The notes under the pieces were generated by a model. It saw only the letters and a program-made list of their open reading frames with translations. It searched no databases and was not told the DNA's origin. A DNA stretch of 64,000 nucleotides from Ectobacillus panaciterrae DSM 19096. GTDB lineage: Bacteria; Bacillota; Bacilli; Bacillales; Bacillaceae_G. Positions 1 to 64,000 of the stretch are shown in pieces (the first letter of the stretch is position 1; the number at the start of each line of letters is the position of its first letter). Location: positions 237,936 through 301,935 of the forward strand of contig NZ_KE387246.1 of assembly GCF_000430785.1 (NCBI RefSeq). Reading direction: 5' to 3'. Position numbers and translations under genes: made by a program.

Positions 1-114
1 GGTCAAAAGACAAAGGCGAGGGCGTCTAAAAGGCTTTGAGCGTTACTGCACTCGGCAGGAGCTCTGCCCGCCTAAAAAGAGTTTTGCACGGATTTCTCAC
101 GTGCTGAGTTTTTC

Positions 115-1218
115 CTAGAGAGATATCCAATTATCCCTGTGAATCGCTTCGTAGCTTTGTCTTTCCCCGCTCAGTTTGATTTCGGTGCTCTGCTTTCCTT
201 TTAATGCGCTTAGCTCCTCAGCGTTATAATTGACCTGTCCTTTCCCGATCACACGCCCTTTTTGATTGATGACTTCAACCACATCTCCAGCTTGGAAGTT
301 CCCTTGAACATCCGTAACACCCGCAGGAAGAAGACTTTTTCCGTGCTGGATAATGGCTGCGGCTGCCCCGGAGTCGACTTCAATTTGCCCGCATATGAGC
401 GAATGGAGCGCGATCCATTGCTTATTCGTTTTTATGCCTTTTTGCACGGCGTTTCCAATATAGGTCCCATCTCCTTTTCCTTGCAGCACATCAAGGAACT
501 TCTCTTCCCCGGTGCCTGTTCCGATAAATACGCTGACGCCAAGAGATAACGCCGTTTTTGCTGCGTCAATTTTCGATTTCATCCCGCCTGTGCCAAGCTT
601 TGAGCCGGCACCTCCGGCAAGTGCAGCGATTTCTTCTGTAATGGAAGAGAGAAAATGGTACTTCTTCGCTGTTGGATCGCTTTTCGGGTTTCGATCGTAC
701 AATCCGTTCACATCCGTAAAAATCATAAGCACATCTGCGTTCACAAGCCCGCTCACTAAAGCTGACAGCATATCATTATCACCGAAGGTTAATTCTTCAA
801 TGGAGACAGAATCATTTTCATTGATGATGGGAAGCGCAGAACGGTCGAGCAGCTCTGATAAGGTCGCATAGGCATTCGTGTATTGTTCTTTTCTGGAGAA
901 GTCATTTCTTGTGAGCAGAAGCTGTGCGGTAATGATATCATATTTGCGGAATTCCTCTGTATACGTCTGCATTAACAATCCTTGTCCGACAGCGGCGGCA
1001 GCTTGTTTTCCTTTGATTGTCACAGGACGAACGGGATATCCGAGAGCGGAAAAGCCCGCCGCAACCGCACCGGATGTAATGAGCACAACTTCATGGCCCG
1101 CTTGCTTGAGCCTCGTCAAGGCAGCGACATGATCTGTAAGCTTTTCCTTACAAATTCCTCCTTGTCCGGTTGCCAAGGAGCTGCTTCCGATTTTCACAAC
1201 TATGCGTTGCTTTTTCAA
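115..1218 (-). CDS. proB: Glutamate 5-kinase ProB
   Basis: Cytosolic enzyme that phosphorylates glutamate to gamma-glutamyl phosphate, the first step of proline synthesis. The N-terminus ([15 protein letters not shown]) is the typical amino-acid-kinase start, followed by the GDND and FTDVNGLY motifs; a C-terminal PUA-like domain (about residues 275-367) completes the usual length of about 367 aa. I prefer the TTG at 1218 over the ATG at 1233, because GGAGGG lies just upstream of the TTG and the ATG itself falls inside that ribosome binding site. A proline T-box leader precedes it. No proA start is visible in the 114 bases downstream, which is unusual because proA normally follows directly. 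Confidence 0.96.
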
Positions 1219-1308
1219 ATTTGGTCCCTCCATTGTTATGACCGGGAAGGTTCATCCCGCTCATATGAATTAAATCAGTTAGGGTCACAGGTGAAAGAAG
1301 GCCGGTAA

Positions 1309-1550
1309 CGCAAAAAGACCGTTTCATCCTTTAGAAAAAAGGACGAAACGGTCATCGTTCCGCGGTACCACCTTCATTGATATGATTTTCATATCCGCTT
1401 ATCGCCTGTAACGAAGGCAAACGCTTAAGGTTTTTACTTAAGACTCGGGGATAGGTTCAATAGCTTCTTTGCGAGGAATCTCTCAGCCTGCGAATTCCAC
1501 TCTCTTGCGCAAGAAGGAGTATTTACTAATTCCCTTCTACGTTTTTTCTT
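1309..1550 (-). promoter_or_regulatory. T-box riboswitch, proline type
   Basis: Read on the minus strand, the T-box sequence GGTGGTACCGCGG lies at about 1372-1360. It is followed by a GC-rich hairpin (1353-1317) and a T-run, which is the terminator of the on/off switch. Upstream, stem I carries GAA-CCT-A; the CCT at 1455-1453 is a proline codon in the specifier position, which fits proB. Uncharged tRNA-Pro is expected to allow read-through. Confidence 0.93.
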
Positions 1551-1562
1551 AATTTGTAACAC

Positions 1563-1592
1563 ATTATGCAATATAATCTGTTTTTATGTCAA
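1563..1592 (-). promoter_or_regulatory. SigA-type promoter of the proB T-box transcript
   Basis: On the minus strand, TTGACA (1592-1587) and CATAAT (1568-1563) are 18 bases apart, just upstream of the T-box leader. Confidence 0.75.
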
Positions 1593-1688
1593 GAGATATT
1601 TTGCGGAATGAACAAGTGTAGGATGTTTAATTTCTGGAAAGTAGGGGGACTGTAAAAAAGAAAAACTGAAATAAAGGTGCTAGATGCT

Positions 1689-2657
1689 ATGAAGGTATTG
1701 ATTACGGGAGGAGCCGGCTTTATCGGCTCTCATATTACAGATGCAATAGCAGCCGAAGGTTATGAAACAGTCGTTGTTGATAATTTAACAACCGGCCGCA
1801 AAGCTTTTCTGCCTTCCGGTATCATGTTTTATGAACAAAATATATGTGAACCAGGTTTACAAGCTGTGTTTCATAAAGAAAAGCCGGACATCGTTATTCA
1901 TCAGGCTGCACAAGGAGCTGTGGCGAAATCTATGAAGCAGCCCGTCTTTGATGCCGATGTAAATGCGATGGGAACAATCAGACTGCTGGAATTAAGTGCC
2001 CAGTACGGTGTGCGTAAATTTATTTTCGCATCTACAGCTGCTTTGTACGGCATGCCAAAACGGCTTCCGGTGCAGGAAACCCATCCGGCAAACCCCGTTT
2101 CCTTTTACGGACTTTCCAAATGGACTGCGGAGCGCTACATTCGACTGTATGCCCATATCGGCTTATCGTATTGTATTTTACGGTATGCGAATGTATATGG
2201 GATGAGGCAAAATGCAGAGGGAGAAGCAGGGGTTATCTGTATGTTCATGAACCATTTATTAGAGGGCAAGCCGCTGCACATTTTCGGAGATGGAGAACAA
2301 ACGCGTGACTTCGTATTCGTCAAAGATGTGGTACAGGCGAATCTGGCAGCGATGAGAAGCAAGCATAATGGTGTATTCAACATCAGCTCGGGCACGCAGC
2401 TTTCCTTGAATCAGCTGATCATGCTGCTGGAGAAGACGGCTGGGGTTAAAGCAGAGGTTCAATATCAATCGGAAAGACAAGGGGATATCAGGCACAGCTA
2501 TTTGCATAATCAAAAAGCGCTGCGCCTTTTGAAATGGCAATGCCAGCATTCCATTATGGAGGGGCTGGCTGAGACGTTTGCGTATTATAAAGCACAAAAA
2601 GAAGAAATGAGTAAACGGAAATCTGAATCGAGCGCCGGTTTCAGAATGAACCATTAG
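1689..2657 (+). CDS. NAD-dependent sugar-nucleotide epimerase of the pel operon (GalE/PelX-like)
   Basis: Extended short-chain dehydrogenase family. The Rossmann motif GGAGFIGSH stands at the N-terminus and the catalytic YGLSK tyrosine-lysine pair near residue 145. It most likely interconverts UDP-Glc/UDP-Gal or UDP-GlcNAc/UDP-GalNAc to supply precursor for Pel polysaccharide. I chose the ATG at 1689 because AAAGGTG precedes it at a suitable distance; a GTG 12 bases upstream has no such site. It is the first gene of a tightly packed operon with pelDEAFG, as known for Bacillus cereus-type pel operons. The exact substrate cannot be read from the sequence. Confidence 0.9.
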   Translation: MKVLITGGAGFIGSHITDAIAAEGYETVVVDNLTTGRKAFLPSGIMFYEQNICEPGLQAVFHKEKPDIVIHQAAQGAVAKSMKQPVFDADVNAMGTIRLLELSAQYGVRKFIFASTAALYGMPKRLPVQETHPANPVSFYGLSKWTAERYIRLYAHIGLSYCILRYANVYGMRQNAEGEAGVICMFMNHLLEGKPLHIFGDGEQTRDFVFVKDVVQANLAAMRSKHNGVFNISSGTQLSLNQLIMLLEKTAGVKAEVQYQSERQGDIRHSYLHNQKALRLLKWQCQHSIMEGLAETFAYYKAQKEEMSKRKSESSAGFRMNH

Positions 2658-2670
2658 GAGAGAACGAGCT

Positions 2671-3891
2671 ATGTACCATCGACAGGACAGGGCGATTCGA
2701 AAGCTCATAGAGGTTGTGATTGTGTTTCTTGCTGTTTTTTTTATAGATTCTCTCATCGCAGCAGACGTACGAAATCAGCCGAGTCCTTTTATCATTATTA
2801 TTTTGCTGTTCAGCTTGCGATATGGATGGAAAACAGGTCTGCTTACTTTTCTTTTTACGCTTGGTTATTATGTGATTGCTGAAATACAGAACGGGGGAGA
2901 TGTTCTCCTCCTCTTCTATAACACAAGCGAAAGCAAATGGTTTTTCTTATATTTCTTTCTTGCGATTACGGCGGGTGTGATGAGAACGGCATGGCAGGAA
3001 CGATACGAGGATCTTCATTTTATAAATGAGGAAATGAAGACCGAGCTTTCATCCGTCCAAAAAGCAGCTGCTCAGTTAATAGCAACAAATAAAGTGCTGG
3101 AGCAGCGCTTGCTGCAATCGGAAACGAGCATATCTTCCGTGTATCAAATGATGAAGGCGCTGGATCAGGAAAATATAGAAATCGTGACGAACGAAGCCAT
3201 CTCCATCTTATCTTCGTATTTTCAAGCGAATGCATTCGGCATCTATCATGTGGACAGCTCGCAGCGCACGCTTCGTATCAAGTTAAGACTGGGAAATCTG
3301 CCGCAAACGATTTTCATGGATGAAGCGAAGACATTTTATCATCGTCTGTTTACCGAAAAGAAAATTACTGTGAAGCGCTCGACAGATGAGGCGGCGGCTC
3401 CTGTTATTGCAGGACCGATTGTGATTCATGGAAGAATCCGGCAAATATTAATCATTTGGCGTATGGATTTTTATCATCTGACAGAGCATAATCTTCACCT
3501 GTTATATTGGCTGCTGCAAATCATTTCCGACAGTGCGGAGCGTGCTGAGACGAAAGCGCTTGTGAGAGAGCGGAGGAAATACTATCCGGAAACGTCCATT
3601 TATTATAAAAAATTTTTTGATGAGTATGCAGAAATTGAACAGCAGCGGTATGAGCAGTACGGTCAGCCGTACGCGACATTCGATTTGCATGTTGGAACCA
3701 TCCATCACGATGATTTGGTGAAAATCAGCAGTGTGGCCGAGCGGTATTTGCGTGAAGTAGATAAGGTTGGATTTGAAGAGGACAGGTTGTTGTTTTTGCT
3801 GCCGGGCACAGAGCCGGAATATGTGGAGAGCTTGAGGCAGCGCATTTGGGGAAAGCTGCGGGAAGAGGTGAATCTTTTTCATGACGCTTAG
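2671..3891 (+). CDS. pelD: PelD, membrane c-di-GMP receptor for Pel synthesis
   Basis: Four hydrophobic segments fall in the first about 110 residues. They are followed by a coiled stretch, a GAF-like region (about 150-280) and a C-terminal degenerate GGDEF domain. The diguanylate-cyclase active site is replaced by EEDRL, but an RxxD motif (REVD, residues 361-364) stands five residues before it, where the c-di-GMP inhibitory site lies in GGDEF domains. This predicts a receptor, not a cyclase, that activates Pel polymerisation. AGGAGAG precedes the ATG. Its 3' end overlaps pelE by 11 bases. Confidence 0.93.
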   Translation: MYHRQDRAIRKLIEVVIVFLAVFFIDSLIAADVRNQPSPFIIIILLFSLRYGWKTGLLTFLFTLGYYVIAEIQNGGDVLLLFYNTSESKWFFLYFFLAITAGVMRTAWQERYEDLHFINEEMKTELSSVQKAAAQLIATNKVLEQRLLQSETSISSVYQMMKALDQENIEIVTNEAISILSSYFQANAFGIYHVDSSQRTLRIKLRLGNLPQTIFMDEAKTFYHRLFTEKKITVKRSTDEAAAPVIAGPIVIHGRIRQILIIWRMDFYHLTEHNLHLLYWLLQIISDSAERAETKALVRERRKYYPETSIYYKKFFDEYAEIEQQRYEQYGQPYATFDLHVGTIHHDDLVKISSVAERYLREVDKVGFEEDRLLFLLPGTEPEYVESLRQRIWGKLREEVNLFHDA

Positions 3892-4789
3892 TATCTATAC
3901 AATCCCTGTGCTTGTGTTTTATATCATTCACGCGATCATTGTTCTGCTTGTTATCAAGGTGTTTGAGAGAAAGAAACAGAACGGCGTATACAAATGGATC
4001 GGTCTCATTAGCGTCTTCGTTCCTATACTGGGTACCATATTTGGATACTTAGCTTGGCTTTTATCTAAGTTTGTTGCAAACGATATCGTCCATTCTTATG
4101 ATACATATACTGATTTTCAATTTTTCAACTATGATGAAGCAGCTATAGAAGCACGAAAGGATATGGAGTTAATGCCGTTTTTGCTAGGTCTTCACTCAGA
4201 AAAAACAGCTGTGCGTAAAGATTTGATTGTCCGATTGATGGATACATCCATCGAAAACCGCGGCAAATATTTAGACATGGCGCTGCACAATATGGATACA
4301 GAAACGGTTCATTATGCGGCTACGATAATAAATTATTTAAAAGAAAGCTATGAAAAGAGAATCGAACAGCAGGAGGGTGAGCTTTCCGCTATCAATCCGA
4401 GCAGCTACCTTCGTTTATGCGATACGTATCAACAATATCTTAACAGCAAAGTGGTCAACAGCTTTATGGAAGAGAAGATGTATGAGCAGTTTCAAAGAGT
4501 GGCAGAGGAAGCCATATTGTACTTTCCCGGTTATATGGAATTTTGGAATTATGCAGCGGTGGTGTATAAGAGATTAAATAAGCAAGAAAAAGCGCTGCAT
4601 ACGGCAAAGCTGATAATAGAACGATTTCCTGACAGATACGAAGGATATATGCGTGTATTAGAGCTGTATTTTGAACAAGGAGATTTTGCAAGCATTCCAA
4701 AGGTCTATCAGGCATTTATAAGAAATGTGAGCCAGGAAGAAATACCGTCCTCTTTAGAGCCCTTGCTGCAGCAGGTAAGGAGCATATGA
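3881..4789 (+). CDS. pelE: PelE, membrane-anchored TPR-type Pel synthesis protein
   Basis: 302 aa. Two N-terminal hydrophobic segments (about residues 5-25 and 35-60) are followed by a soluble helical region with TPR-like spacing near the C-terminus (LNKQEKALHTAKLIIERFPD). PelE is known as the scaffold that links PelD with the glycosyltransferase. It overlaps pelD by 11 bases and the next gene by an ATGA junction, so translation is probably coupled. Assignment rests on position and topology more than on motifs. Confidence 0.85.
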   Translation: MTLSIYTIPVLVFYIIHAIIVLLVIKVFERKKQNGVYKWIGLISVFVPILGTIFGYLAWLLSKFVANDIVHSYDTYTDFQFFNYDEAAIEARKDMELMPFLLGLHSEKTAVRKDLIVRLMDTSIENRGKYLDMALHNMDTETVHYAATIINYLKESYEKRIEQQEGELSAINPSSYLRLCDTYQQYLNSKVVNSFMEEKMYEQFQRVAEEAILYFPGYMEFWNYAAVVYKRLNKQEKALHTAKLIIERFPDRYEGYMRVLELYFEQGDFASIPKVYQAFIRNVSQEEIPSSLEPLLQQVRSI

Positions 4790-6618
4790 GTATGAAGAGA
4801 AATTTGAAAACGATATGGATTGGCACAACGATTACGCTGCTGTTCTTCATTATTTTGTTTCAGCTGCTTCGGATGGATGTGCTCAATCGAATATTCACTG
4901 TACAGGAAAAGCCGCAAAAGAAAGTCAGCGTGATGACAAGCAGCAAGGCAGGTGCAGGGGAGCAGCTTATGGTTACGATTCTGGCGAAGCCGGAAGATGC
5001 CGCAAACGATTTAATTTTAAAAAATATCACATATGCTTTTACGTACGCAAAGGTGCCGTTTACATTCAAACGTCCAGAAGAGCTTAGACAGATAAAACCC
5101 TCCCCCTATCATGTAATTGTGACGACAACTGAAGCGGCAAATCAATGGCCGTATGATACGATTCGCAGCTTCGTCGAACAAGGAGGACGTTTGTACATCG
5201 CAAACCGCTTTTTTGATCCGAAATGGAATGACCTAACAGGCATTCAAGAAAATAACGGCTTTTTTAAAGAAGATATGTACGGACTATCCATTGAGAAGCC
5301 GTTCTTTCCCGGGTATAAAACGGTTGTTGATAAGAATGGTGCGATGCCGAACAGCATGATGAATGTCGTGCTGAAGGAAAACGCGCAAGTCTATGTAAAA
5401 GCTGAAGGCGTGCCGATGCTTTGGACATATGCGTATGGGAAGGGGAAAGTCGTATATTGGAATGCGACGTTTTTATCTACAAAAATGACACGCGGGCTGA
5501 TCACACAGGCATTAGGCTTGGCGGTGCCGAAGCTCGTTACTGCGCAAGCGGCGGTGAAGGTTATGTTTATTGATGATTTTCCGGCACCTATTCCTTCAGG
5601 AAATACAGCTGCTATTCATCGCGATTATGACATGAGTACGAAGGCGTTTTTTGAAACAGTATGGTGGGATAACATGAAAAGCATTGCCAAGACGCAAAAG
5701 ATCCTGTATACAACGGGATTTATCGGTACATACCGAAATGATACGTCGCTGCGAGCGTCTGATCTGATTAAAAACTCTCGCGATCAAATGGTGCGTTTCG
5801 GACGGGAATCGCTTCATATGGGAGATGAGCTTGGTTTTCATGGCTATAATCATCAGCCGTTGGTCACAAAGGAAGAACCGATAGACCCGGGACTTGGGTA
5901 TACCCCTTGGCAGTCGCAGCAGCAAATGGAATACGCTATTGCCCAGGCGCGTACATTATTTTCGCACTACTTTCCAAAGCAAACGATTCGAACTTACGTA
6001 CCGCCGTCCAACATATTGCGTGAAACCGGACTGCGCGCGCTGATGAAAGAGCTGCCAAGCTTAAAGATAATTGCTTCTGTATACGACGGCGCAGGTTTGC
6101 CTGGCGTGTTTGAGCAGGAATTCGGGCTGGACGATAATGATTTGTTTCATCTTCCGCGCATATCGAGCGGTTACGGTCAGCTGCCCGTAATGGAATTCGT
6201 CATCATGGACGCCATCGCAAACTTTGGCGTATTTTCTCATTTTATTCACCCCGATGACGTATTGGACGAGAGCCGTTCCGGCGGAGAAGGGTGGAGGGAA
6301 ATGAGAAAAGGATTTGACGATCTTATGACGCGCGTGAATAAAACGTATCCGTATTTAAAGCCTTATACCGCTTCGGAAGCGCGAGAAAAACTGATGCGGT
6401 ATAACGAATCCCGATTAGATGTGTACTATGGCGAAAATGAGATTGCAATTTCAGGAAAACAAATAGTCAATCCGTCAGATATTTTCATTCGGGTTGAACA
6501 GGGAAAGCAGTTAGATACGGGATCATTTGACGGCTATACAGTGAGAAAGCTCGGGACGGTATATGCGGTTGCCTTCACAAAGCCGTTTCTCACTATTCGC
6601 ATGAAGGATGTGAAGTAG
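4786..6618 (+). CDS. pelA: PelA-type polysaccharide deacetylase (DUF2194/CE4-like), membrane anchored
   Basis: 610 aa with an N-terminal membrane anchor (about residues 10-28) and a large extracellular part. The deacetylase region carries FIDDFP (residues 261-266) and an HxxxH metal motif, HGYNH (352-356), as in NodB/CE4 enzymes. It should partly deacetylate Pel outside the membrane. In Proteobacteria, PelA joins a hydrolase and a deacetylase; here the hydrolase is a separate gene at 9797-10636. The start overlaps the pelE stop by four bases. Confidence 0.9.
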   Translation: MSMKRNLKTIWIGTTITLLFFIILFQLLRMDVLNRIFTVQEKPQKKVSVMTSSKAGAGEQLMVTILAKPEDAANDLILKNITYAFTYAKVPFTFKRPEELRQIKPSPYHVIVTTTEAANQWPYDTIRSFVEQGGRLYIANRFFDPKWNDLTGIQENNGFFKEDMYGLSIEKPFFPGYKTVVDKNGAMPNSMMNVVLKENAQVYVKAEGVPMLWTYAYGKGKVVYWNATFLSTKMTRGLITQALGLAVPKLVTAQAAVKVMFIDDFPAPIPSGNTAAIHRDYDMSTKAFFETVWWDNMKSIAKTQKILYTTGFIGTYRNDTSLRASDLIKNSRDQMVRFGRESLHMGDELGFHGYNHQPLVTKEEPIDPGLGYTPWQSQQQMEYAIAQARTLFSHYFPKQTIRTYVPPSNILRETGLRALMKELPSLKIIASVYDGAGLPGVFEQEFGLDDNDLFHLPRISSGYGQLPVMEFVIMDAIANFGVFSHFIHPDDVLDESRSGGEGWREMRKGFDDLMTRVNKTYPYLKPYTASEAREKLMRYNESRLDVYYGENEIAISGKQIVNPSDIFIRVEQGKQLDTGSFDGYTVRKLGTVYAVAFTKPFLTIRMKDVK

Positions 6619-6619
6619 C

Positions 6620-8047
6620 TTGAAAATTGCGATTGTGGCAGAAGGAAACTATCCGTTTATTCGAGGCGGTGTCGCAAGCTGGGTGCACATGCTCATATCG
6701 AGCCTGCGGCATATTGAATTTGAGATCATTTCTATTATGCCCGAAGACTTTCAAGGGGATAAAGATTATAAGTACGATTTGCCGCGAAACGTGAATTACG
6801 TTTGGCTGTATAAGCTCAGAAAGAAGCCGAAAGGCCAATTCCTTCAGCCTAACTTATCGAAAGAGGATAAAGAAGCGGTATCGCGATGGCTTACGTTCGG
6901 GCACACGGCAGGAGAGGCTTTGACTATACTGGGAAATTCCTCGCGCCTCGGAACAGGAGAAGAGTTTTTGCACAGTAGAGATTTCTGGGAAATTGTCAAA
7001 GGCACATATGAAGAATCCGGACTGGCCAGCTCATTCATTGACTACTTCTGGATGTATCGTTCCATGTGCGCAAGCGTCATTTCGCTTCTGCAGCAGCCAT
7101 TTCCAAAGGCAGACCTCGTGCATGCGGTGTCTACAGGATATGCAGGGCTGATTGCTGCACATATAAAGGAGCAGCAGAACATTCCCTTCATCTTGACGGA
7201 GCACGGCATCTATTCACGCGAGCGGGAAGAGGAAATATTGCGCGCATCCTGGATTCCGAATGTGTATAAGCAGCGCTGGATTCAATACTTTCATCATTTA
7301 TCCCGGCAAGCATATAACAGCGCTGATGATATCATTACGCTGTTTGAACGGAACAGCCGTTATCAGGAAGAACTGGGAGCGCGGAAGGAAAAGCTGTATA
7401 TCATTCCAAACGGTATTCACTATGACCGTCTTAGTACAGTTAAACGTATCGAGTCATCCAAAATATTAGAAATCGGAGCCATTGTCCGCGTGGTGCCGAT
7501 TAAGGACATTAAAACAATGATTTATGCGGCGAGAATACTGGCGGATGAGAAGGTGCCATTTCGGTTGTCCATTTTAGGACCGCTGGATGAAGAACCGGCG
7601 TATGCCGAGGAGTGCCTAGAGCTTGTAAAGCGGCTCGGCGTAACACAATATGTCAAATTCCTCGGCCAAGTCAATATTATGGATTATTTGCCGCAGTTTG
7701 ATTTGCTATTGCTGACGAGCATATCGGAGGGGCAGCCGCTTGCGGTGCTCGAAGGAATGGCGGCAGGATTGCCGTGGATTGTCACAGATGTTGGTTCGTG
7801 CTCAGAGCTCATTTTCGGAAGCGAAGGGGATGAATACGGACAAGCTGGTTTTGTTGTGCCGCCGGTCAATCCGAAAGCAATTGCCGAGAAGTGTAAATGG
7901 GTATATGAAAATCGTGAAGCTGCCGCACGATTCGGGCAAAACGGAAGGCTGCGGGTGAAGAGTGAATATCAGTGGGAGCACGTTGTTCATATGTATCGGA
8001 CGCTCTATGAAGAAAGGGTGAAGTATAGTGGCCGGAATTGGTTTTAA
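6620..8047 (+). CDS. pelF: PelF, GT4 glycosyltransferase of Pel synthesis
   Basis: 475 aa and cytosolic. The N-terminus MKIAIVAEGNYPFIRGGVAS has the glycine-rich donor or acceptor loop of PelF. The GT4 EX7E motif is present as SEGQPLAVLEGMAAGLP in the C-terminal Rossmann domain. It polymerises Pel from a UDP-sugar donor together with PelG. The start is TTG, two bases after the preceding stop, with a weak GGATGTG site. It overlaps pelG by 20 bases. Confidence 0.95.
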   Translation: MKIAIVAEGNYPFIRGGVASWVHMLISSLRHIEFEIISIMPEDFQGDKDYKYDLPRNVNYVWLYKLRKKPKGQFLQPNLSKEDKEAVSRWLTFGHTAGEALTILGNSSRLGTGEEFLHSRDFWEIVKGTYEESGLASSFIDYFWMYRSMCASVISLLQQPFPKADLVHAVSTGYAGLIAAHIKEQQNIPFILTEHGIYSREREEEILRASWIPNVYKQRWIQYFHHLSRQAYNSADDIITLFERNSRYQEELGARKEKLYIIPNGIHYDRLSTVKRIESSKILEIGAIVRVVPIKDIKTMIYAARILADEKVPFRLSILGPLDEEPAYAEECLELVKRLGVTQYVKFLGQVNIMDYLPQFDLLLLTSISEGQPLAVLEGMAAGLPWIVTDVGSCSELIFGSEGDEYGQAGFVVPPVNPKAIAEKCKWVYENREAAARFGQNGRLRVKSEYQWEHVVHMYRTLYEERVKYSGRNWF

Positions 8048-9488
8048 AATGCAGAAGCTGTTCAAAGAGGATTATTTTTCATCCCGCATACGGGCATACG
8101 GCTTTGCCGGCCTTGTAACCGCCGGTCCGTGGCTGATTGTTGCTTTGTCCATTACTGTCATGCAGCGGCTCATTCATGCAATTGGGCTGATTGAGAATGT
8201 GCGCGAATTATTCATCATTTCCATTTCCTATTGCTTTATCTTCTCTCAAGTCATCTTCGGCACCCAGCAGCTGATTGTAACGCGTTACATAGCGGACGTC
8301 TTTTACGAGAAACGAACGGAAGACATTTATCCTGCTTTTCTAGGAGCTTCTAAGACTGCGGCTGCGGCCGCATTTCTTCTATGGGGCGTCTTTGCCCTCT
8401 ATTCACCGCTGCCGTTTTTATATAAGCTGCTGCTGCTCATATTGTTTGTGATCATGAACCTCATTTGGATTTTATATATGTTCTTAACAGCCGCCAAGTA
8501 TTATCAGCCGGTTGCCTACAGCTTTATTGCCGGGGGAATCGCCGGCATTGCAGCAGTTGCAGGTATCGTATCCAAAATAGATTTGAACAGCTTTCCCCGG
8601 CATGTCAGCGCGTTTTTCCTGCTCGGGGCATTTACGCTCGGCATGCTCATTACGTTATGCGCTTTGTTTTTCTCTTTGCTCATCAGCTTTCCGAAACGAG
8701 GAAGCAGCAAGCAATTTTCGTATTTTCAATACTATGATCGATACCCGTCGCTTTTTTGGACCGGGCTGCTGTATAACATAGGCGTTTGGGTGGGCAATTG
8801 GGTCATTTGGTTTGGCGAAGGCTCATCCTATATGGAAGGCTCGTTCCGTTACCATACACTTTACGATACCGCTATCTTTTGGTCGTATTTATCCATTGTT
8901 CCAACCATGATGATCTTTGTCATTTCTATCGAAACGCGCTTTTATCAAAGATACCGTACCTTCTACGGCTATATAAACGAGGGGGGGTCTTTGGGGCAAA
9001 TTATGAAGGCCAAAGAGAACATGCAAATCGTATTGCGCCAAGAAATGGAACGGCTGCTTCGAAATCAAGGATTGTTTTCCCTTGGTTTGCTTGCTGTCAT
9101 CCTCTATTTTGCCGCAGATTTGAGACTAAGCGAGCCGTTTTTAGGCATGTTTTGTCTTACTGTCGTCGGGGCGTTTGCCAACGGAATGGTGATGGTAATC
9201 AGCTTGCTGCTCTTATATTTTGAAGACCGCAAAGGAGCCTTATATACGAGCATCTTATTCTCCGCTCTTAATCTGATCTTATCGCTGCTCTTCTTACCGA
9301 TGGGCTTTAATGGATACGGTCTGGGCTTCGCGCTCGGCTCTGTATTGACATTCAGCTTCTCAGCTTGGAGATTGCTGCAGTATGTAAGCGATATTGATTT
9401 TCATGCATTTACAGGTCAAGGCGCAATGAAACTCTCTGATAAGCGTATATTTGGAGATATCGGCAAGTTTTTAAATAAACGAGTGTAA
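8028..9488 (+). CDS. pelG: PelG, polytopic membrane protein for Pel export
   Basis: 486 aa with about twelve hydrophobic segments and the PelG-type N-terminus AGIGFKMQKLFKEDYFSSRI. PelG belongs to the MOP flippase-like superfamily and works with PelF to polymerise and export Pel. The GTG start at 8028 has GAAAGGGTG upstream. It is the last gene of the compact block; a repeat element follows before the hydrolase gene. Confidence 0.94.
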   Translation: MAGIGFKMQKLFKEDYFSSRIRAYGFAGLVTAGPWLIVALSITVMQRLIHAIGLIENVRELFIISISYCFIFSQVIFGTQQLIVTRYIADVFYEKRTEDIYPAFLGASKTAAAAAFLLWGVFALYSPLPFLYKLLLLILFVIMNLIWILYMFLTAAKYYQPVAYSFIAGGIAGIAAVAGIVSKIDLNSFPRHVSAFFLLGAFTLGMLITLCALFFSLLISFPKRGSSKQFSYFQYYDRYPSLFWTGLLYNIGVWVGNWVIWFGEGSSYMEGSFRYHTLYDTAIFWSYLSIVPTMMIFVISIETRFYQRYRTFYGYINEGGSLGQIMKAKENMQIVLRQEMERLLRNQGLFSLGLLAVILYFAADLRLSEPFLGMFCLTVVGAFANGMVMVISLLLLYFEDRKGALYTSILFSALNLILSLLFLPMGFNGYGLGFALGSVLTFSFSAWRLLQYVSDIDFHAFTGQGAMKLSDKRIFGDIGKFLNKRV

Positions 9489-9549
9489 TAAAATCCTGTA
9501 AATTCCCTTATTGTGTAAAGTATGGATGATCCAGTAAACTGAAGATGGA

Positions 9550-9723
9550 ACTATATACAAGTGAATAAAAAACCGTTGATAGTGGGGAGAGATTATCTGG
9601 CGACGTGCAGAAGCGGTCAAAGCTTTGTAGTGGTTCATGCAAGGGAGAAGAAGCATATCATATTCCCTTGTGGTTGCACATAGCACATGGACATGTCGAA
9701 ATTATCATTCACTCATATATAGC
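9550..9723 (+). mobile_element. MITE-like repeat, copy 1
   Basis: First copy of the family of TA-flanked repeats. Left end CTATATACAAGTGAAT and right end ATTCACTCATATATAG are near-perfect inverted repeats. The central core (AGAAGCGGTCAAA) and a weakened hairpin are present. It lies between pelG and the hydrolase gene. Confidence 0.85.
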
Positions 9724-9796
9724 ATAGGTGATGGGCAAACTTGCTGAAAAGTCTGCGGAACCACCCATCCCCCCAAAAACGCAGGAGGAATTTATA

Positions 9797-10636
9797 GTGA
9801 AAGCAGCAAGGTTTATTGCATGTTTGATGTTTGCATTCGCAGCTTTTTTGCCAAATGGAGCAAGGGCGATGGAAACAGGAAATATGCCGAACGTATTGAA
9901 CAGTATGAAGTCTTACAAAATCTTCTACAATGCGCCGAACAGCCAAATCATTTCTCAGCTCGGTACATATGATTTTGTTATGATTGAACCATATCATTAC
10001 ACAGCTGAACAAATTCAGAAAATCAAAGCAAGCGGCACACGGGTTTTCGGCTACATTAGCACGATGGAAGCGGCAAACTGGAACCAGCAGCTCATGGCGC
10101 AGTTTGAGCCGCAGGACTACTTCTACCGGGACGGGGAAAAAGTTCACTTTGCCCAGTGGGATTCTTATTTGATGGATATCGCATCTCCTCATTACCAGCA
10201 AATACTGATGAGTGAAATAGAGAAGAACATTGCGGCTAAAGGCTTTGACGGCATCTTTCTAGATACAGTGGGAGATATCGATAACGAGCATAGCGGGACT
10301 GTTTTGCAAACGCAGCGAGAGGGCATGAAGATGTTTCTGAAAGGGATAAAAGAAACATATCCCGGTATGGCGCTCATCCAAAACTGGGGCTTTGAAACGT
10401 TGAAAACAACGACAGCCCCGTATGTGAACGCGATTATGTGGGAGGATTTTAACTACAGCACTGTCGCGAAGGATCAGTGGTCGCTTGACCGTATACAAGA
10501 TTTGCAAACATTACATAGTCAATACAACATTGAGGTGCTGACTGTTTCATGTGCTGAAAAAACGAAAAGCACACAATTAGCGCAAAAATATGGGTTTATT
10601 CATTATCATACGAACCGCGGGTATGATATTTGGTAG
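9797..10636 (+). CDS. Secreted PelA-type glycoside hydrolase (GH114/GH166-like)
   Basis: 279 aa. The GTG at 9797 follows AGGAGG and opens a signal peptide (MKAARFIACLMFAFAAFLP..ARA). The mature part is a TIM-barrel of the endo-alpha-1,4-polygalactosaminidase type, with FVMIEPYHY, RVFGYIS and the acidic motif GFDGIFLDTVGDID. This corresponds to the hydrolase half of proteobacterial PelA, which trims or releases GalNAc-rich Pel. It stands alone downstream of pelG, separated by a repeat element, and ends in its own terminator. Confidence 0.85.
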   Translation: MKAARFIACLMFAFAAFLPNGARAMETGNMPNVLNSMKSYKIFYNAPNSQIISQLGTYDFVMIEPYHYTAEQIQKIKASGTRVFGYISTMEAANWNQQLMAQFEPQDYFYRDGEKVHFAQWDSYLMDIASPHYQQILMSEIEKNIAAKGFDGIFLDTVGDIDNEHSGTVLQTQREGMKMFLKGIKETYPGMALIQNWGFETLKTTTAPYVNAIMWEDFNYSTVAKDQWSLDRIQDLQTLHSQYNIEVLTVSCAEKTKSTQLAQKYGFIHYHTNRGYDIW

Positions 10637-10638
10637 GG

Positions 10639-10664
10639 AGCAGGGCTTTAGAGCCTTGCTTTTT
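10639..10664 (+). terminator. Terminator of the pel operon
   Basis: AGCAGGGCTTTAGAGCCTTGCT hairpin followed by a T-run, directly after the hydrolase stop. A second hairpin flanked by A and T runs lies at about 10691-10720. Confidence 0.8.
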
Positions 10665-10863
10665 GTTTGGAAAAAGGCAGATCGGAAAAAAGCCAAAAAG
10701 AAATTGGCTTTTTCCTGTAGTGCTTATTGGGAATGCTGTAATCCTGCCGACCTCTGTAATCGTTCTGCGACTAACGCTTATGGGGTGCAAACTCTTCCGA
10801 CAAGTTATCCAAGTCCAGAACCGCGCCTCATCAAACAATAGGATATATAATTCGTTTGTGTAA

Positions 10864-10890
10864 AGAAAAAAGGAAAGCAGATGGCTTTCC
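10864..10890 (-). terminator. Terminator of the small minus-strand gene at 10926-11168
   Basis: Minus strand GGAAAGCCATCTGCTTTCC followed by TTTTTT. Its position just after the 80-codon reading frame supports that frame as a real gene. Confidence 0.75.
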
Positions 10891-10925
10891 TCGAGAAATA
10901 GCATGATGAGTCAAACAGATGAGTG

Positions 10926-11168
10926 TTAATACATCCATGTGTGATGCATAAGTTCAAGTGGAGATGTTACATACCATGGATTCCAAGGGATTGAAGCAGG
11001 ATAAGAAGGAAGATATGGCGTTGGAGAAGAACTAGTTGAATATATGGAATGTGAATACATGGGATAGGAGTGCTGCAGCGATTGGTGAACCGCATGAAGT
11101 GTCGCTTGTCCGGCACCCCATAGGATAGCGCCTGTTTGCCGTGCGTTGTTAAAGTATGGCATTACCAT
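10926..11168 (-). CDS. Small uncharacterised protein, Tyr/Pro/Ser-rich C-terminus
   Basis: 80 aa starting MVMPYFNNARQTGAILWGAG, with a C-terminal half rich in Tyr, Ser, Pro and Trp (YPMYSHSIYSTSSSP). I do not recognise the family. The composition recalls small spore-coat proteins, but that is a guess. AAAGGAGG lies 14 bases upstream of the ATG, which is longer than ideal; ATG codon 3 is an alternative. A good terminator follows at 10864-10890. The left end of an IS605-type element begins about 30 bases upstream of the start and may have displaced the promoter. Confidence 0.5.
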   Translation of the reverse strand: MVMPYFNNARQTGAILWGAGQATLHAVHQSLQHSYPMYSHSIYSTSSSPTPYLPSYPASIPWNPWYVTSPLELMHHTWMY

Positions 11169-11271
11169 AATAATTCGTTTTACCTCCTTTATCTTTTGTA
11201 GGCGAGAAGACCCCATCCTCAAGAAATGGGAAGGGCGCAGCCTAATGAGTAGGGTGGGGATGAATCGCCTT

Positions 11272-11308
11272 CGGACAAGGGATGGCTATATGCCATCCCG
11301 ATTGTCCG
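11272..11308 (+). repeat. Left-end hairpin of the IS605-type element
   Basis: Two stacked stems, CGGACAA/TTGTCCG and GGGATGGC/GCCATCCC, around a TATAT loop, as is typical for the single-stranded ends recognised by Y1 transposases. Confidence 0.7.
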
Positions 11309-11508
11309 ACTGTTCGAGTGCTGTTTGTAGAAGATACAGTATCATTTGTGCACGAGTGCCAAACTCTTTCTGTTCTTTGTAGAAATCTAATCTTTCCAAT
11401 CGTGTGTTTGTAGGGAATGGAACATTCGTTTGTTTTTTCTCTGATTTTCCTTCTTTTTCCAATTTATGCGTGTTATACTACCTACATGGAAAAAGGAGGT
11501 GAAGTACC

Positions 11509-12630
11509 ATGTTAGTCAACAAGGCATACAAGTTCCGTATCTACCTCAACAAAGAACAATCCACCTTAATCAATAAAACAATTGGTTGCAGTCGCTTTGT
11601 ATTCAATCGCTTCCTCACCCTATGGAATGATGCCTACAAGGCAACAGGTGAAGGTTTGACGTACAACTCTTGCTCGAAACAGCTCACAGCGCTTAAAAAA
11701 GAAGTGCCATGGCTGAAAGAAGTAGACAGCGTTGCCTTGCAATCCTCCCTCAAGAACCTTGACGATGCGTTCAAACGCTTTTTCCAAAAACAGAATGACG
11801 CACCGCGATTCAAAAGCAAACGAAACAAAGTCCAATCCTATACCACAAAGCATACAAATGGAAACATTGCGGTAGAGGGCAATTACATCAAGCTCCCTAA
11901 GCTGGGCCTTGTTCGTTTTGCCAAAAGCCGTGAAGTGGAAGGACGTATTCTGGGTGCAACAGTAAGACGAAATTCATCTGGCAAATACTTTGTGTCCATC
12001 TTGGCAGAAGTGGATGTACAACCAAAACAGAAAACGGAATCAAGCGTTGGCATTGACTTGGGATTAAAAGACTTTGCTATTTTAAGTACAGGAGAGGTAT
12101 TCTCCAATCCAAAATGGTTTCGTATATTAGAGGACAAATTAGCGAAAGCCCAGCGTGTTCTGTCCAGACGCACCAAAGGTTCTGCTAATTGGAACAAACA
12201 ACGCATCAAAGTTGCTCGTATCCATGAGAGAATTGTGAATGCCAGAACAGACTACTTGCAGAAAATCTCTACCTATGTGGTCGAAAACCATGACCTCATC
12301 GGCATTGAAGATTTGCAGGTGTCAAACATGCTGAAGAACGGCAACCTTGCAAAAGCCATCAGTGAAGTAAGCTGGTCGCAGTTCCGCACGATGTTGGCGT
12401 ACAAAGCCAAATGGTACGGCAAGCAAATCGTCGCTGTGTCCAAGACATTTGCAAGCAGCCAGCTATGCTCATGTTGCGGCTACAAACATAAAGACGTGAA
12501 GAATCTCAATTTGCGTGAGTGGACATGTCCATCTTGCGAAACATATCACGATCGAGATTTGAACGCAGGACAGAACCTTAGAAATGAAGCGATTCGTCTC
12601 TCAACCGTCGGAGCGACGGGGGTAGCCTAA
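11509..12630 (+). CDS. tnpB: TnpB, RNA-guided nuclease of an IS605-type element
   Basis: 373 aa. An N-terminal helical/OB region precedes a RuvC-type nuclease. The acidic residues look intact: Asp in GIDLGLKD (about 183), Glu in IGIEDLQ (about 267) and Asp in [11 protein letters not shown] (about 350). A zinc-finger pair, CSCC and CPSC (about 320-343), lies between them. TnpB proteins use a guide RNA from the element's right end to cut DNA. AAAGGAGGTG precedes the ATG. The frame is intact, so the protein is probably made. Confidence 0.93.
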
Positions 12631-12710
12631 TCCATAACTGGCCGATAGGCTGGTGTTCTTAGGAATCCCCCACTTCAAGGAGCGTTAGCGAGTAAGTGGT
12701 GGGTAGTTCA
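12560..12710 (+). ncRNA. Probable omegaRNA (guide RNA scaffold) of TnpB
   Basis: In this family the guide scaffold is transcribed from the 3' end of tnpB through the right end of the element. Here that stretch contains GGCCGATAGGCTGGTG and the right-end hairpin and stops at TTCA; the guide would be the flanking DNA from 12711 on. The 5' limit is a guess. Confidence 0.5.
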
Positions 12711-13045
12711 AGTGAAAAAGAACCGTGCATGCTGTTTTCCGTTTTTATAAACGATTGGTTAGTTCTCTTTTACATGTTATGTCGATGTCCTGAACAAAGA
12801 GCTTATTTCATTGAGATTGATTGCTGTTTCAGGATGTTTATATAGGATTTTAAGTAAGTGTATTCACGTTGGGATGAGGTTTTTAATATTCGGCTGTACT
12901 TCCGATAATCTGGGTTATGTGTACAAAGCTCATATTTAACAACAAGATAGCCAAAGTACATTGAAAAAGGAAGATTTTTCTCTTGAATCCAGAAAAATGA
13001 ATACTAGTTTATAGTTTCGTGTAATAAATCGATACATAGTTATTG

Positions 13046-13075
13046 TTTACAAAATACACCAATCGGTCGCATAAT
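13046..13075 (+). promoter_or_regulatory. Promoter of the glycosyltransferase gene
   Basis: TTTACA (13046-13051) and CATAAT (13070-13075) are 18 bases apart. The spacer contains ACCAATCGGT, a short palindrome that could bind a repressor. The rest of 12711-13111 shows no gene. Confidence 0.5.
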
Positions 13076-13111
13076 TAACTCTATTAATTATTATTAGAAG
13101 GAGAGAGGATT

Positions 13112-14320
13112 ATGGCAAAAGTTCTTGTTTTCAACTTTCCGGGAGAAGGGCATATTAATCCAACAATTGCACTTGTAGAAGAATTAATACAAAGAGGCGA
13201 AGAAGTCATTTACTACTGTGTAGAAGAATATAGAAATAAGATTGAGAAAACAGGAGCCGCATTTCGTTCTTACGAAAACTTTCTATCGCAGATAGATATT
13301 ATGAAAAGGATGAACGAGGGCGGAAATCCTCTGGAAATGGCATTGCGTGTAGTGACAGCTATGGATAAAATCATAGCTGATATTTTAAATGAAATAAAAG
13401 AAGAAGTGTATGATTATGTCATCTATGATAATAATTTTGCTGTAGGATGGATCGTAGCTGATATATTAAAACTACCAAAGATTTGTTCTTGTACAACATT
13501 TGCTTTCAATGAATACGTATTCTCTGGTTTTATGAAAAATCGAGGAGAAATAGATAAGAAATCTCCTATGTATCAGGCCGTTGTAGATATCTTAAAGAAA
13601 TGGAAAGCTACATATGGCATCGTTTTCAATGGTATTCAAGATATAATAAACCATCCTGGAGATATTACTATTGTATTTACATCAAAACTTTATCAGCCGC
13701 AGGCGGAAATGTTTGATGACTCATTCATATTTGTCGGTCCATCGATTGCAGCACGTAAGGATGTAGAGCATTTTCCTTTTGAAAAAATTCAAACAGATAA
13801 GCTGATTTATATTTCTATGGGAACTGTATTTAATCAACAGCCGGAATTATATAATACGTGCTTTGAGGCATTCCGGGAAAGTCAAGCTACTGTCGTATTA
13901 GCTGTAGGGAAAAAGACAGATATTAGTCAATTTAAAAATATTCCTTCTAACTTTAGAGTATATAATTATGTACCTCAGTTAGAAGTGCTGCAACGTGCTG
14001 ATGTATTCGTTACACATGGGGGAATGAATAGTTCCAGTGAAGGGCTATATTTTGGTGTTCCCCTTGTAGTCATTCCGGTTATGGGAGATCAGCCAGTAAT
14101 AGCGAAACGAGTAGAAGAGTTAGGGGCCGGCTTACAACTGGATCGTAAACAACTTACTGCAGACGTATTGCGTGATGCAACAGAGCGCGTATTACATAAT
14201 CCTCTATTTGCAGAAAATAGCCGTAAAATCGGAGATTCCTTGCAGAAGGCTGGAGGATATAAAAAAGCAGCAGATGAAATCTTTAAGTTTAAACAGCAAA
14301 TTCAAATTTCATCTAAATAA
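13112..14320 (+). CDS. MGT/YjiC-type UDP-glycosyltransferase
   Basis: 402 aa, GT1 family. The N-terminus (KVLVFNFPGEGHINPTIALV) is the acceptor-domain motif of macrolide-type glycosyltransferases. The donor-binding signature HGGMNSSSEGLYFGVPLVVI and MGDQ lie in the C-terminal half. It should transfer a sugar from a UDP donor to a small molecule such as a macrolide or flavonoid. AGAAGGAGAG precedes the ATG. It stands alone between an IS605-type element and an IS605-end remnant, so it may be accessory DNA. Confidence 0.9.
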   Translation: MAKVLVFNFPGEGHINPTIALVEELIQRGEEVIYYCVEEYRNKIEKTGAAFRSYENFLSQIDIMKRMNEGGNPLEMALRVVTAMDKIIADILNEIKEEVYDYVIYDNNFAVGWIVADILKLPKICSCTTFAFNEYVFSGFMKNRGEIDKKSPMYQAVVDILKKWKATYGIVFNGIQDIINHPGDITIVFTSKLYQPQAEMFDDSFIFVGPSIAARKDVEHFPFEKIQTDKLIYISMGTVFNQQPELYNTCFEAFRESQATVVLAVGKKTDISQFKNIPSNFRVYNYVPQLEVLQRADVFVTHGGMNSSSEGLYFGVPLVVIPVMGDQPVIAKRVEELGAGLQLDRKQLTADVLRDATERVLHNPLFAENSRKIGDSLQKAGGYKKAADEIFKFKQQIQISSK

Positions 14321-14352
14321 TGAGTCTATCTTTATAGCTTTTATCATAAATT

Positions 14353-14400
14353 AGGCGAGAATACCCCCACTTCAAGGAGTGAGTAAGTGGGGGAGGTTCA
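14353..14400. mobile_element. Minimal IS605-end remnant (PATE-like)
   Basis: About 48 bases: TAGGCGAGAATACCCC, then hairpin arms CCCCCACTT and AAGTGGGGG (14364-14393), then GGTTCA. The same left motif (GGCGAGAA.ACCCC) and right hairpin bound the tnpB element at 11.2-12.7 kb. It looks like a deletion derivative with both ends and no gene. It forms the 3' end of the tgl reading frame. Confidence 0.65.
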
Positions 14401-15253
14401 TATGGGTTATATTATTGTACACCGTATTTAAAAAGAACCTATATTGATCAAATGAAATCGAACTTGTGTTATGTGAGATGACTATATGTTGATATTTATG
14501 AATCGAATAATCTCGTTGCCACATCGAAATTTTCGCCAAATGGTTAAAAGACAGCTTTGTAACTAAATTTGTCAGATAGGCTGATTGATTTGCTCCCGGC
14601 TTTCTCTTTTTATTTAGAACATGAATTATTTGTTCAGCTGTTCCTATTCCTATTCCATGTCCAAAATATGTACCATCTTCAAGAACAACGGCATTTTCTC
14701 CTATCCACTGAGGAGTTTGCGGATTAAAGTCCGGGTTATTAAAATATACAACATCTCCAGGTAAAACATAGTCAGTATAATTTGTTTGTAATCCGAGGTC
14801 AGGATCAAAATGCCAGCTGTATAGATAGATGTTGTGGAATAATTGATTAAAAAAATATGTGCCAATTACGTTTAGGACCGCATGGTAATAGATAATGAGC
14901 TTCGCCGTTGCACATTCAAACGCATATTGTGAACTGTTCATGTAAATGTCTTGAATCGCATCAGATGGTTTTACCCCATACCGCAGCAGGAATCCGCCGG
15001 TACTCGTCAAATGCCAGTATTGAGGATTGCAACTGGATTTTTCAAATACTTCAAACCGCACTTTGCTCCGATTCAGAGCTCTTGCACTTAATATGATATT
15101 TTTTCGTAACTTAAGCTCAAACGATAATTCATTTATGGACTGATACGAATAAACGACTTGATCTTCATTTATCCGTTGCATGATTACACTTTCAATGCTG
15201 TCAGACGGCCACATGTCACTTTGTTGAAAGGGCATCCCCAATAGTTGAATCAT
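14372..15253 (-). CDS. tgl: Spore-coat protein-glutamine gamma-glutamyltransferase Tgl
   Basis: 293 aa; the Bacillus subtilis enzyme has 245. The catalytic cysteine lies in YAFECATA (Cys114), and WIGENAV and YFGHGIG carry the further active-site Glu and His. Tgl cross-links coat proteins through epsilon-(gamma-glutamyl)lysine bonds late in sporulation. AAGGAG precedes the ATG. The conserved region ends near HLAKISMW; the following about 45 residues have no counterpart that I know, and the last ten codons (MNLPHLLTP) and stop are read from the IS605-end remnant. The native 3' end was probably altered. Confidence 0.93.
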   Translation of the reverse strand: MIQLLGMPFQQSDMWPSDSIESVIMQRINEDQVVYSYQSINELSFELKLRKNIILSARALNRSKVRFEVFEKSSCNPQYWHLTSTGGFLLRYGVKPSDAIQDIYMNSSQYAFECATAKLIIYYHAVLNVIGTYFFNQLFHNIYLYSWHFDPDLGLQTNYTDYVLPGDVVYFNNPDFNPQTPQWIGENAVVLEDGTYFGHGIGIGTAEQIIHVLNKKRKPGANQSAYLTNLVTKLSFNHLAKISMWQRDYSIHKYQHIVISHNTSSISFDQYRFFLNTVYNNITHMNLPHLLTP

Positions 15254-15470
15254 AATATAGCTCCTTCCAAGCTTAAGTATTAATTCATATTATTACCCAG
15301 CATATTCAAACATTGCTCTGATATGTAATTTTCACAAATAAAACAACCCGTCATTTTTTAGGCAGAACTCCTGTATTTTCTCGTTCCATCGCTTATACTT
15401 CGATTCTTAAAGGTATATTTCACTCTTCAAAAGGATAGATAAGCTTTAAATGAACTGCCCAATAATTTTA

Positions 15471-15496
15471 AGCTCTGCTTATGCAGAGCTTTTTTA
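15471..15496. terminator. Hairpin terminator between tgl and the next minus-strand gene
   Basis: AGCTCTGC-TTAT-GCAGAGCT. The T-run lies on the plus strand; on the minus strand it would end the gene at 15507-15902 only weakly. Confidence 0.5.
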
Positions 15497-15506
15497 TTTT
15501 ATTTCT

Positions 15507-15902
15507 TTAGATTGTTCTATTTCCCATAGGTGAAAAATTAAAGAAAGTAATCTCTGTATACTTAGATTCAACTTTCAATTCTTCTTCGAATAAGCTTTCG
15601 ACCAGGCACTTTGTCCAAAACTCAAACAGCGCTCGCCCGAATTCACCTTCATGTCTAGTGGATGACATTTCTACTCCTGATTCGTCATTTTCGTAGTTGT
15701 ATTCTAAAACTAAGTTGTCAAATGCAAAAACAGCGTAAATTTTCCCATTGTATTTATGAAACTCTATATCTAAAACCTTAATGGAGGTTGATTCTATGTA
15801 TGTCTTTACTGTGGAGCGAAAAGCGCTTTCAAACCTTTCAGCTAAATGTTCAGTATCTTTTAAAATACTTAATCCAACATGACCTTCAATTCTATTTAAC
15901 AA
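15507..15902 (-). CDS. Uncharacterised 131-aa protein
   Basis: Soluble, acidic protein without signal peptide, with a mixed alpha/beta pattern (KVLDIEFHKYNGKIYAVFAF). I do not recognise the family. The TTG start has AAGGAGGGG six bases upstream, which supports translation. A hairpin follows at 15471-15496. It stands alone, next to the IS6-like remnant. Confidence 0.6.
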   Translation of the reverse strand: MLNRIEGHVGLSILKDTEHLAERFESAFRSTVKTYIESTSIKVLDIEFHKYNGKIYAVFAFDNLVLEYNYENDESGVEMSSTRHEGEFGRALFEFWTKCLVESLFEEELKVESKYTEITFFNFSPMGNRTI

Positions 15903-15949
15903 ATTAACCCCTCCTTGTAATTTATACCTAAATTATATAATAGAAAGAA

Positions 15950-16132
15950 GGGTTCTGGCACAAACCTCGAATGCTGTCAAAATATATACAAAATATGAAT
16001 ATATTTCCGAACATTTAAGTATATTGAAACGTGGAAATTAGGAAAAACATACAGGATTCCGAATAAATGTTTCATTTGACAGAGTAATATTCAGGTTACA
16101 TTAATTGTCCAATTCTTTTTGCACCAGAACCC
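15950..16132. mobile_element. Decayed element bounded by IS6-family-like ends
   Basis: Left end GGGTTCTGGCACAAA and right end TTTTTGCACCAGAACCC are inverted copies, as in IS26/IS240-type elements. The 183 bases between them hold no gene. Similar single ends lie at 19665-19678 and 40159-40172. The family assignment is from memory of the terminal sequence. Confidence 0.5.
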
Positions 16133-16207
16133 TCTTCAACATATATTGAAGTACATACTGCTGCAATTGTAGGTAATGCTCCAGAACGTATTGCTGTAGA
16201 GGTTTAG
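16133..16207 (+). pseudogene. C-terminal stub of an unrecognised gene
   Basis: The open frame SSTYIEVHTAAIVGNAPERI..VEV-stop begins exactly where the IS6-like right end stops and is followed by a terminator (16243-16270). It has no start codon. It looks like a gene end left after an insertion or deletion; I do not recognise the family. Confidence 0.4.
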
Positions 16208-16242
16208 AGATTTTTCACTTTTGATAATCACATGTTATGTAA

Positions 16243-16270
16243 CCTTCACCAGTAAAGGTGGAGGTTTTTT
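16243..16270 (+). terminator. Terminator after the gene stub
   Basis: CCTTCACC-AGTAAA-GGTGGAGG followed by TTTTTT. A second hairpin (TACTATCT/AGATAGTA) follows at about 16304-16326. Confidence 0.75.
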
Positions 16271-16403
16271 CAATAGCTGAAAACGAATCAGCTAATTGTA
16301 CATACTATCTTTCAGGTCAGATAGTACGTTCAGGTTTTTTGGTAGCAGCATCTAGCCGGTGGAACTTAAACATGCCCCCAATTTTATCCTCTCTTAATTA
16401 CAT

Positions 16404-16428
16404 GAAAAAAGAGTAGCCGAGGCTACTC
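16404..16428 (-). terminator. Terminator of the pha transcript
   Basis: Minus strand GAGTAGCC-TCGGCTACTC followed by TTTTTT. The TAG stop of the phaJ stub lies inside the stem. Confidence 0.75.
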
Positions 16429-16590
16429 CATTTTCAACGTTGCTGCTGTTCCTTCCACAACCAAGTTATCATATTGATTGTAGACGTTCGTTTGCAATGT
16501 AATAATTTTTTTGTCATCTCGTTTTTGAATCACTTCCACAATGACACGGATTGTATCTCCGATTTTCACTGGTGATATAAAGCTACATTT
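16423..16590 (-). pseudogene. phaJ: 3' stub of phaJ, (R)-enoyl-CoA hydratase
   Basis: The minus-strand frame from KCSFISPVKIGDTIRV to TLKME-stop matches the C-terminal third of MaoC/PhaJ-type hydratases (SPVKIGDT strand and following beta-hairpin). The hot-dog core with the catalytic Asp/His is missing. The stub starts three bases after the phaP stop without start codon, so an internal deletion probably removed the first two thirds. The normal product makes (R)-3-hydroxyacyl-CoA for polyhydroxyalkanoate synthesis. Confidence 0.65.
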
Positions 16591-16593
16591 CTC

Positions 16594-17118
16594 TTATCTC
16601 ACCGAAAGGACTACTTGTTTAGCACTTTCTTCGAATTTCTTCACCAAATCGAGTTGCGTTGCTCGCAGTCCTTGTAAAAAATCTTCCATTTGTTTTTGTA
16701 CATCTTCGCGTTGCTGCTGTTGCTGGGAAAGCCATTGCTTCATTACGTCTTCAAATTGTCCGCTTGTTTGAGAAAGCAAGGACAAAGATGATTTTGCAGG
16801 GGACGAGGAGATATGCTCCATTTGCTGGGATAGTTCATTCCATTTCTCTTGCCACTCATCGATTTGAGAAGCGAACTGTGTGCCTGCAAATTGCTTCATA
16901 TAGTCTGTATATTGCGTACTCATTTGAGACGTATATTGCTTCATTTCCTGTTCCATTGCTTCTAAGCCTTCTGTCATTTTATAAAATGCTTCTTGCTGTT
17001 GCTTCACGGTTTCAATTGTAAAATCTTCCATTTGTTTTCCGACAGAAGTAAGTAAAGAAAGAGAGTGCGACCAGTTGTTCCAAAATGCTTCGACTATTTC
17101 ATATGTTTTAGCTTCCAT
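16594..17118 (-). CDS. phaP: Phasin PhaP, polyhydroxyalkanoate granule protein
   Basis: 174 aa from the ATG at 17118 (MEAKTYEIVEAFWNNWSHSL), typical of Bacillus phasins. It is almost wholly helical, rich in Gln and Glu, without membrane segments (KQQQEAFYKMTEGLEAMEQE). It coats PHA granules and controls their size. It lies 46 bases downstream of phaQ, as in Bacillus megaterium-type pha clusters. The divergent phaRBC genes are not in the neighbourhood. Confidence 0.88.
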   Translation of the reverse strand: MEAKTYEIVEAFWNNWSHSLSLLTSVGKQMEDFTIETVKQQQEAFYKMTEGLEAMEQEMKQYTSQMSTQYTDYMKQFAGTQFASQIDEWQEKWNELSQQMEHISSSPAKSSLSLLSQTSGQFEDVMKQWLSQQQQQREDVQKQMEDFLQGLRATQLDLVKKFEESAKQVVLSVR

Positions 17119-17164
17119 GACGTACGTAACCCCCAAATATTTATTTACATATTGTGAATGCAGA

Positions 17165-17602
17165 TTATTCTGCAGAACCACCATTCTGTTTGTCTTTTTC
17201 TTTGGTGCTTGGAAATGGAAAGAATGCGCTGGTGTATAATCTGAAGAACGTGCCCAGCATGTTTTGGTACTGTTCAAATGAATAGGCAGAGGTTTTTAAG
17301 TATTTCTCACCGTACTCTGTTAAAGAGTAGATGCGTTTAGCTGGACCGCCTTCGCTCGTGTCCCATGTAGAGGAAATCAAATGATCCTTCTCAAGCTTTC
17401 GCAGCGTTCGGTACACGTTACCCTGGTCGATAGAAGAAAATCCCATGTCTATCAGCATTTGAATCAGTTTGTAGCCGTGAAGACTCCAATCTTTTAGGCA
17501 GAGAAGCAAGAAAGGAACAAGGAAGTTTTTCGGCATCGAGTTTAGCGTCTTAGCTTGAACTTCTTCAAGAAGTTCGTCCTGTTCTATGTCATTTTTTAGC
17601 AT
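17165..17602 (-). CDS. phaQ: PhaQ, PadR-family repressor of phasin genes
   Basis: 145 aa. The winged-helix PadR core (FLVPFLLLCLKDWSLHGYKL, IDQGNVYRTLRKLEKDHLIS, GGPAKRIYSLTEYGEKYL) spans residues 25-105. PhaQ senses PHA and represses phaQP. AGGTGAT precedes the ATG. A palindrome in its promoter region (17654-17677) is the likely operator. Confidence 0.9.
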   Translation of the reverse strand: MLKNDIEQDELLEEVQAKTLNSMPKNFLVPFLLLCLKDWSLHGYKLIQMLIDMGFSSIDQGNVYRTLRKLEKDHLISSTWDTSEGGPAKRIYSLTEYGEKYLKTSAYSFEQYQNMLGTFFRLYTSAFFPFPSTKEKDKQNGGSAE

Positions 17603-17653
17603 GATTGTATATCACCTCATGAACAACTTAGGAAATGAATAGTAATTATTCCT

Positions 17654-17677
17654 TATATGTGTAATCTACACCTATAT
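17654..17677. promoter_or_regulatory. Candidate PhaQ operator
   Basis: GTGTA-ATC-TACAC flanked by ATAT and TATAT, within the region where a minus-strand TTGACT/TAGATT promoter for phaQP can be drawn. Position and symmetry suggest autoregulation. Confidence 0.45.
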
Positions 17678-18180
17678 GTTTCAAAAGTCAACGTAAATAT
17701 TTGAAGATAATAATGACTCAATTTCAAAATTAGTTTTTTTAAAGCTTATATTTGTGGAATTTCGTGAAATAATTTTTGAAAATTCTTGATGTCCATCTGT
17801 GTAGTGGTAAAAATCAACACTCATGAACTGCATTATTTTGGATCCCGATGTCAAAAATGACTACACACAACACTAAGCAATTTGTCCCGAAAGTCAAAGA
17901 TTTATTACATACTTGGGGAGCTTGATGGCGATACCCCAGTCTATAAAACACAAAAGACGAGGTCGATTCCTCGTCTTTCATGTGCATATGATTACATTTC
18001 CTAATTAAAGATTAGCAAATGTAGGTTATTTTCAAATGGTTTGTTTATGAATTTTATGTAAATTTCACATGAATACAGTATACACTGTTATATATTAAAA
18101 CCTCCTTGTAAGAAAAGAATAACTTTAGTATTTTGTTATCAAAATAAATAAAGAATTCTATAAGTAGAGGCGGTTTTACG
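17678..18180. other. Gene-poor stretch
   Basis: There is no convincing gene. A 22-codon frame (about 17858-17926, ..KQFVPKVKDLLHTWGA) ends shortly before a hairpin, AAGACGAGG/CCTCGTCTT (17953-17978), and may be another gene stub. Confidence 0.4.
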
Positions 18181-19161
18181 GTGTTTCATAAAAATAAAAT
18201 CATAATAGGCTTATTTCTGGTTTTAGTATTAATTATTATTGTAAACATTACGTTAAATAATAATTTGAGGATAAATTCGAATCCAAAAATAACTACTATG
18301 GCTAATGTTTCTCAACAAAGTAATTGGCAATTGATTAAAGAAGTAATTGGAAAAGACGGAGAAATAAAAACAGGGAACGTATATTATATTAGCCTTCCAA
18401 GAACAGACCTAAAAGTTGAAATTAATGGTATCCCATTACATTCTTCTTTTGCACTTGGATCTTGGCTCGCATTTAAAGAGATAAACGACGGGGTAATGGT
18501 AATGGGCGATCTCGTTCTTACCGAAGAAGAAGTTAATCTAGTTATGAATGAGTTGATAAAAGGTGGAATAGAAGTGACTGCTTTACATAATCACCTACTG
18601 GGTGAGTCACCTAATATTATGTATATGCATATACAGGGGCATGGAGAAATAGTCAATTTAGCAAAAACACTTCGTGCCAGCCTAATCAAGTCGAATACAC
18701 CATTAAAAGACAGTCAAGCTCATTCAACTGGAGAATTTAAATTAGAAAAAGAACAGATTGACAACATTTTTGGTAAAAAAGGAACGATAAGTAACGGTAT
18801 CTATAAAATAAGTTTTCCACGTGTTGAAAATATTATTGATAAAGGTATGATTATTCCTCCTTCAATGGGCATTGCAACAGCAATCAACTTTCAACCAACT
18901 GACAAAGGGAAAGCTGCCATTACAGGAGATTTCGTGTTAACGGCAAAAGAAGTCAATTCTGTTATACGTACCTTAAGGAAACATAATATTCAAGTAACAG
19001 CATTACATAACCATATGTTGTATGAAAAACCACGTCTTTTCTTCTTACATTTTTGGGCAAATGATAACGTAATAAAGCTGGCAAAGGGGCTACGAGAAGC
19101 TATTGAAAATACAAATTCAATAAAGGGGGAGGAACAGAAAAACGCGGATTTACCACGCTAA
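18181..19161 (+). CDS. Membrane-anchored LppY/LpqO-type protein with two DUF1259 domains
   Basis: 326 aa. An N-terminal hydrophobic segment (residues 7-25) acts as signal or anchor. Two homologous halves follow: domain 1 (about 48-180) with VTALHNHLLGESPNIMYMHI and domain 2 (about 195-315) with VTALHNHMLYEKPRLFFLHF. The repeated His-rich ALHNH motif is typical of DUF1259, whose function is unknown. The GTG start follows AGAGGCGG. It is monocistronic. Confidence 0.85.
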   Translation: MFHKNKIIIGLFLVLVLIIIVNITLNNNLRINSNPKITTMANVSQQSNWQLIKEVIGKDGEIKTGNVYYISLPRTDLKVEINGIPLHSSFALGSWLAFKEINDGVMVMGDLVLTEEEVNLVMNELIKGGIEVTALHNHLLGESPNIMYMHIQGHGEIVNLAKTLRASLIKSNTPLKDSQAHSTGEFKLEKEQIDNIFGKKGTISNGIYKISFPRVENIIDKGMIIPPSMGIATAINFQPTDKGKAAITGDFVLTAKEVNSVIRTLRKHNIQVTALHNHMLYEKPRLFFLHFWANDNVIKLAKGLREAIENTNSIKGEEQKNADLPR

Positions 19162-19265
19162 GGAGGAAAAGTGGTCAAAAGGACGATTTTTAACCACGTT
19201 AAGCCATTTTCATAGGATTGCTGGTCATATTCCATAAAGGTCTATCTTTTCGAACAGATGAACTT

Positions 19266-19317
19266 CTGATAACACTGATTGTGTAAACACCCCCTACCTT
19301 TTTCAGATAGGGGGGAG
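19266..19317 (+). terminator. Repeated GATAAC motif followed by a terminator hairpin
   Basis: CTGATAACACTGATTGTGTA (19266-19285) is one of four similar motifs in the window. CCCCCTA/TAGGGGGG forms the following hairpin. Confidence 0.5.
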
Positions 19318-19406
19318 ATGTATAACACATGTAAAATCAATCTCTACCTAGCTTACTATAAATATAAAAAGGTTTCCTTTTCGCAGGCAGCTCTGAATAA
19401 ATAGAA

Positions 19407-19547
19407 TTATTTTGAAATATAGGATATCAATTCTTCAAAAACATCAATTTGGTCTGTAATAAGGAAAACAGGAAGGAACAATATAGCTAAGGCTACAACC
19501 AGATTGGACCCAATACCAATCCTACAAAACTTTTTTAAGAAATTCAT
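19407..19547 (-). CDS. 46-aa predicted membrane peptide
   Basis: MNFLKKFCRIGIGSNLVVAL.. to EELISYISK: basic N-terminus, one strongly hydrophobic segment (about residues 13-31) and an acidic tail. A GGGGGG run lies eight bases upstream of the ATG. I do not recognise it; size and shape would fit a small membrane regulator or a bacteriocin- or toxin-like peptide, but nothing around it supports a choice. Confidence 0.5.
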   Translation of the reverse strand: MNFLKKFCRIGIGSNLVVALAILFLPVFLITDQIDVFEELISYISK

Positions 19548-19664
19548 AGTATATCCCCCCTGTGTATTATTTTTATTAGTATAATCGTTATTACGTTAAA
19601 AATCTACAATATTTAAGAAAATTAAGAAAATTAAAATAAATCAGAACGGATTTTGATAATGATA

Positions 19665-19678
19665 TTTGCACCAGAACC
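19665..19678. repeat. Single IS6-family-like end
   Basis: TTTGCACCAGAACC, identical to the right end at 16119-16131. No partner end is visible nearby. Confidence 0.4.
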
Positions 19679-19772
19679 GTATAGAAAAGCAAGTTTTTCT
19701 CTCTATTTCCGTAAAGAAAAGGATGTCTTACATATGCTGTACCAGCATCCAAGACATCCTCTCTTAAGACCA

Positions 19773-20411
19773 TTACTTCCGTCCAAAGTCCGCTTTAATC
19801 TCACCCAATCGCGCCGTATCCCATTTCAAAATTTTATTCGAATACGTATTTTCCCGCAGCCACTGCTCGGCGCGCTCCACTAAAGTCCAAACCTGCTCTG
19901 TGCTCTTGTCTCGCCGTAAAGACGTATTCGCCTTCTTATTCCGCACCCAAGACAATGCCGTTTTGGAATCCGTATAAATCGTCGTCTGCAAGCCTTTTTG
20001 CTTCAGCATGGATAGCGCATGCACAATCGCAAGAAACTCCCCGATATTATTCGTTCCAAGCGCCGGACCGAAATGAAACAACCTCGCACCCGTCTTTGTA
20101 TCCACACCTTGATACTCCATCATCCCGGGATTTCCGCTGCACGCCGCGTCAACGGAAATGCTGTCCTCCTCAATCGTATCAGCTGTATCAAAAAGCTGTA
20201 TTTGCTTAGAAGCAGCCGGCTTTCGTGCAGCAGCAGAAGGGGAAGAGGATGCGCCGTTTTTATATGCCTCATTTGCTTCTGCCAGGGAAGGGAAGGACTT
20301 GAACCGCGCACCGGTAAAGCCTTTCGTCTGCGCCTCGCATTCAGCCCAAGTGTTGAAAATGCCTGTTTTTCGTCCTTTCCAGACGACGTAGTATTTTTGT
20401 TTTGGAGCCAT
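19773..20411 (-). CDS. rnhA: Ribonuclease H with N-terminal viroplasmin domain
   Basis: 212 aa. Residues 1-50 (KYYVVWKGRKTGIFNTWAEC, GARFKSFPSLAEA) form the viroplasmin/caulimovirus-type RNA-binding domain. The RNase H domain (about 80-212) has the catalytic acids in SVDAACSGNP, NIGEFLAIVHAL, IYTDSKTALSW and near the C-terminal KADFG. It cuts RNA in RNA:DNA hybrids. I chose the ATG at 20411, preceded by AAAGGAGG. The gene symbol follows the usual naming of such proteins. Confidence 0.9.
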   Translation of the reverse strand: MAPKQKYYVVWKGRKTGIFNTWAECEAQTKGFTGARFKSFPSLAEANEAYKNGASSSPSAAARKPAASKQIQLFDTADTIEEDSISVDAACSGNPGMMEYQGVDTKTGARLFHFGPALGTNNIGEFLAIVHALSMLKQKGLQTTIYTDSKTALSWVRNKKANTSLRRDKSTEQVWTLVERAEQWLRENTYSNKILKWDTARLGEIKADFGRK

Positions 20412-20673
20412 AGAGGTTCCTCCTTTATATATTCTCGTACCATAGACTTCTACTAGTATAGCGCATTTCTTATCTGTTTCTCCAATATGAATCTTCCCAA
20501 CTTCCTTGCTTACGCGATCCGTAGATACGTTCTCTTTGTTTCTTTCGGGATATGACGCATCTCTCCGTACAGTTCTTTTGCCAAGATGCTGCATGCGCTA
20601 TGAATGTCCCGGTGTTCTTCGTATTTCTACTATGGTATAATTTGGAGAATAATTGATATGGGAGGTTATTCCG

Positions 20674-20862
20674 ATGACAAAGATATTCTTTGGCATATTG
20701 ATGGCACTTGTTCTGTTTGGAGAGCTCTTCTTTTGGTTTTTAGCAGGTATGGATTCGGGAAGCAATCGCATTTCACTTAAACAGAAGGCAGGGCTGTATG
20801 CGGTTCTGCTTATCGTTTCAGGCGTTGTGTACTTTGTGTTGTTGGATAATAGGGGGGCATAA
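20674..20862 (+). CDS. Small two-segment membrane protein
   Basis: 62 aa: MTKIFFGILMALVLFGELFF, then a soluble middle (DSGSNRISLKQK), then a second hydrophobic segment (AGLYAVLLIVSGVVYFVLL). GGGAGG precedes the ATG. I do not recognise the family. A GC-rich inverted repeat (CCGCC..GGCGG) follows at about 20870-20885. Confidence 0.6.
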   Translation: MTKIFFGILMALVLFGELFFWFLAGMDSGSNRISLKQKAGLYAVLLIVSGVVYFVLLDNRGA

Positions 20863-21017
20863 TCTTTCCCGCCAGAGACGGCGGGCTGTTGCTGTTACCT
20901 TAGAAAAGGGGGAGCAAAGTGTGGTTATTGGATTTGATTATCATTATATTCAGTATAGTGGGATTTCGTGCTATACGCTCCATCTACTCTTTACCGTTAC
21001 ACTGGGCTACTCTGTAA

Positions 21018-21203
21018 AAATATATTGACTGGACACTTGTGCGTTTACCATTTGTTGTTGAAGGTTCAGAAACGGGTAAAGTAAAGGAAAATTTAACCGA
21101 TATGCCAGGCGCAAAAATTACTAATGCAGATATAGCAAATTTTATCATTAATCAGGTTAATGATAGAAAATATGTAAGGAAAACTCCATTTATCGCAAAC
21201 TGA
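21018..21203 (+). pseudogene. C-terminal stub of an NAD(P)H-binding YwnB-like oxidoreductase
   Basis: The frame KYIDWTLVRLPFVVEGSETG..ITNADIANFIINQV..RKTPFIAN-stop is the last about 60 residues of an atypical SDR/NmrA-like protein. No start and no Rossmann N-terminus are present upstream. A terminator follows at 21256-21290. It looks like a deletion that left the 3' end. Confidence 0.65.
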
Positions 21204-21255
21204 CTGATATTAATGGTTTGAGAAAAAATATTCTTGTTGACAGTTGGATAAGCAT

Positions 21256-21290
21256 AAGAGACTTACAAGTGTGGAAGTCTCTTTCTTTTA
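21256..21290 (+). terminator. Terminator after the oxidoreductase stub
   Basis: AAGAGACTT..AAGTCTCTT followed by TCTTTTAT. Confidence 0.65.
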
Positions 21291-21292
21291 TA

Positions 21293-21318
21293 AAAATCAA
21301 CAATAATTTTTAACAGCC
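21293..21318. repeat. Single end of the 539-bp-element family
   Basis: AATCAACAATAATTTTTAAC then AGCC closely resembles the right end of the element at 23512-24050. No partner is seen, so it marks a decayed or partly deleted copy. Confidence 0.5.
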
Positions 21319-21389
21319 TTAAAATACGTTATTGAAGCTGTATCGTTCTTCGCTATAGAATTTCTTTAATTAGCTATGAGATAGGAAAA

Positions 21390-21818
21390 TCATTGTAAAG
21401 TTATCACTTTAGCAGTTACGATCTTACCATCTCTGTGAAGTTCCAATCTGTAATCTCCTTTTTCAACTGTACTTGTATCAAATTCAGTACTGTAACCTGA
21501 AACTCCATAAGAATCTTCATATACTTTTTCTAGCACTATTTCCTTTGTTGATGCCTTTTTCATAATTAAATGTGCACTTTGTTTTGACGGTTTCTCCACC
21601 ATTTTTGTATATGTAACAACTATTTGAACTGTTTCGCCTTTCTTTACAACATCTGTAGAATCATTTACTTTTTGAGTTTCATCATCAATAGTGTGCCCCA
21701 CCTGAATTTCATCCTGTTTTACTACAAAGGCTTGATTAAATTTATAAACAAATAGGGAAAATAAAATGATTAAAATTCCTAATATTAAAATTAAAAGTTT
21801 TACTTTAAATATCTTCAA
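21390..21818 (-). CDS. Membrane-anchored extracytoplasmic protein of unknown function
   Basis: 142 aa. An N-terminal membrane segment (KLLILILGILIILFSLFVYK) precedes a beta-rich extracellular part with an Ig/DUF-like pattern (VQIVVTYTKM, DYRLELHRDGKIVTAKVI). There is no lipobox. The TTG start has GGGAGAG upstream. I do not recognise it. Confidence 0.65.
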   Translation of the reverse strand: MKIFKVKLLILILGILIILFSLFVYKFNQAFVVKQDEIQVGHTIDDETQKVNDSTDVVKKGETVQIVVTYTKMVEKPSKQSAHLIMKKASTKEIVLEKVYEDSYGVSGYSTEFDTSTVEKGDYRLELHRDGKIVTAKVITLQ

Positions 21819-22282
21819 CTCTCTCCCTCACTCAGTCTATTTTGTTGATATCCATAAATCAAAATGAATACATAAACACACCCGCTTAAAAAATATAATA
21901 TGGTGCTACGTTATAGTCAATCCTCTCTTATTTTACCAACTGGCTGTCTTTATTAAGCTATCTAGGGCTTACGTCATGCTTATTGGGAAGTTACTATATA
22001 TCCTAAATGAATTTTTAACATGAAGTTGGATTTTATCCATATTTTCGTTTTATACAACACAACATAAACATTTTTAAAACACGATTTTTTTAACGGGTAG
22101 CATTAGTTGAACGAAAAAACGGATAAATCCTTTTGGATATATCAGCTAAATTACTTATATTTGGTTGGTTTCTGTGAAAAATTTGGAGAAACGGCGGATG
22201 CTCATAATAAATCTCCTCTCCTTCTAGGGATAAAATCATGATTAAAACAAAACAATAAGTAGCAATCATTTCTGTAGAATAA
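21819..22282. other. Gene-poor stretch upstream of a repeat copy
   Basis: I see no supported gene. A minus-strand frame crosses it and the neighbouring repeat, but it has no ribosome binding site and its start lies in repeat sequence. Confidence 0.4.
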
Positions 22283-22472
22283 ATGTTATGAAGATGAGGG
22301 ATAAAAAAACGTCTTTTTATAGTGGGAGAGATCATCCGGCGATGTGCAGAAGCGGTCAAACCTTTGTAGTGGTTCATGCAAGGGTAAACGAGAGAGAAGA
22401 AGCATACCATACTCCCTTTTCGTTGCACATAGCACATGGACATGTCGAAATTATCATTCACTCATATATAGG
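22283..22472 (+). mobile_element. MITE-like repeat, copy 2
   Basis: Full core and right end (ATTCACTCATATATAG, ending at 22471). The left terminal repeat is degenerate (GATAAAAAAACG). It ends 12 bases before the mgtC-type start, so transcription and translation signals of that gene abut the element. Confidence 0.8.
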
Positions 22473-22483
22473 TGGTGAAGAAT

Positions 22484-23185
22484 ATGGTGTGGCAAGATAT
22501 GGTGATTCGTTTATGCATAGCTATATTTGCAGGAGCATTTATTGGAACAGAACGTCAATGGCGCCATCGGATGGCTGGTTTAAGAACTAATGCTCTTGTT
22601 TCATTAGGTGCGTGTTTATTTGTCTTATTGTCAGTCATGGTAGTAAAAGAATCTAGTCCTACACGTATTGCTGCTCAGGTTGTTAGTGGAATCGGCTTTT
22701 TAGGCGGTGGAGTAATTATTCGAGAGGGGTTTAGTATTCATGGATTAAATACAGCCGCTACCTTATGGTGTGCAGCCGCAGTAGGGACCCTTGTAGGATC
22801 AGGATTTCTTACAGCGGCAATTTTAGGCTCTTTTGGAGTTTTGTTAGCTAATATCTTACTTCGTCCAGTAGCATTATTCATGAACAAAAAATCAACAGGT
22901 CAAATGCCAGGTCATATGAACTATGTATTATCTGCAACTTGTTTAGATAAAGATGAATCACATATTCGAGCTTTATTAATGCATATGGTAAATACAGAAG
23001 GGATTGATTTAAAGGAGTTGTATAGTGAAGATATTGAATACGGTAAAAAAGTAACAGTACGAGCGTCGTTGCATTGTGATGCAACAAAAGCTGTTCTCAT
23101 CGAAAAACTAGTAAGCCAACTTAGCTTAGAAGCTGGTATAACAGCCATTGGATGGAAATCTCTTCCTGAACAAGAAGCTGAGTAA
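22484..23185 (+). CDS. MgtC/SapB-family membrane protein
   Basis: 233 aa. The N-terminal half has four to five hydrophobic segments with the family signature (GAFIGTERQWRHRMAGLRTN, GIGFLGGGVIIREG, TAATLWCAAAVG). The C-terminal soluble part (about 145-233) is ACT-like. Family members act in Mg2+ limitation or Mg/acid tolerance and can modulate F-ATPase; the exact role here is open. I chose the ATG at 22484 with GGTGGTG upstream, which starts right at the end of repeat copy 2. Confidence 0.88.
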   Translation: MVWQDMVIRLCIAIFAGAFIGTERQWRHRMAGLRTNALVSLGACLFVLLSVMVVKESSPTRIAAQVVSGIGFLGGGVIIREGFSIHGLNTAATLWCAAAVGTLVGSGFLTAAILGSFGVLLANILLRPVALFMNKKSTGQMPGHMNYVLSATCLDKDESHIRALLMHMVNTEGIDLKELYSEDIEYGKKVTVRASLHCDATKAVLIEKLVSQLSLEAGITAIGWKSLPEQEAE

Positions 23186-23207
23186 TGCTTGCGCAAACAA
23201 CATCATT

Positions 23208-23259
23208 TCGGATAATAAGTGGTGCAGTTTGAGAGATGCAGCGTGAAACGTTAAAGAAA
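23208..23259. repeat. Left flank of repeat copy 3, homologous to 37688-37738
   Basis: About 52 bases (GAGAGATGCAGC..AAAGAAAC) match 37687-37738 without gaps, with about nine differences. Right flank GTCAGTTATATATA also matches. This is an older dispersed repeat into which the MITE-like element inserted. Confidence 0.7.
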
Positions 23260-23260
23260 C

Positions 23261-23445
23261 TATATATAACTGAATAAAAAAATTGTCTTTTTATAGTGGG
23301 GCGAGAGCATCCGGCGGCGTGGAGAAGCGGTCAAACCCTTGTAGTGGCCCATGCAAGGGTAAACCATAGAGAGGAAGTAAGTGCCAATGCCGTTTTGTTC
23401 GAAATAGCAAATGAAAACGTCGAAATTATAAATCATTTATACATA
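23261..23445 (+). mobile_element. MITE-like repeat, copy 3, with TA target duplication
   Basis: The left end TATATATAACTGAAT and right end ATCATTTATACATA are bounded by TA. Comparison with the unoccupied sequence at 37739-37740 gives the exact insertion. The core hairpin is ACCCTTG/CAAGGGT. Confidence 0.85.
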
Positions 23446-23472
23446 GTCAGTTATATATAGGAATGAAAAAAG

Positions 23473-23510
23473 GACTGAGCGCAGATGATTTTTTCGTGCT
23501 CAGTTTTTTT
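23473..23510 (+). terminator. Terminator
   Basis: ACTGAGC..GCTCAGT followed by TTTTTTT, just before the 539-bp element. Confidence 0.7.
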
Positions 23511-23739
23511 AGGATCTGTTAAAGCACAATGTTGATTTTCGCCCTTTTCTTGTTCAACTGACGGATCAGGTTAGTTACAGAAGGGAATTGAGTGTAATCG
23601 ACTTTTAAAATTGTTTATTGTTTCAACACAAACTGTGATAATATTATATCTTTCATCATACTTGGTTAATAACCGAGTATGATGGATAAAACTAACCAAC
23701 GATAGATAGCTCAATGTACAATAATAATGGAGTGATTAT

Positions 23740-23919
23740 ATGAGTAAAGCTAAGGGTAAAGGCGGAACAGGTAGAGGAACGGGCAAGAAGGGCTGGAGTC
23801 GATGGCAAGCTAGTGCCAATAAAGCAAAGAGCGCCAAACCTTATACAAGCAAAGGAGTTAAAAATTCGGATGGCGCAAAGACCGCCAGCAATAATAAAGA
23901 TGACAAATCCGGAATATAG
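23740..23919 (+). CDS. 59-aa basic, Gly/Lys-rich small protein
   Basis: MSKAKGKGGTGRGTGKKGWS then RWQASANKAKSAKPYTSKG.. . Highly basic N-terminus with GTGRGTGKKGW and no hydrophobic segment. GGAGTGAT precedes the ATG. I believe it belongs to a small Bacillus family of unknown function (possibly DUF3934), but could not check. It is the only gene between the terminal repeats of the 539-bp element and is followed by a terminator. Confidence 0.75.
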   Translation: MSKAKGKGGTGRGTGKKGWSRWQASANKAKSAKPYTSKGVKNSDGAKTASNNKDDKSGI

Positions 23920-23983
23920 CAACTGCTGAATAAATACCATTTCCTTAATGAACGAACGGGTGCGTTAGTTGAAGAAGACGTAC

Positions 23984-24018
23984 AAAAGGACCAAAAAAAT
24001 TGGTCCTTTTCTTTTTTT
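23984..24018 (+). terminator. Terminator of the small basic gene
   Basis: AAAAGGACC..GGTCCTTTT followed by CTTTTTTT. Confidence 0.8.
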
Positions 24019-24170
24019 ATAAAATATCAACAATAATCTTTAACAGAGCCTTTTTAAAAGATAAGTTATAAAATTCCATACCAGTGCTTTCCGTTACGTT
24101 CCTCTGTTTGCAGCTCATTGTTATCTTAGAATCCAAACGAAACGATATAATTAGTGAAAAGACATAGGAA

Positions 24171-24208
24171 GGGACGCCTTGAAGGCAGCGCTGCCTTCAA
24201 GGCGTCCC
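24171..24208. repeat. Perfect 38-bp palindrome
   Basis: GGGACGCCTTGAAGGCAGC is directly followed by its exact reverse complement, with no loop. It lies 52 bases beyond the nucleotidase stop. It lacks a T-run on either side, so it is not a classical terminator. Confidence 0.8.
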
Positions 24209-24259
24209 CCTAAAAAATTTTACTGGAGTATTTGAAAAACAATAGCAGGGGTATGAAAC

Positions 24260-25840
24260 TTAGTCGGTTATCACTTTCCAATTATGATTGACGGTCGCCT
24301 GAATCGTGCCTCTTTCTAAAATATAGCTTGTAATTAATTCAGACATGTCCATCGGAATATCTTTGATCACGGGCTTGTTTTGATACATCATATAGTTTCC
24401 GCCCCCGCCGGCACGGTAGTTGTTCATCACAACATCAAATTCTTGTTCTAGATGTATAGGCTGTCCTTCATATTGCAAGGATACAACGCGCTCTCCAATG
24501 GGCTTGGATATATTCAATGTGTATACAATGCCTTCCCACATATCATAGTTATAGTGCTGGGGCTTCGGTTCCGTGAAAGAGGGATTGACGGTAATCGCTC
24601 CGTTATTGTCCAGCATGAAGTATTGGGCCGATTGCTCAAGCGCATCCTTTATGTCTTGGCCAGTGATGCGGATGACCTTTAGCGTATTCGGATATATATA
24701 GTTCGAAACAATATCTCGCATCGTAATATTGTGCTTGAACCCAGGAGAGGCATTATCAAATAGTGCCGTGTTTGAAATATCGACGCCTGCTGTATGCATT
24801 TGCACTTTATTAATAAATTCGATCAAGGCATTATCTTGGATACGGATTTGCATAGGATCCTCAACGAGCATATTCCCCTCAATCGTTCCGATAGGCTGAT
24901 CGAGCCAATGTTGGGTTTTGTCTTCATAGACAGCTGCCAATGCAAGAACAGCTTCATCCGCTTCGATACCTTCTACTGATAATAATTCAGAATAACAGTC
25001 TTGTATCAACCATTGATTATCATCATACATAAGGGCTATATGTACTTTTCCTAAAGAGCGGCCATTGGAGCCAGGCTGCAGAACTGTTACACCGTTCACT
25101 TTTTGATTGACAATCGAGCGGTGCTGGTGACCTGTTAGTAAAATATCGATACCTTCCACTTCAAAGCACATGGCATATCCTTGATTTTCACCGGTCAAGA
25201 TTTCAGTCGGTTCTCCCGTTTCTAAATCTCGCTCGAATCCGCCGTGATAGGAAACAATCAATACATCTGGGTTTTCATGCTCACGGATGTACTGCACCCA
25301 TTTTTTTGTCGATGAAAGAGCATCTTCAAATACGAGTTCTTCAATATGATCGGGATTTTCCCAATTTGGAATGTAATGTGTCGTTACCCCGAGGATTGCG
25401 ATACGAACACCAGCTTCGATAGTCTGAATGATATAAGGGGTTCCAAAATATGGATTCATCGTGCTCTTATGTAAAATATTTGCTGATAGATAGGGAATTT
25501 GTGACTCGGTAACAGCTGTATGTAATACATTCATGCCATAGTTAAATTCATGATTTCCAAGCACTGCACCGTCATAGCCAATATGATTTAAGATAAGAGA
25601 TAGGGGGTTTTTTTCCTGCCGCATATATTTGGCATAATGGTAGGTTAGCGGTGTACCTTGTATGAGATCTCCGTTATCAATGACAATAACATTATTGCTT
25701 TTGGCACGTTCCTGCTTGATCAGCGTGGAAATTTTCGCTATTCCAGCTTCTGCCGCTGTATTATCTCCGTAATGGAGGGGATAAATCGCACCGTGTATAT
25801 CGCTGGTTTGCAAAATGGCTACATTGATATGCTTATTCAA
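24260..25840 (-). CDS. Bifunctional metallophosphatase/5'-nucleotidase (UshA-like)
   Basis: 526 aa, no signal peptide. The metallophosphatase domain has the metal-binding motifs LQTSDIHG, VIDNGDLIQG, GNHEFNYG and LLTGHQHR (residues about 8-240). The C-terminal 5'-nucleotidase domain follows (about 320-500, with NNYRAGGGGNYMMY for nucleoside stacking). It should hydrolyse nucleotides, cyclic nucleotides or UDP-sugars. TTG start with GGGTG upstream. It is divergent from phnDCE, which suggests a shared phosphorus-scavenging role. Confidence 0.9.
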   Translation of the reverse strand: MNKHINVAILQTSDIHGAIYPLHYGDNTAAEAGIAKISTLIKQERAKSNNVIVIDNGDLIQGTPLTYHYAKYMRQEKNPLSLILNHIGYDGAVLGNHEFNYGMNVLHTAVTESQIPYLSANILHKSTMNPYFGTPYIIQTIEAGVRIAILGVTTHYIPNWENPDHIEELVFEDALSSTKKWVQYIREHENPDVLIVSYHGGFERDLETGEPTEILTGENQGYAMCFEVEGIDILLTGHQHRSIVNQKVNGVTVLQPGSNGRSLGKVHIALMYDDNQWLIQDCYSELLSVEGIEADEAVLALAAVYEDKTQHWLDQPIGTIEGNMLVEDPMQIRIQDNALIEFINKVQMHTAGVDISNTALFDNASPGFKHNITMRDIVSNYIYPNTLKVIRITGQDIKDALEQSAQYFMLDNNGAITVNPSFTEPKPQHYNYDMWEGIVYTLNISKPIGERVVSLQYEGQPIHLEQEFDVVMNNYRAGGGGNYMMYQNKPVIKDIPMDMSELITSYILERGTIQATVNHNWKVITD

Positions 25841-26060
25841 TTTTCTTCACCCTTTTTTAGAAAATTTTTCATTCATTCACATGCGAGCTATTATGAGGAA
25901 TGATAGCAAGAAACAAAGGCAAAGACAATATATTAATATTGCGTCTTATTATTATAAATTTTCGGTAAATTAAAATGAAAGAATTTGTAATTTATGTTAC
26001 ATTTAGATATGTAATTTTAAGTATTTGTTTCTAAATACATACAAAATTGGAGGTTTTTTC

Positions 26061-26999
26061 ATGTTCAAAAAAGTTGCAACTATTGGAGCATCTCTTGCTG
26101 TAGCGGTCGGTTTGTTAGCTGGCTGCGGCACAAAGGAAACTAGCACAGAAACGACCGACAAAGCAAAAGCAAGCTATGTACCAAAAACTTTGACAGTTCA
26201 ATTCGTACCATCCCAAAGCGCGGATACACTCGAGGCAAAAGCAAAGCCTTTAGAGAAGCTGCTAAGCGACAAGCTTGGCATTCCCGTGAAGGTTAGTGTA
26301 TCAACAGACTACAACACAATCGTTGAAGCAATGGCTTCTAAGCAAGTAGATGTAGGGTTCCTGCCTCCAACTGCCTATGTATTGGCACATGAAAAGAACG
26401 CAGCAAACGTTGCTCTGCAAGCGCAGCGTTTAGGCGTAGATGATGCTACAGGACAACCAACAAAGGATATGGTTGACTTCTATAAAACTGAGTTTCTAGT
26501 AAAAAAAGATTCTAATATTAACGATATCAAAGATTTAAAAGGCAAGAAAATCGGTTATCAAAACGTAACATCTTCCGCTGGATATGTATGGCCTGCCGCT
26601 GCATTAATGGATGCGAAAATTGACCCATTAAAAGACGTACAGCCGGTTACGCTAAAAGGTCATGACCAAGCAGTCATTGCTTTATTGAATGGCGATATTG
26701 ACGCTGCCGTTGTATTCCAAGATGCGCGCAATATTGTGAAAAAAGACTATCCAGACGTATTCGATAAAACAAAGGTTATTAAGTTCACAGAAAAAATTCC
26801 AAACGATACAATTTCCGTTCGCTCCGATATGGACAAAGCTTGGGTAGAAAAGGTTCAAAAGGCATTTATAGAGATTGGTAAAGATGAAGAAGGCCATAAA
26901 ATCATCAAAGACGTATATTCTCATGAAGGATATGTAAAATCTGATGATAGCAAATTTGATATCGTTCGCGAGTACGGTAAAAAAGTAAAGACACAGTAA
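26061..26999 (+). CDS. phnD: Phosphonate/phosphate-type substrate-binding lipoprotein PhnD
   Basis: 312 aa. Signal peptide with lipobox LLAGC (Cys22), then the PhnD fold (LTVQFVPSQSADTLEAKAKP, VDVGFLPPTAYVLAHE, GYQNVTSSAGYVWPAAAL). It delivers phosphonate, phosphite or a related ester to the PhnCE permease. I chose the ATG at 26061, with GGAGG upstream. A strong hairpin separates it from phnC and probably limits downstream expression, a common arrangement for binding-protein genes. Confidence 0.93.
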   Translation: MFKKVATIGASLAVAVGLLAGCGTKETSTETTDKAKASYVPKTLTVQFVPSQSADTLEAKAKPLEKLLSDKLGIPVKVSVSTDYNTIVEAMASKQVDVGFLPPTAYVLAHEKNAANVALQAQRLGVDDATGQPTKDMVDFYKTEFLVKKDSNINDIKDLKGKKIGYQNVTSSAGYVWPAAALMDAKIDPLKDVQPVTLKGHDQAVIALLNGDIDAAVVFQDARNIVKKDYPDVFDKTKVIKFTEKIPNDTISVRSDMDKAWVEKVQKAFIEIGKDEEGHKIIKDVYSHEGYVKSDDSKFDIVREYGKKVKTQ

Positions 27000-27030
27000 T
27001 ATAATAGGTACTCTATTACATTTGCTAACT

Positions 27031-27087
27031 AAAAATGGCAAGCCAGTCGAGTGATTATACTATATTCGATATGGCTAGCCATTTTTT
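27031..27087 (+). terminator. Attenuating hairpin between phnD and phnC
   Basis: AAAATGGCAAGCCA..TGGCTAGCCATTTTTT. Confidence 0.75.
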
Positions 27088-27120
27088 CAAGATACAACTT
27101 TTAGAAAGTAGGTAGAGCTT

Positions 27121-27894
27121 GTGATCGAGTTTCGCAATGTTTCCAAGGTATATCCAAACGGTACAAAAGGATTACATCACATTAATCTATCCATTGATAA
27201 AGGAGAATTTGTTGTGATTGTTGGTTTATCAGGAGCGGGTAAATCTACCTTGCTTCGTTCTATCAACCGTCTTCATGAGATTACGGATGGAGAAATAGTG
27301 ATTGATGGGCAATCCATTACAACTGCAAAAGGAAAAGAATTGCGCCATATCCGTCGTGATATCGGAATGATTTTTCAAAGTTTTAACTTAGTGAAACGTT
27401 CTTCGGTTTTAAAGAATGTGTTATCAGGACGCGTGGCATATCATTCTACGCTGCGCACGATTCTAGGTTTATTCCCAAAAGAAGATGTGCAGTTAGCCTT
27501 TGATGCATTAGATCGCGTCAATATTTTAGAAAAAGCGTATTCACGCGCGGACGAATTATCAGGAGGACAGCAGCAGCGTGTTTCTATCGCAAGGGCTCTT
27601 GCGCAAGAAGCGAAAATTATTTTGGCAGACGAGCCGGTCGCTTCACTTGATCCGCTTACAACGAAGCAGGTTATGGATGATTTAAAACGAATCAACCAGG
27701 AGCTAGGAATCACAACCGTTGTCAATCTGCATTTTATTGATTTGGCTAGAGAGTATGCTACTCGCATTATTGGCCTGCGCGGGGGAGAAGTTGTATTTGA
27801 TGGTCCGGTAGAGGAAGCGACAGATGAGAAGTTTGCAGAAATTTACGGCCGTTCGATTCAGAAGGATGAGCTTTTGGGAGCGACTGCAGAATGA
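27121..27894 (+). CDS. phnC: ABC transporter ATPase PhnC
   Basis: 257 aa. Walker [10 protein letters not shown] (about residues 36-44), Q-loop IFQSFNLV, signature [15 protein letters not shown] and Walker [13 protein letters not shown] are all present. GTG start, with AAAGTAGG upstream. The ATGA overlap with phnE shows coupling. Confidence 0.95.
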
Positions 27895-28685
27895 AGAACG
27901 CAACAAAGGTGACAGCCGTGCCAACTCCTCCAAATAAGCTCAAACATCTGTTTACTGCCATTCTCGTTCTTGCATTATTTTGGGGAAGCGGTGTAAAAGT
28001 AGATGCATCGCTTTCTAAGTTTGCGATCGGGCTTCCTAATATTCTCGATTTGTTAAAAGAGATGGTACCGCCGGATTGGAGCTATTTCTCGAACATTACA
28101 AAAGCTATGCTCGACACGATCCGTATGGCTGTAATTGGAACTACATTCGGTTCTATTCTTGCTGTACCGATTGCTTTGTTATCGGCAAGCAATGTGTTCC
28201 CATCTGCCTTTTTACATGGTCCTGCAAGATTTATTTTGAACTTAATTCGAACTGTACCGGACTTATTATTAGCTGCTATTTTCGTGGCTATTTTTGGGAT
28301 TGGACCATTGCCGGGTATTTTAGCTCTTATGGTTTTCTCGATGGGACTTGTAGCGAAATTACTGTATGAATCCATCGAATCTATTGATAAAGGACCACTC
28401 GAAGCTATGACAGCGGTAGGTGCAAATAAAACGCAGTGGATTTTTCATGCGATTATTCCGCAAATTACAGCTCATTTCGTATCATACGTACTATATACAT
28501 TTGAGGTTAACGTGCGGGCGGCGGCTGTTCTAGGTCTAGTAGGAGCAGGAGGGATTGGTTTGTATTATGAACGGACACTCGGCTTCTTACAGTATCAGCA
28601 AACCTCCTCTATCATCGTTTATACGCTAGTCGTAGTCTTGCTTATCGATTATATTAGCACTACATTACGGGAGAAGTTATTATGA
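27891..28685 (+). CDS. phnE: ABC transporter permease PhnE (first copy)
   Basis: 264 aa, about five to six membrane segments. The EAA-type loop [20 protein letters not shown] contacts PhnC. It is paired with a second PhnE-like permease in the next gene. It overlaps phnC and the next gene by four bases each. Confidence 0.93.
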
Positions 28686-29485
28686 TCGCACATACGAAAG
28701 CAATTCCAAAGCCAAAGAAAAGTAATTTATATCGTTGGATTATTGTTGTTGCGTTGGCAGCTATCTATATTTGGGCGTTTTCCGGTATGCAGATTGGCGG
28801 GATCAAGCCTACTGCTGGCCAAATTACGAAATCCATCCTATCAGGTATTTCTCATCCGGATTGGGAATATGTGTCACAGCCAGATGGAGAAGATTTACTG
28901 CACGGTTTAGTAGATACACTTGCGATTGCAGTACTAGGCACATTTATTTCTGCTATTCTTTGTGTTCCTTTTGCATTCTGGTCTGCTAAAAATATGAGTA
29001 GAAAGAAGACAATCTCAGGCTCCGGTAAGTTTATGCTAAGCTTTATTCGGACTTTTCCTGAACTTGTCATGGCGCTTATGTTTATTAAAGCGGTAGGCCC
29101 TGGCTCTTTCGCAGGGGTATTGGCTTTAGGGCTTCATTCTATTGGGATGCTGGGGAAATTGTATGCAGAATCCATTGAGAACATGGATCTAGGTCCAACA
29201 GAAGCATTGGTAGCTACAGGGGCAAATCGCTTTCAGGTTCTCTGGTATGCCGTATTGCCCCAAGTATTGCCAGATTTTCTGTCTTACACCTTGTATCGTT
29301 TTGAAATTAACGTTCGGTCCGCAGCCATCCTAGGGGTAATCGGCGCAGGAGGAATTGGGACGCCGCTTATCTTTGCGCTCAGTTCCCGAAATTGGCCGCG
29401 TGTAGGAGTCATTCTGCTCGGTATCATTGTAATGGTTACATTAATTGATTTTATCTCTGGTCGTATTAGAAAGAAAATTGTGTAA
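28682..29485 (+). CDS. phnE: ABC transporter permease PhnE (second copy)
   Basis: 267 aa and homologous to the preceding gene, with EAA loop EALVATGANRFQVLWYAVLP and VRSAAILGVIGAGGIG. Together they form a heterodimeric channel. No C-P lyase or phosphonatase gene follows, so the imported compound must be used by genes elsewhere or is phosphate or phosphite. Confidence 0.93.
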   Translation: MIAHTKAIPKPKKSNLYRWIIVVALAAIYIWAFSGMQIGGIKPTAGQITKSILSGISHPDWEYVSQPDGEDLLHGLVDTLAIAVLGTFISAILCVPFAFWSAKNMSRKKTISGSGKFMLSFIRTFPELVMALMFIKAVGPGSFAGVLALGLHSIGMLGKLYAESIENMDLGPTEALVATGANRFQVLWYAVLPQVLPDFLSYTLYRFEINVRSAAILGVIGAGGIGTPLIFALSSRNWPRVGVILLGIIVMVTLIDFISGRIRKKIV

Positions 29486-29545
29486 GCAAGAAAATTCATA
29501 TATGTATAATGGAGTTCAGAATAATCCGTGACTCATAAAAAATAA

Positions 29546-29576
29546 GGCCAAGCTGTCAAATATTGCTTGGCTTTTT
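29546..29576 (+). terminator. Terminator of the phn operon
   Basis: GCCAAGC..GCTTGGC followed by TTTTT. Confidence 0.8.
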
Positions 29577-29602
29577 GTCATTTCCAAAACAAAACACACA
29601 TT

Positions 29603-29697
29603 TATATACAAGTGAATAAAAAACCGTTTATAGTGGGGAGAGGTCATCTGGCGACGTGCAGAAGCGGTCAAACCTTTGGTTCATGCAAAGGTAAAAT
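29603..29697 (+). mobile_element. MITE-like repeat, copy 4, left half
   Basis: Left end TATATACAAGTGAAT, core and hairpin ACCTTTG/CAAAGGT are intact; homology then stops. The matching right half lies at 30583-30655, beyond the minus-strand gene. Confidence 0.8.
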
Positions 29698-29727
29698 TGT
29701 GAGAAATACGAAACAAATGCATCATTA

Positions 29728-30366
29728 TTATACGTGTTTGGCTGCTGTTTTTCTTGCTGATAGATCGAAAAGCCAAATTATTCCCCAAATCATCAAGGTA
29801 ATGGCTGCAGGTAAAATAAAGTGTCCGCCTGCATGTATGACTAACAAGACAAGCCATACATGACTAAGAAGAAAATGGATCGTACGCATGAACTTATTGC
29901 GAATCCGTTTAATAAACCAACCGTACATAGCGAGAGTTAACAGGATTATAAAAGCGGCAATTCCTGTGAGTGTAGAAGGATTATTAAAATCTTTGATGAT
30001 ATAGTATGTCCCATGTGCAACGACAAGGATTAATGCAGCCCAACCTACATAGGTATGAACTTTGTACAAGAGCTTGCCCATTTTCTTGATCAAATTTGAC
30101 GAGGATTTCATTTTTCTCTTAAGGTAAAACCATGAATAGCTGATAGCTCCGCATATAATAGCAAACGTTCCTAATTGTTTAAATGTCCCGCCTAATCCTC
30201 CTTTTCCTTCTTTTTCACCTGAAGGAGGGCCAGGATGGTCACCGCCAGTAGGAGGAGGACCATGATGACCACCGCTTGGCGTAGAATAAAAAGAATATAG
30301 AACAAGCAATAACCCAATAACAGTTACTATAATGGCAGGTATAAAAACACGGCGATTTTGTTTCAT
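29728..30366 (-). CDS. Cytochrome b561/ferric-reductase-like membrane protein
   Basis: 212 aa. An N-terminal membrane segment, a Gly/Pro/His-rich linker (GGHHGPPPTGGDHPGPP) and four further hydrophobic segments are visible. Paired histidines lie in the helices (KVHTYVGW, VVAHGTYY, TIHFLLSHVW, VIHAGGHF), as in bis-heme b proteins. It may pass electrons across the membrane or to metal ions. AGGAG precedes the ATG at 30366. It is enclosed by the two halves of one repeat element. Confidence 0.75.
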   Translation of the reverse strand: MKQNRRVFIPAIIVTVIGLLLVLYSFYSTPSGGHHGPPPTGGDHPGPPSGEKEGKGGLGGTFKQLGTFAIICGAISYSWFYLKRKMKSSSNLIKKMGKLLYKVHTYVGWAALILVVAHGTYYIIKDFNNPSTLTGIAAFIILLTLAMYGWFIKRIRNKFMRTIHFLLSHVWLVLLVIHAGGHFILPAAITLMIWGIIWLFDLSARKTAAKHV

Positions 30367-30582
30367 CACACACTCCTATTACTGATAATGTTGTTACAGT
30401 GAATATTACTAATTGTTTCTTAAGAATTCCTTAAAAAGTAATAAAACATGCTCGTTTTAATATTGGCTTTTTTCGCAAAGAGTATTGCCAGTAGATGAAT
30501 TGGGCATATGCATGATTTCAGGCAACGTTGTAATCTAGGCGGGAAGGAAATGGGAGTTGAAGAACTACTTCATTTTGTTTAT

Positions 30583-30655
30583 AGAAGCATAAAATACTCC
30601 CTTTTGCTTGCACATAGCACATGGACATGTCGAAACTATCATTCACTCATATATA
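30583..30655 (+). mobile_element. MITE-like repeat, copy 4, right half
   Basis: From AGAAGCATAAAATACTCCC to ATTCACTCATATATA; matches the right part of copies 1, 2 and 7. Confidence 0.8.
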
Positions 30656-30774
30656 GTTGCGCTATGTGTTTGGTTAAGTCAAAATGCAGCTCACACATAA
30701 AGACTGCCCTTGCTTTTTTTCAAAACTTCAATATAATAAACAATATCTATAAAATTCGACAACATAAAAGTACT

Positions 30775-31022
30775 GATAAGGACATGATTTATTTTTTACG
30801 ATTTTCAGAGAGGGAAGCCTTAGGCTGTGAGCTTCCTAATACGGGAAAATAGTTTACCACCTTTGAACTGCAGCAATGAACGAATATCTAGTAATCGCTT
30901 GCCGGCAACAACCGTTATTTGAAACTTGAGCAATTGGAGAAAGGTATCTATTTTTCAATTGGAACAAGGGTGGAACCGCGAATAAAACACTCGTCCCTTT
31001 TTTAGGGGGACGAGTGTTTTTT
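30775..31022 (+). promoter_or_regulatory. T-box riboswitch upstream of the amino-acid permease
   Basis: The T-box GGTGGAACCGCG lies at about 30969-30980, followed by a terminator hairpin with ACTCGTCCC and GGGACGAGT and a long T-run. Stem I has AGAGAGGGAAGCC and GGCTGTGAGC distal loops. The specifier region reads TTTGAACTGCAGC; CTG (Leu) or TGC (Cys) are both possible, so the amino acid is not settled. Confidence 0.88.
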
Positions 31023-31091
31023 TATTTTGTCTTATTTTGTTTTGTTTTGTCTTATTTGCATCACACTAGAATTAGAAGGAGGAAACGTAAT

Positions 31092-32402
31092 ATGCATCAC
31101 GATGACAAAAATAAAATTGGCCTATGGGTCGCACTATCTATTGTTGTTGGAACAATTATTGGCTCTGGCGTATTTATGAAGCCGGGCAGCGTATTAGCAT
31201 ATGCAGGAAGTTCTAACATGGCAATCTTTGCTTGGACAGTAGGTGGTATTTTAACCTTAGCCAGCGGGTTAACTGTAGCAGAAATTGGAGCACAAATTCC
31301 GAAAAATGGTGGTTTATATACGTATTTAGAAGAGATTTATGGAGGTTTTTGGGGCTATTTGTCTGGATGGATGCAAACAATTGTGTATGGACCAGCAATT
31401 ATTGGAACGTTAGGATTATATTTTAGTTCTTTAATTTCTAATTTTTTTCATATTGATAAAGTATGGAGTTTGCCGATTGCAATTGGGACAGTTGTTTTTC
31501 TTGGAGTTGTAAATAGTATTGGTACAAAGTATGGGGGCATTGTCCAAACGGTTACAACGGTTGGGAAACTGATTCCCATTGTACTTATTGTTGTGATGGG
31601 ATTTTGGAAAGGAAGTAACGATGTATTTAACGTTGTTGTTCCGGAATCAGCACATCAAAGTATCGGGATGGCAATTTTAGCAACATTATTTGCATATGAT
31701 GGCTGGATGTTATTAGCATCTATCGGCGGTGAGATAAAAAATCCAACAAAATTATTACCAAAGGCCTTAACAATTGGCTTATTAACTGTAACAGCAGCAT
31801 ATGTGTTAATTAACGTTGCCTTGTTAAAAATATTACCGGCTGCAAAAATTGTTGTTCTTGGTGAGAATGCAACAGCGACAGCTGCGCAAATGCTATTAGG
31901 AGAATATGGTGGAAAGCTCATTAGCATCGGTGTCATTGTTTCGATCTTCGGATGCTTAAACGGGAAAATTTTAACATTCCCGCGCATTCCAGTATCTATG
32001 GCAGAACGTGGTCAGCTTCCATTTTCCAAATTTATTTCAAACATTAACGATAAGTTTAAAACACCAGCAAATGCGATTTTTACTGAGCTTATACTTGGTA
32101 TTATTTTAATGATTATTAGTGATCCGAATAAACTATCTGAGATTTCCGTATTCAACATTTACATTTTCTATGTAATGACATTTATCGGGGTGTTTATTTT
32201 ACGAAAACGAAATGCAGGAAAAGAGCGTGAATATAGCGTTCCATTGTATCCAATCGTACCAATTTTAGCAATTTTAGGATCATTATTTGTACTCGGAAGT
32301 GCGATTATTAACGAGCCGCTTAGCTGTTTCTTATCGATTGCAATAGTAATTACTGGATTTCCGGTTTATTGGTATTTAAAAAAGAAAGGGCAAATTAGCT
32401 GA
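31092..32402 (+). CDS. APC-superfamily amino-acid permease/exchanger (SteT-like)
   Basis: 436 aa, twelve membrane segments. The N-terminal TM1 motif VVGTIIGSGVFMKPGSV is typical of L-type/SteT amino-acid exchangers; LASIGGEIKNPTKLLPKAL is the TM6-7 loop of the family. I chose the ATG at 31092 after AAGGAGG. The T-box leader means expression rises when a particular tRNA is uncharged, so the substrate is probably that amino acid. Confidence 0.9.
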   Translation: MHHDDKNKIGLWVALSIVVGTIIGSGVFMKPGSVLAYAGSSNMAIFAWTVGGILTLASGLTVAEIGAQIPKNGGLYTYLEEIYGGFWGYLSGWMQTIVYGPAIIGTLGLYFSSLISNFFHIDKVWSLPIAIGTVVFLGVVNSIGTKYGGIVQTVTTVGKLIPIVLIVVMGFWKGSNDVFNVVVPESAHQSIGMAILATLFAYDGWMLLASIGGEIKNPTKLLPKALTIGLLTVTAAYVLINVALLKILPAAKIVVLGENATATAAQMLLGEYGGKLISIGVIVSIFGCLNGKILTFPRIPVSMAERGQLPFSKFISNINDKFKTPANAIFTELILGIILMIISDPNKLSEISVFNIYIFYVMTFIGVFILRKRNAGKEREYSVPLYPIVPILAILGSLFVLGSAIINEPLSCFLSIAIVITGFPVYWYLKKKGQIS

Positions 32403-32431
32403 TAAAGCAAAACGTCCATTTCTATCTAAAA

Positions 32432-32481
32432 ATGACAAAAAAGATGTTTACTAATAGGGCTAGTAAACATCTTTTTTGTCA
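32432..32481 (+). terminator. Terminator of the permease gene
   Basis: AAAAAAGATGTTTACTA..TAGTAAACATCTTTTTT; a long near-perfect stem that may work in both directions. Confidence 0.85.
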
Positions 32482-32490
32482 TAATAAAGC

Positions 32491-32670
32491 TATATAAAAT
32501 TGAATAAAAAAATCGTCTTTTTATAGTGGGGCGAGAGCATCCGGCGACGTGCAGAAGCGGTCAAACCCTTGGTCCATGCAAGGGTAAACCAGAGGGAGGA
32601 AGTAAGTGCCAATGCCGTTTTGTTTGAAATAGCAAATGAAAATGGCGAAATTATAAATCATTTATATATA
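32491..32670 (+). mobile_element. MITE-like repeat, copy 5
   Basis: Left end TATATAAAATTGAAT, right end ATCATTTATATATA, hairpin ACCCTTG/CAAGGGT with the short loop. It belongs to the subtype with GCCAATGCCGTTTTG in the right half. It ends 20 bases from the fabZ stop. Confidence 0.85.
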
Positions 32671-32689
32671 AATTAGCCATTCAGGAGGC

Positions 32690-33085
32690 CTAGTCAACGT
32701 ATATACCAATATTAGCTTTCACAATTATATCTCCATCTACAGAAGCGTGACATGCCCCAAAAATAAATCCTTTTTTGTTTCGGATTACTTCATAATAAAG
32801 ATCCACTCGATCGCCAGGGCGAGCATATCCCAAAAATTCGACCTCTTTTAGCGAGGAAAGAAACCCTAATCCGTTTGCCCCGTCTATTTTCGTAAAAGCA
32901 CCCAATTGTGCAAGTGCTTCGATGATCATCATTCCCGGCATATAAGCTTGAGATTCAGTAATAAACCATTCGTTCCATGTCACATTTTTATAACCCCTTG
33001 CCCATTTTCCCGGTTCGTTTTCTAACACGCGATCAATCATTAAAAAAGGATACCTGTGCGGCAGTACGCTAGGAATATCGAACAT
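32690..33085 (-). CDS. FabZ-like 3-hydroxyacyl-ACP dehydratase
   Basis: 131 aa hot-dog protein. LPHRYPFLMIDRV carries the catalytic His, and MPGMMIIEALAQLGA the catalytic Glu and helix. It removes water from 3-hydroxyacyl-ACP. AGAGGTGAT precedes the ATG. It lies downstream of a FabH-like gene on the same strand, with repeat copy 6 between them and copy 5 after it. It is probably an accessory fatty-acid gene rather than the housekeeping fabZ, but that cannot be decided here. Confidence 0.88.
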   Translation of the reverse strand: MFDIPSVLPHRYPFLMIDRVLENEPGKWARGYKNVTWNEWFITESQAYMPGMMIIEALAQLGAFTKIDGANGLGFLSSLKEVEFLGYARPGDRVDLYYEVIRNKKGFIFGACHASVDGDIIVKANIGIYVD

Positions 33086-33131
33086 GTAAAAATCACCTCT
33101 TTTAACCTAATTAAAACTGTTTTATATGAAC

Positions 33132-33316
33132 TATATACAAGTGAATAAAAAAACCATCTTTTTACAGTGGGGCGAGAGCATCCGGCGACGTGCGGAAGCG
33201 GTCAAACCCTTGTAGTGGTCCATGCAAGGGTAAACCATAGATAGGAAGAAAGCGCCAATGCCGTTTTGCTGTACACAGCACATGTAAATGTCGAAATTAT
33301 AATTTACCCATATATA
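33132..33316 (+). mobile_element. MITE-like repeat, copy 6
   Basis: Left end TATATACAAGTGAAT, right end TTTACCCATATATA, hairpin ACCCTTG/CAAGGGT with the long loop. It lies between fabH and fabZ. Confidence 0.87.
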
Positions 33317-33344
33317 ACTTATTTCTTTCAACGCTTGAGAAATG

Positions 33345-34337
33345 CTAGTTTTTCTCTGATAAATCCCATTTTATGATAAGACCTAAATGCGTGAGCCCTC
33401 CCCCGAAACCATAAAGCAGGATTGTATCTCCATTTTTCACTTTTTGTTCTTCTATTCCTAAATGTAAAGCTAACGGAATGGAAGCAGAAGAGGTATTCCC
33501 CATATATGCAACACTAGTTAATGTTTTTTCCATTAGGAATCCTGACTTTTCACATATAGACTCAATCATCCGTAGGTTAGCACTATGTGGTACAAACCAG
33601 TCCACATCGTGAATTTGCAGCTCCGATTTATGTAATAATTCCTTTACACCTAACGGTACAGTACGGGCAGCCCATTTATACACTTCTCTTCCATTTTGGA
33701 CCATCTTTCCATTTGTGTTTAACGTTTGTTCATGCATAGTAGCAGCTAAACTTGTTCGATATAGATGCATTCCTCCTTCTCCGTTTGTTCCTATATGAGC
33801 GGCTATAAAACTTGAATGCTCTTCGTCACGTTCCACTAGGACAGCTCCAGCGCCGTCGCCAAATAAAATACAAGTTGTTCGATCACTATAATCTGTTACT
33901 TTTGATAAAGTTTCCGTGGCCACCACTAAAATTTTCCGATGGAACCCAGAGGTAATTAAACTATTAGCTAAATGTAAGCCATAAGTGAAACCGGCACAGG
34001 TGGCATTTAAATCAAAGGCGCCGGTATGAGGGATTTTAAAATAATCTTGTATTTGACATGCTACGCTTGGAAACACATAATCAGGAGTTGTTGTTGCTAC
34101 AATAATACAATCGATATCTTGTAAGTCCTTATTATATGTTTCAATCAGATTTTCAATGGCTTTGAAAGCCAGTGTTGATGCATATTCTTTGTCTCCTGCA
34201 ATTCTTCTTTCCTTCATTCCTGTTCTTTGCATAATCCATTCGTCACTAGTATCCACCATTTTCTCTAAATCTTCATTCAATAATCTTTTATGAGGTACAT
34301 AAGCACCAATGGCTGTAATACGAGCTTTTGAATTCAT
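33345..34337 (-). CDS. fabH: FabH-like 3-oxoacyl-ACP synthase III
   Basis: 330 aa from the ATG at 34337 (GGAGGG upstream). Catalytic triad: Cys in NATCAGFTYGL, His in WFVPHSANLRM, Asn in AYMGNTSSAS. It condenses acyl-CoA with malonyl-ACP to start fatty-acid chains. Its promoter carries a FapR-like operator. It probably forms a transcription unit with the fabZ-like gene. Confidence 0.93.
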   Translation of the reverse strand: MNSKARITAIGAYVPHKRLLNEDLEKMVDTSDEWIMQRTGMKERRIAGDKEYASTLAFKAIENLIETYNKDLQDIDCIIVATTTPDYVFPSVACQIQDYFKIPHTGAFDLNATCAGFTYGLHLANSLITSGFHRKILVVATETLSKVTDYSDRTTCILFGDGAGAVLVERDEEHSSFIAAHIGTNGEGGMHLYRTSLAATMHEQTLNTNGKMVQNGREVYKWAARTVPLGVKELLHKSELQIHDVDWFVPHSANLRMIESICEKSGFLMEKTLTSVAYMGNTSSASIPLALHLGIEEQKVKNGDTILLYGFGGGLTHLGLIIKWDLSEKN

Positions 34338-34383
34338 TGAGTTATCCCTCCACTTTGTAATTAACACTTGGGAATATAACCTA

Positions 34384-34412
34384 ATATTAGTACCAGGTGA
34401 TAAATTTGTCAA
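34384..34412 (-). promoter_or_regulatory. fabH promoter with FapR-type operator
   Basis: Minus strand TTGACA (34412-34407), 17-base spacer, TAATAT (34389-34384). TTATCACCTGGTACTAA (34403-34387) covers spacer and -10 and matches the FapR consensus TTAGTACCTGGTACTAA at 15 of 17 positions. Malonyl-CoA-responsive repression is expected. Confidence 0.75.
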
Positions 34413-34450
34413 TGTTCAGTAAAGTATTTTTTGTCAGTTCACTATCGATA

Positions 34451-34720
34451 TATGGAGAGTTATATTCACTTTATCTTTTAAAGGAATGTAGAGGATTAGG
34501 TATGGGAAGACAACTTGTTTCAGCTGTTGTCAACCATTTTAAAGAAAGAGGTATTCGTTCTATGCTGGTATGGGTAATGGAACAAAATGAATCTGGAGTA
34601 GGATTTTATAAACGTATGGGGGGCAAGGAGTATATTCGTAGAACAAGCGAATTTGGAGGAAGCGTAGTAGATGATGTTGCGTATGGTTGGAAAGATCTAT
34701 CAGTATTATGTGTTGAGTGA
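34451..34720 (+). pseudogene. C-terminal half of a GNAT acetyltransferase
   Basis: The frame holds ELYSLYLLKECRGLGMGRQL (acetyl-CoA-binding motif A) and VGFYKRMGGKEYIRR (motif B) but lacks the N-terminal about 65 residues of the fold. It abuts the fabH promoter. No convincing start or ribosome binding site is present, so I take it as a truncated gene; a short, still active protein is less likely. Confidence 0.65.
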
Positions 34721-34899
34721 TAGTAACGAAGATTTATATACATTATACATAAAAGAGAAAATAATTTTTTTAGATCGTATTCTTTATTCACGTATTTAAT
34801 GAATAGTAGTAACATTCAGAAGATATTCCTTGTTTTAGTGGTTAAAGTATTTTAATCTTTATAATAGAATTATATTTAAAAAAAGAAAGAAGGAAGCTT

Positions 34900-35730
34900 A
34901 TGTGGCTTTTTGCAGCGTTGATGACAACCATCAGTTTTGGATTAAACAACACCATTTTTAAGTGGAGCACAGTACAGGGAATATCGAAAGTAAGCATTCA
35001 ATTTTTCTTTTATTCTATTGCTTTTTTATTAACCCTCGGTTATGGAGTAGTCATGCAGGCTTTTCATCCTAATTTAATTTCTATTTTTCTAGGTGCGCTT
35101 ATCGGTATATTAAATGCTAATGGAAATGTTCAGATGTCCCGGGCTTTTGAAAAGGGACCGGCCAGCTTAACCTCACCATTAATTGCAGCTAATGCTATTT
35201 TTCCGATCCTGGCTGCAGGACTTATCTTTCATGAGCACATCTCACCCATTCAATGGATCGGGATTTTATGTATGATGGGATCTGCAATGGTCATTCAGTA
35301 TACACCTGGTTCGAAAGGAAATGTAAACTATGTACCATGGGTTGTTCGAATCATACTTGCGGTTCTTTCTTTTGGAATTCTTGGAATTTTAATGAAAACT
35401 TCTTCTTATCTTCATATCAACCCTTTAGATACGCTTGTGGCGATGTATGGAGGCGGGAGTATTTATCTAGCTCTTTGGTTTAGGAAAGAAAAAACGCAAT
35501 TGCGTGAAATAAAGATTGGCGCTTTTGTTGCTGTATTAAGTGTAGTAGGCTTTAGTTGTTATTTTTACGCTTTACGGACAGGAATGGCTAGTATTGTATT
35601 TCCTGTTGTTAGTTTAAACTGTCTAGTAGTTGTGCTTGCAGGCTGTTATATGTTTAAAGAGAGATTAAGGATGTATCAAGTCTTTGGCATTATTTCTGCG
35701 TTACTTGGACTTATTCTTACAAAAGTATAG
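34900..35730 (+). CDS. EamA/DMT-family transporter
   Basis: 276 aa with ten hydrophobic segments in two EamA halves (TTISFGLNNTIFKWSTVQGI.., SLTSPLIAANAIFPILAAGL). It exports or imports small metabolites; the substrate is unknown. AGAAGGAAGC precedes the ATG. It is monocistronic with its own terminator. Confidence 0.87.
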   Translation: MWLFAALMTTISFGLNNTIFKWSTVQGISKVSIQFFFYSIAFLLTLGYGVVMQAFHPNLISIFLGALIGILNANGNVQMSRAFEKGPASLTSPLIAANAIFPILAAGLIFHEHISPIQWIGILCMMGSAMVIQYTPGSKGNVNYVPWVVRIILAVLSFGILGILMKTSSYLHINPLDTLVAMYGGGSIYLALWFRKEKTQLREIKIGAFVAVLSVVGFSCYFYALRTGMASIVFPVVSLNCLVVVLAGCYMFKERLRMYQVFGIISALLGLILTKV

Positions 35731-35753
35731 TCTCTCCTCTAATTTAAGGATAG

Positions 35754-35789
35754 TGCCCCCTTTGTAAGTATTAGTGGTAAAGGGGGCTT
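35754..35789 (+). terminator. Terminator of the EamA gene
   Basis: GCCCCCTTT..AAAGGGGGC followed by TTGTTT. Confidence 0.8.
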
Positions 35790-35832
35790 GTTTCATGTTT
35801 ATAGGCTTTGTAAAAGCAACAGGATCTAACAT

Positions 35833-36705
35833 TTAGTTTGACCTTAACAGCGTTTTTACACATTCAATAAACTTTTTGGCAGCAGGAGAGATTTCCTTTA
35901 GAGATGTTACAGCGATGCCGATAGATCGATGCTGTTCTGGCTCTAGACTAAGAATGGTAACGTTATGCGGCAGACCTTGCAGAACTAATTCAGGAATGAC
36001 ACTTACGCCTAGTTCATTTTCCACCAAGGCTATAATAGCTTGGTCATCAGCCATTTCGAATTTGTTTTTGAGAGTAACACGGGTCTCTTTAAATATACGT
36101 TTTATATCGTGGTCATAACCGGACTTTTGTATGATAAAGGATTCATTCTCTAATTGTTCCATACGGATCTTATCTTGATTACCAAGAGGATGATTGTATG
36201 GAAGGATACAAACCAACCTGTCTTCTTTTAGAGGTATCGTTTCAAAACCTTCTAATGTAGGTAAAGTAACAAAACCAAAATCTACAACTCCGTTAGTAAT
36301 CCACTGTTCAATGTCCTGATAGCCTCCCTGTAGAATCTTAATTTCTATAGAGGGATGCTCTTGTTTAAAATGCTTCATACATCTAGGCAGCCATTGAATA
36401 CAAACACTTGTAAATGCCCCTATCCGAACTGTACCAACTTCAAGTCCGTTGATAGAGGCGGCTTCTTGCTTCATTTTTTCATTCCAATGTAGAATAGTTC
36501 GTATATATCTTAAGATTCTCTGTCCATTGCTTGTTAAAGTGATGCCAGACCGGCTCCTAATCAGTAAAGAGAATCCAAGTTCAGATTCAAGATTTGCGAT
36601 AGAATAACTAACAGCAGATTGAGTTAAATTTAAAGCTTCCGCAGCTTTGGTTAGATTACCCAGTTCGACAACAGTGTTAAAAACCTCATATTTCGCAAGG
36701 CTCAT
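35833..36705 (-). CDS. LysR-family transcriptional regulator
   Basis: 290 aa. The N-terminal winged helix (AAEALNLTQSAVSYSIANLE) and a LysR substrate domain (about 90-290) are clear. The ATG at 36705 has AGGAATG at a proper distance; another ATG nine bases upstream sits too close to it. It is divergent from the DUF554 gene, the likely target. Confidence 0.9.
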   Translation of the reverse strand: MSLAKYEVFNTVVELGNLTKAAEALNLTQSAVSYSIANLESELGFSLLIRSRSGITLTSNGQRILRYIRTILHWNEKMKQEAASINGLEVGTVRIGAFTSVCIQWLPRCMKHFKQEHPSIEIKILQGGYQDIEQWITNGVVDFGFVTLPTLEGFETIPLKEDRLVCILPYNHPLGNQDKIRMEQLENESFIIQKSGYDHDIKRIFKETRVTLKNKFEMADDQAIIALVENELGVSVIPELVLQGLPHNVTILSLEPEQHRSIGIAVTSLKEISPAAKKFIECVKTLLRSN

Positions 36706-36830
36706 TTTTATCATTCCTATCCATAAATTTTATTCATGTTAAACATTAAAAACTTTGATTTTATTTATATGTAGTTTACCCCTATAATTTGAGAAACCAC
36801 AACTATATAGAAATGGACAGGTGAAAGAAA

Positions 36831-37544
36831 ATGATTTTAATGGGGGCTTTAGTAAACGGAATAGGTGTAAGTATTGGTACTTTATTAGGTAGTCTACTTC
36901 GTCGTATACCGGATAGTATGAAGGACACTGTTATGAATATAATGGGTTTAGCCATTATAGTCTTGGGAGTACAAATGGGATTTAAAAGTGAGAACTTCCT
37001 TATCGTGATTTTAAGTCTTGTCATTGGGGCAGTAATTGGTGAGTTATTTGCCTTAGAAGATAAAATAACTAGCCTAGGAGGTTGGTTAGAGAAAAAAGTC
37101 GGCTCAAGTAAGGAGGGAAGTATATCTCAAGGATTTATAACAGGTACTTTAATCTTTGTTGTTGGAGCAATGGGGATCATTGGTGCTTTAGATAGCGGCA
37201 TTAGGGGTAATCATGATGTGTTATACACGAAAGCTATTATAGATGCATTTATAGCGTTAATATTAACTACAACATTAGGTATTGGGGTCTTATTTTCTGC
37301 AATTCCTGTCATTTTATATGAAGGTTCAATTGCTATTTTTGCAACTCAAATTGATCGGTTTATTCCTGATGCTTTAATGAATAATTTTATTATAGAAATG
37401 ACAGCTACCGGTGGGATTATGATCATTGCTATAGGTTCAAATTTAATAGGGATCACAAAAATCAAAGTAGCTAATCTTCTTCCTGGAATATTAGTGACTG
37501 CACTGCTTGTTTCAATTATTTACGGTTTTAAATCGTATTTATAA
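36831..37544 (+). CDS. DUF554-family membrane protein (YdfK-like)
   Basis: 237 aa, about seven hydrophobic segments. Typical family features are GALVNGIGVSIGTLLGSLL and the GAMGIIGALDSGIRGNHDVL loop. Function is unknown; transport has been proposed for the family. AGGTGAAAG precedes the ATG. Divergent from the LysR gene with a 125-base shared promoter region. Confidence 0.88.
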   Translation: MILMGALVNGIGVSIGTLLGSLLRRIPDSMKDTVMNIMGLAIIVLGVQMGFKSENFLIVILSLVIGAVIGELFALEDKITSLGGWLEKKVGSSKEGSISQGFITGTLIFVVGAMGIIGALDSGIRGNHDVLYTKAIIDAFIALILTTTLGIGVLFSAIPVILYEGSIAIFATQIDRFIPDALMNNFIIEMTATGGIMIIAIGSNLIGITKIKVANLLPGILVTALLVSIIYGFKSYL

Positions 37545-37640
37545 ATACAAGTATATTTAATTTAATAAAATTCATAATTCAAGTTTTCCAAATTTTAAAC
37601 AACTAAATATAACTGACTTATAGATTCAGCATACAGTTGA

Positions 37641-37745
37641 AGTTTGGATAGTAAATGTGTGAAATTGGATAGTAAATGGTCCAAGTTGGATAGTAAACGG
37701 TGCAAGTTGAGAGATGCAGCATGAAATGTTGAAGAAACTAGTCAG
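37641..37745. repeat. Tandem 21-22-bp repeats followed by the dispersed host repeat
   Basis: Three units of the type AGTTGGATAGTAAANGGTNCA (37641-37704), then GAGAGATGCAGC..GAAGAAAC-TA-GTCAG, which matches both flanks of repeat copy 3. The TA at 37739-37740 is the unoccupied target. Confidence 0.75.
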
Positions 37746-37771
37746 TTATATATAAATAGGAATCCTAACTA

Positions 37772-37836
37772 CTGATAACATTGATTATGTGAACAAGAAA
37801 TCCCTTCAGAACACAGGGTCTGAAGGGTATTTTTAT
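37772..37836 (+). terminator. Repeated GATAAC motif with terminator
   Basis: CTGATAACATTGATTATGTG (from 37772) is followed by a hairpin CCCTTCAG/CTGAAGGG and TTTTTAT. No gene directly precedes it. Confidence 0.6.
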
Positions 37837-38048
37837 AGTGGCTGAGGTTTTTCTTCAACAGAGCAGGTTATTGCAATCTGTTCATCTCTAATTAATGAAG
37901 AATTTAAGGTATTTTCATTGGTTTTTAATGTTAAAAGAGTACAGTTTAAATTGTGTCTCAATAAAACTCTTGTTTTCGTGAACAATTCAACATATATGCA
38001 CGATCAAGTAACCAATTATCAATCCCAAAAGGAAAGAAGGATTCATTA

Positions 38049-38843
38049 ATGGAACATTGCGAGCAAATTCAAGACGATAATAGGAGAATTCGACAGATGT
38101 TGAATAAAGTTCCGGAAGTTACGATCTTTTTCTGGATCACTAAGGTACTGACCACTGGAATGGGCGAAGTGTTTTCTGATTATCTAGTCAAGCATCTAAA
38201 TCCGATAATTGCGGTAGCTCTCGCGGGAATTGGTCTAGTAGCCTTGTTGGTACTGCAATTCTCAATACACCGATATGTAGCATGGATCTACTGGTTAGTT
38301 GTCATTATGATCAGTATATTTGGCACGATGGCTGCTGATGTTGTGCATGCTGTGCTGGGCATCCCGTACCTTATATCAACCATGTTCTTTATGATGGCGC
38401 TAACCATTATCTTTGTAATCTGGTACAAGATCGAGAAAACTCTGTCTATACACAGCATCTACACCCGTCATCGTGAGGCTTTTTACTGGTCCATCGTAAT
38501 GGGAACGTTCGCGCTCGGCACCTCTGCGGGAGACATGACCGCGTCAACCATGCACTTAGGTTACTTCTCTTCAGGGGTTCTGTTTGCCATCTTGCTTGCT
38601 ATCCCTGCTCTGAGTTATTGGTTGTTTAATCTAAATAAGACTTTTGTTTTCTGGTTCGCTTACATCATGACACGTCCGGTAGGAGCCTCATTTTCGGACT
38701 GGATCTCGGTACCTCATAGTCGCAATGGTCTTGGTCTAGGCGAAGGTCCGGTCAGCCTTGGTTTAACGATTATTATCTTTGTCCTTGTCGGCTATCTAGC
38801 GGTCAATCGCAGAGATGTTAAGGACGAACATGCTGCGGCATAG
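38049..38843 (+). CDS. Membrane protein with four DUF347 repeats
   Basis: 264 aa. Four internal repeats are visible: ITKVLTTGMGEVFSDYL, VVIMISIFGTMAADVVHAV, SIVMGTFALGTSAGDMTA and FAYIMTRPVGASFSDWI. Each repeat is a helix pair with a conserved Gly/Asp. The family (COG4705) is of unknown function. GAAAGGAAGG precedes the ATG. A MITE-like element follows within 20 bases of the stop. Confidence 0.87.
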   Translation: MEHCEQIQDDNRRIRQMLNKVPEVTIFFWITKVLTTGMGEVFSDYLVKHLNPIIAVALAGIGLVALLVLQFSIHRYVAWIYWLVVIMISIFGTMAADVVHAVLGIPYLISTMFFMMALTIIFVIWYKIEKTLSIHSIYTRHREAFYWSIVMGTFALGTSAGDMTASTMHLGYFSSGVLFAILLAIPALSYWLFNLNKTFVFWFAYIMTRPVGASFSDWISVPHSRNGLGLGEGPVSLGLTIIIFVLVGYLAVNRRDVKDEHAAA

Positions 38844-38861
38844 ACAAAGAGTATCGAATAT

Positions 38862-38989
38862 GAGACTGTTGACAAACTAAAAAGGCTAACTACAAAGCAC
38901 ATAATATAGTTCAGTAAAAAAGAAGATGAACACTACATTTTGTAGAGCTTCATCTTCTTTTTGTTTGGAACAGGTATTTGTCAACAGCC
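38862..38989. mobile_element. 128-bp miniature element with 7-bp target duplication
   Basis: Inner inverted repeats CTGTTGACAAA (38866-38876) and TTTGTCAACAG (38977-38987). CGAATAT flanks both ends (38855-38861 and 38990-38996), the likely target duplication. Inside is a long hairpin (AAGATGAA..CTTCATCTT). It is unrelated to the TA-flanked family. Confidence 0.65.
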
Positions 38990-39174
38990 CGAATATCGAT
39001 GCTCTTTTTGCTGATTGTGCTACATGGACGGCTAATGAGTCCTAGTGTTAAGTAAACCACATATATTTACTTCCAATAATGATGAGTTGTTTATTTTCAA
39101 TATTTCAACAGGTACTGCTTAACCCCCGCTCAGAGGAATGAAAAGAAAGATACAGCAACGAAGAAATGATTCCA

Positions 39175-39285
39175 TCATTTACTTTTAGAGTCGAGGTACT
39201 TTACGTTTAGATAAATGGTTAATACAGACCCAACTAAAAAGATCAATTGACCAGAAAGTGAACTAGGAGAAAGGTATTCCAACAT
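39175..39285 (-). CDS. 36-aa predicted membrane peptide
   Basis: MLEYLSPSSLSGQLIFLVGS then VLTIYLNVKYLDSKSK: one hydrophobic segment with a basic tail. GGGATGGTGAT lies upstream of the ATG. It is not recognised and could be chance. It is divergent from the MarR gene and its two operator-like boxes. Confidence 0.35.
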   Translation of the reverse strand: MLEYLSPSSLSGQLIFLVGSVLTIYLNVKYLDSKSK

Positions 39286-39437
39286 GATTAAATCACCATC
39301 CCACATATGTTTTTAAGGTGTAAACAAGCAAAGGAATATTCATTTTAGTTATAAATAAAAGAAAGAGTGTACGGCCTTTATGAAATGCACAAACTGATGG
39401 AAAGAATCATGATAGCAGATTTATTCTCCTTTATTTT

Positions 39438-39486
39438 TATCGTATTACGATATAAATTTATATTTTTATTATATCGTGTTAAGATA
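39438..39486. promoter_or_regulatory. Two MarR-type operator boxes
   Basis: TATCGTATTACGATA (39438-39452, perfect palindrome) and TATCGTGTTAAGATA (39472-39486, 13 of 15 identical), 34 bases apart, directly upstream of the marR-type gene. Autorepression is likely. Confidence 0.65.
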
Positions 39487-39523
39487 TAAATATCAATCAT
39501 AAATAGAAAAGAGGTCACTTATT

Positions 39524-39913
39524 TTGAACTCACTTTTATCCAAAGAAGTTTATGAATATCTAGGGGAGTTTAGATATCAGTTAAGAAAGTTTCAGAAATT
39601 CAGTGATTCTGCCGCACAACAGCTAGGTTTAACACCTCAGCAACACCAATTGATATTAGCAATTCAAGGCTATCCGGGCCGTGACTTCGCTACCCCAAGA
39701 GAACTAGCGGAGAGACTGCAAATAACGCATCATGCCTGCGTAGGCCTGATTGACCGATGTGAACAGCTTGAATTCGTTTCACGACGGGAAAATCCGGAAG
39801 ATGGTCGGAGTGTATTAATTGAAGTAACCCCTAAAGGGATTCAAATTCTTGAGAAGCTATCTGAAATTCATCTCGAAGAAATAAAAAAAATCGGTTTGTT
39901 TAAGGATTTTTGA
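39524..39913 (+). CDS. MarR-family transcriptional regulator
   Basis: 129 aa. The winged-helix core has LTPQQHQLILAIQGYP, ATPRELAERLQITHHACVGL and RRENPEDGRSVLIEVTPKG (wing with the conserved Asp-x-Arg). TTG start with AGAGGTC upstream. Two palindromes precede it. Its targets are not evident; neighbouring candidates are the DUF347 gene and itself. Confidence 0.88.
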   Translation: MNSLLSKEVYEYLGEFRYQLRKFQKFSDSAAQQLGLTPQQHQLILAIQGYPGRDFATPRELAERLQITHHACVGLIDRCEQLEFVSRRENPEDGRSVLIEVTPKGIQILEKLSEIHLEEIKKIGLFKDF

Positions 39914-40338
39914 TAAAACTCAATGAGAACTCTTGCCGACAGAACACGGATATTAGAGGAACTTCCTCTAAACATGATTATGTAAAGAAGCCAACGAGAT
40001 CTGAATCAGGTCTCGTTTTTTGTTAGCTATTCAAACAAAGAGAGAAGAGCAGAAGGAGTTTTTGTCTCCATCTAGAAAAACCATGGGTACATAAAAGTTG
40101 CAACAATGTCTCTAGGACTGTTTGCCTAACTGCCGATAACACTGATTATGTCAACACTTGCACCAGAACCCGAAATAATGTATTTACTATCCAAATTGCC
40201 ATTCTATGCTTCTAGTGAACTATTTTTGCACCGGGATGTAGTGAAAATATTTAAAATATTTTCACTACTGTTTGTAGTTTTTTGTATTTTTCTGTAGTTT
40301 TTATTTTAAATTAAAGATATGTTGTTCTAGAACAAATG
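39914..40338. other. Gene-poor stretch with terminator and repeat fragments
   Basis: Terminator AACGAGATC..GGTCTCGTT-TTTT at 39993-40022. A GATAAC motif (CCGATAACACTGATTATGTC, 40133-40152) is followed by a single IS6-like end (CTTGCACCAGAACCC, about 40158-40172). No gene is seen. Confidence 0.55.
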
Positions 40339-40352
40339 TGAAAGCGCTTAAA
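40339..40352 (+). promoter_or_regulatory. cre site (CcpA) upstream of the symporter gene
   Basis: TGAAAGCGCTTAAA agrees with TGAAAGCGCTTTCA at 12 of 14 positions, 78 bases before the start. Confidence 0.6.
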
Positions 40353-40429
40353 GATGTTTGGTAGATTTCTTCTGGTTTTATGGGAGAATAGGAGATTCAC
40401 GAAGTAGTAAGAAGCGAAAGGGGACAAAT

Positions 40430-41695
40430 ATGAAGAAATTAGGATTAGCTTGGCAAATTTTAATTGGTCTTGCAGTCGGTATCGCAGTAGGGGCCGTATT
40501 CTACGGAAATCCAGCTGTATCCACATACTTACAACCAATTGGGGATATTTTTATTCACTTAATTAAAATGATTGTTGTGCCAATTGTTGTAGCGAGTATC
40601 GTAGTCGGAGTAGCGGGTGTAGGGGACATCAAGAAGCTCGGTAAGCTCGGCGGCAAAACTATTCTGTATTTTGAGATTATTACAACCATTGCTATTGTTG
40701 TAGGCTTGTTGGTTGCAAACGTATCCCATCCAGGTACAGGTGTGGATATGAAGCAGTTGAAGAAAACGGATATTTCCACTTATGTAAGTACGACTGAACA
40801 AGTACAGCACCATTCTTTTGCTGATACATTTGTAAATATCGTTCCTACAAATATCATTGATTCATTAGCAAAAGGCAATATGCTTGCAATCATTTTCTTT
40901 TCTGTATTGTTCGGCCTCGGAGTGGCAGCCATCGGAGAAAGAGGAAAGCCGGTTCTTCACTTTTTCCAAGGTGTAGCGGATGCCATGTTTTATATAACAA
41001 ATCAGATTATGAAATTTGCTCCGTTTGGTGTATTTGCGTTAATTGGCGTAACGGTTTCTAAATTTGGTGTAGGATCACTGATACCCCTCGGTAAGTTAGT
41101 AGTAGTAGTATATGGTGCTATGTTTTTCTTCGTAATTGTTGTATTGGGTATCGTAGCGAAACTGGCTGGAGTTAACATTTTCCATTTTATAAAAATCCTA
41201 AAAGATGAACTGATCTTAGCCTATTCTACAGCAAGCTCAGAGACGGTTTTGCCAAAGATTATGGAGAAGATGGAGAAATTCGGATGTCCGAAAGCCATTA
41301 CATCGTTTGTGATTCCAACAGGCTATTCCTTTAACCTTGATGGTTCGACATTATATCAAGCAATCGCAGCGATGTTCTTAGCGCAAATGTACGGGATTGA
41401 TATGCCGATTTCACAGCAAATCACATTATTGCTTGTGTTGATGCTTACTTCTAAAGGGATTGCCGGTGTACCGGGTGTATCTTTCGTAGTATTGTTAGCG
41501 ACTCTTGGATCTGTTGGTGTTCCTGCAGAAGGCTTGGCGTTCATCGCTGGTATCGACCGTATTCTTGATATGGCTCGTACAGCCGTAAACGTAGTAGGAA
41601 ATTCCCTCGCAGCGGTTGTAATGTCCAAGTGGGAAGGCGAGTACAACGAAACACAAGGTCAAGAATATTTAAGAGAAGTGCAAAAGGCATCTTAA
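40430..41695 (+). CDS. Dicarboxylate/amino acid:cation symporter (GltP/GltT type)
   Basis: 421 aa with eight membrane segments and re-entrant loops. Family hallmarks are the serine-rich STASSETVLPKIM hairpin, the GYSFNLDGSTLYQ motif (TM7) and LTSKGIAGVPG (second hairpin). It takes up glutamate or aspartate with H+ or Na+. I chose the ATG at 40430 with AAAGGGG upstream. The cre site suggests carbon catabolite control, and the ansA/aspA neighbours fit aspartate metabolism. Confidence 0.92.
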   Translation: MKKLGLAWQILIGLAVGIAVGAVFYGNPAVSTYLQPIGDIFIHLIKMIVVPIVVASIVVGVAGVGDIKKLGKLGGKTILYFEIITTIAIVVGLLVANVSHPGTGVDMKQLKKTDISTYVSTTEQVQHHSFADTFVNIVPTNIIDSLAKGNMLAIIFFSVLFGLGVAAIGERGKPVLHFFQGVADAMFYITNQIMKFAPFGVFALIGVTVSKFGVGSLIPLGKLVVVVYGAMFFFVIVVLGIVAKLAGVNIFHFIKILKDELILAYSTASSETVLPKIMEKMEKFGCPKAITSFVIPTGYSFNLDGSTLYQAIAAMFLAQMYGIDMPISQQITLLLVLMLTSKGIAGVPGVSFVVLLATLGSVGVPAEGLAFIAGIDRILDMARTAVNVVGNSLAAVVMSKWEGEYNETQGQEYLREVQKAS

Positions 41696-41755
41696 TGATG
41701 TTGAAGAATGCATCAGATTTAAAATACGTTATTCTTTCTTTATAACTCATAGTTA

Positions 41756-41789
41756 AAAGAGCCACGCTTATAAAACGTGGCTCTTTTTG
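41756..41789 (+). terminator. Terminator of the symporter gene
   Basis: AAAGAGCCACG..CGTGGCTCTTTTT. Confidence 0.85.
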
Positions 41790-42156
41790 TATTTGTTGAG
41801 CTGCACCAAGTATATTTTGAATGCTAACGCTGTTCGTTCTTTTTCTATATATGAGTGAATTAATTATCTGATTATGGTGTCCAAGTAGTAGATGAGAGTT
41901 TCATTAATATTTGGAAATATATCCAATGCAGCCGGTAGCTGCTCAAGGTCTGGTTTTCTGGGGAATACGCTCATTAATTGGTGAAGACATGGTAAAAAAG
42001 GTAATAGAAAGTGTTCAATCCGTTGGGCAAGGATTGAAGCCGCAAAACATGTAAAGAATAAAAATCAGACCGAAACTCGGGTCTGATTTTTTAATTTAGA
42101 ACGATTTGACCTGTTGGCTAAAAATCGTATTGGGACAAAAACACGTAATTTTTGTA
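41790..42156. other. Gene-poor stretch with an orphan repeat end and a possible gene stub
   Basis: CTATATATGAGTGAAT (41845-41860) is exactly the terminal repeat of the MITE-like family without its core. A frame ending at 42054 (..RSLIGEDMVKKVIESVQSVG..) is followed by a terminator (ATCAGACC/GGGTCTGAT, 42059-42093) and looks like a gene end. Confidence 0.45.
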
Positions 42157-42207
42157 CGTACTTCCAATCATGTGAAGTTATATAAACTTCACATGATTGG
42201 AAGTATG
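42157..42207. repeat. Long perfect hairpin
   Basis: ACTTCCAATCATGTGAAGTT, loop ATATA, then its exact complement. The stem is more than 20 bp with no T-run. It lies 36 bases beyond the ansR stop. Confidence 0.8.
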
Positions 42208-42242
42208 CATGTATCTTTTCAATTAACAGTAATAAAGGGTAC

Positions 42243-42584
42243 TTAATCAAGAGACGTTTTTATATCTCGTTTTACCCGAGTAAATGCAATAAAATCACAA
42301 ATCTCCTCAGCCGTTAGAGGAATCTCATCTAGAGAGAGCACCATATCTTTGGAATGTAATAGTTCAGTTAGTTCGAGTTTCGGTTGGTTATCATCTGTCC
42401 GATTCAACATATAATCAACCGTTGTGTCAAATAAATCCCCGATTTGCAACAATGCTTGCAAAGAAGGCTCTCTATATCCAGATTCGTAGCCGGCATAGGT
42501 ACTTTTCGCGATTCCGAGACGATCGGCTGTTTCTTGCAAGGACCACTTCCTGCTCTTTCTAAGATTTACTAATCGTTGTAACAC
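42243..42584 (-). CDS. ansR: AnsR, XRE-type repressor of the asparagine operon
   Basis: 113 aa. An N-terminal helix-turn-helix (LQETADRLGIAKSTYAGYES) and a C-terminal effector part are present. Length and divergent position next to ansA match Bacillus subtilis AnsR, which represses ansAB without aspartate. The GTG start has GGAGTAGGG upstream. Confidence 0.88.
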   Translation of the reverse strand: MLQRLVNLRKSRKWSLQETADRLGIAKSTYAGYESGYREPSLQALLQIGDLFDTTVDYMLNRTDDNQPKLELTELLHSKDMVLSLDEIPLTAEEICDFIAFTRVKRDIKTSLD

Positions 42585-42653
42585 TGTATCCCTACTCCCA
42601 TGTTAATTTTTTTTGATTATAACATGTGAAACATTCATATAAAAGAAAAAAAT

Positions 42654-42733
42654 GTACGCGTAACGAATACAAATGTTGATTTATGTCCGGATTTGATCTT
42701 ATAATAGACTATAATAATATGCGTTATGCGTAC
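42654..42733 (+). promoter_or_regulatory. ansA promoter flanked by inverted AnsR-type boxes
   Basis: GTACGCGTAACG (42654-42665) and CGTTATGCGTAC (42722-42733) are inverted copies with 11 of 12 matches. Between them lie TTGATT (42676) and TATAAT (42700-42705), spaced by 18. AnsR binding to both sides would block the promoter. Confidence 0.6.
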
Positions 42734-42771
42734 AAAAGGATGAAAAATAAACTCGAATGGGAAGGTCAGCG

Positions 42772-43776
42772 ATGAAGAAACTATTATTAATTGCAACAGG
42801 TGGAACAATTGCATCAGTTGAGGGGAAGGAAGGACTTGTTCCTGGATTGTCTGCTGAGGAACTACTGGAATATTTTCAGGACACATCTCAGTCAGTTGAT
42901 GTAACGAGTCAAATTCTTATGAACAGAGACAGCACGAATATGCAGCCGGAGCATTGGGTTGAAATGGCTGAAGTGATTGCTCAAAATTACGAACAATATG
43001 ACGGATTTGTGATCACTCATGGGACAGATACGTTAGCATATACTTCAGCGGCGTTATCCTATATGCTGCAAGGTTTACAAAAACCCGTCGTCATAACGGG
43101 CTCGCAGGTTCCCATCAGCTTCAAAAAAACAGATGCGAAAAAGAATATATCTGATGCACTGCGCTTCGCATGTGAAGATATTGGCGGTGTCTTCGTCGTA
43201 TTTGATGGACGCGTGATCATCGGTACAAGGGCTGTCAAAATGAGAACAAAAAGCTACGATGCGTTTGAAAGTATCAATCATCCATACGTTGCTTATGTGG
43301 ACGCAAAGGAAGTGCGATATCAATGGAAACCTGCGTCCTCTTCTGACGAATTTCTAGTGAATACTAGCTTGTGTCCAGATGTATTCCTCATGAAATTGTA
43401 TCCTGGAACGAAACCAGAGATATTTGATTGTCTGAAGGGTTTGTATAAAGGGATTATTATTGAAAGTTTTGGTAACGGTGGATTGCCTTTTGAGGGGCGA
43501 AACTTGTTGGCGAAAATTCAAGAGCTTACGGAAGCTGGTATTGCCGTAGTTATAACCACGCAATGTTTGGAAGAAGGGGAAGACTTGCTTCTTTATGAAG
43601 TAGGACGCAAGGTAGCACAACATCGCGTTATTTTATCTGGAGATATGAACACAGAGGCTATCGTCGCCAAGCTGATGTGGGCTCTTGGACAAACCAATTG
43701 TATAGAAGAAATCAAGGAGATTGTAGAAACTCCTTTGGCAGAGGATTCGACTGCTGGATTTGAAAAAGAAGACTAG
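42772..43776 (+). CDS. ansA: L-asparaginase AnsA
   Basis: 334 aa and cytosolic. Both catalytic threonine motifs are present: ATGGTIAS near the N-terminus and [14 protein letters not shown] near residue 85. The C-terminal domain binds substrate in the tetramer. It hydrolyses asparagine to aspartate and ammonia. GGAAGGT precedes the ATG. It is followed by aspA; a repeat element sits between them. Confidence 0.95.
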
Positions 43777-43799
43777 TCGTTAATAAGGTCATTTTATAT

Positions 43800-43970
43800 A
43801 CAAGTAAATAAAAAAACCGTTTATAGTGGAGAGAGATCATGCGGCGATGTGCAGAAGCGGTCAAACCTTTGGTTCATGCAAGGGTAAACCAGAGAGAAGA
43901 AGTATACCATGCTCCCTTTTGGTTGCACATCGCACATGGACATGTCGAAATTATAATTTGCTCATATATA
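43800..43970 (+). mobile_element. MITE-like repeat, copy 7
   Basis: Left end TATATACAAGTAAAT, right end TTTGCTCATATATA, hairpin ACCTTTG/CAAGGGT with the short loop. Inserted between ansA and aspA, 60 bases before the aspA start. Confidence 0.87.
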
Positions 43971-44030
43971 GGCTAATCATGTTTCTGTTAAACAGTCAAA
44001 TGTTGCTTATAAAATAGAGGGGGAAATATC

Positions 44031-45470
44031 ATGTCAACTATCAATGAAACAAACCAATATATGCGAATTGAGAAAGATTTTTTAGGTGCTAAGGAAGTAC
44101 CTGCCGAAGCTTATTATGGCGTTCAAACACTGCGTGCTGTCGAAAACTTCCCTATCACGGGATATAAAATACATGAAGAATTAATTAAAGCGATGGCGAT
44201 TGTGAAAAAAGCAGCTGCGCTTGCTAACATGGATGTAAAACGTCTATATTCCGGAACAGGGGAAGTAATTGCGAAGGCTGCACAAGAAATCATTGAAGGA
44301 AAATGGCATGACCAATTTATCGTTGATCCAATTCAAGGCGGAGCGGGTACATCCATTAACATGAATGCGAATGAAGTCATTGCTAACCGTGCCCTCGAAT
44401 TACTTGAGAAAGAAAAAGGGGATTACCTTCATGTAAGCCCGAATAGCCATGTCAATATGTCTCAGTCCACAAACGATGCATTTCCGACAGCTATTCATAT
44501 CGCAGTATTGAATCTTCTAGACAAATTGTTAGATACAACGGAATATATGCATAGCGTGTTCGAGCAAAAAGCAAAAGAATTCGATCATGTTATCAAAATG
44601 GGACGCACTCACCTTCAAGATGCTGTACCGATCCGTCTAGGTCAAGAATTTGAAGCGTATGGACGCGCAATCGAACGTGACATCAAGCGAATTAAGCAAT
44701 CACGCCAGCATTTATATGAAGTGAACATGGGAGCAACAGCGGTCGGAACAGGATTAAATGCAGACCCGCGTTACATTGAATCAGTTGTGAAGCATCTTGC
44801 AGACATAAGCGGATTACCGCTTGTTGGGGCTGCGCATCTTGTAGATGCAACGCAAAACACAGATGCATACACAGAAGTATCTGCTGCGTTGAAGGTATGT
44901 ATGATGAATATGTCTAAAATCGCGAATGACTTACGTTTAATGGCTTCCGGCCCTCGTGCAGGATTAGCTGAAATTACATTACCGGCTCGTCAACCTGGCT
45001 CTTCTATCATGCCTGGTAAAGTAAACCCGGTTATGGCAGAGGTCATTAACCAAGTAGCTTTCCAAGTGATTGGAAATGACCATACGATTTGCCTTGCATC
45101 GGAAGCGGGACAGCTTGAATTAAATGTAATGGAGCCAGTCCTTGTATTCAACCTGCTCCAGTCCATTAGCATTATGAATAACGCATTCCGTGCTTTCACA
45201 GACCATTGTCTAAAAGGAATCGAAGCAAATGAGGAAAGATTGAAAGCATATGTAGAAAAGAGTGTGGGCGTTATCACAGCAGTTAACCCGCATATCGGTT
45301 ACGAAGTAGCTGCTCGGATAGCGAGAGAGGCTATCTTAAGCGAAAAACCTATTCGGGAGTTATGTCTAAAATATGATGTGTTGACGGAAGAGGAGCTAGA
45401 TTTAATTCTGGATCCGTACGAAATGACGCACCCTGGTATTGCAGGAAAAGCTCTTTTAGAGAGAAACTAA
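44031..45470 (+). CDS. aspA: Aspartate ammonia-lyase AspA (AnsB)
   Basis: 479 aa of the fumarase/aspartase superfamily. The signature GSSIMPGKVNPVM (about residue 325) and the substrate motifs SPNSHVNMSQSTND and GRTHLQDAVP are intact. It converts aspartate to fumarate and ammonia, feeding asparagine carbon into the TCA cycle. GAGGGGG precedes the ATG. In Bacillus subtilis the gene is ansB, in one operon with ansA. Confidence 0.96.
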   Translation: MSTINETNQYMRIEKDFLGAKEVPAEAYYGVQTLRAVENFPITGYKIHEELIKAMAIVKKAAALANMDVKRLYSGTGEVIAKAAQEIIEGKWHDQFIVDPIQGGAGTSINMNANEVIANRALELLEKEKGDYLHVSPNSHVNMSQSTNDAFPTAIHIAVLNLLDKLLDTTEYMHSVFEQKAKEFDHVIKMGRTHLQDAVPIRLGQEFEAYGRAIERDIKRIKQSRQHLYEVNMGATAVGTGLNADPRYIESVVKHLADISGLPLVGAAHLVDATQNTDAYTEVSAALKVCMMNMSKIANDLRLMASGPRAGLAEITLPARQPGSSIMPGKVNPVMAEVINQVAFQVIGNDHTICLASEAGQLELNVMEPVLVFNLLQSISIMNNAFRAFTDHCLKGIEANEERLKAYVEKSVGVITAVNPHIGYEVAARIAREAILSEKPIRELCLKYDVLTEEELDLILDPYEMTHPGIAGKALLERN

Positions 45471-45515
45471 ACCTGGACAGGTCTAAATAATTAAAAATGA
45501 TCTTTGTTCAATGAA

Positions 45516-45549
45516 AAGAGGGTTTGTATTTTTGCAAACCCTCTTTTTT
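45516..45549 (+). terminator. Terminator of the ansA-aspA operon
   Basis: AAGAGGGTTTG..CAAACCCTCTTTTTT. Confidence 0.87.
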
Positions 45550-45614
45550 GCAATCTTGCCGCTCTTACCATCAAAAGAGGTAAAAGTTCAGGCGTAATTG
45601 AACAGAAGGTCTCA

Positions 45615-46823
45615 CTATTCGGAGCCTGCCCCCCCATAATCTTTAATGGTTAATTTTACGTTGTACTTGATTGGAGCCTTACTAAACGTTCGGTCCCAAT
45701 CTTTTTTGACCTTTTTCCATACTTTAGGGTGCTCAATTCTTAAGCGGTTTCCGAAGCCGGCAACGTCTGCTTTGTATTCCTGTTGCGTTTTTTCTAATGT
45801 ATTCTTCACCAAGCGCTTCACTTCTTTTTCAGCGGCTTTTTCTGCCCTTTTTAGAAATGTATTTTCAAAAGAACTTCCCGAAAGCACCCAATTTTCAGAT
45901 AGACGGCCCTCTGATTCGATGTTCACATCAAAAGAGATCTTCTTTCCATCAACATGAGGTGTGATTTTGCTTTTCATTGACTCTATTTCGTAGATCATGA
46001 GCTGCCCTGTCTTTTTATCAAAGCTTTTCACTAAACCGCCTTTCCCTTTTCCCGTTATCCACGTTAATCCATCTAATTCCTTCTCATTCAAAAAACCGCG
46101 CAGCTTTTTTGTCTTTCCATTGATCACGGCAGCTCCGGCAAATTTTACTTCTCCATTTGCCGAAATCACATTTTGCAAAAGAAAACTGGATCCTGATTGT
46201 AGCTTGCCCTCTAATTTAGCGAGCGGCATAGAAGGCAAAATCCTTGTTGTTCTATATTGATTATCTGCAATTCCAATCAAACGAAACGATGGAAAGTCTC
46301 CTGTTTCCTTTGATTTCAGCGTCTCGCTGGCTCGCCCCTTGCTAATTAACACAAGACAGCTTAGTCTAGGCGCATTACCACGAAAAAAAAGATCAAGTAA
46401 TTGTTTCAAATTATACGTGCGTACTAAATCCTCACCGATAACGATCACTTTTAAGTGTGGGCTGAACATGGGGCCGTCCCTTCTCAATGAAAATTCACGA
46501 ATCATTTGATGGACAGAATCACCGGTTTCAGAAGCATTCATGTAAGGTTTTTGTTGCCCTCCGCCCCCTTTACCCTTCGAACCTGATGCTTGTGGATTAA
46601 CAAATTGATAGGTCAACGTCATGATGTTTCTTTCGGGGTATCCCCCTCCTCGTTCCTTTAGCTCTTTCTCAATTGTTGACTCCTTGCCTTTATCTAATGC
46701 CAGACCTACACCTAAACCTCTCTCTTCAATTTCTTGACTGCTCCAACACCCTGTAAGAGACAGGAGCAAAAGAACCGACAGCGAGACCAAAAGGAACCGT
46801 ACATTGTTAAGGCTTTGCTTCAT
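45615..46823 (-). CDS. Germinant receptor C subunit (GerAC family lipoprotein)
   Basis: 402 aa. Signal peptide with lipobox LTGC (Cys26), then CWSSQEIEERGLGVGLALDK, the Ger(x)C start. The three-domain fold continues to the C-terminus. It sits on the outer face of the spore inner membrane with the A and B subunits. It overlaps the B gene by 17 bases. Confidence 0.93.
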   Translation of the reverse strand: MKQSLNNVRFLLVSLSVLLLLSLTGCWSSQEIEERGLGVGLALDKGKESTIEKELKERGGGYPERNIMTLTYQFVNPQASGSKGKGGGGQQKPYMNASETGDSVHQMIREFSLRRDGPMFSPHLKVIVIGEDLVRTYNLKQLLDLFFRGNAPRLSCLVLISKGRASETLKSKETGDFPSFRLIGIADNQYRTTRILPSMPLAKLEGKLQSGSSFLLQNVISANGEVKFAGAAVINGKTKKLRGFLNEKELDGLTWITGKGKGGLVKSFDKKTGQLMIYEIESMKSKITPHVDGKKISFDVNIESEGRLSENWVLSGSSFENTFLKRAEKAAEKEVKRLVKNTLEKTQQEYKADVAGFGNRLRIEHPKVWKKVKKDWDRTFSKAPIKYNVKLTIKDYGGAGSE

Positions 46824-47910
46824 GCTTTCCCTCCTTCAATCTCGCGATAATGAGAAGCAGCGGTGGCATTACACCAAACAAAAACAACGCGATATCGCCG
46901 ACTATATCCCCTAGTTTAAATAGGTCATTTATATTTTTGGGAGTCATGGCGATGATGTAAATAACCGGAAGCAAGCCAAACATAAATGGATGAATATTCT
47001 TTTTGAAGAGTTGAGCCAGTCCCAAAGAAGCGATATAGAGGCTGATAGCATAGGTAGCAAACATTTGCATAATCCATATTACGATTAGCAAAGACTCAAA
47101 CCGTTCAAATAGCAAACCGGGAATTTCAAAACTTCGCATGAGAGTAAGTGTCGGCCATGTTCTCGTTACTACTCCATCGATGGATAACGCTCCGATGACC
47201 ATCACGACAGTTATCACGTAAAAGATCATCGGGATGAAAATTCCAACTAGAACGGCTTTTACTGCTTTGTTTGGCTGTTCCATAAATGCCACAAGGAGCA
47301 ACATGACCTCAGGACCTGTATACGCGAGAGCCGTTGTCTTTATCCCTTTTAGTACCGGCATGACTCCCAACCCTAATACGGGGCGGAGATTATCTATCTC
47401 AAATATTCCGAAGCTCATAAAGGCAACCAGCAAAAAAATGCCTATCGTAATAGGGTATATGATATCAAACAGACGGGCGATCGGGTTTATTCCGTCAATA
47501 ACCAAATAGAGGCCCACCCACAAAAATGTCATGATGATGGCCCATTTCGGGGTGCCTTCCAGCAAAAGGAAACTCGTTACTTCAGTCATTGAACGGGTTT
47601 GAAATCCACAAGTCATAATAAAATAACATACAATAAGCAGACTCAGTAACCCGCCCACCCATTTTCCTACAATTTCTTGGCTATATTGATAAAAGGTTTT
47701 CCTTGGAAACTGTTGGCCTAATTTGACGATGATAACTCCGGCCATCATCGCAATGAGACCGCCTAAAATCACGCTTATCCATACATCTGGTGTTTCTACC
47801 ACTTTCACAGATGCTCTGGGCAGGGTGAGGATCCCTGTTCCAAGGATAGTATTGGTGACGGCAACAGCTGCTTGCGCAGTCGTAATTCGGTCTTTGGGCC
47901 TGGTAATCAC
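46807..47910 (-). CDS. Germinant receptor B subunit (GerAB, APC-type membrane protein)
   Basis: 367 aa, ten membrane segments, with the family start KDRITTAQAAVAVTNTILGT. The B subunit binds the germinant in known receptors. GTG start. Which germinant (amino acid or nucleoside) is sensed cannot be told from the sequence. Confidence 0.93.
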   Translation of the reverse strand: MITRPKDRITTAQAAVAVTNTILGTGILTLPRASVKVVETPDVWISVILGGLIAMMAGVIIVKLGQQFPRKTFYQYSQEIVGKWVGGLLSLLIVCYFIMTCGFQTRSMTEVTSFLLLEGTPKWAIIMTFLWVGLYLVIDGINPIARLFDIIYPITIGIFLLVAFMSFGIFEIDNLRPVLGLGVMPVLKGIKTTALAYTGPEVMLLLVAFMEQPNKAVKAVLVGIFIPMIFYVITVVMVIGALSIDGVVTRTWPTLTLMRSFEIPGLLFERFESLLIVIWIMQMFATYAISLYIASLGLAQLFKKNIHPFMFGLLPVIYIIAMTPKNINDLFKLGDIVGDIALFLFGVMPPLLLIIARLKEGKHEAKP

Positions 47911-47936
47911 CGTGGGTCACTTCCTTTCGTCGTGAG

Positions 47937-49517
47937 CTATCCTTTGCGTGTGGGATTTTTCGTATGCATCATCTTCGGCCGGCGTTTCATCATCATGAGC
48001 GGCATGCGAACCATAAAATCTTTCCAGTCGTTTAATCGATAAGGAACGACCGGACTTGCATAAGGCACGCCAAAACTCTTCAGTTTCACCACATGACTGC
48101 AAAGCAAGAGGAAAAACAGAATGACCCCGTACAATCCAAACACGGCCGCGCAAAACATGGCCGCGAAGCGAAGGATGCGCAACGTAATCCCTGCGCTATA
48201 CTGCGGAATGGCAAAGGAAGAAATGGCGGTAAGCGCCACAACGATTACCATAATGGGGCTGATAATCCCTGCTTCTACGGCAGCCTGGCCAATGATCAGA
48301 CCGCCGACAATGCCCATCGCCGGGCCAATCGGCTTAGGCAGGCGCAACCCGGCTTCCCGTAAAATTTCGATGGCTATTTCCATAATCAGTGCTTCTATAA
48401 GGGCAGGAAATGGAACACCTTGCCGCGTTCCCATAATGGACATGGCTAGCTTGGTGGGAATCAATCCCGAATGGAACGAGATAAAGGAAATATACGATGC
48501 AGGAGTCAACAACGAAACAAAGGCTGCCCCAAAACGCAATAGGCGGAGAAGCGTGCCGGGGATCCAACGCTCATAATAATCTTCCGGCGATTGCAACAGC
48601 ATGCTAAATGTAACTGGAACGATCAAAGCGAAAGGCGTCCCGTCCAGCAAAATCGCCACCCGTCCTTCCATCAAGGCGCCAATGACGCGGTCAGGGCGCT
48701 CCGTACTCTGTACTTGCTGAAAAGGACTGAGATAATTATCTTCGATGAGCTGTTCTACATAACCTGATTCCGGTACATTATCTATATCGATTTTCTGAAT
48801 TCTTTTCTTGACCTCTTCCACTAATTCCGGGTCAGCAATATCGTTGATATAGGCAATAACCAGATCTTTTTTTGCACGTTTTCCTACTTGGAATTTTGTT
48901 AATGATAAGGTCTCGTTTTCACCATGGCGTCGCAAAAGGGCGGTATTATCGCTTAAAATTTCAGTGAAACCTACCCGCGGACCTCTGACCAATGCCTCTG
49001 ATACTGGCTCTTCAATATTCCGTTTGTTTGCTTTGGTTGTACCAAGAATGAACACATCTGATGATCCATCAATCAAAAGGGCTGTCGAGCCTGTCAATAC
49101 TTTTAACATCAACTCTTTTATGTGATGGACTTCTTTTACTTCACTAAGGGAAAGAACTTGATTTTTAATAAACTCTTTTGAAATGGTCCCTTTCACATAA
49201 GATGATTCCTGTTTATATTCGTCGAAAAAATCAACCATCAATGATTTCATAATATGTTTGTCGATGAGCTCTTTATCTGACAGTCCTTCCACAAAAATGA
49301 TTGCCGCCCGAATGCCTGTGCGCCCAATATCAAACTCCCGAAAGTGCACATCCGAGTTATGACTGATTTCTTGCCTGACAAGTTCCAGATCAAAGGTGAA
49401 ATCCCCCGTAAAATGACCTGTTGAATCTTGAAAAGGCTTATATTCCTGCGTTTGATCACTTTGAATGGCTTGTTTTTGCGATTGTTTGATTTTTGATTTC
49501 CACCATCTCATTCTCAT
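47937..49517 (-). CDS. Germinant receptor A subunit (GerAA family)
   Basis: 526 aa from the ATG at 49517. The N-terminal cytosolic half has [20 protein letters not shown]; the C-terminal half has four to five membrane segments ([40 protein letters not shown]). GerA-type pentamers act as ion channels that start germination. The start overlaps the stop of the preceding small gene (TGATG), which fixes the start and suggests coupling. Confidence 0.93.
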
Positions 49518-49642
49518 CACTCTTCCTCTGATGTACGGATCCAACTAAAAAATTTTGCGATAACATACGGAATGAAAAATACAATTAAAGCTTGCATAAA
49601 AACTTTCCAGTCTGGAAGATAGGAAACCATCGTTTTCCACAT
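49517..49642 (-). CDS. 41-aa membrane protein of the ger operon (D-subunit-like)
   Basis: [20 protein letters not shown] then [21 protein letters not shown]: one hydrophobic segment and an acidic tail. AAGGTGAT precedes the ATG and its TGA overlaps the gerA-type ATG. Some Bacillus receptor operons carry a small fourth (D) membrane protein that modulates germination; this one is shorter than those I know, so the match is by position only. Confidence 0.7.
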
Positions 49643-49887
49643 ATTAATCACCTTCATACCCCATGCCAGCAGCTGACACCAGGAGCAAACTTCTGTAAAA
49701 TGTTATTATGTAATAAAAAAGTTCAGCATTTCTTAGAGAGTATAATTCCCTCATATATGGAAAATTAATCAAAAAGGAATTTTTCTATATATTTCCATGT
49801 GTTGTCAGTTACATCGATACAACAAGCGTCCAAAACGTTCATAGGATACGGTATGATACCTCGTACTCCTTGTATTGAGATATCATG

Positions 49888-50372
49888 TAGATATGAGTGA
49901 ATGATAAATTCGGCATGTCCATGTGCGATGTGCAACCAAAAGGGAGTATGGTATGCTTCTTCTCTCTGGTTTACCCTTGCATGAACCAAAGGTTTGACCA
50001 CTTCTGCACGTCTTTTGATCTCTCCCCACTATAAAAACAAACATGACTTCTCAGTCACATCCCCCGCATGAAAAGGGGGTTAGTAACAACTAAACCTTAC
50101 TATACTGATAAGTAATGACGGACAGCCAAGTACGGGCATTTACTGGAAGCCTGTGTTTAACATCTTAGAAGACTATTTTGATGCCAATGCGCAACGTATT
50201 AAAAACGCGCCAGGGTGCAAGACAGATGTAGCGGATGCGGAGTGGATTGCCAAGCTGCTTCGATATGGACTCATTGAAAAATGAGATCTTTCTCCTATTC
50301 TTAGGTCCCTTAGATAGAGCATTACATAAAGTTCTTTTCACAGAAAAGACGTTTTTTTATTCACTTGTATAT
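49888..50372 (-). mobile_element. MITE-like repeat, copy 8, interrupted
   Basis: Minus orientation. 49888-50034 holds one end (TAGATATGAGTGAAT), the core and hairpin. Homology resumes at about 50344 (AAGACGTTTTTTTATTCACT) and ends with TTGTATATA. About 310 bases between carry an IS110-family transposase fragment. Confidence 0.75.
50114..50284 (+). pseudogene. IS110-family transposase fragment
   Basis: The frame STGIYWKPVFNILEDYF..NAQRIKNAPGCKTDVADAEW..LLRYGLIEK-stop matches the conserved DEDD-nuclease part of IS110 transposases. Both ends of the gene are missing. Confidence 0.8.
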
Positions 50373-50544
50373 ATATAAATGATTTATAATTTCGACATAG
50401 GACCTGCTATACAGAACAAAAGACAAGCCTGCACTCGCTTCCTCTCTTACCCTTGTATGGGGCAGGAAAAGGATTTGACCGCTTCTATGCTCCGCCGGAT
50501 GCTCTTTCCCCACTATCAACGGTTTTTTATTCAGTTGTATATAG
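50367..50544 (-). mobile_element. MITE-like repeat, copy 9
   Basis: Minus orientation, from TATATAAATGATTTATAATT to TTATTCAGTTGTATATAG. It is adjacent to copy 8, sharing the TATA junction. The hairpin is partly degenerate. Confidence 0.8.
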
Positions 50545-50745
50545 ATATAATGCCAATGTGAATTTTATCAAGCTTATTATTTCGCTGGAGAGCATACTAG
50601 GTTATGATTGGAGCAGAGGCATCGCTTACAAGGAAAATTTTAATTTTGCAGGATATGAATACTAGTTACCGGCATGTGGAAGCTCTAAGAAAGGGATACA
50701 ATGTTATAAAATCACGGGTTTCAAGAGAGGTTGGGGGAAGGACTT

Positions 50746-52347
50746 ATGAAGGGAAGGAAATGGAGCCTGCAAATGACCATTACGTTATTGGTCTGTGGGG
50801 TCGTAGCTCTTTCTTTGCTCGTAACGGATATACTAACCAGTAGAACTATAGCTGCGAACATAGAAAAGAGCCAGGAAGAAAAAGCGACAAATGTGGCGCG
50901 CATGGTGGCACATTCACAACTTGTAATAGAAGCTTTAGGCAAACAAGATGAAGAGAGGTCTATTCAAGATTTTGCAGAGGAAACCCGTCGTTTCACCCAT
51001 GTGCAATTTGTTGTAGTGATGGATATGAATGGGATTCGCAAGTCACATCCGGATCCTGCCAAGATTGGAAAACGATTCGTCGGCGGGGATGAGGGGATTG
51101 CCTTAAAAGGAAAAGAACATATTTCTATATCAAAAGGAACTTTAGGAACATCTCTTCGTTCTCTAACACCAATTTTTGACCATACTGGCAAGCAGTTAGG
51201 AGCTGTAGCGGTAGGCATTTCCTTAAATGATGTTCAAAAAGCGGTAAGTCAAGGTCGTAATAATATCTATACGGGAACCTTACTTGGAATAGTAGCGGGT
51301 ATTTTGGGTGCTGTACTTTTGGCAAGGTATATCAAGAGAATTCTTTTTGGACTGGAGCCCTCAGCTATAGCTAAGCTGCTTCAAGAGCGAGATGCTATCT
51401 TGCAATCAGTCAGGGAGGGAATTGTAGCTGTTGACCAGGAGTCCCGTATTACACTGGTAAACAAAGCGGCTTTGCGTTTATTTCATAAGGCAGGGTTAGC
51501 TCAAGAGCCGCGGGGAATGAAAATGGAAGAATATTTGTCGAACTCAAGACTGGGCTGGGTATTGAAAACTGGGCAAACAGATCCGGACCACGAGATGGTT
51601 TTAAACGGTATCACCTTGGTGGTAAATCGTGTGCCAGTCTTTTTGAATGACAAGATAGTGGGAGCTGTTTCGACATTTCGGGATAAAACAGAAATTCAAC
51701 AGCTGGCTGAGCAATTGACTGGCGTGCGTTTATATGCAGAGGCGCTCCGTGCCCAGTCTCATGAGTTTATGAATAAACTGCATGTTATTTTAGGAATGTC
51801 GCATATGGGATTGTATGACCAACTGACAAATTATATAAGTGAACTGGTAAATCATCGAAACAATGAAATCGGTGCCATATCCAGAAATATTAAAGATCCT
51901 GTCTTGGCTGGATTTCTGATAGGGAAATTAAGCTATGCGCGTGAAGCAGCTGCCGAATTACATATATCGAGCGAACGTGAAGTACCTGAGCCGCTGCACT
52001 CCTACATGTCTCACGAGCTAATTACCATATTGGGAAATTTAATTGACAATGCTCTAGAAGCAGTATCTAACTGTCCTCGCAGGCAAATAGAGGTGCATTT
52101 CGACTACGGGGATGATATCTTAACAATTGAAGTAAAGGACACCGGAGTCGGGATCGAAAAGGAAACGCAAAATCATATGTTTGAAAGGGGATTTTCTACT
52201 AAGGGAGAAGACAGGGGATTGGGACTCTTTTTAATTAGCCAAAGCTTGGACAGGCTTGGCGGAGAAATAGAAATCTCCTCAAAGCCGTCTCAAGGAACGA
52301 GATTTGTTGTTTATATACCATACGATTGCAAGGGTGATATAGAATGA
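50746..52347 (+). CDS. CitA/DctS/MalK-type sensor histidine kinase
   Basis: 533 aa. Two membrane segments (about 12-32 and 170-195) enclose an extracellular PAS/sCache domain (HPDPAKIGKRFVGGDE, GAVAVGISL), as in sensors of citrate, malate or fumarate. A cytosolic PAS (about 215-320), the SpoOB-like His region (RAQSHEFMNKLHVILGM) and an HATPase domain (NLIDNALEAV, DTGVGI, GLGLFLISQ) follow. I chose the ATG at 50746 after GGGGGAAGG. It overlaps the regulator gene by four bases. Confidence 0.93.
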   Translation: MKGRKWSLQMTITLLVCGVVALSLLVTDILTSRTIAANIEKSQEEKATNVARMVAHSQLVIEALGKQDEERSIQDFAEETRRFTHVQFVVVMDMNGIRKSHPDPAKIGKRFVGGDEGIALKGKEHISISKGTLGTSLRSLTPIFDHTGKQLGAVAVGISLNDVQKAVSQGRNNIYTGTLLGIVAGILGAVLLARYIKRILFGLEPSAIAKLLQERDAILQSVREGIVAVDQESRITLVNKAALRLFHKAGLAQEPRGMKMEEYLSNSRLGWVLKTGQTDPDHEMVLNGITLVVNRVPVFLNDKIVGAVSTFRDKTEIQQLAEQLTGVRLYAEALRAQSHEFMNKLHVILGMSHMGLYDQLTNYISELVNHRNNEIGAISRNIKDPVLAGFLIGKLSYAREAAAELHISSEREVPEPLHSYMSHELITILGNLIDNALEAVSNCPRRQIEVHFDYGDDILTIEVKDTGVGIEKETQNHMFERGFSTKGEDRGLGLFLISQSLDRLGGEIEISSKPSQGTRFVVYIPYDCKGDIE

Positions 52348-53051
52348 TACGTGTGCTCATCGTAGAGGACGATCCGATGGTCGCGGAGTTTAACAAGCGC
52401 TATCTGGAGCAAGTAGGAGGATTTCAGCTGGTTTCTGTTGTTACTTCTGTAGATGCTGCGTTACATATATTGGAAAAGAAGACGATCGATTTAATTTTAC
52501 TGGACATCTTTATGCCGGGGAAGACTGGGTTGGAGTTGTTGATGCATATTCGAGAAACAGGGAAGAAAGCTGATGTGATTTTTATTACAGCTGCTTCGGA
52601 TATGGAGAGGATTCAAACAGCTTTGCGGTACGGAGCGGTTGACTACTTAATGAAGCCCTTTGAATTTGACCGATTTAATGAAGCCTTATCAGCCTATCGA
52701 GAGAAATTCATGTTTATGAAAAATCAGCAGGTATTAAGCCAGAAGGAGTTAGATCGGCAAATCCTTCATAAGGAACCAAGAGCAATAGCAGAAGAGCTGC
52801 CGAAAGGGGTGACAAAGGGTACGTTACAAGTGATATGGGAAACCGCACAAAGTATGGGAGAGTCTCCTTTTTCAACGGAAGATATTGCAGGCCGTGTTGG
52901 TATCTCAAGAGTATCGGTAAGAAAGTATTTAAAATTTTTGAGCGATATAGATGCCCTTCATGTTAAAGTTCATTATGGAACGATTGGACGACCCATTTAC
53001 CAATATAAGTATAATAAAGCAAAAGAAAACATAATAAAAAACTTTCTGTAA
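52344..53051 (+). CDS. CitT/MalR-type response regulator
   Basis: 235 aa. Receiver domain with phospho-acceptor Asp in LILLDIFMPGKTG (about residue 54), plus VEDDPMV and the Lys in YLMKPFEF. The C-terminal DNA-binding part (FSTEDIAGRVGISRVSVRKY) is the CitB/DcuR type. It is expected to activate the adjacent transporter gene in response to a di- or tricarboxylate. Confidence 0.93.
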   Translation: MIRVLIVEDDPMVAEFNKRYLEQVGGFQLVSVVTSVDAALHILEKKTIDLILLDIFMPGKTGLELLMHIRETGKKADVIFITAASDMERIQTALRYGAVDYLMKPFEFDRFNEALSAYREKFMFMKNQQVLSQKELDRQILHKEPRAIAEELPKGVTKGTLQVIWETAQSMGESPFSTEDIAGRVGISRVSVRKYLKFLSDIDALHVKVHYGTIGRPIYQYKYNKAKENIIKNFL

Positions 53052-53076
53052 GCGGTCTATATAGACCGCTTACTTA
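53049..53076. terminator. Palindromic hairpin after the regulator gene
   Basis: GTAAGCGGTCTATATAGACC then GCTTAC is a perfect 26-bp palindrome, followed by a T-rich stretch. It may end the kinase-regulator transcript or serve as an operator for the transporter. Confidence 0.6.
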
Positions 53077-53171
53077 TTTTAGTTACAAAATGCGTTATAA
53101 AAATTACGAAAACTATTAAAGGGCTTACAAAGACAGTAAGATGAGAGTACAAAAAGACAGGGGGTATTTGT

Positions 53172-54506
53172 GTGCAATCTGTAAAAAGAATGGAAACGCT
53201 TACGCATCCGGAACCGAAAGATAATATTTTTTCTAAGTTCCTGAAAACGCAAATCGGGGTAATACCTTTACCTCTTTACTTAGTTTTAGCGGCAATTATT
53301 TATTCCGCATCTGTTTATAATCAGCTTCCTGCTGACATGATCGGCGGCTTTGCTGTAATTATGATTATGGGGATTTTCTTGGGGCATATTGGAGCGAGAA
53401 TACCGGTGTTAAAGGACATTGGTGGACCTGCTATTTTATCTCTTTTTGTGCCATCGATCTTATTGTTCTTTCATTGGATGAATCCGGCTTCGATGAAAGC
53501 GGTTACTACTTTAATGAAAACGTCAAACTTCCTATACCTTTACATTTCCTGTTTGGTAGCAGGAAGCATACTTGGTATGAATCGTAAAGTGTTGGTACAA
53601 GGGCTTATGCGCATGTTTATCCCGCTTGTGGTCGGCACTATTGCTTCAGTTGTTGTCGGAGTCACAGTCGGTCTCCTTTTCGGTTACGAAGTGAAGAGAA
53701 CTCTTTTCTTCATTGTTGTTCCTATTATTGGCGGAGGGATAGGAGAAGGAATTTTACCGCTTTCCATTGGATATTCTGAAATTTTACATCAGCCTGCTGA
53801 ACATTTTGTATCCCAAATGATTCCAGCCGCTGTTATCGGAAATGTTATTGCCGTTATTGGTGCAGGTTTAATGAAAAAGTTAGGTGAAAAAAAGCCGGAG
53901 CTTACTGGAAACGGTGTATTAGTAAAAACAAATGATGATAAGGAAATTAGAGAAGCAAAAAGTATGGACAAGCCTATTGATTTTTCTCTTATGGGCGCAG
54001 GGCTGCTCATTGCTTGTAGTTTCTTCGTCTTTGGAAACGTAGCGCATAAATTCGTCGGAATACCAGGAGCTATACTTATGATTTTTGCCGCAGCTGTAGT
54101 GAAATACACAAACATTATGCCTGCAAAAATGGAACAAGGGGCTTATCACTTATACCAGTTTATATCTAAGAATCTTACATGGCCGCTGATGGTCGGATTA
54201 GGATTGCTGTATATTCCTTTAGATAAAGTCGTAGATGTTGTTACACCTGCTTACGTTATTATTTGTGCATCTGTTGTAGCTAGCATGGTAGGCACAGGAT
54301 ATTTTGTCGGAAAGCTTATGAATATGTATCCTGTTGATGCCGCTATTGTGACTGGCTGCCACAGCGGTTTAGGAGGAACTGGAGATGTGGCCATCCTATC
54401 AGCATCGGGCAGAATGGAATTGATGCCATTTGCACAGGTTGCAACAAGACTTGGCGGCGCTGGCACTATTGTATTGGCTACTTTATTAATGAAATTGCTA
54501 AGCTAA
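53172..54506 (+). CDS. 2-hydroxycarboxylate transporter (CimH/MaeN family)
   Basis: 444 aa, about eleven membrane segments. The two re-entrant GGxG loops of the 2HCT family are visible: IIGGGIGEGILPLS and GCHSGLGGTGDVAILSA. It takes up malate or citrate with Na+ or H+. The GTG start has AGGGGG upstream; an internal ATG at 53190 has a poorer site. The upstream two-component system is the likely regulator. Confidence 0.93.
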   Translation: MQSVKRMETLTHPEPKDNIFSKFLKTQIGVIPLPLYLVLAAIIYSASVYNQLPADMIGGFAVIMIMGIFLGHIGARIPVLKDIGGPAILSLFVPSILLFFHWMNPASMKAVTTLMKTSNFLYLYISCLVAGSILGMNRKVLVQGLMRMFIPLVVGTIASVVVGVTVGLLFGYEVKRTLFFIVVPIIGGGIGEGILPLSIGYSEILHQPAEHFVSQMIPAAVIGNVIAVIGAGLMKKLGEKKPELTGNGVLVKTNDDKEIREAKSMDKPIDFSLMGAGLLIACSFFVFGNVAHKFVGIPGAILMIFAAAVVKYTNIMPAKMEQGAYHLYQFISKNLTWPLMVGLGLLYIPLDKVVDVVTPAYVIICASVVASMVGTGYFVGKLMNMYPVDAAIVTGCHSGLGGTGDVAILSASGRMELMPFAQVATRLGGAGTIVLATLLMKLLS

Positions 54507-54541
54507 TCAACAACAGAGAGATAGATTATAGAGAGATTATG

Positions 54542-54583
54542 AAAAGCCCTGAGTAAATAGGAAAAGATTACTCAGGGCTTTTT
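54542..54583 (+). terminator. Terminator of the 2HCT gene
   Basis: AAAAGCCCTGAGTAA..TTACTCAGGGCTTTTT. Confidence 0.87.
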
Positions 54584-54637
54584 GCTTCAACAAAACAGAC
54601 TTTCCTAAAGAAACAACATCTTCTTCAGGAAAGTCCT

Positions 54638-54794
54638 TATATACAAGTGAATAAAAAAACGTTGATAGTGGTGAGAGATCAAAAGACGTGCAGAAGCGGT
54701 CAAACCTTTGGTTCCAAGGGTAAACCAGAGAGAAGAAGCATGCAATGCTCCTTTTTGGTTGCACATAGCACATGGTATAATTCACTTATATATA
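54638..54794 (+). mobile_element. MITE-like repeat, copy 10
   Basis: Short copy: TATATACAAGTGAAT at left, ATTCACTTATATATA at right. Small deletions fall in the core and in the loop (CCTTTGGTTCCAAGGG). Confidence 0.83.
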
Positions 54795-54864
54795 GATAGA
54801 CGCCTGTAATCAGGCGCAACAAATCATTAGGAACATTCAGGGTTTTTGTATTGGGGGGATCGAG

Positions 54865-55617
54865 TTGGCTATTGCGCTGACTATGTTTGTGATGGGAATT
54901 TTATTAGGATTTGTCGGAGCGGGAGGATCAGGCTTTATTATCGCTATTTTAACTGTTCTCTTTGGGGTTCCGATTCATACTGCTTTAGGTACCTCGCTTG
55001 CAGCTATGGTGTTTACTACGATGTCAGGTGCTTACAGTCACTTTCGGCAGGGAAATATTTCTGTAAGGACTGGTCTAATCGTAGGCGGATTTGGGGCCGT
55101 TGGTTCCTATCTTGGTTCAAAGACTGCCGGATGGATTCCTGTGCATTCTTTGCACTGGCTAACAGCGGGGATGTTATTTCTATCCGCGGTTATACTGGTC
55201 ATCCGTTTATTTATGGTACAAAAAATAATAGAAAACAGTGGAAGAGAGATTACTCGTAACACGCTTCTAATTAAAAAAGCAGCAATAGTAGGGCTTAGTT
55301 CAGGAATATTGGCTGGTACATTTGGGATCGGTTCCGCTCCTTTTATCCAAATAGGATTGCTTGCTGTATTAGGGCTTTCTATACAACAATCAGTAGGCAC
55401 AACGATGCTTGTCATTTTACCAATCGCTTTAGCGGGAGGAATCGGATATTATTCCGAGGGGTATTTAAACTTTGTACTGTTAGTGCAAGTATTGGCTGGA
55501 ACCATGATCGGTTCTTATGTTGGGGCTAAGTTTACAAACTATGCTCCTCAAGGCTTTTTGAAGGGTGCCATGGTTCTAACGCCTGTTGCAGCTGGAGCTG
55601 TCATGCTAATAGGCTAG
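54865..55617 (+). CDS. TauE/SafE-family exporter
   Basis: 250 aa, about eight membrane segments in two homologous halves (LLGFVGAGGSGFIIAILTVL, SSGILAGTFGIGSAPFIQIG). Family members export sulfite or organosulfonates or take up related anions. TTG start after GGGGGA. It stands alone after repeat copy 10. Confidence 0.87.
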   Translation: MAIALTMFVMGILLGFVGAGGSGFIIAILTVLFGVPIHTALGTSLAAMVFTTMSGAYSHFRQGNISVRTGLIVGGFGAVGSYLGSKTAGWIPVHSLHWLTAGMLFLSAVILVIRLFMVQKIIENSGREITRNTLLIKKAAIVGLSSGILAGTFGIGSAPFIQIGLLAVLGLSIQQSVGTTMLVILPIALAGGIGYYSEGYLNFVLLVQVLAGTMIGSYVGAKFTNYAPQGFLKGAMVLTPVAAGAVMLIG

Positions 55618-55669
55618 CTTTATAACAAGAGACTAAGAGATTGTTTGCTGCAGCGTATCAATGTTTTCC

Positions 55670-55725
55670 TTGATTTTCTAAATTCTAAAAGCTATAATCT
55701 ATTATTGAGAATAAATATCATTATC
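55670..55725 (+). promoter_or_regulatory. Promoter with Fur box for the iron uptake operon
   Basis: TTGATT (55670-55675), 17-base spacer, TATAAT (55693-55698). GAGAATAAATATCATTATC (55707-55725) matches the 19-bp Fur consensus at 15 positions and covers the start region. A leader of about 130 bases follows. Confidence 0.75.
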
Positions 55726-55853
55726 AAAAAATAGATGATACTTTAGGTTGTATTCTAAAATGCTGTTGCTATGGGATGAACTCTCGAAAGCTTCGTGCCG
55801 CAGCAACAATCCATACGAACACAGCCGTATTTTAAAACAAAGGATTAATTCAG

Positions 55854-56894
55854 ATGAAGTTAAAATGGTTGAATAAGTATTTCATAAAAACCTTTACAGC
55901 TCGTTCGAGCGTTTCATTATTTTGGTTTGTAATGATTTTGGCGGTGTTTGGATTATTATTGTCCATGTTTTTGGCGGTATCGTTTGGAGCGAAAGATATT
56001 ACGCTGAAGACGGTGTGGGCGGCGATTATAAATTATAATCCGACATTGACAACGCATCAGATTATTCATGAATTACGGCTGCCGCGTGTGATAGGCGCTG
56101 CTGTAATAGGAGCGGCTTTTGCGGTTGCGGGAGCTTTGATGCAAGGAGTAACGCACAATCCGTTAGCTGATGCAGGAATCCTGGGAGTTAATGCAGGTGC
56201 GACATTTATGGTTGCGCTTAGTTTTGCAATTTTCCCAAATATACCGTATTCGGTTTTAATGCTGCTTTCGTTTACCGGAGCTGTGTTGAGTACGTCATTT
56301 ATCTTTTTGCTTAGTTCAGCAGGCGGTTTAACACCTTTACGGCTAACCATCGCTGGTGCTGTAGTGTCGGCATTATTGCATTCCATCAGTTCCGGGATAG
56401 CGATTTATTATGATTTGAGTCAGGATCTGGCTTTTTGGTATGCTGGCGGTGTTGCAGGGGTAAAGTGGTCTCATTTAAGACTGCTGGTACCGATACTATT
56501 GATTACAATCGCTTGGTCATTGGTACTGGGGCGTTCCATTTCGTTAATTTCAATGGGAGACGACGTCGCTGCCAATCTAGGCGTGAAAACAAAGAGGATT
56601 CGAATTCTCGGAATGCTCATTGCGGTGATACTTGCCGGGGTTTCTGTTTCGGTTGTAGGCTCGATAGGATTTGTGGGACTCGTGATTCCGCACATTTCGC
56701 GCAGACTGGTGGGAGTGGATTACCGGTTTATTATTCCGGTGTCTGCTTTATTAGGTGCAGTGCTGCTCGTTTTGGCCGATTTAGGCGCACGGATGGTGAA
56801 TCCGCCAAGAGAGCTGGCGATTGGTGTAATGGTGGCACTCGTCGGCGTTCCTTTCTTTCTTTATCTTGCCCGTAAAGAAAGGAGGAATTTATAA
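55854..56894 (+). CDS. FecCD-family iron-siderophore permease (first)
   Basis: 346 aa, nine to ten membrane segments, with hallmarks LRLPRVIGAAVIGAAFAVAG, ALMQGVTHNPLADAGILGVN and SIGFVGLVIPHISRRLVG. It forms the import channel with the next gene. AAAGGATT precedes the ATG. No ATPase gene is in the operon. Confidence 0.93.
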   Translation: MKLKWLNKYFIKTFTARSSVSLFWFVMILAVFGLLLSMFLAVSFGAKDITLKTVWAAIINYNPTLTTHQIIHELRLPRVIGAAVIGAAFAVAGALMQGVTHNPLADAGILGVNAGATFMVALSFAIFPNIPYSVLMLLSFTGAVLSTSFIFLLSSAGGLTPLRLTIAGAVVSALLHSISSGIAIYYDLSQDLAFWYAGGVAGVKWSHLRLLVPILLITIAWSLVLGRSISLISMGDDVAANLGVKTKRIRILGMLIAVILAGVSVSVVGSIGFVGLVIPHISRRLVGVDYRFIIPVSALLGAVLLVLADLGARMVNPPRELAIGVMVALVGVPFFLYLARKERRNL

Positions 56895-57911
56895 ATGAGG
56901 AAACACGTGCAAGGCATAGGGAAGAGAGTGCTTACTGTTAGCATATCCTTGACCATTATTTGTCTGGGCGTCATTATAATCAGTTTGAATACAGGCACGA
57001 TTCGGCTTTCGCCTTTAACTGTTTTACAAACCTTCCTTGGTTATGGTAGCCCGCAAGATGCAATGGTTTTATTCGAATTTCGGCTGCCTCGTATTTTGAT
57101 TACCATGTTAGCGGGAATTGGTTTAGGGATTTCCGGGGCAATTTTACAAGGGTTATCCCGTAATGCATTGGCGGATCCTGGTATTCTAGGTCTTCATGCC
57201 GGCGCTTCTCTCGGTCTTATTGTCTTTCTTACCTTGTTCCACTCGATGAACGGGGCATCCTCACTTCTTATTCCGCTGTTTACGTTTGCAGGCGGTGTAG
57301 TGACTGCTTTCTTGATTATTATGGTAGCGTATGATCGTTATAATGGGCTGCTGCCTATTCGATTGCTTTTAGTGGGAATTGCGATTGCGGCTGGTTTCAA
57401 CGCAATTACGCTGTTTTTATCGCTTCGTCTCGATGAAAATACTTACAGCTTTGCTTCAAGATGGTTGATCGGGAATGTGTGGGGACGGGATTGGATACAT
57501 GTGTATGCGTTGCTTCCATGGATAGTAATCTTTGTTCCGTATGCCCTTTTCCGTTCCAAATCATTAGATGCTTTCTCACTTGGCGATGAGGTGGCGGTTA
57601 GCCTTGGGATTCCTGTACGCAGACAGCGTTTGCTGCTGTTGGCGACTGCAGTTGCTTTATCATGTGCCAGCGTATCGATGGTGGGAGGAGTTGGCTTCAT
57701 TGGCTTGGTTGCGCCTCATCTTGCGCGTCGCCTTGTTGGGCCCTTGCATCAATATTACTTGCCTATTGCAGGGCTCGTTGGTCTAGTTATTCTGGTAATG
57801 GCTGATACAATTGGCCGTTCTTTGTTTCAACCGAATGCCATTCCGGCAGGTGTGGTAGTGGCCTCGGTAGGCGCCCCTTATTTTCTTTATTTACTTATAA
57901 GAACAAAATAA
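56895..57911 (+). CDS. FecCD-family iron-siderophore permease (second)
   Basis: 338 aa and homologous to the preceding gene (FRLPRILITMLAGIGLGISG, AILQGLSRNALADPGILGLH, GVGFIGLVAPHLARRLVG). AAAGGAGG lies in the end of the first permease, and the genes abut without a gap, so they are translated together. Confidence 0.93.
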   Translation: MRKHVQGIGKRVLTVSISLTIICLGVIIISLNTGTIRLSPLTVLQTFLGYGSPQDAMVLFEFRLPRILITMLAGIGLGISGAILQGLSRNALADPGILGLHAGASLGLIVFLTLFHSMNGASSLLIPLFTFAGGVVTAFLIIMVAYDRYNGLLPIRLLLVGIAIAAGFNAITLFLSLRLDENTYSFASRWLIGNVWGRDWIHVYALLPWIVIFVPYALFRSKSLDAFSLGDEVAVSLGIPVRRQRLLLLATAVALSCASVSMVGGVGFIGLVAPHLARRLVGPLHQYYLPIAGLVGLVILVMADTIGRSLFQPNAIPAGVVVASVGAPYFLYLLIRTK

Positions 57912-57933
57912 ACGCATGAGTAGAGGAGACATT

Positions 57934-58851
57934 ATGAAAAAGAAACTTATGATTTTAACAAGCATTATTTCCACTCTTTTCATTCTTGTTTTATCAGCTT
58001 GCAATCAAACAGATTCTAAACAAAGCGCAGCATCTGGCGATCAAAAACCGGCAAGCAAGGATCCTAAAATTGCGTCGCTTTCGATTCATTTAACGAACGA
58101 CTTGCTTGCGCTCGGTATTACTCCTGTCGGCTCCGTTATGGGAGGGGATTTAAAAGCTTTCTTGCCTCACGTGGCGGATCGCTTAAAAGACACGAAAAAA
58201 TTAGGAGTAGCAGCAGACCCTGATATGGAATCGCTGTTAGCATTAAAACCTGACGTAATTTATGCCGACGAGCAATACGCGGGAAAAGACCTTACAAAAT
58301 TTAAAAACATTGCACAGACTCAAGTATTTAACCTTGATGACGGGACATGGCGAGACCATTTGAAAAAGATCGGAAAGCTTGTTAACCGTGAACAGCAAGC
58401 CGAAACCTTTATTAATGACTATCAAGCTCAAGCGGAACGCGTAAAGCCTCTTATTCATAACAAAATCGGCAACAACGGTAAGGTGATGGCAATCCGTGTT
58501 ACAGCGAAAGAACTGCGTGTCTTTGGGATGAAACGTCCTATGGGACCTATCTTATTTAATGATTTAGGCTTAAAACCGGCAAACGGCGTTGAGAAAATTA
58601 ATAAAGCCTATGAAGTGATTTCCCAAGAAACGCTTCCGGATTTTGATGCAGATGCTATCTTTGTAATTGTCAATAAAGAAGACAAAGCACAAAAGGTTTT
58701 CGAACAATTGAAAAGTAACCCAATTTGGCAAGGATTAAAAGCTGTGAAAGAAAACCATGTCTATATCATTGAGGATCAACCATGGCTTGATTATTCAGCA
58801 CTAGGCAATAAAATGGCACTAGATGCCGCAGAAAAAATCTTTGCGAAATAA
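57934..58851 (+). CDS. Iron-siderophore-binding lipoprotein (FhuD/YfiY-like)
   Basis: 305 aa. Lipobox LSAC (Cys about 23), then a class III binding protein: IASLSIHLTNDLLALGITPV, LLALKPDVIYADEQ, WLDYSALGNKMALDAAE. It captures the ferric siderophore for the two permeases. I chose the ATG at 57934, with GAGGAG upstream. The chelator type is not apparent. Confidence 0.92.
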   Translation: MKKKLMILTSIISTLFILVLSACNQTDSKQSAASGDQKPASKDPKIASLSIHLTNDLLALGITPVGSVMGGDLKAFLPHVADRLKDTKKLGVAADPDMESLLALKPDVIYADEQYAGKDLTKFKNIAQTQVFNLDDGTWRDHLKKIGKLVNREQQAETFINDYQAQAERVKPLIHNKIGNNGKVMAIRVTAKELRVFGMKRPMGPILFNDLGLKPANGVEKINKAYEVISQETLPDFDADAIFVIVNKEDKAQKVFEQLKSNPIWQGLKAVKENHVYIIEDQPWLDYSALGNKMALDAAEKIFAK

Positions 58852-58946
58852 CCAATTCGATTCAAAAACCGATGCTTGGTTAAGTAAGCTGCTCGGCATA
58901 TAAGGGCAGCACATGCCTATCAAGCAAGGCAAAAGCATATCTTAAA

Positions 58947-58998
58947 AAACGCTATTCTTTTTGTGAAATCATGCAAAAGGAATGGTGTTTTTTTTGAA
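58947..58998 (+). terminator. Terminator of the siderophore uptake operon
   Basis: AAAAAACGCTATTCTTTTTG..CAAAAGGAATGGTGTTTTTTTT. Confidence 0.7.
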
Positions 58999-59097
58999 TC
59001 TTTGTATCTCAGACGATCTTCTTATACCGTTATATCTCATCCCTTGCTCTCGAACAATAAGATAAGAAGATAGGGACTTCTTGAAGGACAAAAGTTG

Positions 59098-59211
59098 CCT
59101 ATAAAACGAGCAGCAACACCAAGTGAAATAGCTGAAGTTATTCCTTTCCTTTCTTCCGATGCTTCTAATTACATCTTAGGAGAAACAATAAATATTAGCG
59201 GTGGAAGGTAA
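59098..59211 (+). pseudogene. C-terminal stub of a short-chain dehydrogenase
   Basis: The frame PIKRAATPSEIAEVIPFLSS DASNYILGETINISGGR-stop is the typical last 38 residues of a classical SDR. Nothing of the NAD-binding part precedes it. It is followed by repeat copy 11. Confidence 0.75.
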
Positions 59212-59246
59212 AAAAGACATGTATAACTAAGATAAATACGAGCATT

Positions 59247-59457
59247 CTATATAAATGCAACTAAAAAAATCGACATAAAAACATTTCTTTTAGGGGGGAG
59301 AGAGCATACGACTAAGCATAGAAGCGGTCAAACCCTTTTCGTGGCCATGCAGGGGTAAGCCATAGAGAGGGAGCGAGTGCAGTTTCCCTTTTGTTCTACG
59401 TGGCAAACGATAGATATGTTGGAATAACACAAAGTGGACTTATATATAATGTGAGAG
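59247..59457 (+). mobile_element. MITE-like repeat, copy 11, diverged
   Basis: TATATAAATGCAACTAAAAA at left and GGACTTATATATAA at right. The core AGAAGCGGTCAAACCC and a shortened stem (ACCCTT/AGGGGT) are still clear. It is the most diverged copy. Confidence 0.7.
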
Positions 59458-59507
59458 TTTTAACCGTCTCACACTCCCTTGCGCTAACTAGAAATATCGC
59501 AACAAAC

Positions 59508-59542
59508 AAAAAGGCTTCATCTTTCTCTGAAGCCTTTTTGCC
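59508..59542 (+). terminator. Terminator-like hairpin
   Basis: AAAAAGGCTTCA..TGAAGCCTTTTT, with T and A runs on both sides. No complete gene precedes it. Confidence 0.7.
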
Positions 59543-59756
59543 ATGCTTGCTTAAAGTGTCCGTAAAGGTTTACTTTTACAGACACATCTTGAAATTAGTG
59601 GTGTTAAGCGAATACTATCCTTTGATACATATATTTTTTAAAATCTATATACAAGCTTTACATTTTATTAATGTCATTTAAAATAAAAATTCATGTCTGG
59701 TTGCTATTGTATATTAAGTAACTTTATTAAAAAAATAGAAACAAGGGGAGAGTTTT

Positions 59757-61058
59757 ATGAAGAAACTGAAGTTGTCCAAGTATTTTAACACCTTAAGTGT
59801 TGCTGCATTAAGTTCTTTTTTAGCTGTAGCTCCTATTGCGAATGCAGCTGAAAACAATCTGCCGCAGGAAACGAAAACGTTGATCAAGCAAGGCTATTTT
59901 AACCAAAAGCTTTTCCTAGACCCAGTAACAGGCGAAAGTAACAAAGGTCAATCTATTCAATTATCCAGGAACGAGGATTCAGTAAGTAACTTAAACAAAG
60001 CACATTCCGTAGGGAGTCTAAGAATGATTGGGGAACAGAGAATTCCGTTAAAACAGGAATTTCAAGGAACTATTGTGGGCGGTCTTTCAGGAATTAGCTA
60101 CGATTCTAAAAGCAACACCTGGGCAATGATAAGTGACGACAGATCAGTTAACAGTCCTGCACGTTTTTATACAGCCGAGCTGAACTACGATGACAAAAGT
60201 TTTAGTTCTGTTCAATTGAACGGGGTGAAATTTTTAAAGCAGCCTGACGGTACCAATTATCCTAATCAAACGCAATACACTACTCAAGGCGGAGAAGTTC
60301 CAGATTTTGAAGCTATACGCCTGGATCCAAAGGATGGAAGCGTTTGGTATACAAGTGAGGGCAATCGCTCTCTTGGCTTAAATCCTTTTGTGAGACATGC
60401 GACTATTGATGGAAAATACTTGTCTGCTTTACCTTTGCCGGAAATATTCAAGGTGTCGCCAAAAACAGAGATTGGATCACGCGATAATTTGACCTTTGAA
60501 GGTATGACGTTTGCACCTAACGGTAAATCGTTATGGGTTTCCATGGAAGCTCCTTTATACCAGGATGGACCTGTACCTACCGTAAACTCCGGGGCATTTT
60601 CACGGATCACGCAATACGACCGCAGCGGAAATATGCTGGCCCAATATGCATACCCTATTGAGCCTATTCCAGCAGCGCCAGCCCCTGGTAAATCTGCAGA
60701 TAATGGTGTGTCGGATATCCTGGCGGTAAACGACCACAAACTGCTAACAATTGAACGCGCCGGTGTGCAAGGTGCGGATGGAAGCTATAAAAATTTTATT
60801 CGTATTTATGAGATTGATACGCATGGAGCTAGTAATATTAGTAACATTTCGTTACAAGGAAGCAAATTCAAGCCTGTCAAAAAACGCCTAGTGCTTGATT
60901 TAACAACATTGGGCTTATCTAAGCTTGACAACATCGAAGGCATCTCTTGGGGCCGCAAGCTTGCAAATGGACACGACAGTCTGGTGCTAGTATCGGATGA
61001 TAATTTCAATCCTAGCCAGGTGACCCAATTCTTAGTATTTGAAGTATTGCCAAAATAG
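59757..61058 (+). CDS. Secreted esterase-like/phytase-like beta-propeller protein
   Basis: 433 aa. Signal peptide with probable cleavage after PIANA (about residue 30). The mature protein matches the esterase-like phytase family (GGLSGISYDSKSNTWAMISD, DFEAIRLDPKDGSVWYTSEG, TFEGMTFAPNGKSLWVSMEA, NIEGISWG). The family is predicted to hydrolyse phosphate esters; activity of this member is unproven. AGGGGAGAG precedes the ATG. Confidence 0.85.
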   Translation: MKKLKLSKYFNTLSVAALSSFLAVAPIANAAENNLPQETKTLIKQGYFNQKLFLDPVTGESNKGQSIQLSRNEDSVSNLNKAHSVGSLRMIGEQRIPLKQEFQGTIVGGLSGISYDSKSNTWAMISDDRSVNSPARFYTAELNYDDKSFSSVQLNGVKFLKQPDGTNYPNQTQYTTQGGEVPDFEAIRLDPKDGSVWYTSEGNRSLGLNPFVRHATIDGKYLSALPLPEIFKVSPKTEIGSRDNLTFEGMTFAPNGKSLWVSMEAPLYQDGPVPTVNSGAFSRITQYDRSGNMLAQYAYPIEPIPAAPAPGKSADNGVSDILAVNDHKLLTIERAGVQGADGSYKNFIRIYEIDTHGASNISNISLQGSKFKPVKKRLVLDLTTLGLSKLDNIEGISWGRKLANGHDSLVLVSDDNFNPSQVTQFLVFEVLPK

Positions 61059-61093
61059 ACTCTTACAACAGAACCTCTACAAGAAACAAACAT

Positions 61094-61122
61094 AGAGCTG
61101 GCATTTGACCGGCTTTTTTTGT
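61094..61122 (+). terminator. Terminator of the phytase-like gene
   Basis: AGCTGG..CCGGCT followed by TTTTTTTG. Confidence 0.7.
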
Positions 61123-61185
61123 TTTGTTGTCGATAAAAAAAGACAGAATCTCTATGAAAGAGCATACTGTCTACACCATTATAAA

Positions 61186-61596
61186 TTATTGAACTTTTCT
61201 TATTTGACCACGAATTTCGCCATTTGGATGTCTTTCCGTATGAGCGTTCGCGTAAGTATTGCCTGTTTGCATCTGCCTTGCTAGCTCTGATAAAGACATT
61301 CCCTGTAAAGGACCAACAAGGTCTTTTTCTGTGATTGTCCCAGTTACGACTCCAGTATCGACGCTGATACCACGTGTTACTGGTCCAAAAAGGAATACGA
61401 CAACTGGTCCATTTTCGCCTCTCATTCCTAAATGAATATGAGCAACAGTAAACTTTTCTAAATCATTCACAAATAATCTAAAACGAAGTCTTGTAAAATC
61501 ATCGTTGAATACAAATTCTGCTGAACCAAAAGCATCTGTTCTTACAGACGGAACTTCCTCACGACCTGTTAACCTAGCAAAAAACCATACAGCCAT
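61186..61596 (-). CDS. CHRD-domain protein
   Basis: 136 aa from the ATG at 61596 (MAVWFFARLTGREEVPSV). CHRD hallmarks are VAHIHLGMRGENGPVVVFLF and HTERHPNGEIRGQI. There is no signal peptide. The domain was first seen in chordin; its bacterial role is unknown. AGGGAAG lies 11 bases upstream; a TTG further upstream (61629) would add 11 residues. Confidence 0.8.
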   Translation of the reverse strand: MAVWFFARLTGREEVPSVRTDAFGSAEFVFNDDFTRLRFRLFVNDLEKFTVAHIHLGMRGENGPVVVFLFGPVTRGISVDTGVVTGTITEKDLVGPLQGMSLSELARQMQTGNTYANAHTERHPNGEIRGQIRKVQ

Positions 61597-61712
61597 AGAT
61601 TCATTCACTTCCCTATCAACTTGATACAATAGTATATTCCTTTGACAGAAATAGGTTCGTCCTTTTTAACTATTACATTGTTTTTAAACATATAATTAGA
61701 GATATGTACAAG

Positions 61713-61890
61713 TATATACAACTGAATAAAAAACCATCTTTTTTAGTGGGGAGAGATCATCCGGCGACGTGTGGAAGCGGTCAAACCCTTGGTTCATGCA
61801 AGGGTAAACCATAGATAGGAAGAAAGCGCTAATGCCGTTTTGCTGTACCCAGCACATTGAAATGTCGAAATCATAAATCATTTATATATA
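61713..61890 (+). mobile_element. MITE-like repeat, copy 12
   Basis: Left end TATATACAACTGAAT, right end ATCATTTATATATA, hairpin ACCCTTG/CAAGGGT with the short loop. It is the same subtype as copies 5 and 6 (GCTAATGCCGTTTTGCTG). Confidence 0.87.
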
Positions 61891-62084
61891 GTAGGTGATT
61901 AGCTTCTTGTTCTCTTTAAACGGACTTTTTCAGTGCCATCGTTCAAAGCTGAGGGGGTTTTTTATAGAGTTTGGTATGCATTTGGTAAGGGAATTAATAT
62001 ATAAACTAAGATTGTAAGCAGGAACTTTTTGAATTAATATGTAATTATCATGCATTAAAATTCAGAAATAAGGAGACTAGTGCC

Positions 62085-62699
62085 ATGCAATTAGTTTACG
62101 AATCGCCGAATTTAGATGATTACTTAAAAGAATTACCTGAAGTAGACTTTACTCATCCTTTAATACAACAGAAGGCGCATCAGGTATACTTGGATTCTAA
62201 TCATAACCAAGTGGAGTACATAAAAAATGCATATGAATTTGTTAGAGATGAGATTCCCCATTCCTGGGATATTCAAAGTACAAGGGTTACTCAAAAAGCT
62301 TCTGAAGTGTTACAGGAAGGTGAAGGTATTTGCTATGCTAAGTCTAACTTGTTAGCAGCATTGTTACGTGCAAAAGGAATTGCAGTAGGCTTTTGTTATC
62401 AACGGCTGATGCTATTTGATACACCGGAAAAAGGGTATAGTATCCATGCTCTTAATGCTGTATATATTGAGTCTGAAAATAAATGGATTCGCTTAGACGC
62501 AAGAGGAAATAAACCTGGAGTACAGGCTGAGTTTTCTTTAGACAAAGAAAAACTAGCTTTTCCAATTCACCCTGAGTTAGATGAAGTTGATTATCCTGTG
62601 ATTTATTCAATGCCTAATGAAAAAACCATGAAGGTATTATCTGAGCACACAGATTGCTTAGATATGTATTTGAACTTCTTACCAGAAAGAATTGGATAG
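62085..62699 (+). CDS. Transglutaminase-like cysteine protease-fold protein
   Basis: 204 aa and cytosolic. The catalytic triad of the transglutaminase core is visible: Cys in GEGICYAKSNLLAALLRAKG, His in YSIHALNAVYIE and Asp in WIRLDARGNKPGV. Such proteins act as peptidases or amidases more often than cross-linkers. TAAGGAG precedes the ATG. It is unrelated in sequence to tgl. Confidence 0.87.
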   Translation: MQLVYESPNLDDYLKELPEVDFTHPLIQQKAHQVYLDSNHNQVEYIKNAYEFVRDEIPHSWDIQSTRVTQKASEVLQEGEGICYAKSNLLAALLRAKGIAVGFCYQRLMLFDTPEKGYSIHALNAVYIESENKWIRLDARGNKPGVQAEFSLDKEKLAFPIHPELDEVDYPVIYSMPNEKTMKVLSEHTDCLDMYLNFLPERIG

Positions 62700-62715
62700 A
62701 CTTATATAGTTACTA

Positions 62716-62778
62716 CCGATAACGATGGGGTATGTAAACAAAAGAGCTCGTCAGAATAAAGTCTGACGGGCTCTTTTA
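62716..62778 (+). terminator. GATAAC motif and terminator of the transglutaminase-like gene
   Basis: CCGATAACGATGGGGTATGT (from 62716), then AGAGCTCGTCAGA..TCTGACGGGCTCTTTT. Confidence 0.8.
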
Positions 62779-62795
62779 TAGAATGTTAAATACGT

Positions 62796-62967
62796 TGACT
62801 TCCGACATATCTATCGTTTGCCGCATAGAACAAAAGGGAAACTGCGCTCGCTCCCTCTCTCTGGTTTACCTTTGCATGAACCACTACAAAGGTTTGACCG
62901 CTTCTGCACGTCGCCGGATGATCTCTCCTCACTATCAAAAGACGGTTTTTTTATTCACCTGTATATA
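62796..62967 (-). mobile_element. MITE-like repeat, copy 13
   Basis: Minus orientation; the right end in the picture is TTATTCACCTGTATATA. The hairpin is ACCTTTG/CAAAGGT (compensated pair) with the long loop. The other end is degenerate. It stops one base before the stop codon of the hydrolase gene. Confidence 0.82.
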
Positions 62968-62968
62968 G

Positions 62969-63922
62969 TTATTCTAACCTCTCTAAAAATTTAATAACGT
63001 ATTTTTTCATTTGATTCATACCTGGTTGCTCGATTGGAAAATGTCCTGCTCCTTCTAAAATCACACATTTTTTTTCACAAGCCAAACGGTTGAAAAAAGG
63101 TTCACTGATAGAAAACGGAGTCATTGGATCTATCTCAGGATGAATGAGTAAAACCGGGCATATATTAAAATGTTCAGGTTCAACTTCGGGTTTAAAGTTC
63201 AGGAAGGTTCGCAGTAAGCGCAGAGGGATTTTTATTCCAGCTGCATGTGGGTCATTCATAATTAGTTTGGTCAAGTCTGAGTTATTTGTAATTAAGTGCA
63301 TTCTCGAAACAGCAGTAATAGGAATACGCAGAGGATCAAGCCCAAACGATAACAAATCCATCAAAATTTTACCGAAACGACTAGTGAATGTATTCGGAGC
63401 CAATTGATCTCGAACTTTTTGACTTCTAGTATCGATAAATGTAGTCGCAATGAGTCCTTTAATTTGCTTGCTCTTTACGGCAGTGTGATAAGCTAACATT
63501 CCTCCAATACTTGTACCGAGTAAGACAATAGGCTTACCATCACGTTGGATTTCGTATTGGATGAAATCTGAAAGAATTTGAATCCAAAGCGAATAATCTG
63601 TAAATTTTGCAGATTCGCTATAACTTAGACCATAAGGTGGGAGATCAGGGGACACTACTTCATATCCGTGTTGCTGTAGCATCATTGCATATGGTGCCAG
63701 TAACCTTCCGTTTCCTCCAGCACCGTGAATCAAGATCACTTTTATTTTTGAATGTATAGCCTGCATTCGATCGACATGTATATGAAAACTATTCCATTTC
63801 CACCATTCTTCTAAGGGTAAATTTTTTTCATCCAAACGTATTTCTTCAGGTATATAGTTTTGATATTGTCTCCAATATAAAACGGAGTTATTATACGTTA
63901 AACGCCGATCTGTTGTTTCCAA
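62969..63922 (-). CDS. Alpha/beta-hydrolase
   Basis: 317 aa. Oxyanion motif VILIHGAGGNG, nucleophile elbow GTSIGGML (Ser), Asp in HPEIDPMTPFS and His in EGAGHFPIEQPG. It probably is an esterase, lipase-like or haloperoxidase-like enzyme acting on a small substrate; none is evident. There is no signal peptide. TTG start after GGAGAGGG. The C-terminal stop nearly touches repeat copy 13. Confidence 0.87.
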   Translation of the reverse strand: METTDRRLTYNNSVLYWRQYQNYIPEEIRLDEKNLPLEEWWKWNSFHIHVDRMQAIHSKIKVILIHGAGGNGRLLAPYAMMLQQHGYEVVSPDLPPYGLSYSESAKFTDYSLWIQILSDFIQYEIQRDGKPIVLLGTSIGGMLAYHTAVKSKQIKGLIATTFIDTRSQKVRDQLAPNTFTSRFGKILMDLLSFGLDPLRIPITAVSRMHLITNNSDLTKLIMNDPHAAGIKIPLRLLRTFLNFKPEVEPEHFNICPVLLIHPEIDPMTPFSISEPFFNRLACEKKCVILEGAGHFPIEQPGMNQMKKYVIKFLERLE

Positions 63923-64000
63923 TATTCCCTCTCCTTATTCCTTATATATGAGAATCACTATCATTTGATTGTATTCTATTTCACTCTTAACTCTCAGTCA

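Follow-up and report, generated by a model that had tools for sequence, protein, structure and literature searches.

A miniature element flanked by a duplicated TA within the inverted repeat of a second miniature element in Ectobacillus panaciterrae

Introduction

According to the available text of PMC2170065, IS630 and ISY100 insert at TA and duplicate it, and a preference of an IS630-associated transposon for the TA in CTAG is given by the title of Tenzen and Ohtsubo 1991, cited there. RUP (Repeat Unit of Pneumococcus) is a repeat of ~107 bp with 110 copies in one pneumococcal genome, and mobilization in trans by IS630-Spn1 has been proposed for it (PMC3049150, in the portion at hand). In the same portion, the insertion of RUP in or near IS elements, once proposed, is described as unsupported.

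Here we examine a short element, copy 3 of a MITE family that we call A, which has an unoccupied counterpart of its target in the same window (the whole 64,000-nucleotide stretch of Ectobacillus panaciterrae DNA that was analyzed). Sequence alone is enough here to define both the ends of a MITE family and its target rule, and 13 more such copies are present in the genome. To the preliminary description of this pair, the analysis adds the identity of the target, which is a MITE of a second family (B), further confirmed sites and mosaic ends. The mechanism of family A is a known one (IS630/Tc1-mariner, textbook), and the nesting seen here is ordinary, though very clean; the genome is unusually crowded.

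Results

An occupied and an empty site in one window

Copy 3, a profile hit to model positions 1-184 on the + strand, extends over 23261-23445 when both target TAs (23261-23262 and 23444-23445) are counted. An ungapped comparison of the left flank, 23208-23260, with 37686-37738 gave 9 differences in 53 bases, in agreement with the gap-free match with about nine differences originally reported, while an offset of one or two bases gave 37-42 differences. The runner-up for this flank in the window was at 37665 on the + strand (31/53 matching, versus 44/53 at 37686), itself a tandem unit of the same repeat as 37686-37738, and the best match on the - strand was 28/53. Given these scores at the next best places, the left-flank match is not a chance one. 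On the right, where a match to 37741-37754 had been described, all 16 bases are equal between 23444-23459 and 37739-37754, and the right-hand flank, TAGTCAGTTATATATA, is the same in the occupied and the empty site. The empty site has one TA, at 37739-37740, reading C-TA-G at 37738-37741, and the occupied site has two, C-TA at 23260-23262 and TA-G at 23444-23446. Thus, the single TA opposite the two that surround copy 3 is confirmed to the base, and in the alignment of the 23.2 and 37.7 kb stretches, which had been suggested as a check, homology runs across the junction.

Rather than a unique locus, copy 3 has as its target a terminal inverted repeat, that of a MITE of a second family, B. Family B elements are ~150 bp long with the ends TATATATAACTGAC and GTCAGTTATATATA, and the target TA lies within CTAG, 14 bases in from the family B end. 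The uninterrupted element at 37604-37754 (+ strand; B profile positions 2-145 at 37610-37753) has flanking TAs of its own, at 37604-37605 and 37753-37754, and the unoccupied CTAG in its inverted repeat is read directly at 37738-37741 (+ strand). The element split by copy 3 consists of a left remnant at 23203-23262 (+ strand; B profile 73-132, E 1.4e-12) and a right tail at 23444-23460 (+ strand), the latter made up of the duplicated TA and GTCAGTTATATATAG, the B terminal inverted repeat. The matching flank belongs to a dispersed repeat with 42 genome matches at E<=1, short pieces counted. In the 1.47 Mb examined, the family B profile gave 26 hits, among which a single copy is in some cases represented by two parts.

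Since copy 3 lies in an inverted repeat that belongs to another MITE, the 23.2 and 37.7 kb sites are paralogous, not orthologous. Orthologous empty sites were sought for two loci in three congeners, and no match spanned an insertion: the first locus gave a 347-base match within a ketoacyl synthase III gene and a 33-base match, both in the congener G002, and the matches for the second were 28 to 177 bases long. The flank identity of 83% (44/53) would also fit a segmental duplication after which precise excision removed 185 bases at 37.7 kb. Homology ends at the family B borders, however, and the copy 3 junction is unbroken in five further B copies. The uninterrupted B is therefore most likely the older state, and we regard duplication with excision as barely credible.

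Size, number and placement of family A copies

Family A elements are 157-200 bp long (36 aligned copies), and no ORF of 80 aa overlaps copy 3; short and free of a transposase, the family has the character of a MITE. Copies up to 98% identical to copy 3 occur elsewhere in the genome, in a search in which 40 of 406 candidates were scored and the match count is thus a lower bound, and the median nearest-neighbor identity is 96% (74 full copies, substitutions only). End types were assigned to these 74 full copies by a simple string rule: 63 have A1 ends on both sides (TATATACAAGTGAAT and ATTCACTCATATATA, imperfect inverted repeats), six have A2 ends on both sides, three combine an A1 left with an A2 right end, and two have other left ends.

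The profile gave 147 hits in 1.47 Mb, 107 of them full length and 105 with TA on both sides, a density biased upward as the stretches were partly picked for holding hits. On contigs C1-C3, 38 hits were found in 742 kb, 14 of them in the window (14 in 64 kb, versus 24 in 678 kb in the other examined parts of these contigs). The numbers extrapolated per genome are ~280 from C1-C3, ~190 without the window and 540 from the biased whole sample, suggesting an abundance of roughly 200-500 copies. Hits lying mostly inside ORFs of at least 100 aa made up 8 of 107 in a first sample, including 2 of the 14 in the window, although ORFs of this length cover 74% of the DNA.

Besides copy 3, the profile placed a full-length copy at 9552-9721, a copy with an altered left end at 22301-22470, directly before an MgtC-type ORF (22472-23185), a copy split in two (29603-29704, left; 30584-30655, right) and copies at 32491-32670, 33132-33316, 43795-43970 and 61713-61890, all on the + strand. 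On the - strand are a copy at 50370-50543, one without its left end (49889-50037) and one with an incomplete right end (62796-62967). Profile and alignment together identified two more on the + strand, one shortened internally (54638-54794) and one with A2 ends (59248-59447).

Between the halves of the split copy (29603-29704/30584-30655) lie ~880 bp holding a 213-aa ORF (29728-30369, - strand), for which the Pfam match was sub-threshold only (DUF4271); either a gene was inserted, or two half copies flank a gene. We also noted a T-box leader at 30764-31001 (+ strand), ~110 bases past the right half and ahead of an amino acid permease gene, and a second one at 1336-1548 (- strand). Elsewhere in the genome, A copies were seen within or joined to other A copies (L071 3379-3562, L049 2574-2754, L051 3741-3920, L046 9395-9744 and L050 17561-17926), some of which have terminal TA bases in common, and at CTAG in another dispersed repeat, GTCCAGCTCCACCGGCTAGGCGCTGCC (L055 16559-16743 and L180 16227-16410).

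The TA target across the family

For each of the 105 full-length A copies bounded by TA at either end, the flanks were joined around one TA and searched in the 1.47 Mb. A relative of the joined flanks was found for 21 copies and was clean across the junction for 14, although one of these pairs (L050 17745) has just 14 matched columns right of the TA. In 12 of the 14 clean cases, a single TA is present in one or more of the empty relatives. Along with the window pair, these cases bear out the proposed insertion at TA with duplication of the TA. The two exceptions have TG (8/8 relatives) and CA (1/1). In two of the 12, TA is present in a minority of the empty relatives (1/11 and 29/105), the others having mostly CA. 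Empty relatives that lack TA could be accounted for if the true recipient had differed from them by a point change. For copy 3, seven empty-site relatives were found in the 1.47 Mb, the one at 37688 included. Six of them align cleanly over the junction, each with TA at the target (CTAG in five, TTAG in one). A smaller sample of 41 stretches, superseded by that of 1.47 Mb, had given seven clean pairs from 74 copies, six of them with TA.

Family A strongly prefers CTAG: 31 of the 105 copies lie in this context, as compared with 1.56% of all 97,524 TA sites of the DNA examined (p 1e-30, binomial). The neighboring bases are symmetric, with C at -1 in 62 copies, G at +1 in 66, A at -3 in 64 and T at +3 in 53 (n=105).

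A shared insertion point in family B

Four B elements, including the one that holds copy 3, have an A copy joined at the identical point. This would be expected if another A-holding B had passed copy 3 to its present B element, by homologous recombination or gene conversion and with no transposition at this site, and two further observations point the same way. The C72 locus and the window copy have the local variant GTTAAAGAAAC in common, and A copies are mosaics of one another, as an informative site is incompatible less often with its near neighbors (0.34) than with all other sites (0.45; 0 of 5000 permutations as low, 36 copies). The four A copies at the B point nevertheless differ in kind, being of type A1 in the window and at C72, of a third end type at C128 and A2-like at C152, which fits separate insertions into a preferred CTAG. 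In addition, of the four, the window copy alone shows a complete B tail beyond the A copy. At C152 the contig ends there; at C128 the joined A copy is itself truncated; and at C72 unrelated DNA lies beyond the A copy, which would require that the B tail was deleted afterwards or had already been lost. Arrival of copy 3 by recombination is thus unlikely, and insertion by transposition is the reading that we prefer.

Links to IS630-type elements

Contig C23 of this genome carries an IS630-family fragment, with a DDE_3 hit, whose left end is identical, 25/25, to the last 25 bases of B (TATATATAACTGACTAGTTTCTTCA, read inward). IS21-like ends, considered for the 21-base repeats of B, were dropped as the ends matched the IS630-type fragment. 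For family A, the A1 left end matches an IS630-type element of the congener G003 at 16/17 positions, and the A1 right end matches the fragment on the genome's own contig C73 at 25/29, with an equal score for G003. Each of these was the best of eight IS ends compared, and none of 2000 shuffles was as good. The A2 left end has a weak IS630-type likeness (11 of 1000 shuffles as good), and the A2 right end scored highest against the C73 fragment. With the IS630-fragment end of B and the IS630-like ends of copy 3, one IS630-type MITE is nested in another. The ends of the congener elements resemble those of the MITEs as well: G003 is like A1, G002 like the third type (C128) and, more weakly, A2, and G001 like B.

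The proteins of C73, C29 and G002 match NF033545 (the IS630 transposase model) and/or DDE_3 (PF13358). The search of the draft assembly (189 contigs, from which repeats may be missing) revealed three DDE_3 fragments but no intact IS630 transposase, and an N-terminal 137-aa piece used as query returned its own locus and two weak pieces. A helper transposase encoded in the same genome is usual for a MITE, though not a requirement. The three congeners have one IS630-type match per genome (G002 L146, G003 L147 and G001 L148), with no stop in the matched stretch in G002, one in G003 and two in G001. The paired ends span ~1.15 kb at L146 and ~1.18 kb at L147; at L148 one end was recognized. The G002 transposase (L146 968-2010) is in two overlapping frames at a run of A, and both halves match the IS630 model; this frame split resembles programmed frameshifting. 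The plain reading is that family A arose in a burst specific to this lineage, with IS630-type transposases acting in trans that have since decayed or are absent from the draft assembly.

One core, several ends and a third repeat family

Family A has one core between different ends, and this core resembles an intergenic repeat family, C, which begins with a terminator-like hairpin. Family C loci (L062 2572-2706, L070 12124-12245, 2-79 of the window and others) start with CTCAGCACGGG..CCCGTGCTGAG and a run of T, after which comes the core like that of family A. There are at least 41 family C matches in the genome and two short weak hits in 19 relatives (39 of 92 genome candidates scored). For the comparison with A, a profile was made from 15 C sequences with the A-containing row left out. 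It reached A copies over positions 2-63 with a best E of 7.6e-6. In the 1.47 Mb it had 60 hits at E<=0.001, of which 26 coincide with strong A copies. Searching in the opposite direction, with 12 A copies of the window, gave a weaker result, plain C loci reaching E 0.004 at best. We also noted a hybrid at L046 10809-10930, with a family A left part and a family C right part.

A core common to copies with different ends could also belong to a family of structured or regulatory RNA genes, for which the TA neighbors would be incidental, and copy 3 with its flanks does fold better than shuffles (z -3.3). The outer stem of this fold, however, pairs the A left end with the B tail. For the consensus of 36 diverse copies the value is -1.4 kcal/mol, with 6 pairs, 0 of them with a compensatory change (other strand -0.1). 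In an Rfam search of the window the two T-boxes alone, both outside the A copies, reached the gathering score, and two A copies gave E 1.5 or worse, far under the gathering scores. An RNA gene family is accordingly very improbable, and this reading was rejected, as the copies have almost no fold in common.

Tentatively, and with less than even weight, a ~120-base core with a minimum of two and perhaps three kinds of IS630 end, together with hybrids that bear one end of each kind, may have spread by end swapping, serially parasitizing different IS630 transposases within a single lineage and outliving all of them, and may derive from the terminator-bearing family C. If true, the change of helpers by a passenger DNA would have left a natural record that can be read here, in a host whose three congeners show one IS630-type match each, stop-free in one only.

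Distribution

With copy 3 as query, nothing was found at E<=0.001 in 59 other related genomes, three of them congeneric, at most 13 candidates being scored per genome. A 19-base word from the core had one match in genome contigs, in a Bacteroidales MAG, and a 15-base core word matched 70 viral contigs. The family A profile gave no better than E 0.005 on these 71 loci, which we therefore judged to be chance matches. There was no plasmid match. All of these collections may omit records of this genome or of very near ones. In the literature searched, no account of the family was recognized, which is a weak negative.

Discussion

Copy 3 is very probably a non-autonomous MITE of the IS630/Tc1-mariner type that was mobilized in trans and landed at a TA, within CTAG, of a family B inverted repeat, family B itself being of IS630 type. 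A transposase acting in trans, which we infer to have been of the IS630 type, would have excised copy 3 and pasted it at the TA of the CTAG in the family B terminal inverted repeat, presumably in a cut-and-paste mode, and filling in of the 2-base stagger would have doubled the TA. Uninterrupted B copies, such as that at 37604-37754, would then correspond to the state before insertion. Counting against this course of events, the draft assembly yielded no intact IS630 transposase, the three other B elements with an A copy at the same point show no B tail on the far side, 2 of the 14 clean pairs have no TA in any empty relative, and the matched transposase stretches of the G001 and G003 elements contain stop codons.

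Family A resembles IS630 and ISY100 in its TA target and TA duplication, and it resembles the IS630-associated transposon in its preference for CTAG, as far as these are described in the available text of PMC2170065. IS630 and ISY100 encode their own transposase, whereas families A and B encode none. The IS630-type elements of the congeners (G002 L146, G003 L147 and G001 L148) likewise have ends like those of the MITEs, but carry transposase genes. RUP, in the portion of PMC3049150 at hand, is similar to family A as a short repeat with about a hundred copies and IS630-like terminal inverted repeats. It differs in size and number (~107 bp and 110 copies, as compared with 157-200 bp, several end types and an extrapolated number of roughly 200-500 copies for family A). 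It also differs in that a preference for insertion in IS elements is unsupported there, whereas the nesting of family A in another MITE is directly seen. Likened by description, and within that portion of the source, RUP appears to be the nearest known kind to family A in build and in presumed mobilization.
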